Assembly: GCA_007121025.1 (NCBI GenBank)
Contig: SKMO01000086.1
Location: forward strand, 1-38,690
DNA from: Bacillota bacterium
GTDB lineage: Bacteria > Bacillota > TC1 > UBA5767
Direction of reading: 5' to 3'
Length of the DNA stretch: 38,690 nucleotides
Translations under genes and position numbers: made by a program
Notes under the pieces: model-generated
Database searches by the model: none
Seen by the model: the letters and a program-made list of their open reading frames with translations, nothing else
What the model was told of the DNA's origin: nothing
Part shown: piece by piece, positions 1 through 38,690 of the stretch
How the letters are laid out: every line of letters starts with the position of its first letter
How positions within the stretch are numbered: position 1 is the stretch's first letter

Positions 1-728
1 ACACTTTCCGAGCCCGTCTCCAGAAGCAGCTCCTCTGCATAACGCTCAGCGGCGTGCTGCAGTCTGGCATCCAGGGACAGGACCAGAGAGTTCCCCTGGA
101 CCGGTGGAGTGTAATTGTGAACGCTTTCCGGAATCACCCGGGCCAGGGAGTCCACTTCAAGCTGGATTTCCCCGGGAATCCCGGTCAGTTCCTGTTCGTA
201 CGTCACCTCAAGTCCGGCCAGTCCCTGATTGTCCATGCCCGCAAACCCGATGGTCTGGGACGCCAGTCGTCCTTTGGGATAGTAACGCTGGCTTTCCTGA
301 AACATGACGACGCCCGGATAACCCAACGCCTCGATCTCCGGTCCCAGCCGGAAGGGAATCTTTCGTTTCAGCCAGACAAAGTTGCTGTCCGCTGTCAGGC
401 GGTCCAGAACCTGTTCCGGTTCCATGTCCAGAATGTGCCCCAATTTGTTGGCCATCTGCTGTACATCGTATTTTCCCCGTGCCACTTCCGCCGGAAACAC
501 CGCCACGGACTCCCCCATGGTGCTGGCCGCCAGCACTTCACCGTTTCTGTCCAGAATATCCCCCCGCTGGGGTTCAACACGAACATTCTTCAACCGGTTG
601 TTGAGCGCACTCTCCCGGTACTCGGCACCCTGTACGACCTGAAGATCCACCAGTTTGTACACCACGGCAGAAAAAAAGATCATCATGATCGCCAGCAACA
701 CCAGGATTCGCTTTTGGCTGCCACTCAT
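1..728 (-). CDS. Penicillin-binding protein, FtsI/SpoVD type (partial, 3' end outside window)
   Basis: This is the N-terminal 242 codons of a class B penicillin-binding protein, a transpeptidase that cross-links septal or spore-cortex peptidoglycan outside the membrane. The start is the ATG at 728, with AAGGAG nine bases upstream. A single membrane anchor lies at about residues 7-25. It is followed by the PBP dimerisation domain with its hallmark RGDILDRNG at 55-63. The catalytic SxxK region is beyond the window edge, so PBP2B (division) and SpoVD (sporulation) cannot be told apart. It follows ftsL by 16 bases, as is usual in dcw clusters. The frame is open to base 1. Confidence 0.9.
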   Translation of the reverse strand, partial: MSGSQKRILVLLAIMMIFFSAVVYKLVDLQVVQGAEYRESALNNRLKNVRVEPQRGDILDRNGEVLAASTMGESVAVFPAEVARGKYDVQQMANKLGHILDMEPEQVLDRLTADSNFVWLKRKIPFRLGPEIEALGYPGVVMFQESQRYYPKGRLASQTIGFAGMDNQGLAGLEVTYEQELTGIPGEIQLEVDSLARVIPESVHNYTPPVQGNSLVLSLDARLQHAAERYAEELLLETGSES

Positions 729-744
729 CGCATCCGTCTCCTTG

Positions 745-1227
745 CTACAATATCCATCTGTTGAGTATACCACTAAGCGGTCCCTGCGCCAATGACAGTG
801 GCCGCTGATCTGCGGTCAGAATGCCAGCAAAACCATCCTCATCTTCAACCGGATGAGGCATTCTCACTCTCAGGCTGACCTGTACCATCTGGTCCACTGT
901 CGGTCTTTGCATGGCCAGTCCCTGCTGCGCCTGCTGCTCCACTTTTTCCAGCGTGCCCAGGTAGCCGATTTCCAGGGACAGCCGTTCGTTGACCACCTGT
1001 TGCTGTTCAATCTGCGCCTTTGTGTATTCGATTTGCTGGTTGCGGGCACTGACCATGCCCACGCTGGCCAGATAAAAAACACCCATGCAGAAAAACAGAA
1101 TCGCCATGGTGAACAGGTCCAGCTTGAACCCGTTTCGCTTCATCGCAGATTCTCTGTCCCGACGGACAGCCAGTTTTCGTTTGGGTGCTTCGTATTTACC
1201 TTTGGCCTGACGGTGTTTTCTTCTCAT
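745..1227 (-). CDS. ftsL: FtsL-like cell division protein
   Basis: A 160-residue bitopic membrane protein placed between rsmH and the PBP gene, the canonical ftsL position. FtsL joins DivIC/FtsB in the divisome and helps activate septal peptidoglycan synthesis. A basic cytoplasmic tail (residues 1-37) is followed by one membrane helix (about 38-60). A heptad-like coiled coil follows (about 62-105, rich in Q, E and L), then a short extracytoplasmic tail. FtsL sequences are poorly conserved, so the call rests on topology, size and context. Its ATG overlaps the rsmH stop by 4 bases (ATGA), which implies translational coupling. Confidence 0.8.
   Translation of the reverse strand: MRRKHRQAKGKYEAPKRKLAVRRDRESAMKRNGFKLDLFTMAILFFCMGVFYLASVGMVSARNQQIEYTKAQIEQQQVVNERLSLEIGYLGTLEKVEQQAQQGLAMQRPTVDQMVQVSLRVRMPHPVEDEDGFAGILTADQRPLSLAQGPLSGILNRWIL
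764..792 (-). promoter_or_regulatory. Candidate sigma-A promoter for the PBP gene
   Basis: On the minus strand TTGGCG (787-792) and TATACT (764-769) are separated by exactly 17 bases. They lie at the end of ftsL and start about 30-40 bases upstream of the PBP start codon. This would give the PBP an extra promoter inside the dcw operon. The -35 matches the consensus at only 4 of 6 positions. Confidence 0.35.
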
Positions 1228-2159
1228 CTCTCGATCCTCTCCGCCACACGCAGTTTGGCACTTCGCGCCCGCCGGTTCCGGTTCAGTTCCGGTTCATCCG
1301 CCAGAATTGGTTTACGGGTCAGAATCTTCAGTTTCGGCGACTTTCCGCAAACGCATACTGGAAATCCCGGAGGACAGACACACCCTTTGGCTTCCACCTG
1401 AAAAAAGTTCTTCACAATCCGGTCTTCCAGGGAGTGAAAGGTGATCACCGCAATCCGGCCGCCCGGCGTTAATCGGTCCACAACTTTTTGAAGAGATTCC
1501 TGCAGGGCTCCCAGCTCATCGTTGACCTCAATCCGGATGGCCTGAAATGTCTTCCGGGCCGGATGTCCCCCTTCACGGCGAACGCCCGAAGGGATGGCCT
1601 GCTTGATCACGGTCACCAGATCTTCTGTGGTCTGAAGTGGCTGTGCCTCCCGGGCATCCACGATAAACTGGGCAATCCGCTGTGCCCACCGTTCTTCGCC
1701 ATACTCCAGGATGATCCGGGTCAGTTCATCTTTGTCATACGAATTCACCACATCAGCAGCCGTCAACGTTGCACGGCGGTCCATACGCATATCCAGGGGG
1801 GCCTGCTGGTGATAACTAAACCCCCGGTCTGCCTCATCGAGCTGGGGACTTGACACGCCCAGGTCGTAGATTGCCCCGTCAATCCCCGCAATCCCCCGGT
1901 CATCCAAAACGCGGTCCAGATCGCGGAAATTGCTCCGGACCGCCTCAAACCGGCCGGTGGCTTCAAACCGGTTCCTGGCGTTTTCCAGGGCCGTTTCGTC
2001 CTGATCAAGACCAAGCACCCGCCCTTCTGAAGTCAGTTTCTCCAGAAGAAGTGCACTGTGTCCACCGCCGCCAAGAGTACAATCCAGATAAATGCCATCC
2101 TTGTTTGTAACCACTGCATCCACTGTCTGTTGAAGCAGTACCGTTTCATGAATAAACAT
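1224..2159 (-). CDS. rsmH: 16S rRNA (cytosine(1402)-N4)-methyltransferase RsmH
   Basis: RsmH (MraW) N4-methylates C1402 of 16S rRNA in the decoding centre using S-adenosylmethionine. The 311 residues match the usual family length. Visible motifs are the SAM-binding DCTLGGGGHS (26-35), YDLGVSSPQLDEADRGFS near 97-114, and FHSLEDRIVK in the C-terminal third. A cysteine-rich GCVCPPG...CVCG segment is also typical of Gram-positive RsmH. It starts 9 bases after the mraZ stop and overlaps ftsL by 4 bases, so it is co-transcribed with the division cluster. Confidence 0.97.
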   Translation of the reverse strand: MFIHETVLLQQTVDAVVTNKDGIYLDCTLGGGGHSALLLEKLTSEGRVLGLDQDETALENARNRFEATGRFEAVRSNFRDLDRVLDDRGIAGIDGAIYDLGVSSPQLDEADRGFSYHQQAPLDMRMDRRATLTAADVVNSYDKDELTRIILEYGEERWAQRIAQFIVDAREAQPLQTTEDLVTVIKQAIPSGVRREGGHPARKTFQAIRIEVNDELGALQESLQKVVDRLTPGGRIAVITFHSLEDRIVKNFFQVEAKGCVCPPGFPVCVCGKSPKLKILTRKPILADEPELNRNRRARSAKLRVAERIER

Positions 2160-2168
2160 TGCGTCTCC

Positions 2169-2606
2169 CTATATTTCCAGCTTCAGCTCAGACAGCGTGT
2201 CGGCAAGACTGTCATAGTCCATCGCCTCCGACTGGCTGTACGTCTGCCAGACCTCTGCTGCCCAGATTTCCACCCGGTTAAGTACTCCGATCACCACCAC
2301 GTCCTTCTGGATATTTCCGTGGCGGACCAGGTTCTGGGGGATCAGAATCCGCCCCTGCTTGTCAATCTCACATTCTGTTGCCCCGGAAAAGAACATGCGC
2401 AAAAAGGCCCGTGCTTCCCGGTTGGTCAGCGACAGACTCCGAAGCTTTTCTTCGATCACCGTCCACTCAGGCATGGGGTACAGAAAAAGAGACGAGTCCA
2501 TGCCCTTGGTCATCACAAACCGTCCACCCAGTTCCTGACGGAACTTGGCCGGAACGATCATGCGGCTTTTGCTGTCCACGCTGTGTTCGTATTCACCAAT
2601 GAACAT
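2169..2606 (-). CDS. mraZ: Transcriptional regulator MraZ
   Basis: First gene of the dcw cluster. MraZ is a DNA-binding protein made of two SpoVT/AbrB-type swapped-hairpin domains, and it regulates its own operon. The first repeat starts at MFIGEYEHSVDSKSRMIVPA. The second holds ECEIDKQGRILIP near residues 78-90. The length of 145 residues is normal for the family. The ATG follows a strong GAGGGGGGG-type Shine-Dalgarno. Three copies of its presumed operator lie 30-54 bases upstream, which supports autoregulation here. Confidence 0.96.
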   Translation of the reverse strand: MFIGEYEHSVDSKSRMIVPAKFRQELGGRFVMTKGMDSSLFLYPMPEWTVIEEKLRSLSLTNREARAFLRMFFSGATECEIDKQGRILIPQNLVRHGNIQKDVVVIGVLNRVEIWAAEVWQTYSQSEAMDYDSLADTLSELKLEI

Positions 2607-2635
2607 GTCTTCCCCCCCTCTCCTGACCTATTTTA

Positions 2636-2660
2636 CCACTTCTCTCCACTTCTCTCCACT
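2636..2660 (-). promoter_or_regulatory. MraZ box array (three repeats, 10-bp period)
   Basis: Upstream of mraZ the minus strand carries AGTGG three times at an exact 10-base spacing (plus-strand CCACT at 2636, 2646 and 2656). The first two plus-strand units continue identically as TCTCT. MraZ is known to bind direct repeats with this helical spacing in mra promoters, including AAAGTG-type boxes in mollicutes, so this is very probably its operator. A TATATA-like -10 element lies just upstream at 2669-2674. Confidence 0.75.
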
Positions 2661-2708
2661 CTTTACCCTATATATTCCACCTTCTTCCCATTTTTCCTCT
2701 TTTGGCCA

Positions 2709-2735
2709 TAAAAAAAAGAGCCGCGAGCGGCTCTT
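2709..2735 (-). terminator. Rho-independent terminator after the COG2426-type gene
   Basis: The minus strand has a perfect 8-bp stem AAGAGCCG/CGGCTCTT with a 4-base loop (2716-2735), followed by a run of T (2715 down to 2709). The stem overlaps the stop codon at 2734-2736. It separates this transcript from mraZ. Confidence 0.85.
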
Positions 2736-3351
2736 ACACATCGTTTACGTTACCCTTTATTTCCGGTGTTTCCTCGGGCTCTGCCGGAACCGGACACTTC
2801 CGCCGGCGGCTGACCACCACCATGGCGGCGAACAGAACCACCACCAGGACTCCGCCTGCCAGACGGTTGGCCAAAAGTGACACAGCTCCCAGGCTGATCA
2901 GGGTCATCAGACCCCCCACAATGAACACCCCGGCGGCGATGGACACGAACGCGCGCAGTACGCTGAGCTGCAGCAGATAGGCGATCAGTGTGCCTGTCCA
3001 GGCTCCGGTTCCCGGTGCCGGAATGCTGACAAAGAGTGTCAGACCCAGAAGCTCGTACTTTTCATATTGACATTTCTTGGCTTCAGCAGAAGCCAGCACT
3101 TTCCGGATGATCCGTCCCAGAGGTTCCCACCGGGAAAACAGCCGGATGGCCGGTCGCAGAAGAAGCAGAATCGGCAGCACAGGAACCAGGTTTCCGGCCG
3201 TTGCGTAGAGGTAGTTTTTCAGAGGGTCAATGCCCAGGGCAATGCCCAGTGGAATGGCCACCCTCAATTCGGTGATCGGAAGCATGGACAGGAAGAACAC
3301 CCGCACCTCCGGAGGCATAAACTGGACCATTTCAATGATTTTTTCAGCCAT
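2734..3351 (-). CDS. COG2426-type small multidrug export family membrane protein
   Basis: A predicted integral membrane protein of 205 residues with four or more hydrophobic stretches. It resembles the family often annotated as small multidrug export protein; no substrate is established. Recognisable features are ELRVAIPLGIALG near the N-terminus, a PAPGTGAWTGTL loop and a basic RRRK tail. I place the start at the ATG at 3351 (MAEKIIEMV) because GAGG lies six bases upstream. The in-frame ATG at 3363 would bury that site. The start overlaps the preceding gene's stop by 8 bases, so the two are probably translated from one message. A terminator follows directly. Confidence 0.75.
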   Translation of the reverse strand: MAEKIIEMVQFMPPEVRVFFLSMLPITELRVAIPLGIALGIDPLKNYLYATAGNLVPVLPILLLLRPAIRLFSRWEPLGRIIRKVLASAEAKKCQYEKYELLGLTLFVSIPAPGTGAWTGTLIAYLLQLSVLRAFVSIAAGVFIVGGLMTLISLGAVSLLANRLAGGVLVVVLFAAMVVVSRRRKCPVPAEPEETPEIKGNVNDV

Positions 3352-5584
3352 GATGTTCCTCATTTCTATTCAGTCTTTTTTTTGCACCCACAGGAAGGCT
3401 GTTTACGTCCGTTCCCCGTGCACAGGCCACGGCATTCACCACGGCAGCCGGAACCGGAACACAGCTGATCTCCCCGAAACTTCGGGCCCCAAACGGTCCC
3501 GAGAGTTCCTGCTGCTGCGAAAACACGGTCTCCAGCTCTGGCATTTCAGATGCCTTCAGAAGATGGCAGCCCCCCAGAGTGTTGGTTTCAATCGTTCCGT
3601 CGTCTCCCCAGGACAGCCCTTCACTGAGCGCCATGCCGATACCCATGGAAACAGCCCCTTCAATCTGGCCCTCCAGTCCGGCCGGATTGATCATCTGGCC
3701 CGGATCATGGCTGGCGCAGTAACGCTGGACACGGATCTGGCCGGTCTTTCGACAGACACGGACCTGCGCAAAGTGGGCGGCATAACTCATGGGGTCGGTT
3801 GAGGCGCTGTGGGTCGCATGGACGTAGAGGTCCTCTCCGGTCTGAGAATGGATCCAGCGGGCCAACTCACCGGTTCCCACCTTCCGGCCATCCGCCAGTC
3901 GGACCTGGCCATCAACCAGTTCCACTGCCTGCTCGCACTCAAAATACCGGCAGGCAAACCCCTTGAGCCGGTTCTCCATCGCCCGGGCGGCCTTCAACAC
4001 GGCCTCACCGGCCACTGAGATGCTCCGGCTGGCATAACAACCCAAGTCAAAAGGCGCCGCCGATGTGTCTCCCTCCACAACACCGATCCCGCAGGCATCC
4101 AACCCCAGAACCTCACCCACAATCTGGGTAAACGCAGTGGTGGTTCCCGTTCCCATATCCACCGTCCCGGTGATCAGGTTCACCGACCCGTCCCGGTTCA
4201 TTTTCAGGGCCACTGTCGTGGTGTCAAAATGGACCGGATGCATGCCATTTCCATGAACACCAAGGCTCATGCCAGTTCCATAGAAGAACCGGGAATCCGA
4301 CCAGCGCTCCCCGGGCAGCCGCCCAAACCGTTGTGCCCCTTGTTCAAGGACCTGCCGGAGGCTGATCCGTCCATAGGGTTTCCCGGTCCGGGGATCATGA
4401 TCTGCCTGTCGGACACACAGGCGCCGACGCAGGTTGAGGGGATCTGTCCCCAGGGCCCGGGCAACCCGGTCGATATGAATCTCCAGCGCAGTCATTAACT
4501 GGGTCGATCCGTAACCCCGCATGGCGGAAGCCACCGGTTTGTTGGTCAGCGCCGACCGGGCCAGGTACCGGATGGACGGAATACGGTAGAGCCGAAACGG
4601 TTTTGCGCTCATGGCCCAGACGAAATCCTCTCCGCTGGACAAATACCCGCCGGCATCCGCCACCAGGTCGAGCTCAAGGCCGGTCACCTCTCCCTCTTGC
4701 AATGTGGTCCGCATCCGGGCGTCCAGTCCATAGCTGACCCGGGACGCCTGGATCGTCTGCCGCCGATCAAGAATCAGTTTCACCGGGCGGTTCAGAAGCC
4801 TGGCTGCATAGGCCGCCAGAGGTTCAAGAATGACTTCCAGCTTGCCCCCGAACGAACCGCCAAGCGGTGTCCGGATGACACGAACCCGGGATTGGGGCAG
4901 TTCAAGAATGTCCGCCGTGATGAATCTGACCGCCCAGATGTTCTGGGACGGGGTATAGATCAGCAGATCCCCTGAGGCATCCGGCTGGACCAGCACACCA
5001 TGGGTCTCCATTGCTCCCTGATGATATGGAGGGAGGCGAAGTCGTGTTTCCACCACCTGATCGGCTGTATTGAGCGCCTGATCCCAGTCACCGGTTTCCT
5101 GTCGGCAGGTCCCGCCCAGATTCCCGGCCGGATCCACCTGTGGAGCTTCTGTCTCCAGAGCCTGGCGGGGAGCAAGCACAAAGTCCAGACACTCATAATC
5201 CACCCGCAACTTGCGGCTGGCCCTGAGGGCCTGTTCACGGTTCTGGGCCAGCACCAGCGCCACCCGGTCCCCGGCAAACCGGACAACCGGTGAAAAGAGC
5301 CGTTCCTGGCAGGGAAACGAATGGTCTTCAAAAGGCGCCGCCCCATTATACCTGTTTTCCGGGGTGTTTTCATGGGTCAGCACGGCGGCCACTCCAGGCA
5401 TGGCCAGTGCTGAAGCCGCATCGATCCCCCGGATCCGGGCGTGTGGGTGAGGGGACAGCACAAGCACTCCTTCAAGCATTCCCGGCACCTGCATGTCTCC
5501 CACATACCGCGTTGTTCCACTGACTTTGCCCCGGGCGTCACGAACCGGCAGCGACCGTCCGATCTGATGATGTGTGTTGTTCAT
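3344..5584 (-). CDS. Xanthine dehydrogenase family protein, molybdopterin-binding subunit
   Basis: A 746-residue large subunit of a molybdenum hydroxylase. These enzymes insert water-derived oxygen into purines, other N-heterocycles or aldehydes using a Mo-pyranopterin cofactor. Motifs include AMETHG (191-196), the cofactor loop GGSFGGK (242-248), RGYGSTQ (356-362) and the C-terminal FGE (703-705). The last carries the glutamate expected to be catalytic. The chosen ATG at 5584 has AGGTGA upstream and matches family N-termini; an in-frame extension reaches 5731 but crosses the neighbouring gene and a terminator. The protein looks complete. No FAD-binding or [2Fe-2S] subunit gene is nearby, which is unusual. 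The substrate is unknown. Confidence 0.88.
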   Translation of the reverse strand: MNNTHHQIGRSLPVRDARGKVSGTTRYVGDMQVPGMLEGVLVLSPHPHARIRGIDAASALAMPGVAAVLTHENTPENRYNGAAPFEDHSFPCQERLFSPVVRFAGDRVALVLAQNREQALRASRKLRVDYECLDFVLAPRQALETEAPQVDPAGNLGGTCRQETGDWDQALNTADQVVETRLRLPPYHQGAMETHGVLVQPDASGDLLIYTPSQNIWAVRFITADILELPQSRVRVIRTPLGGSFGGKLEVILEPLAAYAARLLNRPVKLILDRRQTIQASRVSYGLDARMRTTLQEGEVTGLELDLVADAGGYLSSGEDFVWAMSAKPFRLYRIPSIRYLARSALTNKPVASAMRGYGSTQLMTALEIHIDRVARALGTDPLNLRRRLCVRQADHDPRTGKPYGRISLRQVLEQGAQRFGRLPGERWSDSRFFYGTGMSLGVHGNGMHPVHFDTTTVALKMNRDGSVNLITGTVDMGTGTTTAFTQIVGEVLGLDACGIGVVEGDTSAAPFDLGCYASRSISVAGEAVLKAARAMENRLKGFACRYFECEQAVELVDGQVRLADGRKVGTGELARWIHSQTGEDLYVHATHSASTDPMSYAAHFAQVRVCRKTGQIRVQRYCASHDPGQMINPAGLEGQIEGAVSMGIGMALSEGLSWGDDGTIETNTLGGCHLLKASEMPELETVFSQQQELSGPFGARSFGEISCVPVPAAVVNAVACARGTDVNSLPVGAKKRLNRNEEHHG

Positions 5585-5632
5585 CGCTGCTTCACCTGCC
5601 TCACTTCTGCCCGTTTTCCCCGCCTCACCGGC

Positions 5633-5664
5633 ATAAAACAAGACAGGGGCACCCCTGTCTTGTT
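5633..5664 (-). terminator. Terminator after the TPR gene
   Basis: A perfect 13-base inverted repeat (AACAAGACAGGGG at 5637-5649 against 5652-5664) is followed on the minus strand by TTTTAT. It lies 11 bases past the TPR stop and only about 50 bases before the molybdopterin-subunit start. It should end the ylbF-TPR transcript or attenuate transcription into the next gene. Confidence 0.8.
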
Positions 5665-5675
5665 CCTGTTTGACG

Positions 5676-6296
5676 TCATTGAGCCAGCATCGTTTCCAGC
5701 TCCCGGACGACCGCATCATCTTCCTCCCCATCGGCCAGCTGTCTCAACTGCTCAAGCTGATCCCGGGCCTCTTCCGACGCTTCCAGCCTGATCAGCAGAT
5801 GGGTGTATGAGGCCTGCCCGTCAAAATGGTCCGGGTGAATCTCCAGAAACGCCTCATAGGTCAACCGGGCTTCATCCAGCCGGCCCAGTGCGGACTGTGT
5901 AATGGCCTTGGCCAGAAGCGCCGTCGTCTCATCGGGATCCAGACGGAGCGCCTGGCTGTAGGCATCCAGTGCCTGACCCAGTTCTTCGTCCACGTTTTCG
6001 CCGTAATAGTAGTTCAGGGTTTGCGCCAGCTGAAAGTACAGATCGCCCAGGTAACGCATATCCCAGGCCTGTCGTTCATCCGGTCCATACCCTTCAAATG
6101 TTTCGATTTCCGCCTGGAGCGACTGGACATATTGGTCGATCTGTTCTGCCAGATCGTTGCCGGACGGTTCCGGACCTCCCAGAGGGAGTTCCATTCCAGC
6201 GAAAGCAAAAATCCCCGCGAATCCGATCAGAAAGGTCGCTGCCACAACGATGACCACCGCTCGCATCACTTTGGGGTTTCTTAGTAGTGAAAACAT
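5676..6296 (-). CDS. Membrane-anchored tetratricopeptide-repeat protein
   Basis: A 206-residue protein of unknown specific role. One hydrophobic helix at about residues 11-33 anchors it in the membrane, leaving the acidic C-terminal part outside or free. TPR-like helical pairs are visible from about 80 to the end, for example YLGDLYFQLAQTLNYYYG, ALDAYSQALRLDPDETTALLAKA and ARLTYEAFLEIHPDHFD. Such repeats bind protein partners. GAGGG lies upstream of the ATG. It is co-transcribed with the YlbF-like gene 19 bases upstream and ends at a strong terminator. Confidence 0.75.
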   Translation of the reverse strand: MFSLLRNPKVMRAVVIVVAATFLIGFAGIFAFAGMELPLGGPEPSGNDLAEQIDQYVQSLQAEIETFEGYGPDERQAWDMRYLGDLYFQLAQTLNYYYGENVDEELGQALDAYSQALRLDPDETTALLAKAITQSALGRLDEARLTYEAFLEIHPDHFDGQASYTHLLIRLEASEEARDQLEQLRQLADGEEDDAVVRELETMLAQ

Positions 6297-6315
6297 TGTC
6301 GATTCCCTCTTTCCT

Positions 6316-6675
6316 TTAGTGCAAATGGGAAGGCGGTTCTTTGTCCGATTTCAGTTCTTCCATGGAATCCAGAAGAATCTCCTGAATCTCGGACAGCACC
6401 TTGGTAAACCGGTATTCAGCCATAAGAAACTCATTGATGGTCCGGTTCCGGGACAACTGGTCGTACATTTCTTCCACAATCCGGCTGTCTGTTTCTTCCA
6501 CATCCTGGCCCATCATGGCCTCCAGCTGCACTTCCCACTGCTTATGACGAAACGCCTCCAGCAGTTCCTGGTTGACGCGGTTTTCCTCCAATTTCTTTTT
6601 GGCCCTGGCATATTCCGAGTATTCCCGGGAATCCATGATGGCACTGGCCAGTTCTTTGGCTTTGTCTTTGATCAT
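6316..6675 (-). CDS. YlbF/YmcA family protein
   Basis: A 119-residue, highly charged, all-helical protein of the YlbF/YmcA (DUF964) family. In Bacillus these proteins form a complex with YaaT that steers RNase Y and affects competence, biofilm and sporulation; whether that holds here is inference. Visible features are the N-terminal SREYSEYARAKKKLEEN helix and the central AFRHKQWEVQLEAMMGQ. The ATG has GAGGTGA eight bases upstream. A good promoter lies about 60-90 bases upstream, and the gene heads a two-gene operon with the TPR protein. Confidence 0.75.
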   Translation of the reverse strand: MIKDKAKELASAIMDSREYSEYARAKKKLEENRVNQELLEAFRHKQWEVQLEAMMGQDVEETDSRIVEEMYDQLSRNRTINEFLMAEYRFTKVLSEIQEILLDSMEELKSDKEPPSHLH

Positions 6676-6733
6676 CCTACATCACCTCTTCAGTCTGTGC
6701 TCTGCCGCATCGCAGGAAAACACATTCTCCTAA

Positions 6734-6762
6734 AGTATAGCCGATCCCCGGCCCACCTGCAA
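6734..6762 (-). promoter_or_regulatory. Sigma-A promoter of the ylbF-TPR operon
   Basis: On the minus strand TTGCAG (6757-6762) and TATACT (6734-6739) are 17 bases apart, just past the stop of the YigZ-family gene. Transcription would start near 6727, about 50 bases before the ylbF-like start. Confidence 0.65.
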
Positions 6763-6768
6763 GCACCC

Positions 6769-7386
6769 CTACAGGACCCGGACCTCTCCAAAGGATTCCA
6801 GACGCTCCACGGCTTCCGGGACATCCCTGCGCCGGACCGCCGCCTCGATGCGGACGATGGCGGTGTATTGCCGTTCCAAAATCCGGGCATCCATCTGCTG
6901 CAGCAGATACAGAATCCGGTCAGCTTCCGGATAGGCACAGACCACCTCAAGCCGGTCGTGAAGGACTTCCTCCCGGTTGCCCAGTTCTTCCAGAAGCTCC
7001 CGGGCGGTTGTTCCATAGGCATCGATCAGCCCCCGGATGCCCAGTTTTTTCCCCCCATAGTAACGGGTCACCACCACACACACATTGGTCAGCCCAAGAG
7101 AGGCAATGGCCCCCAGAATCGGACGTCCGGCGCTGCCGGATGGTTCTCCGTTGTCATCGGCAAACTGATGTTCTCCACCTGTCCCGAGAACCCAGGCGCA
7201 GCAATTGTGAGTGGCGTCACTGTGGATCTGCCGGACCTGCCGCAGGAACTCCCGGGCCTGGTCTTCCGTCGTCACTTTCCCTGCCGACCCCAAAAAACGG
7301 GACCGTTCAATCGTGCGTTTGTTCGTTCCTTCCCGGGCCAGCGTCAGGTAACTGTCCCGGTTTGGCAACCCGTCTTTTGCGTCCAT
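6769..7386 (-). CDS. YigZ/IMPACT family protein
   Basis: A 205-residue protein with the two-domain architecture of bacterial YigZ: an N-terminal UPF0029/IMPACT domain and a C-terminal DUF1949 ferredoxin-like domain. Signature strings are DDNGEPSGSAGRPIL (about 78-92) and TRYYGGKKLGIRGL (about 107-120). The biochemical role is not established; related eukaryotic IMPACT regulates GCN2. The gene is divergent from the plus-strand ORF at 7500. The Shine-Dalgarno before the ATG at 7386 is weak (GGACAGGG about 10 bases upstream), so the exact start is less sure. Confidence 0.88.
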   Translation of the reverse strand: MDAKDGLPNRDSYLTLAREGTNKRTIERSRFLGSAGKVTTEDQAREFLRQVRQIHSDATHNCCAWVLGTGGEHQFADDNGEPSGSAGRPILGAIASLGLTNVCVVVTRYYGGKKLGIRGLIDAYGTTARELLEELGNREEVLHDRLEVVCAYPEADRILYLLQQMDARILERQYTAIVRIEAAVRRRDVPEAVERLESFGEVRVL

Positions 7387-7432
7387 GGTCTGTGGCCCTG
7401 TCCTTCCCGACCCGCTTAACCGGGATTAACTG

Positions 7433-7461
7433 TTGCACATCCCCGGACAGGTCTATATAAT
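7433..7461 (+). promoter_or_regulatory. Sigma-A promoter of the small plus-strand gene
   Basis: TTGCAC (7433-7438) and a perfect TATAAT (7456-7461) are separated by 17 bases, giving a start near 7468. The 5' leader would be about 35 bases. This is one of the best promoters in the window. Confidence 0.8.
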
Positions 7462-7502
7462 ACTAAGTATAACCCGCATCTTAAAGGTAAAGGAGTGTTA
7501 TG

Positions 7503-7874
7503 ATGAAGACTACTTATTATATCAATTTTGTCTGCTCGGAGAACCTGAATTCCGCAGACAACATCGACTACGAGGTCACCGTTGACAGACCGTATCTGCC
7601 CCGGGAAAACATGACCATGGGCGGCATTTTCATGGTTGTGGAAAACAGCGCCTATGACGTGGCCAAGGACGAAGCGAAAGTCTACGCCACCTGCTACTAC
7701 CCACGGAACAAGAATTCGGATCCTGCCGGCGAAGTGGACGTGGCCGGCGCCCAGAAGACCACGTACGACGTGATTGCCCGGCTGTCCGAGCGTTACGGCC
7801 TGAAAGGCACGTACACCTCCAGAAACAAAACCTGCAAAACTGTACGGACCGATCCAAACGACGTGGCACTGTAA
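7503..7874 (+). CDS. Hypothetical protein, unrecognised, 123 aa
   Basis: I do not recognise this protein. It has no signal peptide, membrane helix or nucleotide-binding loop. It contains three well-separated cysteines (in FVCSEN, ATCYYP and KTCKTV). It has an MTMGGIFMVVENSAYDVAKDE segment and a C-terminal helix TTYDVIARLSERYGL. Two ATG codons sit in tandem at 7500 and 7503. AGGAG at 7491-7495 is seven bases from the second, so I prefer 7503. It is the only plus-strand gene accepted in the window and is monocistronic, with its own consensus promoter and a perfect terminator. Base composition resembles that of its neighbours, so nothing points to recent transfer. Confidence 0.75.
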   Translation: MKTTYYINFVCSENLNSADNIDYEVTVDRPYLPRENMTMGGIFMVVENSAYDVAKDEAKVYATCYYPRNKNSDPAGEVDVAGAQKTTYDVIARLSERYGLKGTYTSRNKTCKTVRTDPNDVAL

Positions 7875-7882
7875 ACCGAACC

Positions 7883-7917
7883 AAAAAACTGACTCACTTC
7901 CAGGAGTCAGTTTTTTT
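7883..7917. terminator. Bidirectional terminator between convergent genes
   Basis: The arms AAAAAACTGACTC (7883-7895) and GAGTCAGTTTTTT (7904-7916) are perfectly complementary around an 8-base loop. An A run on the left and a T run on the right make it work on both strands. It ends the plus-strand ORF (stop 7872) and the malic enzyme on the minus strand (stop 7923). Confidence 0.92.
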
Positions 7918-7922
7918 ATGGT

Positions 7923-9098
7923 CTAAATCCGGGCGACCCCGGTTCTGCGGGCCGCTTCAGCCACGTTGCGCCCCACTTCGATGCCCGTGTTTCGATCCAG
8001 TGCTGCCGGGATCACATAATCCGGTCTGAGCTGATCCGGCCGGACCAGCCCGGCAATGGCCTGGGCCGCGGCGATCTTCATGGCCTCGTTGATTTCTGTC
8101 GCCCGCACATCCAGGGCGCCACGGAAAATTCCGGGAAACGCCAGGACATTGTTGACCTGGTTTGGAAAATCACTGCGTCCCGTGCAAACCACATAGGCCC
8201 CGGCCGCAAACGCCTCATCCGGAAGGATCTCCGGATCGGGGTTGGCCATGGCCATCACGATGGGCTTTTCGTTCATTGAGGCCACCATGTCCCCGGTCAC
8301 AGCTCCCTGAACGCTGACCCCGATAAACAGGTCCGACCCGACCATGGCCTCCTTCAGGCCCCCCTTCAGACCCTCTGGATTGGTCACATGGGCAAGCTCG
8401 CGTTTTTCCTGGTTCATCCCAGCCTGGCGCCCCACATAAATGGTTCCCCTGGAATCACACAGAATGATGTGCCGGGCCCCTTCGCCCAGAAGAAGCTTGG
8501 CAATGGCCACACCCGCCGCACCGGCACCATTGATGACGATCCGCACATCCTGCATGTGTTTCCCGGTCACTTTCAATGCGTTGATGACCGCCGCCAGGGT
8601 GACCACGGCCGTTCCATGTTGATCGTCATGAAAGACCGGGATGTCCAGCTCCTCTTTCAGCCGCCGTTCAATTTCAAAGCATCCGGGCGCTGCAATGTCT
8701 TCAATGTTGATCCCCCCGAAACCCGGAGAAATGGCCTTGACAACCCGAACGATTTCGTCCGGGTCTTTGGTATCCAGACAAATGGGAAAGGCATCCACGC
8801 CCCCAAAGGTCTTGAACAAAATGGCCTTGCCTTCCATCACCGGAAGGCTGGCTGCTCCGCCGATGTCTCCCAGGCCGAGTACAGCCGTTCCATCGGACAC
8901 CACCGCCACCATGTTCCCTTTGCTGGTGTAGTCGTACACCGACTCCGGATGGGCATGAATCCGTCGGCAGGGTTCCGCCACGCCCGGCGTGTATGCCATG
9001 GACAGATCCTTTTCAGTCTCCAGAGGCACCTTGCTGGTCACCTCAATTTTTCCTTTGTGCCTGACATGCATTTGCAATGATTCTTCGTTGATGTTCAT
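7923..9098 (-). CDS. NAD(P)-dependent malic enzyme (oxaloacetate-decarboxylating)
   Basis: Converts L-malate to pyruvate and CO2 with reduction of NAD(P), linking the C4-acid pool to pyruvate in the cytoplasm. The 391 residues match short bacterial malic enzymes that lack the phosphotransacetylase tail. Visible motifs are AYTPGV (35-40), SDGTAVLGLGDIG (68-80), the likely catalytic lysine in MEGKAILF (K90) and metal-site acidic residues in INIEDI. HDDQHGTA (157-163) and the Rossmann loop GAGAAG (190-195) are also present. Cofactor preference cannot be read. GGAGG precedes the ATG, but a terminator hairpin lies just upstream of it. With ppdK in the same window, malate could feed gluconeogenesis through pyruvate. 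Confidence 0.95.
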   Translation of the reverse strand: MNINEESLQMHVRHKGKIEVTSKVPLETEKDLSMAYTPGVAEPCRRIHAHPESVYDYTSKGNMVAVVSDGTAVLGLGDIGGAASLPVMEGKAILFKTFGGVDAFPICLDTKDPDEIVRVVKAISPGFGGINIEDIAAPGCFEIERRLKEELDIPVFHDDQHGTAVVTLAAVINALKVTGKHMQDVRIVINGAGAAGVAIAKLLLGEGARHIILCDSRGTIYVGRQAGMNQEKRELAHVTNPEGLKGGLKEAMVGSDLFIGVSVQGAVTGDMVASMNEKPIVMAMANPDPEILPDEAFAAGAYVVCTGRSDFPNQVNNVLAFPGIFRGALDVRATEINEAMKIAAAQAIAGLVRPDQLRPDYVIPAALDRNTGIEVGRNVAEAARRTGVARI

Positions 9099-9113
9099 AA
9101 GCCCTCCTGCACG

Positions 9114-9148
9114 AAAAAATGCCGGGGAGATCGAGTTTCCACGGCATT
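9114..9148 (-). terminator. Terminator or attenuator between the CBS gene and malic enzyme
   Basis: On the minus strand AATGCCG (9142-9148) pairs with CGGCATT (9118-9124) and runs into a T tract at 9119-9114. It follows the CBS stop by 7 bases and ends only about 7 bases before the GGAGG of the malic enzyme. Confidence 0.7.
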
Positions 9149-9155
9149 ATTCATG

Positions 9156-9557
9156 CTATTTGATTCGATCAAAACAATAATTGATAATCTCACTTCGGCG
9201 AACCATCCCGATAAACGTGCCATGATCGTCCACGACAGGAACGAAATTCTGCACCTTGGACAGTTCGATCAGATCAATCATGTCTGAGTTGATGTATACC
9301 GGTTTCATTTCCCGTTGTCGCTCAATGTCCCGAATGAAATACTGGTGAGCCGTATCAAAGGACAAGCCCTTGGTGTTTTTCATTTTCCAAAGGATATCCC
9401 CTTCAGTCAGTGTATTGATATAGCGACCCTCGTCGTCGACCACCGGTACCGCACTGTAGTTGTGGTATTCCATTCGCTCCAGTGCCTGTCGTATGGTTGC
9501 TTTTTCATTCAAATAAATGATGTCACTTTTGGGCAACAGGAAAAAAGCAATGTTCAT
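9156..9557 (-). CDS. Tandem CBS-domain protein
   Basis: A 133-residue stand-alone pair of CBS domains, a fold that usually binds adenine nucleotides or SAM and acts as an energy or ligand sensor. CBS1 includes IRQALERMEYHNYSAVPVVD. CBS2 includes DLIELSKVQNFVPVVDDHG and ends IGMVRRSEII. No catalytic domain is attached, so its target is unknown. The start at 9557 (MNIAFFLLPK) follows GGGAGGTG five bases upstream; an in-frame extension to 9626 has no comparable site. The first 35 bases overlap the end of the glycosylase gene, so expression is probably coupled. Confidence 0.85.
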   Translation of the reverse strand: MNIAFFLLPKSDIIYLNEKATIRQALERMEYHNYSAVPVVDDEGRYINTLTEGDILWKMKNTKGLSFDTAHQYFIRDIERQREMKPVYINSDMIDLIELSKVQNFVPVVDDHGTFIGMVRRSEIINYCFDRIK

Positions 9558-10194
9558 GTATCCACCTCCCGTAGCGCACGGTAGCATTATAGTCGATATC
9601 CTCCGGGTTGGCAAGCGGCAGTTCACGAATCTGCTCGTAGCGGAAACAGTCCCTGAGGTGATCGTTCACCAGTCCCGCAGCCTGCATCAGGGCATACACA
9701 ATGGTCGGACCGCAAAACGAAAACCCTCTTCGTTTCAGCTCACGGCTCAGGACCTCCGACTCCCTGGTGGAGGCCGGAACGTCGGCCATCGTCTGGGCGC
9801 CTCGGTCAACAGGGCGCCCGTCCACTGCCGACCACAGAAACGTTGCAAAGCTTCCCTCCCGGGCCTGAAATTCCAAAAATGCACGGGCATTGCCCACCGC
9901 AGACTGAATCTTGCGCCGGTTTCGGATGATTCCCGGGTTGTTCATCAGTCTGTTGATGTCTTCCTCATCATACAGGGCCATCTTGTGGGGGTCCAGTCCT
10001 TCAAAGGCCTCCAGATAACCCGGCATTCTGCGCAGGATGGTGATCCAGGACAGACCGGCCTGTGCCCCTTCCAGAATGAGCAGTGCAAACAGCCCACCGT
10101 CATCCATCAGCGGGACACCCCACAATTCATCGTGGTAGGCCAGATAAAGAGGATCCGTTCCCGGCCAGGGACAACGGACGCAGGCACGGCTCAT
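9523..10194 (-). CDS. tag: DNA-3-methyladenine glycosylase I
   Basis: Excises 3-methyladenine from alkylated DNA to start base excision repair. Zinc ligands expected for Tag are visible: a Cys in RCPWPG (residue 8) and His in YHDELWG (21), then His and Cys in NDHLRDCF. The catalytic region LILEGAQAGLSW contains the conserved glutamate. At 223 residues it is about 35 longer than E. coli Tag, with an extra C-terminal tail that overlaps the CBS gene. It begins 7 bases after the oxidoreductase stop and has only a weak GGGA Shine-Dalgarno. Confidence 0.93.
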   Translation of the reverse strand: MSRACVRCPWPGTDPLYLAYHDELWGVPLMDDGGLFALLILEGAQAGLSWITILRRMPGYLEAFEGLDPHKMALYDEEDINRLMNNPGIIRNRRKIQSAVGNARAFLEFQAREGSFATFLWSAVDGRPVDRGAQTMADVPASTRESEVLSRELKRRGFSFCGPTIVYALMQAAGLVNDHLRDCFRYEQIRELPLANPEDIDYNATVRYGRWIHEHCFFPVAQK

Positions 10195-10201
10195 CGTCCC
10201 G

Positions 10202-12106
10202 TCACTTGGCGTCAGGAAGATCTTTCATCAGCGCATCAAGACCCAGTTCCTGCAGCCGCTCCGGGGTGGGCACTCCGTCCGGTGTCCAGCAGCCAAGGGC
10301 GTAGTACTCGTCGAGCATCGGCCCCAGATCCACCGTCAGTCCCCGGTGAACCATCTCCGCTTCGTCCGGCGATTTGACTTCGATGTCCTCCGGATGAACG
10401 TACACATCCAGGGGCTCTTCAAGAAAGCGTTTGGGCAGCATGTCGTCCTTGCGGCGCATGCCGTGACGGACGTTGTACATCCGTTCCAGGTTGATCACAC
10501 GCTGTCCCGCCCGAAAGAGATCTTCTCCCGAGACATCGATCCCCAGAGCCCGCAATCCTTCCGCCAGGTCCGACGGCATGATGGCATACGTTTCCGTGAA
10601 CGCGAACTTGCAGATGCCCAGCATGTCCGCCAGGGCGTTGCACACCTCTGTCCAGCGGACCATCACGGCTTTGTATTTTTCATTGGTGGTTTCCATCAGT
10701 TCCGGACCACACGCCTTGAGTTCCGGCACTTTGTTGACCACGTCCATGTTGCCGGTCAGATCAATCGTGGCCAGCGCATAGAGATGGTCTGCCCCCCGGT
10801 TGGAGGTCGCATGGCCCAGGGCCATGCCCTTCAGTACCCGGCCATCCTGCCTTGGGATTTCCACATTTTTGCAGTGCAGAGCAAAATCCTGCGCCCCGTT
10901 TCCTACCCGCTGTCCTGCCGTCTGCACACCGTCTGCCAGCAGTTCCCCCAGAGGGCCTTCCCGTCGGGCAATGTCCTCGATCAGCCCTTTGATGGTGTCC
11001 GGATCCCCCCACTCCAGGTTGTAGGTTTCATCGTTGAGCAGCCCCTTTTCATGGGCTTCCATGGCAAACGCAATGAGAACGCCCACTGAAATGGTATCGA
11101 TGCCCATTTCATTGCACAGTTTGTTGCAGTAAATCAGCAACTCCGGATTGTCATTCCAGACCAGGGGACCCAGTGCATTGGCGGTTTCATATTCCGGCCC
11201 TTCCTGCACAGGCGTCTTGTAGGGCCCTTCCTTGACCTGGGTGAACCGGGCACACTTGATGGAGCAGGCGAAACAGCCCTGGTTGCGGACCGTGTATTTT
11301 TTGATGGCTTTGGCGTTGAGGTTCTCCCCCATGGGGAACTGGCCATACCGGTGGTTCTTGGAGGGGTTGTCCCCACCTTTGTTTTTGTAATCAAGAAGAA
11401 CCACGGTTCCCCATTCCGTGTAGTCCTTTGCTCCCGGGTGATTGCGCACCAACGGCGTCACCCGTTTGACCACTTTGCGGAATTCATGGGGCAGTTCCAC
11501 TTTATGGCTTCCCCTGACCACGACAGCCTTGAGGTTTTTTGACCCCATCACAGCACCCATGCCGGTACGGCCGGCTGCCCGGCCCAGATCATTGATCACT
11601 GCAGCAAAGGCCACCTTGTTTTCTCCGGCGGGGCCAATCGACGCCACCTTGGCGCCGTTGTATTTTTCCAGCAGGGCGGCTTCCACCTCTCCGGTTTCCA
11701 TGCCCCAGTATTCCTCGGCAGATTCAATGCTCACCTTGTCGTCTTCAACCGCGATATACACCGGCTTGCCGGCCTGTCCGGAAAACACAAACAGATCGTA
11801 TCCGGCCTTTTTCATCTGTGGCCCGAAAAACCCCGAACTGTTGGCATAACCATAGGCTCCTGTCGCCGGAGATTTGGCGGAAACCGTAAAACGGGCTGCA
11901 GAAGGCCAGCTTGTCCCTGTCAGCGGGCCTGTCGAAAAGATCAGCAGGTTTTCCGGATCGAATGCTTCCACGTCCGTGCCCACGTTATCGTAGAGCACCT
12001 TGGCGGCAATGCCCCGGCTGCCGATGTAATCGTTCAGCAGTTCCGGATCGGTCTGTTCCACCCGGGCCGTGCGGTTTGTCAAATCAATCCATGCCGTTTT
12101 TCCCAT
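10202..12106 (-). CDS. Aldehyde:ferredoxin oxidoreductase family protein
   Basis: A 634-residue tungsten-pterin enzyme of the AOR family, which interconverts aldehydes and carboxylic acids with ferredoxin in the cytoplasm of anaerobes. The N-terminal AOR domain contains LIFSTGPLTGT (55-65) and SSGFFGPQMKKAGYD. The [4Fe-4S] ligands are C278, C281 and C285, with the distal C499 in DMLGIC. GSKNLKAVVVRG (188-199) is a further family signature. The true start is the ATG at 12106 with GGAGGAAAG upstream; the open frame extends to 12346 across the MoaD-like gene and should not be used. Substrate specificity is unknown. The adjacent MoaD-like gene fits a role in pterin-cofactor sulfur supply. Confidence 0.93.
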   Translation of the reverse strand: MGKTAWIDLTNRTARVEQTDPELLNDYIGSRGIAAKVLYDNVGTDVEAFDPENLLIFSTGPLTGTSWPSAARFTVSAKSPATGAYGYANSSGFFGPQMKKAGYDLFVFSGQAGKPVYIAVEDDKVSIESAEEYWGMETGEVEAALLEKYNGAKVASIGPAGENKVAFAAVINDLGRAAGRTGMGAVMGSKNLKAVVVRGSHKVELPHEFRKVVKRVTPLVRNHPGAKDYTEWGTVVLLDYKNKGGDNPSKNHRYGQFPMGENLNAKAIKKYTVRNQGCFACSIKCARFTQVKEGPYKTPVQEGPEYETANALGPLVWNDNPELLIYCNKLCNEMGIDTISVGVLIAFAMEAHEKGLLNDETYNLEWGDPDTIKGLIEDIARREGPLGELLADGVQTAGQRVGNGAQDFALHCKNVEIPRQDGRVLKGMALGHATSNRGADHLYALATIDLTGNMDVVNKVPELKACGPELMETTNEKYKAVMVRWTEVCNALADMLGICKFAFTETYAIMPSDLAEGLRALGIDVSGEDLFRAGQRVINLERMYNVRHGMRRKDDMLPKRFLEEPLDVYVHPEDIEVKSPDEAEMVHRGLTVDLGPMLDEYYALGCWTPDGVPTPERLQELGLDALMKDLPDAK

Positions 12107-12125
12107 CTTCTTTCCTCCCTGTTTC

Positions 12126-12389
12126 TCAGCCCCCACCCATCTGGGTGAGAAGATCCACCTGATCCCCATCGGACAGTGCCGTCGTTGCCCACTCTTCTGA
12201 TGGGGCATACACCGCATTGACCGACGCTCCCGCAATGCGCCGGAGATCATCTTTTGCAAACTGGGGATAGGCCGCCTCAAAGAAATGCCACAGGTCTTCC
12301 ATGGTGGCGTTGCTGTCCAAGGACACCTCCAGATACATCCGGCCAAGCATCATCTGAAAAAAGCCAAGCAGGCGCACGTTGACAACCAC
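12126..12389 (-). CDS. MoaD/ThiS-family sulfur carrier protein
   Basis: An 87-residue ubiquitin-fold protein ending in the diglycine tail QMGGG. MoaD-type proteins carry a C-terminal thiocarboxylate that supplies dithiolene sulfur to molybdopterin or tungstopterin. It lies 19 bases upstream of the AOR gene, a pairing common in anaerobes, so a dedicated role in AOR cofactor assembly is a fair inference. The GTG at 12389 (VVNVRLLGFF) has GGGAGG eight bases upstream. The GTG at 12398 is only one base from that site and is less likely. Confidence 0.8.
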   Translation of the reverse strand: MVVNVRLLGFFQMMLGRMYLEVSLDSNATMEDLWHFFEAAYPQFAKDDLRRIAGASVNAVYAPSEEWATTALSDGDQVDLLTQMGGG

Positions 12390-12421
12390 ATCCCACACCT
12401 CCCGCTGACCGGCAAAGTTCA

Positions 12422-12444
12422 GCGGCCGGCGAGAGCCGGACCGC
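12422..12444 (-). other. GC-rich intercistronic hairpin
   Basis: Between the zinc-ribbon gene and the MoaD-like gene, GCGGCCGGC (12422-12430) pairs with GCCGG (12435-12439) and CCGC (12441-12444), with one bulged base and a 4-base loop. No U tract follows on the minus strand. It may be an mRNA processing or stability element rather than a terminator. Confidence 0.5.
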
Positions 12445-12449
12445 TTTCT

Positions 12450-13175
12450 CTACTGATCTGAATTATCGTCATTCACATTAAGAATCATCCGTCCACAGTT
12501 TGTACATCGGGTTCCGGGTCGGCCCTCTTTGACTGCACTGAGCACTTCAGACTCCAACAGCACGTTGCAACTGCTGCAAAACCGGCCCTTTTTCAGCGCG
12601 CTGAAAACCTCAACCCCGTAGCGTTCTGTTTCCTTGTCAAAAAACTCACGCTCCGACCTCTCCAGCTTCCGGACGAATTGTTCGATCTGTTCATCAAGCT
12701 GGCGCAGTTTTTCAACCAGCCGGCCTCGTTCAGCCAGATACTCTTCCACTTTGCTTTCATAGTCATTCATCCGTTCAACCAGCGCATCGCGCCGCTCCCG
12801 CAGTTCCTGCCGGCGGTTGCATGCCTGCGCATTGTTTTCATCACACTGTTCCTTCTGCTGCTGCAGTGCTGTTTCCAGCCCCTCCAACCGATGCTGGATG
12901 GTTTGCAGTTCCTTCGGAGAATGGTCCCCCTCATACAAAGAGCTGTTCATCCGGGAAATGTCCTGTTCAGTTTGCTGCCGGTTCCGTTGGAGAGTCTGGA
13001 TCTCAGCAGCATGAAACCGGAGCTTTTCTTCAAGAACCAGCAGATCTCTCTTTTCCTCGAGCAACTGCTGCTTGCGTTTACGCAACTTGCATTCCCGCTC
13101 CTTAGGATAGCTCTTTTCCATTGCTTCCCGGCGTAGCTTCATCTGCTGCAATGCGAGCAATTTAAAATAGTCCAT
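12450..13175 (-). CDS. Coiled-coil protein with C-terminal C4 zinc ribbon (COG1579/DUF164)
   Basis: A 241-residue protein with long charged coiled-coil helices over roughly residues 10-185. A zinc ribbon follows, with ligands C200, C203, C224 and C227 (CSSC and CTNC). This matches the COG1579/CdsZ family, for which nucleic-acid or adaptor roles have been proposed; the function here is unknown. The order trmK-nif3-zinc ribbon is typical of Clostridia. The ATG at 13175 has GAGGTGGAG upstream. It is probably co-transcribed with the Nif3-like gene 41 bases upstream. Confidence 0.85.
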   Translation of the reverse strand: MDYFKLLALQQMKLRREAMEKSYPKERECKLRKRKQQLLEEKRDLLVLEEKLRFHAAEIQTLQRNRQQTEQDISRMNSSLYEGDHSPKELQTIQHRLEGLETALQQQKEQCDENNAQACNRRQELRERRDALVERMNDYESKVEEYLAERGRLVEKLRQLDEQIEQFVRKLERSEREFFDKETERYGVEVFSALKKGRFCSSCNVLLESEVLSAVKEGRPGTRCTNCGRMILNVNDDNSDQ

Positions 13176-13216
13176 GGCTCCACCTCATCCCTGACTCCAA
13201 ACAGGACATCCCTGTC

Positions 13217-14314
13217 TTATATCCCAAATTCTGGTGATTGCGCTTCTGACACTATTCCTTCCACATCAAGGGCATTTGCCACCTGATGGCAGAGCCATTC
13301 CATGGCCGGCCACTCCGTGCCGGCATGTCCTGCGTCAATCAGGCACAAACCCTCCGCCGGTGCATCCAGTCCGTCATGATAACCGATGTCCCCGGTCACC
13401 AGAACGTCGGCGCCCGCTTTGAGGGCATCCCCGATCAGGGATTTTCCGGAGCCCCCACACATGGCGACCTTTCGGACGGTCCGGTTTCTGTCCCCGTAGA
13501 CGGTGACTCTGTCCAGACCCAGCCGGTCGCGGACCCGCGCGGCATAGGCGTCCAGAGATTCCGGTTCTTCCACCAGACCGATCACGCCGGCTCCTGTACG
13601 AAGATCTCTGTTCAACAGGGGGACCAGATCGTATGCCGGTTCCTCGTATGGGTGTGCTTCCAGCAGCGCGCTTACAACCGATGGGATCTGCTGCTTTTCA
13701 AGAACCGTTTCGACTTTCAGCTCGGACACCGTTTCCCGTCTTCCCGGGCTTCCGATAAAAGGGTCGGCTCCCGTCTGTGGGACGAAAGACCCCTGACCGG
13801 ACACGGTAAACCGGGTCTGCGTGTAATCTCCCAGTGTTCCGGCCCCAGCCCCGAACACGGCCTGGCAAACCGCTTCCGCCTGTTCTTCCGGGACGGTAAA
13901 CAACAGTTTCACCAGACCGGCGTCTGCCGGTTGTAAAACGGTCGGTTCCATGAGCCCCATCCGCTCAGCCAGCACATGGCTGACCCCCCTGGCGGCAAAA
14001 TCAAAACTGGTATGTGCACTGTATACAGCTGTCCCCTGTTGAACCAGGGAGACGAGCAATTTGTTTTTGGGATTGGTCAGGGAAAGGTGTTTCAGTGGCT
14101 CAAAGATCAAAGGATGGTGGGTCACGATCATCCTGCAGTCCCGGTCCAGGGCTTCACGGATCACAGCCGCCGTGCAATCAAGGGCAAACAGAACCCGCTG
14201 TGTTTCGACATCCGGATCCCCGGTCATCAGGCCACAATTGTCCCAGGACGCCGCCAGAGCGGGCGGAGCCAGTTGTTCAATAAACCCGGTTACTGTGCCG
14301 ATCCGTTCACTCAT
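13217..14314 (-). CDS. Nif3-like dinuclear metal-centre protein (DUF34, YqfO type)
   Basis: A 365-residue member of the Nif3/DUF34 family; a GTP cyclohydrolase-like or metal-chaperone role has been discussed for it but is not settled. Metal ligands are visible in VTHHPLIF (H66, H67) and near the C-terminus in DAGHAGTEW. The extra length compared with E. coli YbgI (about 247 residues) reflects a central inserted PII/CutA-like domain, from about 130 to 225, as in Gram-positive YqfO. Its ATG overlaps the trmK stop by 4 bases and has AAGGAG upstream. Confidence 0.92.
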   Translation of the reverse strand: MSERIGTVTGFIEQLAPPALAASWDNCGLMTGDPDVETQRVLFALDCTAAVIREALDRDCRMIVTHHPLIFEPLKHLSLTNPKNKLLVSLVQQGTAVYSAHTSFDFAARGVSHVLAERMGLMEPTVLQPADAGLVKLLFTVPEEQAEAVCQAVFGAGAGTLGDYTQTRFTVSGQGSFVPQTGADPFIGSPGRRETVSELKVETVLEKQQIPSVVSALLEAHPYEEPAYDLVPLLNRDLRTGAGVIGLVEEPESLDAYAARVRDRLGLDRVTVYGDRNRTVRKVAMCGGSGKSLIGDALKAGADVLVTGDIGYHDGLDAPAEGLCLIDAGHAGTEWPAMEWLCHQVANALDVEGIVSEAQSPEFGI

Positions 14315-14994
14315 TCCAGTTGCTCCTTTAGTCGGTCCATCTCGTCACACAGCAGTCTGATCCTTCCGTGGTCCGGATGAACGGCTTTGGACATGGAACG
14401 GACAATCCGCTTCCGTTCTGTGATCATCTGTTCAACATAGGCAGCGTACAGGGGGGGCCTGCTCCGGCGAAGAACCGGGCCAATCTGTTCGTCTTCCCAG
14501 GACAGTGGTTGGGAGTCCCCGGGAACGGCAGACAAGACAAGATAGAGCCGGCCGTCTTCAGTGACCAGCCGTTCGTCGGCAATTTTCCAGCCAAGACCCC
14601 GCAGACATCGCCTGAGTTTCGGGTGAGCGCTTTGCGGCTGGAGAACCATTTGCCGGACACCGGCCAGCCGGTCCACACCGTTTCGGAGGATGGTACAGAT
14701 CGTGTGCCCGCCCATACCGGCCACCACCAGTGCGTCGGCCTCGCCGGGCACAAGAGGCGTCAGGCCGTCTCCCAGACGAAGGTCAACACGGTCATGGAGA
14801 CCTGCCTCCCGGACTGTCTGGCGGGCACTCTCCATGGGCCCACAATTTAATTCTACCCCTAAGGCACGTTGAAATAAACCCTTTATCAGAATATTCACCA
14901 TTAAATACCCGTGATCCGTCCCAATATCAGCAAGAACCTCCCCCGGGCAAAGAAGGGAGCATATACTGTCCAGCCTTGGTCCCATGGTCATCAT
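14311..14994 (-). CDS. trmK: tRNA (adenine(22)-N1)-methyltransferase TrmK
   Basis: SAM-dependent methyltransferase expected to make m1A22 in tRNA. The 227 residues include motif I LADIGTDHGYL (21-31), VVAGMGGHTI near 91-100 and LQPQSAHPKLRRCL, characteristic of TrmK (COG2384). A coiled C-terminal helix follows. The start is the ATG at 14994 after AGGAGAGG; the open frame continues to 15078 but would run into the tRNA-Val gene. The gene lies directly after the tRNA operon terminator, so it needs readthrough or an unseen promoter. It begins the trmK-nif3-zinc ribbon operon. Confidence 0.92.
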   Translation of the reverse strand: MMTMGPRLDSICSLLCPGEVLADIGTDHGYLMVNILIKGLFQRALGVELNCGPMESARQTVREAGLHDRVDLRLGDGLTPLVPGEADALVVAGMGGHTICTILRNGVDRLAGVRQMVLQPQSAHPKLRRCLRGLGWKIADERLVTEDGRLYLVLSAVPGDSQPLSWEDEQIGPVLRRSRPPLYAAYVEQMITERKRIVRSMSKAVHPDHGRIRLLCDEMDRLKEQLE

Positions 14995-15020
14995 CTGCAG
15001 ATCCTCTCCTCTCGAACGAC

Positions 15021-15046
15021 AAAAAAGCCCCGTCGATGACGGGGCT
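15021..15046 (-). terminator. Terminator of the tRNA operon
   Basis: A perfect 9-bp stem (AGCCCCGTC 15026-15034 against GACGGGGCT 15038-15046) with a 3-base loop is followed by Ts on the minus strand (15025-15021). Its first base is the last A of the tRNA-Val CCA end. Confidence 0.93.
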
Positions 15047-15121
15047 GGTGGGCGATGACGGGATCGAACCGCCGACATCTTGCTTGTAAGGCAAGCGCTC
15101 TCCCAGCTGAGCTAATCGCCC
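15046..15121 (-). tRNA. tRNA-Val (anticodon TAC)
   Basis: A 76-base cloverleaf with encoded CCA. The acceptor stem GGGCGAT pairs with ATCGCCC. The D arm is GCTC/GAGC, the anticodon loop CTTACAA carries TAC, and the T arm contains GGTTCGATCC. It is last in the four-tRNA operon. Confidence 0.97.
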
Positions 15122-15127
15122 GGTAAT

Positions 15128-15202
15128 TGGTGACCCGTGGGGGAATCGAACCCCCGTTACCGCCGTGAAAGGGCGGTGTCTTAACCGCTTGACCAACGGG
15201 CC
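15128..15202 (-). tRNA. tRNA-Glu (anticodon TTC)
   Basis: 75 bases including CCA. The acceptor GGCCCGT pairs with ACGGGTC with one G-U pair. The anticodon loop CTTTCAC carries TTC, and the T arm GGGGGTTCGATTCCCCC is perfect. It lies 6 bases upstream of tRNA-Val. Confidence 0.97.
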
Positions 15203-15214
15203 ATGTTGTTTGGT

Positions 15215-15291
15215 TGGTGGGCCCACCAGGACTCGAACCTGGGACCAACCGGTTATGAGCCGGTAGCTCTGACCAACTGAGCTATGGGCCC
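15215..15291 (-). tRNA. tRNA with CAT anticodon (elongator Met, or Ile2)
   Basis: 77 bases including CCA. The acceptor GGGCCCA pairs with TGGGCCC. The anticodon stem ACCGG/CCGGT encloses the loop CTCATAA. CAT can be elongator methionine or, if C34 is modified to lysidine, isoleucine (AUA). The C4-G69 and C5-G68 pairs are compatible with TilS recognition, so Ile2 is not excluded. It is not an initiator, because the acceptor 1-72 pair is G-C. Confidence 0.9.
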
Positions 15292-15300
15292 GAAAAAAAA

Positions 15301-15376
15301 TGGCTCCCCGAGTAGGACTCGAACCTACAACCTATCGGTTAACAGCCGATTGCTCTACCTATTGAGCTATCGAGGA
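15301..15376 (-). tRNA. tRNA-Asn (anticodon GTT)
   Basis: 76 bases including CCA. The acceptor TCCTCGA pairs with TCGGGGA with one wobble pair. The loop CTGTTAA carries GTT, the T arm is GTAGGTTCGAGTCCTAC and the discriminator base is G. It is first in the operon, about 20 bases after the predicted start of transcription. Confidence 0.97.
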
Positions 15377-15402
15377 ACGTCTATGTCATTACGACAAGAC
15401 TT

Positions 15403-15431
15403 ATTATACTGAGTGGTCACAGGCATGTCAA
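15403..15431 (-). promoter_or_regulatory. Perfect consensus sigma-A promoter of the tRNA operon
   Basis: TTGACA (15426-15431) and TATAAT (15403-15408) match the consensus at all 12 positions with a 17-base spacer. The upstream sequence is A/T-rich and would suit an UP element. Very strong expression is expected. Confidence 0.92.
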
Positions 15432-15462
15432 TGAAAATTCACGGTTTTTTGCTAATTTTCAT
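15431..15462. repeat. 9-bp inverted repeat abutting the tRNA promoter
   Basis: ATGAAAATT (15431-15439) and AATTTTCAT (15454-15462) are perfect inverted arms 14 bases apart. The inner arm touches the -35 box. It could be an operator, an UP-element-like curved segment, or part of the untranslated region downstream of rpoD. Confidence 0.6.
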
Positions 15463-15479
15463 GCAGCCAGACCGGAAGG

Positions 15480-15504
15480 AAACGGACGCTTGGGACGCCC
15501 GTTT
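15480..15504 (-). terminator. Weak terminator-like hairpin after rpoD
   Basis: AAACGGACG (15480-15488) pairs with the complementary CGCCCGTTT (15496-15504) over nine positions with one G-U, around a 7-base loop. It overlaps the rpoD stop codon. Downstream on the minus strand the run is CCTTCC rather than all U, so termination may be partial. Confidence 0.45.
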
Positions 15505-16666
15505 ATTCCAGATAATCCTTTAATTTTTTGGACCGGCTGGGATGTCTCAGTTTGCGCAGTGCCTTGGCCTCAATCTGCCGGATCCGTTCTCTGGTCACGC
15601 CAAACTTTTGCCCCACTTCCTCCAGGGTGCTCTGCCGGCCGTCATCGAGACCAAACCGCAAACGGAGCACTTTCTCTTCCCGGGGTGTCAGTGTGTACAG
15701 CACTTCTTCCAGCTGTTCCTTCAACAGGAGAAAACTGGCGGCGTCCGGCGGAGCCGGCGCGTCGTCATCCGGGATAAAGTCTCCCAGATGGCTGTCCTCT
15801 TCTTCCCCGATGGGTGTTTCCAGCGACACCGGTTCCTGGGAAATCTTCGTGATCTCCCGAACTTTCTCCACCGTCATGTCCATCTCTTTGGCAATTTCCT
15901 CGTGGGTGGGCTCCCGGCCCAGTTCCTGAAGCAGTTGACGCTGCACCCGGATCAGTTTATTGATGGTTTCCACCATATGAACAGGAATCCGTATGGTCCG
16001 GGCCTGGTCCGCAATAGCCCGGGTAATGGCCTGGCGGATCCACCAGGTGGCGTATGTGCTGAATTTATACCCTTTGGTGTAATCGAATTTTTCAACCGCC
16101 TTGATCAGCCCCAGGTTGCCTTCCTGGATCAGATCGAGAAACAGCATGCCCCGTCCGACATAGCGTTTGGCGATACTGACCACAAGCCGCAAATTGGCCT
16201 CTGCCAGCTCCTGTTTCGCCAATTCTCCATCGGGTCCGCCTGCTTCCATCCGCTTGGCCAACACGACTTCCTCATTCGCGGTCAGCAGCGGAACCCGACC
16301 AATTTCCTTCAGGTACATCCGGACCGGATCATCAATGCCGACACCTTCCGGAATGGACAGGTCCAGCGGTTTTTTCGGACTCACAACATCGTCGTCATCG
16401 TCATCATCGTCGAGAGCGGCTTCACCCAGAACATCGTCCCCGATGATCTCAATATCGTCCCGGCGCAGTTCCTCCATGATGTACTTGACGTGTTCCGCCT
16501 CCATCGCAAAACTCTGGCACAACTTCCCCACAGCCTCGTGGGTCACTTCGCCGCTATCTTTCCCATCTTTTTTCAAAACCTCAATCAGCGCATCGAGTTC
16601 CTCACCTGCAGGGGCTGTTTTGGTTTCGGCTCCGTCTGTATTCTTTTTATCAACCAATCGTTTCAC
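15503..16666 (-). CDS. rpoD: RNA polymerase primary sigma factor RpoD/SigA
   Basis: The vegetative sigma factor (387 residues) that directs RNA polymerase to the -35/-10 promoters seen in this window. Region 1.1-like sequence is followed by a run of eight aspartates (86-93). Region 1.2 contains [12 protein letters not shown]. Region 2 contains [20 protein letters not shown] and [12 protein letters not shown]. Region 4 ends with [19 protein letters not shown]. The start is uncertain: the GTG at 16666 sits directly against its GGGG, while the TTG at 16657 has AGGGG at proper spacing. It lies 25 bases after dnaG, the usual macromolecular-synthesis order. Confidence 0.97.
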
Positions 16667-16691
16667 CCCTTTTCATTTACGCAAGTATTCA

Positions 16692-18494
16692 TTATATTCG
16701 ATTCAGCTCAGACTGTAAAGTTCTAAGCCTCTTTCCTATTTCGAGCAGTTCATCCATTTTTCCTTCTTTTTCCAGAAATTCAATTTTTTCCATCAGCTCG
16801 TCGATCCTGTGGCGCAGTTCGGCCCGCCGCAGAGAAACGATCCAGTCCCTGGCCGTCCCCGGATCGGCCGGGGAATGTTCGGCCAGACACAAGGGGATCA
16901 CCTGCTTGCGAATCTCTTCATCCTGAAGGCCGGCCACCACGTCGTGAAACGTAAACGGTTTTTCTGAGGCTGTCAGCGCCCGCATTCTGTCGAAGACCTG
17001 TCTCACCAGCGGATCCCGGCAAACCAATCCCTCGATTTCAGACTGGATCTCCCGGTAGATGGACGGCTCCCGCAGACAGATGCCGGCCAGCTGGCGTTCG
17101 CCAGGGATCACGGTTTCTGCTGCCGACGTTTTCGACTGCTGCTTCTGCAGCCGGTGTTTCCGATCCGTATCTTCTTCACGTTTCAGTTTGACCCGACGGT
17201 TTTCTTCATGTTTTTTGAGTTCAAACACAATACTGTCTGCACTGACATCCAGTTCGCGGGCCGTCATCCTGACGTACTCCGCCTGTTTCACCCGGTTGTT
17301 CATGTCTGCCAGAAACGGAAGCAGTTCACTGATCAGTGACACCTTCTCCTCGATGTTTCGCATGTCGTGCTGTTTTTTTCCCATCCGGATCAAATATTCG
17401 TAGGCCGGCAGGGCTGCGCTGATCACTTCCTCAAACGCATCCCGCCCATGGCTGTTGATGAATTCATCGGGATCCTTGGCGTCGCGCAGATCGGCCACCC
17501 GGACCAGCACGTCCCGGTCTCCGAAGGCCTGTACGGCTTTTTTAGCTGCCTTGATCCCCGCACTGTCGTTGTCATACACAATGACCACTTCCCTGGCGTA
17601 CCGGCTGATCAGTCTGGCCTGTTCCGCAGTCAGGGCCGTCCCCAGGGAGGCCACCGCTGAGGTAAACCCGTGCTGGTGGCTCATGATCACATCCATATAC
17701 CCTTCCATCAGCAGAACCCGGGAAGTCCGGCGAATCTCCGCAAGACCCAGGGACAATCCGTAAAGCTGATCCTTCTTCTGAAACAGCGCTGATTCGGGAG
17801 AGTTGAGATACTTGGGTTCTCCTGTACCGATCACCCGCCCTCCGAACCCGATGATCTCACCCCGGACGTTTTCGATCGGAAACATCAGACGGCCACGGAA
17901 ACGGCTGTAGTATGTGCCCTTTTCTTCATGCCGGATGGCCAAACCCGCCTTTTCCACATCCGTGGGCACCACATCCTGCGATTCAAAATGCTTCAGGAGT
18001 GCGTCCCAGCTGTCCGGAGCATACCCCAACTTGAATGCACGGCGGGTCTGGGCCTCCACGTTGCGGCCCAGAAGGTAAGCGACAGCAGCGGAACCGGTTT
18101 CGCTTCCCATCACTTTGTAGAAATACCGGGCGGCCTCCAGATTAATCGCCAACTCTTTGCTGTGGTCTTTCGGCTTTCCCCGGAACGGTCCGGACTCGTC
18201 TTCTTCCAGCTGAACCCCGGCTCTGCGGGCAAGTTCCTCAAGGGCTTCCGGAAAATCCAGATGCTCATGTTCCATCAAAAAGGAAAAGGCATCCCCCCCT
18301 GCCTGGCACCCAAAGCAATGGTAAATTCCCTTTTCCCGGTTGACGGTAAAAGACGGGGTTTTTTCAGAGTGAAACGGACAAAGCCCCACATAGTTTTTTC
18401 CGGTTTTTTTCAAAGTGACATACGCACTGACCAGATCAACAATATCGATCCGGTCTCTGACTTCTTCAATTGACTCTTCCCGATAAAACCCCAT
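16692..18494 (-). CDS. dnaG: DNA primase DnaG
   Basis: Synthesises RNA primers at the replication fork together with the replicative helicase. It has 600 residues. The N-terminal CHC2 zinc finger has ligands C39, H42, C60 and C63. A TOPRIM core follows, with LMEGYMDVI, SLGTALT and the VYDNDSAG acidic motif. The C-terminal helicase-interaction region is basic and variable. The ATG at 18494 has GGAGAGGAG four to five bases upstream; an upstream in-frame TTG at 18509 lies inside that site and is unlikely. It forms an operon with rpoD. Confidence 0.97.
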   Translation of the reverse strand: MGFYREESIEEVRDRIDIVDLVSAYVTLKKTGKNYVGLCPFHSEKTPSFTVNREKGIYHCFGCQAGGDAFSFLMEHEHLDFPEALEELARRAGVQLEEDESGPFRGKPKDHSKELAINLEAARYFYKVMGSETGSAAVAYLLGRNVEAQTRRAFKLGYAPDSWDALLKHFESQDVVPTDVEKAGLAIRHEEKGTYYSRFRGRLMFPIENVRGEIIGFGGRVIGTGEPKYLNSPESALFQKKDQLYGLSLGLAEIRRTSRVLLMEGYMDVIMSHQHGFTSAVASLGTALTAEQARLISRYAREVVIVYDNDSAGIKAAKKAVQAFGDRDVLVRVADLRDAKDPDEFINSHGRDAFEEVISAALPAYEYLIRMGKKQHDMRNIEEKVSLISELLPFLADMNNRVKQAEYVRMTARELDVSADSIVFELKKHEENRRVKLKREEDTDRKHRLQKQQSKTSAAETVIPGERQLAGICLREPSIYREIQSEIEGLVCRDPLVRQVFDRMRALTASEKPFTFHDVVAGLQDEEIRKQVIPLCLAEHSPADPGTARDWIVSLRRAELRHRIDELMEKIEFLEKEGKMDELLEIGKRLRTLQSELNRI

Positions 18495-18578
18495 GGTGCT
18501 CCTCTCCAAATCACACAGTTATTATTATTTCTTCATACCCCCATGTATTCCTGCCCAATTCGGGAAAAAATTCCATTC

Positions 18579-18622
18579 AAAAAAAAAGGATAACAGGGAA
18601 GACGATTGTTCTTCCCTGTTAT
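18579..18622 (-). terminator. Terminator of the isc operon
   Basis: Perfect 13-base arms ATAACAGGGAAGA (18590-18602) and 18610-18622 flank a 7-base loop. On the minus strand CC and nine Ts follow (18589-18579). It starts 8 bases after the iscU-like stop. The remaining 18495-18578 is the dnaG leader, where I see no convincing promoter. Confidence 0.92.
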
Positions 18623-18629
18623 CGGGGGG

Positions 18630-19064
18630 TTATTCTTGGTTGTCCATATGCTCATAATGTTCATCATCTGTTGGTTCCTGCAATCCGTCAAAGTGCAGGC
18701 CGTTTTTTTTCGCATAGTCCCAGATGGCGGCCTGTATGGCTTCCTCCGCCAGCACACTGCAGTGGATCTTGGCCGGTGGCAGACCGTCCAGGGCCTCCAT
18801 CACAGCCTTGTTGGTGATGGTCAGGGCCTCTTCCAGCGTCTTGCCTTTCACCAGATCCGTGGCCATGGAACTGGTGGCCACGGCAGCCCCACACCCGAAG
18901 GTCTTGAACCGCACATCGGCAATCCGTCCGTCTTCAACCTTCAGGTACATGCGCATGATATCCCCGCACTTGGCATTGCCCACTGTCCCAACGCCGTCGG
19001 CATCCTCGATTTCTCCCATATTGTGGGGACTGTTGAAATGTTCCATTACTTTATCACTATACAT
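18630..19064 (-). CDS. iscU: NifU/IscU-type Fe-S cluster scaffold protein
   Basis: A 144-residue scaffold on which [2Fe-2S] and [4Fe-4S] clusters are assembled from the desulfurase's sulfur. The three cluster cysteines are visible: C33 in NAKCGD, C58 in FGCGAAVA and C102 in IHCSVLAEEA. Asp35 next to C33 is conserved. The C-terminal tail is acidic and His-containing (DDEHYEHMDNQE). The start at 19064 (MYSDKVMEHF) follows AAAGGAGA; the open frame upstream to 19151 is inside the desulfurase gene. It overlaps the desulfurase stop by 8 bases. Confidence 0.94.
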   Translation of the reverse strand: MYSDKVMEHFNSPHNMGEIEDADGVGTVGNAKCGDIMRMYLKVEDGRIADVRFKTFGCGAAVATSSMATDLVKGKTLEEALTITNKAVMEALDGLPPAKIHCSVLAEEAIQAAIWDYAKKNGLHFDGLQEPTDDEHYEHMDNQE

Positions 19065-20256
19065 CGGATTCTCCTTTCCGGCATTGTCTGACATAGTCAT
19101 CATAGAGTGGAGACATGCTGCGTAACCGCTCAAGAATCGGCGGCAGCACACGAATCAGCGTCTCCACATCCTCCATGGTGTTTTCTTCACTGTCCAGAGA
19201 CAACCGGAGGGATCCGTGTGCAATTTCATGGGGCAGACCAATGGCCAGAAGCACGTGACTTGGATCCAGTGATCCGGATGTACATGCAGACCCACTGGAC
19301 GCGCTGACCCCCTGTTGTTCGAGCATCAGGAGAAGCGATTCCCCTTCCACAAACTCAAAACTGAAATTCACGTTTCCTGGAACCCGTTTCTCCCGGTGGC
19401 CATTGAGTCTGACATGAGGGATGGTTTCGGAAACGCCCTCGATCAACCGGTCGGTCAATTCCAGAAGCTTCCGGTTTTTGGCCTCCCGGTCCTCCAGGCT
19501 GTCCCGGACAGCCTGCGCAAAGCCGGCTATACTGGCCGTGTTTTCTGTGCCGGGCCGCTTGCCCCGTTCCTGGGCGCCCCCGTGCATCATGGCCGGAAGG
19601 TTGGTCCCCCGGCGCACGTAAAGACACCCCACCCCTTTGGGTCCATGGATTTTGTGAGCGGAGACCGACAACATGTCCACATGCAGATCGGCCATGTCCA
19701 AAGGCAGCTTCCCAAAGGTCTGCACCGCATCGGTGTGGAACAAAACCTTGTGCTTGCGGGCCAGTTCGCCGATTTCCCGCACAGGCTGGATGGTCCCGAT
19801 CTCATTGTTGCCCATCATGATGCTGATCAGGAACGTATCCGGTCGAATCGCTTCTTCCAGTGCTTCCAGCGAAATCAGTCCGTTTTCATCCACAGGCAGG
19901 TACGTAACCTCGCAGCCAAATTTTTTTTCCAGGTGTTCGGCCACATGCAGCACGGCGTGATGCTCAATGGTCGTTGTAATCAGGTGTCCCTTGGACCCGT
20001 TTTTCTCAAACGCGCCCTTAACGGCCCAATTGTCCGCCTCCGTGCCCCCACTGGTAAAAAAGATCTCCTGTGGCTTGCAGTTGAGCGCCCCGGCCACCAC
20101 TGCTCTGGATTCTTCCAGCAACTGTTTGGCCTGTCGTGCTTCCTCGTAGATGCTTGAAGGATTCCCAAACACCTCTTGGAGCACAAGGCCCATTTTTTCA
20201 ACCACCGCCGGACTGACCCGGGTGGTGGCGGCATTGTCCATGTAGATTCTATTCAT
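19057..20256 (-). CDS. iscS: Cysteine desulfurase (IscS/NifS family)
   Basis: PLP enzyme that takes sulfur from L-cysteine to form an enzyme persulfide for Fe-S cluster and tRNA thiolation pathways. It has 399 residues. The PLP lysine is K202 in SAHKIHGPKG. H100 in TIEHHAVLH stacks on the cofactor, and the persulfide cysteine is C325 in SSGSACTSGS. The long loop after C325 is of the group I (NifS/IscS) type. It overlaps iscR by 8 bases and the scaffold by 8 bases, so the three are translationally linked. Confidence 0.96.
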   Translation of the reverse strand: MNRIYMDNAATTRVSPAVVEKMGLVLQEVFGNPSSIYEEARQAKQLLEESRAVVAGALNCKPQEIFFTSGGTEADNWAVKGAFEKNGSKGHLITTTIEHHAVLHVAEHLEKKFGCEVTYLPVDENGLISLEALEEAIRPDTFLISIMMGNNEIGTIQPVREIGELARKHKVLFHTDAVQTFGKLPLDMADLHVDMLSVSAHKIHGPKGVGCLYVRRGTNLPAMMHGGAQERGKRPGTENTASIAGFAQAVRDSLEDREAKNRKLLELTDRLIEGVSETIPHVRLNGHREKRVPGNVNFSFEFVEGESLLLMLEQQGVSASSGSACTSGSLDPSHVLLAIGLPHEIAHGSLRLSLDSEENTMEDVETLIRVLPPILERLRSMSPLYDDYVRQCRKGESDV

Positions 20257-20677
20257 CGTCCAAACCCCCGTCTCCGTAGATTAATGATTGCAGGGTCATC
20301 GACCGAGCCACCTCATTGATGCTCTCTGACATTTTCTGCCAGACCAGACGGCTGGGGCAACAACGTTTGGCCATGCACTGGCCGTCCTCCCCGTCCACAC
20401 AGTCCGTCAGGTTCATGGGCTCATCCACCGCCTTCAGGATGTCCCTGACAGAGATCTGATCAATCGGCCGGGCCAGTTTGTATCCGCCCTGGGTGCCCCG
20501 GTGGGTGACCACCAGATCTGCCTTGCGCATCTTGGCCATCAAGCGTTCCAGATACGGCTCGGAGATTTGCTGCCTGGCTGATATGTGATTCAGCGGGATG
20601 TACTGGGTGTCCCCATCATTGACCGCCAGGTCAATCATGGCCCTAAGCCCGTACTTTCCCTTTGTGGTCATTTTCAT
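20249..20677 (-). CDS. iscR: Rrf2-family Fe-S-responsive regulator (IscR-like)
   Basis: A 142-residue winged-helix Rrf2 protein. The N-terminal helix-turn-helix includes YGLRAMIDLA and ISEPYLERLMAKMRKADLV, followed by the wing HRGTQGGYKLAR. The cysteines C93, C101, C106 and C107 lie where IscR binds its cluster, with spacing (x7, x4) different from E. coli IscR (x5, x5). It probably represses its own iscR-iscS-iscU operon when Fe-S supply is sufficient. A candidate operator lies 9 bases upstream of the start. The Shine-Dalgarno is weak. Confidence 0.9.
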   Translation of the reverse strand: MKMTTKGKYGLRAMIDLAVNDGDTQYIPLNHISARQQISEPYLERLMAKMRKADLVVTHRGTQGGYKLARPIDQISVRDILKAVDEPMNLTDCVDGEDGQCMAKRCCPSRLVWQKMSESINEVARSMTLQSLIYGDGGLDDE

Positions 20678-20685
20678 CCGAAATC

Positions 20686-20710
20686 ATTCCCTACTCTTTT
20701 AGTTGGATAT
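20686..20710. promoter_or_regulatory. Candidate IscR operator
   Basis: An imperfect 25-bp palindrome: ATTCCCTACT, a 5-base centre, and AGTTGGATAT. The half sites match at 7 of 10 positions. It lies between the predicted transcription start and the iscR start codon, a position suited to repression. Confidence 0.5.
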
Positions 20711-20718
20711 CTGTGGTT

Positions 20719-20748
20719 AGTCTACCATCTCTCCAATGTCCTTGTCAA
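20719..20748 (-). promoter_or_regulatory. Promoter of the isc operon
   Basis: TTGACA (20743-20748) and TAGACT (20719-20724) are separated by 18 bases on the minus strand. Transcription would start close to 20712, at the edge of the candidate operator. Confidence 0.65.
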
Positions 20749-20777
20749 CAAAAAACGTTGGGATTCAAACAAAAATG

Positions 20778-20844
20778 AAAAAAAAGGGCCCTGCCAGGAC
20801 CTGGGTCGCAGAACCGCCCAGGACCCTGATTGCCACAGGCCCCC
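20778..20844 (-). other. Large structured element followed by a U run
   Basis: On the minus strand GGGCCTG (20837-20843) pairs with CAGGGCCC (20786-20793). Inside, CAGG and CCTGGG pair with CCCAGG and CCTG around a GGTTCTGC-containing loop. Eight Ts follow (20785-20778). It lies downstream of a complete terminator and could be a second, back-up terminator or a small structured RNA. Confidence 0.5.
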
Positions 20845-20845
20845 A

Positions 20846-20879
20846 AAAAAGCTGTGCCGCCCGGACGGGCGGCACAGCA
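20846..20879 (-). terminator. Strong terminator of the dgt-to-LtaS-like operon
   Basis: A perfect 12-bp stem (GCTGTGCCGCCC 20852-20863 against 20868-20879) with a 4-base loop is followed by six Ts on the minus strand (20851-20846). The interval 20880-20981 up to the LtaS-like stop holds no gene that I can support. Confidence 0.93.
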
Positions 20880-20981
20880 ACAATACGGGAAGCGTTTTTT
20901 TCATGACAACCAATCCAAGCAATGGAAGCAGCAGCACATGGTTTCCTGCCATCCCTGTTTTGGGCAGTACCATTTGCCTGT

Positions 20982-22886
20982 TCAGTCCCCGGCAAAATAG
21001 TCAGTCTCATAAATCAGCCGGGAAACATCAAGGGTTTCCCACACAGCGGCCAACCAGCCGGGAACCCGCTCATCGTCGGTTTCTTCCCCCGTCTCCAGAA
21101 AGAAAAGCTGTCCGGTTTTTCCGGAATAGTAGTACTGCTCTGTGACAAAGGACCCACCTCCGAGAATCACCGGCTCCGGCGCAGAATTCAGCACGTCCCG
21201 TCCCATGGCAAAAGGAGTGTCCACAGCGAGAAGATTGCCTGCCGTGGGCATGATGTCAATCATCCCCATGGGATCGCTTACACGGCCTTCCAGGCCACTG
21301 CCAGGGGCATAAAAGATCACCGGGACTCTGTGGATTCCCGCCCGAAGCGCAGGCTGCCGGATGTCCGTTTCGAAAAACCGGTTCAGGGACCGGTAATCAC
21401 GCTCATTGTAGTTGAATGCGGCGTGGTCACCATAAATGACCAGAAGGGTGTTCTCCATCAGGCCTTGTTCTTTCAGACTCTCCACGAACCGTCCCACAGC
21501 ATCATCCACATAATGAATGGACCGGATGTAATCGCCAACGATGCTGTGTTCGTAACCGGAAACATCGATGCCATCGTAGTCCTCTTCGGTCAGGTAATTG
21601 AACGGGTGATGACTGGTCAGGGTGATCACAAATGAAAAGAACGGTTCCTGTTTTCTGCCGATAAACGCCGCGGTCTGTTCAAGAAACGACCGGTCGCCCA
21701 TCAGCCCTCCGTACACCTCGTCCAGCTGGTAATTCCGGCGGCTGATGTAACGTTCAAACCCCAGCTTGGGGTAGATCTGGTCCCGGCTGTAAAAGGACCG
21801 CTCATGACCATGGAAAGCCGCCACCGCATATCCCTGGTCCCGCAGGATCCGGGGCATCCCCAGGTATGTGTTTTCGGGATAGCGCAGGTAGACGCTCACA
21901 TTTTCCAGGGGATACAGCGACTGGTTCACCAGCACCTCCGCATCGGCCGTGGCCATTTCCACCTGGTCGTAGCACCGGTCAAACCAGAGGCTGTCCTCCA
22001 GAAGACTGTTCAGATTCGGGGTGACCTCACGGCCGTTGATGGTCTTTCCGATGACCACCTGCTGCAAGGCCTCCACCTGGAGAAAAATCACATTGCGTCC
22101 TTCCAGAAGCCCCCGGTACTCCTGCGTTGTTTGGCGTTCCCTTAGGGACTCAAACCACCCCGCAATCCGGGTCTGTTCCAGTGGCGCTTCCGGCAAACGA
22201 CGGACCACCGGAATGCGGCCCACAGCGTCCTGCAGGTAGTACGCCAGAGCGCCGGTTTCCTTCATCGCTGCATTGATCCCGGGCTGGGGTCCACGGAAAT
22301 ACAAGGCAAGAACAGGCGTCCACAGAACCAGGAGGCACGCTGCCATACTCCCCAGACGCAGGGCGGCAGAACGCCTCGGGGTCTGGGGATCACCCGGAGG
22401 ACGTTCCGGTTCCATCCGCAGGAACAGCCAGGCCAGAAGGGGAACGTCTACGATCCAGAGGAATTCACCGAACCGGATGGTCGACACCAGTGCCTGGATC
22501 ATGGACAGCCCTTCCCCGGAATGAGCCAGGGTATCCAGTGAAATGTAGCTTTGGAAAAACAAATTGTACATCCGGTTGGCCAGCAGAATGACACCCACCA
22601 GCAGATGAACCCCCAGTCCATAAGCGATGCGGTGTTTCTGACTTTTCAAACGGTTTGTGGGGGCCAGCAACAGAAACAGAATGCTTCCGTTGATCCCCAG
22701 AAACACCAGCATACCCAGAATCCGCCAGGGCCAGCCGGGATCCGGGGCCTGCACTCCCGCAGAAAACAGCGCCAGCTTGAACAGGCTGATCAGCCAAAGA
22801 ACCAGCACAAACGTTTCTGTCCTGAACACCCGCAGGTTCGAGACTTGGGCCGTGTTATCCTGATCGATCCCCGGTTTAGCGGTCAT
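20982..22886 (-). CDS. LtaS-family sulfatase (lipoteichoic acid synthase-like)
   Basis: A 634-residue membrane phosphoglycerol transferase-like protein. About five N-terminal membrane helices lie within residues 22-200, followed by an extracellular alkaline-phosphatase/sulfatase-fold domain. Residues equivalent to the LtaS active site are visible: E272 in QVEALQ, the nucleophile T313 in MATADAE, TSHHPF (H426/H427) and D487/H488 in YGDHAAF. LtaS polymerises glycerol phosphate from phosphatidylglycerol, but related enzymes decorate other glycans, so the substrate is inferred. The start is the ATG at 22886 with AAAGG upstream; it overlaps the preceding stop by 11 bases. A longer frame to 23006 is a shadow of the neighbour. 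Confidence 0.87.
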   Translation of the reverse strand: MTAKPGIDQDNTAQVSNLRVFRTETFVLVLWLISLFKLALFSAGVQAPDPGWPWRILGMLVFLGINGSILFLLLAPTNRLKSQKHRIAYGLGVHLLVGVILLANRMYNLFFQSYISLDTLAHSGEGLSMIQALVSTIRFGEFLWIVDVPLLAWLFLRMEPERPPGDPQTPRRSAALRLGSMAACLLVLWTPVLALYFRGPQPGINAAMKETGALAYYLQDAVGRIPVVRRLPEAPLEQTRIAGWFESLRERQTTQEYRGLLEGRNVIFLQVEALQQVVIGKTINGREVTPNLNSLLEDSLWFDRCYDQVEMATADAEVLVNQSLYPLENVSVYLRYPENTYLGMPRILRDQGYAVAAFHGHERSFYSRDQIYPKLGFERYISRRNYQLDEVYGGLMGDRSFLEQTAAFIGRKQEPFFSFVITLTSHHPFNYLTEEDYDGIDVSGYEHSIVGDYIRSIHYVDDAVGRFVESLKEQGLMENTLLVIYGDHAAFNYNERDYRSLNRFFETDIRQPALRAGIHRVPVIFYAPGSGLEGRVSDPMGMIDIMPTAGNLLAVDTPFAMGRDVLNSAPEPVILGGGSFVTEQYYYSGKTGQLFFLETGEETDDERVPGWLAAVWETLDVSRLIYETDYFAGD

Positions 22887-23592
22887 CTGTCTCATCCTTT
22901 CGTCGATGCTTCCCCGAACTCTTTGGCAGGAGCCGGTCCAGTTCCCGGAGTGTCCAGACCGGTCCGCTCTCCGGAGATGGCCTCCCCTGCTCCTGGCGAA
23001 ACGCATGCAGATCCTCTGGCTCGTCCAAATCCCGCAGAGGTCTGAGAAGTGCTGTACTCAGTCCCTGTCTGCCGGCCAGTGCCAGGGTCCGGGACAGCAC
23101 CTCCGCTCCCCCCCGGTCCACCGGTTCCACCAGCAGAGCCGGAGCGGGGCTTCGCGTGCCCACCAGATAGTACCCGCCGTCCAGCGCAGGACCAAACACC
23201 AGGTCTGCCTTCTCCAGCAATGCAAATCCCCGGACCAGGTCTTCAGGGCGGATCTGTGGACTGTCTGACCCGATCAGAATCATCCGGTTTCCCGGTTGTC
23301 CGGTGCGGGCGAGCACGTCCTGCATCCGTGTTCCCAGGGATTTGCCCCGCTGGCGGCATAACCGGGCACCCCCCGGCACCAGACACTCCAGGGTTTGGGG
23401 ATTTCTGCCATCATAACACACATGAATACTCACCGGCTGCCGGCAGGCAAGCCTCTCCAAGGTCTCTTTCAGATCGCGCAAACACGCTCTGTGAAGCGCT
23501 GCACAGCCCCGTGGGCCCAGCAGGGGTTCCAGGCGGGTCTTTGTCTGTCCCGGAACTGGCAGCCGCGTCATGACGATCACATGATCACTCAC
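22876..23592 (-). CDS. TIGR04282-type glycosyltransferase (DUF2064)
   Basis: A 238-residue protein of the nucleotidyltransferase/glycosyltransferase-A fold family DUF2064. Diagnostic features are VMTRLPVPGQTKTRL at the N-terminus, ILIGSDSPQI near 105-114, and FGPALDGGYYLVG near 133-145 with LRDLDEPEDL late. The family is often linked to envelope glycan or cofactor genes; the actual reaction is unknown. The start is a GTG at 23592, overlapping the hflX stop by 8 bases. An ATG seven codons later would delete part of the first strand. Confidence 0.85.
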   Translation of the reverse strand: MSDHVIVMTRLPVPGQTKTRLEPLLGPRGCAALHRACLRDLKETLERLACRQPVSIHVCYDGRNPQTLECLVPGGARLCRQRGKSLGTRMQDVLARTGQPGNRMILIGSDSPQIRPEDLVRGFALLEKADLVFGPALDGGYYLVGTRSPAPALLVEPVDRGGAEVLSRTLALAGRQGLSTALLRPLRDLDEPEDLHAFRQEQGRPSPESGPVWTLRELDRLLPKSSGKHRRKDETDDR

Positions 23593-24901
23593 CGGAAGGT
23601 CCCCGGCCTGTGTCCGTCAGGTACTCGGAAAACCGGTCCCGCTCAGACACAGACAGTTCCATCAGAAGTTCGGTTCCCTCGGCAACATAGCGCATGTCCA
23701 GAACCACGCCTTCCTCCTGAAAGCGGGAGACCAGATCTCCCCGGTCAAAGGGAATCAGCATCCGGCAGCGAACCGCTTCTCCGTAAAGCTTTTGCTCCAT
23801 CAGCTCCCTGAGTGCGCCAATCCCCTCACCACTGCGGGCAGACACAAACAGGTATTCCCCGTCAATCATCGGCTCTTCGTCCGGACGCAGATCCATCTTA
23901 TTGAACACATACACCACCGGAATGTTCTCCACCCCGATCCGGGCCAGCGTGTCTTCGGTCACCCGGATCTGCTTTTCCACATCCGGGTTGCTGTAGTCCA
24001 CCACATGCAGCAGAAGGTCTGCTTCCCCCACTTCTTCCAGAGTGGAACGAAAGGCCTTCACCAGATGGTGGGGCAGCCGGTCCACAAACCCCACCGTATC
24101 GGTCAGAAGAACCGGACGGCCCGAGGCGAACTCCGTCCGGCGTACCGCCGTCTGTAGCGTGGCAAACAACCTGTCGTCGGTTTCCACAGCCTTTGTGTCG
24201 TTTCCCCCGGCACCTTCTTCCAGGAGTCTGTTCAGCAGGGTGGACTTTCCCGCATTGGTGTAGCCGACCAGGGCCACCACCGGAAGCGCCTGCCGGCTAC
24301 GGTCCCGGCGCTGCACCTGCCGGCTGCGAACAAGCCGGGTCAGGGCCCGGTTGAGCCGGTGGATCCGCTCTTCAATCTGGCGCCGGTCCAACTCCAGTTT
24401 GGTTTCCCCGCCCCCACGGGTCACCGTGCCCACACCACCGACCTGTCGGCTCAGATGGCTGTGTCGACCCACCAGACGGGGCATCAGGTAATTAAGCCGG
24501 GCGATTTCAACCTGCAATCTGGCTTCCCGGGTTCGGGCCCGGGACGCAAAAATGTCGAGAATCAGAAACGAACGGTCCATCACCGTGCACTCCAGAGCCT
24601 CTTCCAGGTTGCGGATCTGGGATGGCGACAATTCGTCGTTGAATACAGCCAGACCGGCCCCGGTCCGTTCCATCTCCTGGCGCATCTCCTCAATTTTCCC
24701 TTCCCCCAGGTAATGCTTCATGCTGGGGCGGCTTCGTTTCTGGACCAGCACAGAGGCCACGCGGATTCCGCAGGCCTGGGCCAGCCCCTGAAGTTCTTCC
24801 ATGGAGCGGTCAAACGAACTGTCCTGCCCTCCGTCCACGCCGGCCAGCACAGCCACTTGTTCATCAGTCTGGTCCATCCGTTCGTCCACTTCTTGTGTCA
24901 T
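23585..24901 (-). CDS. hflX: Ribosome-associated GTPase HflX
   Basis: HflX binds the 50S subunit and can split stalled or hibernating 70S ribosomes after stress. The 438 residues comprise the N-terminal HflX domain with HYLGEGKIEEM and NDELSPSQIRNLE. A helical linker includes GGVGTVTRGGGETKLELDRR. The G domain has G1 GYTNAGKST (213-221), DTVGFVDRLPHHLVKAF and NKMD. A short C-terminal domain follows. The start at 24901 has only a loosely placed AAAGGG and overlaps the radical SAM gene by 38 bases; an in-frame ATG at 24877 is an alternative. Confidence 0.95.
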   Translation of the reverse strand: MTQEVDERMDQTDEQVAVLAGVDGGQDSSFDRSMEELQGLAQACGIRVASVLVQKRSRPSMKHYLGEGKIEEMRQEMERTGAGLAVFNDELSPSQIRNLEEALECTVMDRSFLILDIFASRARTREARLQVEIARLNYLMPRLVGRHSHLSRQVGGVGTVTRGGGETKLELDRRQIEERIHRLNRALTRLVRSRQVQRRDRSRQALPVVALVGYTNAGKSTLLNRLLEEGAGGNDTKAVETDDRLFATLQTAVRRTEFASGRPVLLTDTVGFVDRLPHHLVKAFRSTLEEVGEADLLLHVVDYSNPDVEKQIRVTEDTLARIGVENIPVVYVFNKMDLRPDEEPMIDGEYLFVSARSGEGIGALRELMEQKLYGEAVRCRMLIPFDRGDLVSRFQEEGVVLDMRYVAEGTELLMELSVSERDRFSEYLTDTGRGPSGE

Positions 24902-26660
24902 GACGGTTCACGCCCTTTCTGTTCTCCGGGTCACTGTCCCAGGCCCGACGATCCGTGCAAAAAAACTCCGGAAACCCACCAGGCAACCGATTTTTGTAAT
25001 CAAACACCACGGGATCACCCTCCCGGGTCTGCACCGGTTCGCCCTGCCAGTAAACCGGTGTTTCAAACGTCATGGCTCCCAATTCTTTGTACATTCTCCG
25101 CCCGTCCATCCCGGGATACCTCGTCCCCAGGGCCTGAACTGCCTGCCCACTGCGAACTGCTTCCAGCCAGAACTGCCGTTGTTCCCCGGGGGCGAGAAAC
25201 GCCGGTATGGTGTTGTGGCGGTGCGCCAGCAGCCAGTCAAACAGCAGATGGCTCCGGACGTCCGCCGGGTCTTCCCGGTCTGAAAGAACCCGCAGAACGG
25301 TTAGAAATGTTTCACTGACCGTTTTGGGCTGATCCAACGTCTGTCCCAGCGTCTGGAAAAAAGCCAGCGGCCCCTGTGGCCAGCGCACGGGAAACCGGCC
25401 CATGGTTGCGGGCATCAGTCCACTGTTGGCAACGGTTTCCAACGCCCCTTCGGCCTGTTTGAGTTCGCAGAGATGATCAAAGTCCATGGTGTCGGTCCCC
25501 AGAACTTCATAGGGCGGCGTCCCACTGTACCGGATGCCGTATTCCGGAGCCATCTGTTCCATGGGAGATCCCCGGAGCACCTTTAAAAAGCCCAGCTGCA
25601 GCTGGTCCGCTCCCATGGCCCAGACACGGTTAAAGGACCGGGCAAAGGTTTCCGGGGTCTCCCCGGGCAAACCGGCAATCAAGTCCAGATGAAGGTGAAC
25701 GTTTCCCGGTTTCTTCAGCATCCGGACGTTTCGTTCTATGGCACGGATGTCCGTTTTCCGGCCGCAGCGTTCCAGAACCTCCGGCGTGCAGGACTGCACG
25801 CCGATTTCCAGCTGTACCCGGCCGGCCGGCATGGCGGCCAGGATCCTCAGTGCATCCTCATTCATCCGGTCACCGGTCACCTCAAAGTGAAAGTTGGTCC
25901 GGGTGTCCGCCGGGAGATCAAAGATCGCCTTCCAGACCGCCACTGCCCGCCGGGGGTCCACGTTGAATGTCCGGTCCACAAACTTGACCTGACGGACCCC
26001 TGCCTCCGCCAGGGCCTGGATTTCCTGAACCACCTGATCCAGGGGCTTGAACCGCAGTGTCCGGTCCACCGAGGACAGGCAGTAAGCGCAGTGAAACGGA
26101 CAGCCCCGGCTGGCTTCATAGTACAGAATATGGTTTTCCAGTTTCCGGAGCGCCTCCGGTGGATAAGCGAACACCAGAGCCCCCGGATCCAGGGGCTCCC
26201 GGGATTGAAAGGAATGGTTCCGCACCATCAGTCCGGGAACAACCGGATCCGGCTGTTCCCGGGGCAAAGACAACCGCGCCAGCCAAAACGAGCGGAAGGT
26301 GTCTTCCGCCTCTCCCATAAAGATCCCGGTGATGGCCGGTTCATCCCTGAGCAGGGCCGGTGCATCATGGGTGGCTTCTGGTCCCCCCAGGTAGACGGGC
26401 AGCTGCGGATGGATCCGGTGGATGTCCCGGACCAGACGCAGGGTTTCCTCCCGGTTCCAGATGTAAAGTCCCAGAAAAAGCCGGTCCGGTTTCTCCCGGT
26501 GAATCCGGGACAGAAGATCCATGGAGGGCCTGTTGATCGTGAACTCCCGGATCCGGAAATCCACCTGCCCCTCCAGATCCCGGACCTGCGCCTTCAGGCT
26601 GTAAAGGGCCAGACTGGAATGGACAAAGCGGGCGTTCAGCGTACAAAGAAGAGCGATCAT
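24864..26660 (-). CDS. B12-binding domain radical SAM protein (DUF4080 type)
   Basis: A 598-residue enzyme of unknown reaction. The N-terminal B12-binding-like Rossmann region (about 1-130) includes FLGLYIWNREETLRLVRDI and VYLGGPEATH. The radical SAM core begins at the CxxxCxxC motif (C187, C191, C194 in CPFHCAYC) and includes KFVDRTFN and QLEIGVQS. The C-terminal part fits DUF4080. The start at 26660 (MIALLCTLNARF) has GGGAG upstream and lies one base after the dgt stop. B12-radical SAM enzymes often methylate unactivated carbons, but that is only a family expectation. Confidence 0.9.
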   Translation of the reverse strand: MIALLCTLNARFVHSSLALYSLKAQVRDLEGQVDFRIREFTINRPSMDLLSRIHREKPDRLFLGLYIWNREETLRLVRDIHRIHPQLPVYLGGPEATHDAPALLRDEPAITGIFMGEAEDTFRSFWLARLSLPREQPDPVVPGLMVRNHSFQSREPLDPGALVFAYPPEALRKLENHILYYEASRGCPFHCAYCLSSVDRTLRFKPLDQVVQEIQALAEAGVRQVKFVDRTFNVDPRRAVAVWKAIFDLPADTRTNFHFEVTGDRMNEDALRILAAMPAGRVQLEIGVQSCTPEVLERCGRKTDIRAIERNVRMLKKPGNVHLHLDLIAGLPGETPETFARSFNRVWAMGADQLQLGFLKVLRGSPMEQMAPEYGIRYSGTPPYEVLGTDTMDFDHLCELKQAEGALETVANSGLMPATMGRFPVRWPQGPLAFFQTLGQTLDQPKTVSETFLTVLRVLSDREDPADVRSHLLFDWLLAHRHNTIPAFLAPGEQRQFWLEAVRSGQAVQALGTRYPGMDGRRMYKELGAMTFETPVYWQGEPVQTREGDPVVFDYKNRLPGGFPEFFCTDRRAWDSDPENRKGVNRHDTRSGRTDGPD

Positions 26661-26661
26661 C

Positions 26662-27660
26662 CTACTGCTCCCGGTAGCCGTGGGGAATAAACAGGGCCTT
26701 GTACTGGGAAATGGCATACGAGTCCGTCATCCCGGAGATGTAATCGGCCACCTGCCGGAACACCGGGTCGTTTCCTTCCAGAAATTCCGGAGGCATCCGG
26801 TGCGGATCCTCCATGTAAAACCGAAACATCTCTTCCACCAGACGATTGACCTTCCGGTCCTCTTCCTTTGCCGCAGACCCCACGTACACCCGGTAAAACA
26901 GAAATTCCCGCAGCAGATTCATGGCGTCCCAGACCCGGTCACTCATCCGGATCCGGTCCTGCCCTTCACTGGCCTCAATCATGTCTGTGACCATGGCGCC
27001 AATCCGTCCGCTGTAGGCAAACCCCACCACGTCCAGCGCCTCCCTTGGCAATTCTTCTTTTTCAATAATTCCCGCCCGCAGGGCGTCATCGATGTCATGA
27101 TTGATGTACGCGATCCGGTCAGCGGTTTTCACAATCTGCCCCTCAAGCGTATAGGGCATGCCTCCTCCGGTGTGGTTCAGGATCCCGTTGCGGACCTCCT
27201 CGGTCAGGTTCAGTCCCCGGCGCCCGTTTTCCAGCCGCTCCACCACCCGCAGGCTCTGTTCATTGTGACGAAACCCCTCCGGAAGAAGCCTGTCGAGCAC
27301 ATCCTCCCCGGTGTGTCCAAACGGTGTGTGTCCCAGATCATGGCCCAGAGCAATGGCCTCGGTCAAATCTTCATTGAGCCGCAAGCCCCGGGCAATGGTC
27401 CGGGCGATCTGAGCCACCTCCAGCGTGTGGGTCAGACGGGTTCTGTAATGGTCGCCCCCCGGGGAAATGAACACCTGGGTCTTGTGCTTAAGCCTGCGAA
27501 AGGCTTTGGAATGCAGGATTCTGTCCCGGTCCCGCTGGTACGCGGTCCGGATCGGACAGGGATCCTCCGGCCGGAGCCTCCCCCGGCTGTGTCGGCTGCG
27601 GCTGGCCACAGGCGACAGGATCTGTTCCTCAATGTCTTCCCAATGGGTACGTCTTGCCAT
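26662..27660 (-). CDS. Deoxyguanosinetriphosphate triphosphohydrolase-like protein (HD domain)
   Basis: Hydrolyses dGTP or other dNTPs to the nucleoside plus triphosphate, tuning dNTP pools. It has 332 residues. The HD-domain metal ligands are visible in LTHTLEV (H78) and in GHDLGHTPFGH (H107, D108), with a later aspartate in KTADRIAYINHD. RDRDRILHSKAFRRLKHKTQVF is the dGTPase family signature. I choose the ATG at 27660, with GAGG upstream; a GTG at 27693 lies in frame but without a better site. It is first in a five-gene operon. Confidence 0.93.
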   Translation of the reverse strand: MARRTHWEDIEEQILSPVASRSRHSRGRLRPEDPCPIRTAYQRDRDRILHSKAFRRLKHKTQVFISPGGDHYRTRLTHTLEVAQIARTIARGLRLNEDLTEAIALGHDLGHTPFGHTGEDVLDRLLPEGFRHNEQSLRVVERLENGRRGLNLTEEVRNGILNHTGGGMPYTLEGQIVKTADRIAYINHDIDDALRAGIIEKEELPREALDVVGFAYSGRIGAMVTDMIEASEGQDRIRMSDRVWDAMNLLREFLFYRVYVGSAAKEEDRKVNRLVEEMFRFYMEDPHRMPPEFLEGNDPVFRQVADYISGMTDSYAISQYKALFIPHGYREQ

Positions 27661-27719
27661 GGTTATCCATCCCTCGTTCCGGCACACGGTCACCGGTGAT
27701 TGTTGTTTCTCTTACTCAA

Positions 27720-27748
27720 AGTATAGCGGTTTTGTTCACAGGTTTCCA
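27720..27748 (-). promoter_or_regulatory. Candidate promoter of the dgt operon
   Basis: TGGAAA (27743-27748) and TATACT (27720-27725) are 17 bases apart on the minus strand. The -10 is good and the -35 is weak. The 32-base block 27720-27751 is nearly identical to that before the amidohydrolase gene. Confidence 0.5.
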
Positions 27749-27801
27749 GCGCCTCCGCCGGGCAGCGCCAGAAACGGGGCATGGTCTACTATGGCCTGCG
27801 G

Positions 27802-29193
27802 TTATGGGCAGACACGCCCCACGGCGTCCGGGTGGTGAGCAACCTTGGTCATCAGGTCACCGGCGGCCCGGTTGAGCCGGCTTATCACGTCCTGCTGTTG
27901 AAGCCCCACCGGTTGACGATCCTTCAGTCTGTACCGCCCCCCGATGATCACATCTTCCACCCCTTCCGGAGACGCGGAATAAACCAGCATGGACACAACG
28001 TCATGCACCGGGGCAGATGTCAGCGTCCGCTGCGGGTTGTAGATCACAATGTCTGCCCGCTTACCCGCTTCCAGTGACCCGATCTCCCCGTCCAGCCCCA
28101 GACAACGTGCCCCGTCGATGGTCGCCATCTTCAGAACAGCACCGGCCGTCATGGCCGTCGGGTCCCGCCGGCTGGCTTTGTGCACCAGCGCCGTGATCTT
28201 CATGGTCTCCAGCATGTCCAGGGTGTTGTTGCTGGCCGCCCCATCGGTTCCCAGGGACACCGTCAGCCCCGTCTCAAGCATCTCGGGAACCGGAGCGACC
28301 CCTGAGGCCAGATACATATTGGACACCGGATTGTGGGAGATTCCCACCCCTTTCCGGGCCAGGCGGTTGATCTCTTCCGGGGAAATCAGCACCCCGTGGA
28401 CCGCAAGGAAACGTCCGTCAAAGAGACCTTCCTCCTCAAGATCCCGGATCAGGTCTTTGCCGTAGCGCTCCGTCCAGATCTCCCGGTCCGTCGGTGTTTC
28501 CAGCAGATGCATGGTCAGTGGCATGGTCTCCTGCCGGCTGAAGTCCCGTAGACGCAGCATTTCCGGACGGGTCAGCGACCAGTTGACTGCCGGAGCCAGC
28601 CAGATCCGGGTCAGTTCGCCGTCGTGTCCGGCAAGTTGTCGAAGCCGCAGGCAGTCTTCCAGGACGTCATCCAGTGGCTCAAGCAAACGCTCCGGAACCC
28701 CCAGATCCCCGTTGGAGACATTAAAGCCCCGGCCGTACTGCATCCTCATGCCCAGCTTCCGGGCCTCGTCCAGAATCACATCCCCGGCCCCGGGGAGCGG
28801 ATTGGCATACATGTAGTCGAGCATCGTGGTGGTCCCCGACCCCATGGCTTCCAGCATTCCGGCCTGTGCAGCGGCACCGATGTGCTCTCCATCCAGATGG
28901 CAGGCGGTCCGGCCGATGGTGTGCGCCCACCAGGACTCCATCACCCGGTCCGTCCCCAGTCCCTTGAGCAGCGACTGGAACAGATGGACATGGGTGTTGA
29001 TCAGTCCGGGAAACAGCACTTTTCCCCTACAGTCCGTCAGGGGAACCCCCCGTTCGCGAGCGGACTGGCGAACCACCGCAGCCGGTCCGACCTCCAGAAT
29101 CCGGTCTCCGGACACCAAAAGGCCACCGTCCGGCCAAATCTGAAACGAGTCGTTGACGGTGACCACACATCCGTGAATAAACGCTCTGTTCAT
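27802..29193 (-). CDS. Amidohydrolase, MTA/SAH deaminase-like
   Basis: A 463-residue zinc-dependent amidohydrolase of the TrzA/MtaD branch. Metal ligands are H68 and H70 in NTHVH, a His in AVHGVL, and further SHNP and TDGAASNN motifs carrying the catalytic region. The sequence GTDGAASNNTLDMLE is close to 5'-methylthioadenosine/S-adenosylhomocysteine deaminases, which deaminate the adenine ring. Guanine or 8-oxoguanine deaminase-like activity is an alternative. The ATG has GGAGAGGTGAGAG upstream. It stands alone behind its own promoter. I see no terminator of note after its stop at 27802, so the message may run into the dgt promoter region. Confidence 0.85.
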   Translation of the reverse strand: MNRAFIHGCVVTVNDSFQIWPDGGLLVSGDRILEVGPAAVVRQSARERGVPLTDCRGKVLFPGLINTHVHLFQSLLKGLGTDRVMESWWAHTIGRTACHLDGEHIGAAAQAGMLEAMGSGTTTMLDYMYANPLPGAGDVILDEARKLGMRMQYGRGFNVSNGDLGVPERLLEPLDDVLEDCLRLRQLAGHDGELTRIWLAPAVNWSLTRPEMLRLRDFSRQETMPLTMHLLETPTDREIWTERYGKDLIRDLEEEGLFDGRFLAVHGVLISPEEINRLARKGVGISHNPVSNMYLASGVAPVPEMLETGLTVSLGTDGAASNNTLDMLETMKITALVHKASRRDPTAMTAGAVLKMATIDGARCLGLDGEIGSLEAGKRADIVIYNPQRTLTSAPVHDVVSMLVYSASPEGVEDVIIGGRYRLKDRQPVGLQQQDVISRLNRAAGDLMTKVAHHPDAVGRVCP

Positions 29194-29289
29194 CTCTCAC
29201 CTCTCCAATCGGGACTCAGGGTGTCTTCGCCGGGAAACCACACCATCCGTGACAGAGGGCGTGATCCGGCATGCAGTGAACTCCCGTTC

Positions 29290-29318
29290 AGTATAGCGGT
29301 TTTCTGCCCCGGATTCCA
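29290..29318 (-). promoter_or_regulatory. Candidate promoter of the amidohydrolase gene
   Basis: TGGAAT (29313-29318) and TATACT (29290-29295) are 17 bases apart on the minus strand. A leader of about 90 bases follows, starting with a small TGAAC/GTTCA hairpin. The promoter block matches that of dgt. Confidence 0.5.
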
Positions 29319-29339
29319 GCGGGTTGCCCGGAACCCTGA

Positions 29340-29373
29340 CAGCAAAAAAACCGGCCAGGCCGGTTTTTTGCTG
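29340..29373. terminator. Terminator after ppdK
   Basis: A long inverted repeat centred at 29357 has CCGGCC/GGCCGG arms flanked by A and T runs and CAGC/GCTG ends. It works on the minus strand after the ppdK stop at 29383 and is symmetric enough to act on both strands. Confidence 0.9.
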
Positions 29374-29382
29374 TCGACACAT

Positions 29383-32007
29383 TTATCTGTTGTTGATCGC
29401 CGCATGGGCTGCCGCCAGACGGGCAATGGGCACCCGGAACGGCGAGCAGGAAACGTACTGCAGTCCCACCCGGTGACAGAAATCAATGCTTGAGGGATCG
29501 CCGCCGTGTTCCCCGCAGATGCCCAGCTTGATGTCCGGACGGGTCTGACGGCCTTTTTCACAGGCCATCTGGACCAGCTGGCCCACACCGGTCTGATCCA
29601 GACGGGCAAACGGATCCGCTTCGTAGATCTTCTTCCCGTAATACTCATCCAGGAAGTTGCCGGCATCGTCTCTGGAAAACCCAAAGGTCATCTGGGTCAG
29701 GTCGTTTGTTCCAAAGGAGAAAAACTCGGCTTCCGTAGCCACCTGGTCGGCGGTCAGGGCGGCCCTGGGGATCTCGATCATGGTGCCGACCAGATATTTC
29801 AGGTCAGAGCCCTTCTCCTCCAGAATAGCGTCAGCGGTTTTCACCACAATGTCCTTGACGTATTTGAGCTCTTTGACATCCCCGATCAGCGGGATCATGA
29901 TTTCCGGAAGGAGATCATACCCTTTGGACTCCTTCACGGCGATGGCCGCCTCAATGATCGCTCTTGTCTGCATTTCTGCAATCTCCGGATAGGTGACCGC
30001 CAACCGGCAGCCCCGGTGACCCATCATGGGATTAAACTCGTGCAGGCTGGCGATTTTCTCTTTCAGATCGGCCACAGACATGGTCATGTCATCGGCCAGT
30101 TTCTGGATGGCGTCCTCTTCCTGAGGCAGGAATTCGTGCAGGGGAGGATCCAGCAGACGGACCGTCACCGGACGGTCTTCCATGGCTTCGTAAATCCCCT
30201 CAAAGTCTTCACGCTGGTAGGGCAGCAGTTTGTCCAGAGCCAGACGGCGTTCTTCTTCTGTGGAAGACAGGATCATCTTGCGCATCTGGAAGATCCGCTC
30301 TTCCCCGAAAAACATGTGCTCGGTCCGGCACAGTCCAATGCCCTCCGCCCCAAAGGTCACCGCTTTGGCGGAATCCTCCGGTGTGTCCGCGTTGGTGCGG
30401 ACTTTCAGTGTCCGAATGCCGTCGGCCCAGCCCATCAGGGTGGCGAAATCACCGGAAATCTCCGGATCCACCGTGGAGATGTCCTCGCCATAGACGTTTC
30501 CGGTGGTGCCGTCCAAAGAGATGTAATCTCCCTTCTTAAAGGTTTTTCCCTTGACGGTGAAGAACCCTTCGGCTTCGTTGATTTTAATCTCTCCGCATCC
30601 GGCCACACAGCAGGTGCCCATGCCCCGGGCCACAACCGCCGCGTGAGAGGTCATGCCGCCCCGAACGGTCAGGATGCCCCGGGCTGCCGCCATGCCTTCA
30701 ATGTCCTCCGGAGAGGTTTCCAGGCGGACCAGGATGACCCGTTCGCCGTTTTCGTGGGCGTCCTTGGCCGATTCAGCCGTGAAATACACTTTTCCGGCTG
30801 CCGCTCCCGGAGACGCGGGAAGGCCGGTGGCCAGCACTTCTGCGGCGGCCAGCGCTTTTTCATCAAAGGCAGGGTGCAAGACGGCGTCCAGCTGTTTGGG
30901 ATCCACTTTCAGAACGGCTTCCTCCTGAGAGATCATGCCTTCTTCCACCAGATCCACTGCGATCTTCAACGCTGCCGCAACTGTCCGCTTTCCATTTCGG
31001 GTCTGCAGAATGTAGAGTTTCTCATTCTCAATGGTAAACTCCATGTCCTGCATGTCCTTGTAGTGCTGTTCAAGCCGGTTGGCAATGGCCACAAACTCGT
31101 CGTAAATCTCCGGCATGTCGTCTTCCAGGGTGGAGATGGGGTTTGGTGTCCGGATGCCGGCCACCACGTCTTCGCCCTGGGCGTTGATCAGGTATTCCCC
31201 GTACAGTTTGTTTTCTCCGGTGGCCGGGTTCCGGGTGAACGCCACACCGGTGCCCGAGGTGTCGCCCATGTTTCCAAAAACCATTTCCTGCACGTTGACC
31301 GCGGTTCCCCAGCTGTAAGGAATGTCATGCATTCTGCGGTAAACATTGGCCCGCGGGTTGTTCCAGGAACGGAACACCGCCGTGATGGCTTCCATCAGCT
31401 GGATCCGTGGTTCCTGCGGAAACGGTTCGCCAATGGCGTCTTCGTAGATTTTCTTGAACTGGCCGGCAATCTCTCTGAGGTCTTCGGCAGACAGGTCCGT
31501 ATCCACTTCAATGCCCCGGCCTTCCTTGTATTCATCCAGAACACGCTCAAATTTTGACTTGGCGATGTCCTTGACCACATCGGAAAACATCTGAATAAAC
31601 CGGCGGTAGGAATCATAGGCGAAACGGGGATTTCCGGTCGCCTTGGCAAATCCTTCCACAGACACATCGGTGAGCCCCAGGTTCAGGACGGTATCCATCA
31701 TGCCGGGCATGGACGCCCGGGCACCGGAACGCACGGACACCAGAAGTGGCATGTCATTGTCCCCGAACGTCTTGCCGCTGATCTTTTCCAGCTCGGCCAG
31801 AGACTGGTCAATCTGGCTGACCACTTCCTGGGAGACAACCTCCCCCTGTTTGTAGTAGTCATTGCAGGCCTCCGTTGATACGGTAAATCCCTGTGGAATC
31901 GGCAGACCCAGTTTGGTCATCTCCGCGAGATTGGCGCCTTTTCCCCCCAGCAGATTTTTCATTGAGGCGTCTGCTTCATTGAACATGTACACGAATTTGT
32001 TTGCCAT
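29383..32007 (-). CDS. ppdK: Pyruvate, phosphate dikinase
   Basis: Interconverts pyruvate, ATP and phosphate with PEP, AMP and PPi. In anaerobes it serves gluconeogenesis or PPi-dependent glycolysis. The 874 residues match the family length. The N-terminal ATP-grasp domain contains GGKGANLAEM and SVRSGARASMPGMMDTVLNLG. The central phosphohistidine domain has GGMTSHAAVVARGMGTCCV. The C-terminal PEP/pyruvate barrel contains GLCRTEHMFF and ends near GICGEHGGDP. The start at 32007 has GGGAGGAAAC upstream; the open frame to 32058 is not needed. It is monocistronic, with a promoter and a terminator. Confidence 0.98.
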   Translation of the reverse strand: MANKFVYMFNEADASMKNLLGGKGANLAEMTKLGLPIPQGFTVSTEACNDYYKQGEVVSQEVVSQIDQSLAELEKISGKTFGDNDMPLLVSVRSGARASMPGMMDTVLNLGLTDVSVEGFAKATGNPRFAYDSYRRFIQMFSDVVKDIAKSKFERVLDEYKEGRGIEVDTDLSAEDLREIAGQFKKIYEDAIGEPFPQEPRIQLMEAITAVFRSWNNPRANVYRRMHDIPYSWGTAVNVQEMVFGNMGDTSGTGVAFTRNPATGENKLYGEYLINAQGEDVVAGIRTPNPISTLEDDMPEIYDEFVAIANRLEQHYKDMQDMEFTIENEKLYILQTRNGKRTVAAALKIAVDLVEEGMISQEEAVLKVDPKQLDAVLHPAFDEKALAAAEVLATGLPASPGAAAGKVYFTAESAKDAHENGERVILVRLETSPEDIEGMAAARGILTVRGGMTSHAAVVARGMGTCCVAGCGEIKINEAEGFFTVKGKTFKKGDYISLDGTTGNVYGEDISTVDPEISGDFATLMGWADGIRTLKVRTNADTPEDSAKAVTFGAEGIGLCRTEHMFFGEERIFQMRKMILSSTEEERRLALDKLLPYQREDFEGIYEAMEDRPVTVRLLDPPLHEFLPQEEDAIQKLADDMTMSVADLKEKIASLHEFNPMMGHRGCRLAVTYPEIAEMQTRAIIEAAIAVKESKGYDLLPEIMIPLIGDVKELKYVKDIVVKTADAILEEKGSDLKYLVGTMIEIPRAALTADQVATEAEFFSFGTNDLTQMTFGFSRDDAGNFLDEYYGKKIYEADPFARLDQTGVGQLVQMACEKGRQTRPDIKLGICGEHGGDPSSIDFCHRVGLQYVSCSPFRVPIARLAAAHAAINNR

Positions 32008-32070
32008 CTTGTTTCCTCCCTCATCTTTTTTCCGGTTTCCCGGATCCATTCCAGACAAAAGTCCTTTAGT

Positions 32071-32100
32071 AGTATATCACAACTGTACTTTCTTTCACAA
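32071..32100 (-). promoter_or_regulatory. Promoter of ppdK
   Basis: TTGTGA (32095-32100) and TATACT (32071-32076) are 18 bases apart on the minus strand. They lie in the 125-base gap between glyS and ppdK and give a leader of about 55 bases. Confidence 0.6.
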
Positions 32101-32132
32101 TAATCCGGCTTTCTCAGCCTCCAACGGTGCTG

Positions 32133-34193
32133 TTATTTATGGACCACTTTCGACAGATCAGCCATCGGCGCCACCAGGGACACCACCCTGTCCAAAAGAG
32201 CCAGCCGGTTGTTGCGCAGGGCTACATCGTCCACCATCACCATGGTGTTGTCCAGGTAGTGGTCAATGTCCTCCCGCAGTCCGGAGATTGTCTTCAGGGC
32301 CCCCAGATAGTCCTGTTCGGCCAGCTGACCGTGAACCTTCCGTTCAGACCGGTCCAACGCATCGGCCAGTCTTGTTTCCGCTTCATCCACCAAAAGCCCC
32401 CGGTCAAAGGGAACCTGCGGCGATTTGCTGCACAGGTTTGCGGCCCGGGTGACACCAGTCACCAGAGCGTCAAATCCGTCAGAGCGAGAAAAGCTTTTCA
32501 GGGCCTTGGCCCCCCGGACTGTATCGAAAAAGGCCAGGGAGGACACACTCAGAATGGCATCGACCAGGTCGTAGCGGTAGCCGGCCTCCTCCAGATGGTT
32601 TTTCAGGCGCATCCGGAAAAACCCGCGGATTTCCGCCGGATCCTTGTGAATCAGACCGTCGCCATGCAACTGCAGGGCCTTCTCGAGCACCGGCCCCATG
32701 TCCAGTGGCAGCCTGTTTTCGACCACCGTGTTCACGATCCCCTGGGCCGCCCGGCGCAGTGCGTACGGATCCTGAGACCCGGTGGGTTTCATCCCCACGC
32801 CGTAAATGCCCGTGATGGAATCAATCTTATCGGCAATCGACACGCAAATTCCCGGCAGGCTCCGGGGCACCTGGTCTCCGTAAAACCGGGGCTGGTAGTG
32901 TTCTCTGATGCCCTGGGCCACCTCAGGGGCCAGACCCTGGGCCAGGGCGTAGTATTCCCCCATGATGCCCTGAAGCTCCGGAAACTCATAGACCATGTGC
33001 GAGGACAGATCGGCCTTGCAGAGCCGGGCACACTGTCCAATGGACTCCATGGCATCCCCGTAACCCAGCTGATCCCCGATGAACCGGGCCAGTGTTTCAA
33101 TCCGCCGGACCTTGTCTCCATAGGATCCCAGTTTTTCCTGGAACACCACCCGGTCCAGTGTCTGCGTCATCTCTTCCAGTGGCGTCTTCAGGTCTTCCTC
33201 GTAAAAGAACTTGGCGTCTTCCAGACGGGCCAGAAGCACTTTTTCATTGCCCCTGGCCACGTTGTCCAGCCCCTGGGCATCTCCGTTTCGCACCCCCAGA
33301 AAGAGGGGCAGCAATTCACCATCACTGTTGGTCACCGGGAAGTACTTCTGGTGGGCTTTCATCGGGGTGATCAGGGCCTCCTTGGGAATGGACAGATAAC
33401 GGGAACTGAAATGGCCCACAAATGCCGTCGGATATTCCACCAGCCAGGCCACCTCGGTCAGGAGTCCCTCATCCATCTGGAGCACCCCGTCATGGTCGGA
33501 CACCAGACGGAGAATGTCTGCCAGGATCAGCGCTTTGCGCTGTTCCTGGTCACAAATCACGTATGCTTTTTCCAATTGTTCAAGATACGTGCCCGGGCTT
33601 GTGATCTCAATGTCTCCCGGGGCCAGGGTCCGGTGTCCCCGGGTGGTCCGTCCCGCTGTCACTCCTGCCCAGGAAAACGGCAGAACCTCTTCTCCATACA
33701 GACTCACCAGCCAGCGTACCGGGCGCACAAACACCGTGTCTGCGTCTCCCCAGCGCATATTCTTGGGAAACTGCAACGATTCGATCAGCCGCTCAAACAT
33801 CTCCGGCAGAACCTCCCGGGAGGGCAGGCCTTCCCGGCGGACCGGGGCAAACACGTAGTCCGTCCCGTCCACAGGTTCCACCACCAACGCGGAGGGGTCA
33901 ATGCCCTGACTCCGGGAGAATCCGGCCCCGGCCTTCGTGGGATTGCCGTCTGCGTCAAAGGCCACACTGGCGGACGGCCCCCGGACAGACTTCACCAGAT
34001 CCTCCTGGCTTTCCGTCATCCGGATCAACAGCACCGTCATTCTGCGGGGCGTGCCAAAGACCTGGATCTTGCGGTAACCCAGCCGGTATTCATCCAGCAG
34101 GGCCAGGGTGTTCTTCCGCAGCTGCTCCATGATGTCCGGCATAAAACGGGAAGGGATCTCCTCGGTTCCGATTTCAAACAGCACGTCTTTCAT
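32133..34193 (-). CDS. glyS: Glycyl-tRNA synthetase beta subunit
   Basis: The tRNA-binding and editing-like subunit of the bacterial alpha2beta2 glycyl-tRNA synthetase. It has 686 residues. Recognisable parts are the start [13 protein letters not shown], the central [21 protein letters not shown] with [14 protein letters not shown], and [12 protein letters not shown] in the C-terminal half. The ATG overlaps the glyQ stop by 4 bases (ATGA) and has GGGGAGGG upstream. It needs GlyQ for activity. Confidence 0.98.
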
Positions 34194-35089
34194 GACTGGT
34201 CCCTCCCCTTCCCTTCGTTTTTCAGCAGCGGATACCCCAGTTCCTCCCGCTGTTTCACGTAGCCCTGTGCACAGGTCCGGGAAAGATTCCGGATCCGGGC
34301 GATGTATCCGGTCCGCTCGGTCACACTGATGGCACCACGGGCGTCAAGAAGGTTAAAGGTGTGAGAACATTTCAGCACATAGTCATAGGCGGGCATGATC
34401 AGGCCTTTTTCAATGGTGTTCAGGGCTTCCTTCTCATACAGATCAAATACCGTAAAGAGCATGCCGGTGTCCGCCCCGTTGAAATTGTATCGGGAGTAAT
34501 CAACCTCATTCTGGTGAAAGATGTCTCCATAGGTGATTCCGTCCACCCAGGTGATGTCGTAGACCGAATCCAGCCCCTGAATATAGGTGGCGATCCGTTC
34601 CAGACCATAGGTGATCTCCGCAGAGACCGGTTTGCAGTCCAGCCCCCCGCACTGCTGGAAGTAGGTGAACTGGGTGATTTCCATCCCGTCGAGCCAGACT
34701 TCCCAGCCCAGTCCCCAGGCCCCCAGCGTGGGGGATTCCCAGTTGTCTTCCACAAACCGGATGTCGTGTTCCTTCATGTCAATGCCCAGCGCCTCCAGAG
34801 AACCCAGATACAGTTCCTGAATGTCCGCAGGGGAAGGCTTCATGATCACCTGGTATTGGTAGTAATGCTGCAACCGGTTGGGGTTTTCCCCGTAACGGCC
34901 GTCTGTGGGCCTTCTGGACGGTTCCACATAGGCGGTGTTCCAGGGCTCTGGCCCCAACGCCTTGAGAAACGTCGCCGGATTCATGGTTCCGGCCCCCTTC
35001 TCAATATCATAGGGCTGCTGAATGATGCAGCCCAGGTTCCCCCAGTATTGGTTCAGGGTCAATATGATTTCCTGAAAATTCATCATCAT
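34190..35089 (-). CDS. glyQ: Glycyl-tRNA synthetase alpha subunit
   Basis: The catalytic class II aminoacylation subunit that activates glycine. It is about 299 residues and matches the family almost throughout: [20 protein letters not shown] near the start, [22 protein letters not shown], and [12 protein letters not shown]. Three ATG codons are in tandem at 35089, 35086 and 35083. Family N-termini (MNFQE) favour the third. An upstream TTG at 35098 is in frame. No normal Shine-Dalgarno precedes any of them; the only AGGAGG lies 45 bases or more upstream within a hairpin. Confidence 0.97.
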
Positions 35090-35118
35090 TTGGCGCAAAG
35101 ACCCGTGACTTCAGTCAT
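35086..35118 (-). CDS. Possible 10-codon leader ORF overlapping the glyQ start
   Basis: ATG at 35118 opens [10 protein letters not shown] and stops with TGA at 35088-35086, sharing bases with the first glyQ ATG (ATGA overlap). A still shorter frame, MALLP, starts at 35132 and ends in TGA overlapping this ATG. AGGAGG at 35134-35139 is the only ribosome site nearby. Translation is not shown; this is a hypothesis about how glyQ is reached. Confidence 0.3.
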
Positions 35119-35197
35119 GGGAGGAGCGCCATTCCTCCTCTCGATTCGTATTGGTTCCGTCGTTGCTGCCTCTGGCATCCATCTGTCCAGAACCAAT
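35100..35197 (-). promoter_or_regulatory. Structured glyQS mRNA leader
   Basis: Three hairpins can form. A perfect 8-bp stem ATTGGTTC/GAACCAAT (35190-35197 with 35150-35157) encloses a 32-base loop containing CTGG/CCAG. GGAGGA/TCCTCC (35133-35138 with 35120-35125) holds the Shine-Dalgarno-like AGGAGG. CCC-TGACT/AGTCA-GGG lies just before glyQ. No T-box signature is visible. Confidence 0.5.
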
Positions 35198-35201
35198 GTT
35201 C

Positions 35202-35207
35202 ATTATA
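35202..35207 (-). promoter_or_regulatory. -10 element of the glyQS promoter
   Basis: A perfect TATAAT on the minus strand lies just before the predicted leader. No good -35 is seen at 16-18 bases, where the folA terminator sits, so the promoter is only partly supported. Confidence 0.45.
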
Positions 35208-35210
35208 CCG

Positions 35211-35234
35211 AAAAAAAACGGGCGCGCCCACCCG
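35211..35234 (-). terminator. Terminator of the ybeY-to-folA operon
   Basis: A short GC-rich hairpin (CGGG 35219-35222 with CCCG 35231-35234, or the inner GGGC/GCCC) is followed on the minus strand by eight Ts (35218-35211), just past the folA stop. Confidence 0.6.
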
Positions 35235-35245
35235 CTCCCTTCATT

Positions 35246-35725
35246 TTACCCGGATTTGTCCCGCCGGCGAACATAGCGGTGAAACAGGCAGGGACTGGCT
35301 TTTCCGGGGATGCACTCCACTTCCTCAAACACCTCTGGGCGAACCGGTGGAAAAAAAGCGTCTGCTTCCCGGGGCTCCAGGGTCACTTCCGTCAGAAAGA
35401 TCTCGCCGGCATCCTCCCAGAACAGCCGAAAAATCTGTTCGCCGCCAATCACAAAGCCGTCCCGGTCTCCCAGGTAGGCCAGAACGTCCTCTTTCGAAGA
35501 GAACACCCGTGCTCCGGGAAACGCCTCCTGGCTTTGAGACAACACCAGGTTCTCCCTGCCCGGCAGAGGCCGTCCGATGGACCGGTAGGTCTTCGACCCC
35601 ATGATCACCGGACGCCCCATGGTCAGAGACCGGAACCGGGCCATGTCTTCCTCAAAGCGATACAACAGCTGATTGTCTTTTCCCAGTCCGCCCCGGCGGT
35701 CAACGGCCGCCACCAGTTTCAGCAT
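35246..35725 (-). CDS. folA: Dihydrofolate reductase
   Basis: Reduces dihydrofolate to tetrahydrofolate with NADPH. It has 159 residues. Expected features are MLKLVAAVDRRGGLGKDNQL at the N-terminus, an acidic substrate residue in FEEDMARF, MGRPVIMGSKTYRSIGRPLPGR (about 36-57), FVIGGEQIFRLF near 90-101 and the late FLTEV. Its ATG overlaps the recO stop by 7 bases. No thymidylate synthase is adjacent. It is the last gene of the operon. Confidence 0.95.
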   Translation of the reverse strand: MLKLVAAVDRRGGLGKDNQLLYRFEEDMARFRSLTMGRPVIMGSKTYRSIGRPLPGRENLVLSQSQEAFPGARVFSSKEDVLAYLGDRDGFVIGGEQIFRLFWEDAGEIFLTEVTLEPREADAFFPPVRPEVFEEVECIPGKASPCLFHRYVRRRDKSG

Positions 35726-36492
35726 GTCGGATTCCTCATCTCCTTAAGTTTACGGATAAAGCGGGCCGATTTTTGGCGACGCTCCAGAACGTGTTCCAGC
35801 AACTGTCCGGCAAACGCTTCCACGCCATCCATCTGGCCGGTCAGTTCCGGTCCGGCCGGCCCCCGCATGTCCATGGCTTCCAGGGCCAGGCAGGACGCCA
35901 ACAGTTCCGGGGTCAGACGGTATCCTCCCGGGGGCCGGCCACAACGGTCGCAAACCAGGGTCCCGTCCTCAAAACTCGCCCACAGGACCACACCGGCATC
36001 CGGGCCGGGAACGCCGCACCGGGAGCACCCGTCAAAGGCCGGACGGTAACCCAGATGATCCAGGGCCTGCAGCACGAACGCCCAGGCCACCACTTCCGGC
36101 GGCGTTTCCCGTTTGTCCAGATGGTTCAGGGTCTGCAAAAACAAATAACACAACTCCGGATCCGGCTCTTTTTCCGGAAGAACCTGGATCAGGAACTCCC
36201 CCAGGAAGCTGGCATAGGCGTACCGGTCAAAGTCCCGGTGAAGCCGCACAAAACTCTCGATCAAAACGCCCTGGGTCAGCAGATCCAGTCCGCCCCCGGT
36301 TTCAATCAACTCCACGTCACTGTAGGTCAGCGGCTGAATCAGCGCCCGGTTTTTGCTCTTGATTTTGCGGACACCGCGGGCCATGAAATCCACCCGGCCA
36401 CGCTCTTTGGTAAACGCCACCATGATCCGGTCTGCTTCCCCGTAATTCCGGCCGTGAAGCATGATGGCTTTGGTCACTGTTGTTTTTCGCAT
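35719..36492 (-). CDS. recO: DNA repair protein RecO
   Basis: Recombination mediator that works with RecR to load RecA on gapped DNA and anneals strands. It has 257 residues. The N-terminal OB fold contains KAIMLHGRNYGEADRI and FMARGVRKIKSKN. A helical domain follows, and a C4 zinc site is present as CSRCG and CDRCG. The ATG has AAGGA upstream and lies one base after the era stop, the era-recO order common in Firmicutes. Confidence 0.95.
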   Translation of the reverse strand: MRKTTVTKAIMLHGRNYGEADRIMVAFTKERGRVDFMARGVRKIKSKNRALIQPLTYSDVELIETGGGLDLLTQGVLIESFVRLHRDFDRYAYASFLGEFLIQVLPEKEPDPELCYLFLQTLNHLDKRETPPEVVAWAFVLQALDHLGYRPAFDGCSRCGVPGPDAGVVLWASFEDGTLVCDRCGRPPGGYRLTPELLASCLALEAMDMRGPAGPELTGQMDGVEAFAGQLLEHVLERRQKSARFIRKLKEMRNPTC

Positions 36493-36493
36493 C

Positions 36494-37390
36494 TTATTCC
36501 TTGGTGAATCCGAAGTCCCGGATCACGTTTTCCCGCCGGCGCCAGTCTTCCTTGACTTTCACCCACAGTTCCAGATAGACCTTTGTCCCGAAAATGCTCT
36601 CCAGTTCCCGGCGGGCCATGGCCCCGGCCTTTTTGAGCATGGCGCCTTCCCGGCCGATCACTATGCCCTTTTGAGACTTCCTTTCCACAAAGATGGTGGC
36701 TCCGACGTAGAGAAGGCCGCCGTCGCGCTCTTTCATCTGTTCCACCACCACCGCCAGGGAATGGGGAATCTCCTCGCGGGTCAGCATCAGGACCTTTTCC
36801 CGGATGATTTCCCCGACGATCAGCCGTTCCGGCTGGTCGGTGATCATGTCATCCGGATAATACTGCGGACCTGCAGGAAGCCGGTCGAAAATTTCATTCA
36901 GCAGGACATTCGTGTTGTCGCCCTTCAGAGCGGACAGCGGCACCACCGCATCGAACGCCCGGTGGCTGCTGTACGTGCCAATCAGCGGCAGCAGAGCGGT
37001 CTTTTCCAGTTGATCGATCTTGTTGATCACCAGAATCACCGGGGTGTCGATGCCCGCCAGCTGTTCAATCAGAAATTCCTCTCCGGGCCCGAATTTCGCA
37101 GTGGCATCCACCACGTACAGGACAACATCCACATCCCGCAGACTGTTGAGCGCCGTCTGCACCATGTATTCGCCCAGTTTATGCTTGGGTTTATGAACCC
37201 CCGGGGTGTCCAGGAACACGATTTGTCCCCTGTCTTCCGTATACACGCCGGTAATCCGGTTCCGTGTGGTCTGGGGCTTGTCACTGATAATTGCAATTTT
37301 CTGCCCCAGAACCTGGTTTAGCAGCGTGGATTTGCCCACGTTGGGCCGGCCAATGATGGCCGCAAACCCCGATTTTTGTTCGTCGCTCAC
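36494..37390 (-). CDS. era: GTPase Era
   Basis: Essential GTPase for 30S subunit maturation that binds the 3' end of 16S rRNA. It has 298 residues. G1 is GRPNVGKST (14-22), the switch region is PQTTRNRITGVY, G3 is DTPGVHKPKHKLG and G4 is NKID. The C-terminal KH domain includes KGIVIGREGAMLKKAG. The start is GTG at 37390 with AAGGAGGG upstream, 11 bases after the cdd stop. Confidence 0.98.
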   Translation of the reverse strand: MSDEQKSGFAAIIGRPNVGKSTLLNQVLGQKIAIISDKPQTTRNRITGVYTEDRGQIVFLDTPGVHKPKHKLGEYMVQTALNSLRDVDVVLYVVDATAKFGPGEEFLIEQLAGIDTPVILVINKIDQLEKTALLPLIGTYSSHRAFDAVVPLSALKGDNTNVLLNEIFDRLPAGPQYYPDDMITDQPERLIVGEIIREKVLMLTREEIPHSLAVVVEQMKERDGGLLYVGATIFVERKSQKGIVIGREGAMLKKAGAMARRELESIFGTKVYLELWVKVKEDWRRRENVIRDFGFTKE

Positions 37391-37401
37391 AAGTACCCTC
37401 C

Positions 37402-37791
37402 TTATTCCAGGGAAAACGCAGCCGGCAACAAGTCGCGGGCGGTGGACCGAAACGACCCCGCCGGCGTGTCCACCAGGACAATCATCTCCGGTGAAAACTC
37501 CATCATCACCTGTCTGCAGGCCCCGCAGGGGCTGTTGATCCGGTCGGAGTCCGACACCAGGGCCAGGGCCGTAAACGTCTGCCGGGCGTTTCCCACCGCA
37601 TTGAAGATGGCGTTTCGCTCCGCACAGACCGTCAGTCCGTAACTGGCGTTTTCCACATTGACCCCTGTGTAGATGCTTCCGTCTTCGGCCAGAACAGCCG
37701 CGGCCACCCGGATGCCCGAATAGGGTCCGTACGCGTGGTCCAGTGCATCCCGGGCCCGGTCCAGCAAGCGTTTTTCCATTGGTTTATCCAT
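37402..37791 (-). CDS. cdd: Cytidine deaminase
   Basis: Zinc enzyme converting cytidine and deoxycytidine to the uridine forms for pyrimidine salvage. It has 129 residues, the tetrameric short type. C56 and the catalytic E58 are in TVCAERNAI; C89 and C92 are in SPCGACRQ. The GVNVENASYGLT substrate motif is present at 43-54. It lies between dgkA and era, as in many Firmicutes. Confidence 0.97.
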   Translation of the reverse strand: MDKPMEKRLLDRARDALDHAYGPYSGIRVAAAVLAEDGSIYTGVNVENASYGLTVCAERNAIFNAVGNARQTFTALALVSDSDRINSPCGACRQVMMEFSPEMIVLVDTPAGSFRSTARDLLPAAFSLE

Positions 37792-37803
37792 GGTTCACTC
37801 CTC

Positions 37804-38178
37804 CTATCCAATGACCCCTTTGCGGATCAGCAGGTTCGCCAGAACCAAAAGCCCCACCACCAGAGCACAAAGGGAAGAAAACAAGACGGCTCCCGCGGCA
37901 ACATCCTTGGCAATCCGGGCCAGCGGATTGTATTCCCGGGCAATCTTCAGATCGATCAGCTTTTCCACCGCCGTGTTGAACAATTCGGCGGTGATCACCA
38001 GACCGGCTCCCAGCAGCAGAAGGGCCATTTCCAGCAACTGGACGCCCACCACCAGGGCCCCGGGGATCAGAACCACCAGCACCAGAGCGTGAATCCGCAG
38101 ATTTCGCTCCGTGCCCAGAGCAAACCGGATGCCGTACAGGCTGTCCCGGACACTGTCCATAAATCGTTTCTGTCTCAT
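37804..38178 (-). CDS. dgkA: Diacylglycerol/undecaprenol kinase family protein
   Basis: A 124-residue integral membrane kinase with three hydrophobic helices (about 30-50, 52-70 and 95-118). The conserved segment ELFNTAVEKLIDLK carries the active-site glutamates. Gram-positive members mostly phosphorylate undecaprenol, recycling the wall lipid carrier. The ATG at 38178 lies two bases from GAGG with another GAGGG further up. It lies 4 bases after the ybeY stop. Confidence 0.92.
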   Translation of the reverse strand: MRQKRFMDSVRDSLYGIRFALGTERNLRIHALVLVVLIPGALVVGVQLLEMALLLLGAGLVITAELFNTAVEKLIDLKIAREYNPLARIAKDVAAGAVLFSSLCALVVGLLVLANLLIRKGVIG

Positions 38179-38182
38179 GTCC

Positions 38183-38650
38183 TCAAACCCTCGTCAAATC
38201 AAACCCCTGAAGAATCGCCTCTTCCTCCAGGCGCATCAGTTGCCGGTCCTGCTCTGTGCAGTGGTCAAACCCCAACAGATGGAGCATCCCGTGGACCACC
38301 AGAAATGCCAGTTCCCTGCGCAGGGAATGGCCAAAGTCCTCGGCCTGGCGTCCGGCAGCCGGCAAGGACACCACGATGTCTCCCAGCAGAAGTCCTTCTG
38401 AAGGATCTTGCGGTGCATGGCCATCCGAGGTTTCCATCATGGGAAAGGACAACACATCGGTGGTCTGATCAACACCCCGGTACTGGAGATTCATCTGGTG
38501 CATCTGTTCATCATCCACCAGCAGCAGGGAGACTTCTGCCTCGGCCGCCAGTCCATGCCGCTGTCCAACAAACTCAATGATCTTCCGGAGCAGCGGTTCC
38601 ATCTGCGGGCTCAGGGAGTTCGTCCCTTCGTTCTGAATCCAGATATCCAC
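38183..38650 (-). CDS. ybeY: Endoribonuclease YbeY
   Basis: Metal-dependent RNase involved in 16S rRNA 3' maturation and ribosome quality control. It has 155 residues. The signature HGMLHLLGFDH gives zinc ligands H120, H124 and H130. YRGVDQTTDVLSFP (57-70) is also diagnostic. The start is a GTG at 38650 with GGAG about 11 bases upstream. It is first of the complete genes in the ybeY-dgkA-cdd-era-recO-folA operon. Confidence 0.95.
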   Translation of the reverse strand: MDIWIQNEGTNSLSPQMEPLLRKIIEFVGQRHGLAAEAEVSLLLVDDEQMHQMNLQYRGVDQTTDVLSFPMMETSDGHAPQDPSEGLLLGDIVVSLPAAGRQAEDFGHSLRRELAFLVVHGMLHLLGFDHCTEQDRQLMRLEEEAILQGFDLTRV

Positions 38651-38690
38651 CTTTTTTCTTGCTCCTTTCCATTTCGGCCGCCAGCTGATC
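38651..38690 (-). other. Window edge, probably the end of an upstream gene
   Basis: Forty bases remain upstream of ybeY. All three minus-strand frames are open across them, so they may hold the tail of the preceding gene. There is too little sequence to name it. Confidence 0.3.

Follow-up and report, generated by a model that had tools for sequence, protein, structure and literature searches.

Gene X, a conserved and lineage-restricted small gene of a Bacillota bacterium that is undescribed in the family libraries searched

Lineage-restricted protein families whose function is unknown abound, so that one more of them is in general a modest surprise. The family described here was defined from gene X, which lies in a stretch of 38,690 nucleotides (Bacillota bacterium, assembly GCA_007121025.1, contig SKMO01000086.1), the whole of which was analysed and is called the window. 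The closest described systems to its product are the Nudix fold, the Pfam family DUF6894 and a phage protein. When the predicted model was compared with the PDB by VIA-align, Z was at most 3.9 and the rows (Nudix, AraR, the N-domain of glutamine synthetase, and L25) were all at Z <4, while Foldseek against the PDB returned nothing under 0.001. Nudix structures such as 3f6a and 6scx gave the top Z of 3.5-3.9 with about 75 residues aligned at an rmsd of 3.4 Å, but Z <5 is within the background, the identity is at most 9%, and the Nudix family in Pfam was not matched by any of the seven members of the gene X family at E up to 10. DUF6894 (PF21834) resembles residues 68-95 of the G118 member, which is the strand-loop-helix part, at 13.2 bits, but E is 0.1, the gathering cut-off of 24.1 bits was not reached and the other six members had no match; this resemblance is likely due to chance or analogy. 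Among viral models (BFVD), Foldseek singled out A0A6J5RB98 of an uncultured Caudovirales phage at E 4.5e-5 and probability 1.00, followed by many phage proteins of 60-75 aa at probability 0.9-1.0. A0A6J5RB98 is close in size (115 aa against 109 aa in the model) and the structural alignment is nearly full-length, but the identity is 19%, the rmsd is 4.8 Å and the TM values are 0.45/0.43; the phage protein is itself uncharacterised and no sequence link to it was found.

The earlier note had placed the protein in no recognised family, and this agrees with the searches of Pfam, NCBIfam, PHROGs, PADLOC and PDB sequences, which gave no family for it, with PADLOC returning no anti-phage defence family for any of the seven members at E up to 10. 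Neither profile nor fold searches gave a clear match to any characterised family, and gene X is thus undescribed in the family libraries searched. Weak NCBIfam matches (glyQ, PmtC, carbonic anhydrase, chorismate mutase and others) at E 0.016-0.16, each to one member, and a PBP_GOBP match of the G005 member alone at E 0.053 were taken as chance. The titles and abstract openings of the literature held nothing relevant to the family.

The open reading frame at 7500-7874 on the plus strand starts with two tandem ATGs at 7500 and 7503. Since the Shine-Dalgarno sequence is well spaced from the second ATG and the starts of all six orthologues align with it, ATG 7503 and not ATG 7500 is likely to be the start, which upholds both the length of 123 residues and the good ribosome binding site described earlier. 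The coordinates are collected in Table 1. It had also been claimed that the plus strand of the window has no other gene, and this holds: the minus strand carries the flanking genes and all 4 tRNAs, and the remaining plus-strand ORFs of at least 50 aa that do not lie mostly under minus-strand genes are short, or face a minus-strand frame truncated at the left end (3..773), or overlap gene X. Above the gathering cut-off, Rfam found only tRNAs in the window, and three sub-threshold Rfam matches across the end of gene X and the terminator were taken as chance. Elsewhere in the window, a space of 304 bp between minus-strand genes at 20678-20981 contains no obvious gene.

Table 1. Features of the gene X locus, in window coordinates
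Feature	Position	Strand	Remarks
YigZ/IMPACT family gene (UPF0029), uncharacterised	6769..7386	-	Divergent, upstream of gene X
-35 hexamer TTGCAC	7433..7438	+	TTGCAT with equal spacing in G001, G002 and G003
-10 hexamer TATAAT	7456..7461	+	17-nt spacer; 6 of 7 members have an exact TATAAT upstream
Shine-Dalgarno AAGGAG	7490..7495	+	Read directly; 7 nt before ATG 7503
Gene X coding sequence	7503..7874	+	123 aa, stop codon included; core fold is residues 1-109; from ORF and orthologue alignment
Terminator hairpin	7883..7916		A/T-symmetrical, between convergent genes; from scan and folding
Malic enzyme gene	7923..9098	-	Convergent, downstream of gene X

The promoter that had been read as TTGCAC-17-TATAAT is present, and a TTGNNN-17-TATAAT arrangement is found in the window as well as in G001, G002, G003 and G005. 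When the 120 nt upstream of gene X were shuffled by base, the window promoter was equalled in 9 of 500 shuffles. The promoter of the G083 copy is weaker and scores better at a 16-nt spacing, and that of the G118 copy, with TATACT instead of TATAAT, is weak, 242 of 500 shuffles being equally good. The terminator had been called perfect, and in this only a part of the claim stood: the hairpin is real and lies directly 3' of the stop codon in all seven members (-15 to -26 kcal/mol), but G-C pairs make up 4 of the 13 pairs of the window stem, and a terminator scan of 1.8 kb found 1 such site against 1.6 expected by chance. As the single-sequence statistics of promoter and terminator are modest, it is conservation across the orthologues that places them beyond chance, and for the hairpin this conservation is stronger evidence than the scan. 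Because the hairpin is A/T-symmetrical and sits between convergent genes, it probably serves both gene X and the malic enzyme gene and ends transcription from either side.

Six orthologues were found, which makes seven intact members in seven genomes, all open frames of 108-123 aa, and the identity between pairs is 44-84%. Relative to the window protein the identity is 59-66% in the same family (G001, G002 and G003), 47% in the same order (G005) and 53-54% in another class (G083 and G118). In the closest pair, G001 and G003, dS is 1.23 and dN 0.11, giving a dN/dS of about 0.09, and synonymous sites are at or near saturation in the other pairs; third codon positions vary most in 21 of 21 pairs. 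The gene X family is under purifying selection, and the poor conservation that would have spoken against the gene was not seen. As regards distribution, 5 of the 10 genomes of its own class and 7 of 398 in a phylum sample carry gene X, its own genome included in both counts. A second phylum sample searched at E up to 0.1, with less complete genomes excluded, gave matches in 12 of 398 genomes, of which five were true members, and a further one gave 6 of 397; these samples overlap one another and their counts are not additive. Of the three genomes in the family of G083, which also make up its class, 2 carry the gene, and it is absent from 5 of 5 genomes of another genus, g3, in the window's own order. 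A scan of 84,980 genomes with two exact-pattern peptides, which is blind to the G083 and G118 versions so that absence elsewhere is not implied, gave 2 loci, labelled Peptococcaceae bacterium UBA5767 and Clostridia bacterium CSMAG_109.

The seven remaining matches of the second phylum sample (E 0.009-0.064) were dropped after the ORFs were read, as was an additional weak match within G002. These we take, by eye, to be parts of a 1843-aa repeat protein, a sigma factor, a radical-SAM-like protein and others; among them were also a DUF2087 protein and one frame full of stops. The DUF2087 protein, of 103 aa, is in G160 (L027, minus strand, 1351-1659) and is a weak chance match to the gene X profile. 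The window protein had no match in plasmid records at E 0.01, and the one plasmid match of the G083 member, at E 8, is at chance level.

Each of the seven copies of gene X stands as a single gene with a hairpin after it and runs opposite to its neighbours. In G004, G006 and G007, three of the g3 genomes that lack gene X, the malic enzyme and YigZ genes still adjoin with nothing recognisable between them. The order around the G083 copy is an AddA-like gene, gene X, LysM and YigZ, and a CBS gene lies close by; in G042, which lacks gene X, a different gene stands between the AddA-like gene and YigZ, the AddA-like genes being named by eye in both. Near the G118 copy (L020, 1696-2468 and 8006-8443) are several small proteins that by eye we take to be of the NifX/dinitrogenase iron-molybdenum cofactor type. 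The family distribution and the neighbourhood fit vertical inheritance with loss, or a single old gain. We considered a sporulation gene and rejected it, because gene X does not follow the presence or absence of SpoIVA, which is absent from the five Peptococcia-type members (G000, the genome of the window, G001, G002, G003 and G005) and present in G083 and G118 as well as in G042.

The codon adaptation index of gene X was compared with the ribosomal-protein cluster of each genome, for which a small L1-rpoB set of 8 ORFs was used in G000 as ribosomal protein L2 was not found in that assembly. Only in G002 does the index fall below the reference mean; in the other six genomes it equals or exceeds it. 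Background ORFs ranking above gene X were 2 of 30 in the window, 3 of 56 in G001, 4 of 18 in G002, 0 of 16 in G003, 15 of 63 in G005, 1 of 5 in G083 and 3 of 65 in G118, the signal being weak in G005 and G002. Fisher's combination over the seven genomes, which are related and in which the ranks of short genes are noisy, gave p 0.011. Two of the three ORFs ranking above gene X in G001 presumably are enolase and GAPDH, judging from their sequence starts. The codon usage of gene X thus resembles that of ribosomal-protein genes, and together with the conserved promoter placement it points to a gene that is probably well expressed, as had been proposed, and whose protein may well be abundant.

A first AlphaFold2 run with five sequences gave pLDDT 67 and no useful match, and with seven sequences residues 1-109 were modelled at pLDDT 89.1 and pTM 0.81 in two confident models of five, the remaining three not being confident. 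The predicted fold is a five-strand sheet (strands 2-9, 21-28, 36-39, 42-52 and 57-64), one long helix (80-98) and a last strand (102-106). In the seven-member alignment 26 columns are invariant, and 18 of these are polar, Cys, Gly or Tyr (N8, C11, N16, S17, N20, D22, G41, S49, D52, T63, C64, G76, D79, Q84, G102, T103, Y104 and R107). Three spaced cysteines had been pointed out, and two of them, C11 and C64, are in all seven members, but the third (110/111) is in only 5 of 7. It lies in a C-terminal tail that the two 108-aa members do not have, so that this tail is dispensable for the family. On the assumption of a simple alternation of the five strands, one end of the sheet would hold C11, the N16-D22 loop, C64, G76-D79, the start of the helix and R107. 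C11 and C64 with the conserved polar loop residues suggest a ligand or thiol site, although the invariant residues may be structural only. A metal- or thiol-related role, which had been put forward earlier, remains a guess: two of the cysteines are invariant but the third is not, and none of the fold matches points to a function.

From these data we tentatively propose that the gene X protein is an abundant cytosolic housekeeping protein that binds a ligand or is thiol-active. In this proposal the stand-alone gene would probably be strongly and constitutively expressed and would give a small acidic cytosolic protein of a single domain (the pI of the members is 4.7-5.7), the sheet of which would bear a putative conserved polar and thiol site made up of C11, the loop N16-S17-N20-D22, T63-C64, G76, D79, Q84 and R107, and this site would bind a small ligand or perform thiol chemistry. 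High codon adaptation, small size, the acidic pI and the fact that no enzyme family was matched would suit a purely structural or stress-related small protein, such as a chaperone-like or storage protein, with neither a catalytic nor a ligand site; we consider this rather unlikely, for 18 invariant columns of such composition among 26 are more than a scaffold usually needs.

The viral structure matches raise the possibility of a domesticated phage protein, that is, of a small phage sheet-and-helix fold that was acquired in a single event and retained on the chromosome as a gene. Set against these matches are the high rmsd and low identity of the best of them and a stable chromosomal context; tblastn in 50,697 phage records gave no homologue at E 0.01, none at E 10 for the G083 member and only two chance-level matches for the G118 member, and two pattern scans of IMG/VR found none. 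A phage origin is therefore unlikely. It is quite unlikely, too, that gene X encodes a partner or regulator of the divergent YigZ acting from a common promoter region. The yigZ gene is the immediate divergent neighbour in G000, G001, G002, G003 and G005 and is one gene away in G083, but this adjacency carries little weight because the whole mraZ-rpoD region is co-linear throughout the same-family genomes, and no YigZ gene was seen within the 17 kb read around the G118 copy. The link is weakened further because YigZ occurs without gene X in 6 of 6 relatives tested that lack gene X, and the gene X protein is acidic with no DNA-binding motif recognised. A bolder extension of the thiol-active housekeeping protein, which we regard as very unlikely, is that the gene X family founds a fold not yet characterised. 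Its members would then be abundant ligand or redox proteins with two cysteines, which in Peptococcia-like anaerobes would replace or supplement one of the known thiol systems of housekeeping and would have a distant structural echo in phages.

Gene X is a real, conserved, lineage-restricted small gene of an ordinary kind. The best explanation, which as a whole reading is only a possible one, is a family that occurs in only a few anaerobic Firmicutes lineages and is inherited mostly by vertical descent. What had been an ORF guess is now a defined family of seven members, for which the start site, the conserved transcription unit, evidence from codon usage for strong expression, a fold model and candidate residues are available. 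Should its abundance match what the codons suggest, the protein would be a part of core physiology in poorly studied anaerobes that current family libraries have missed.
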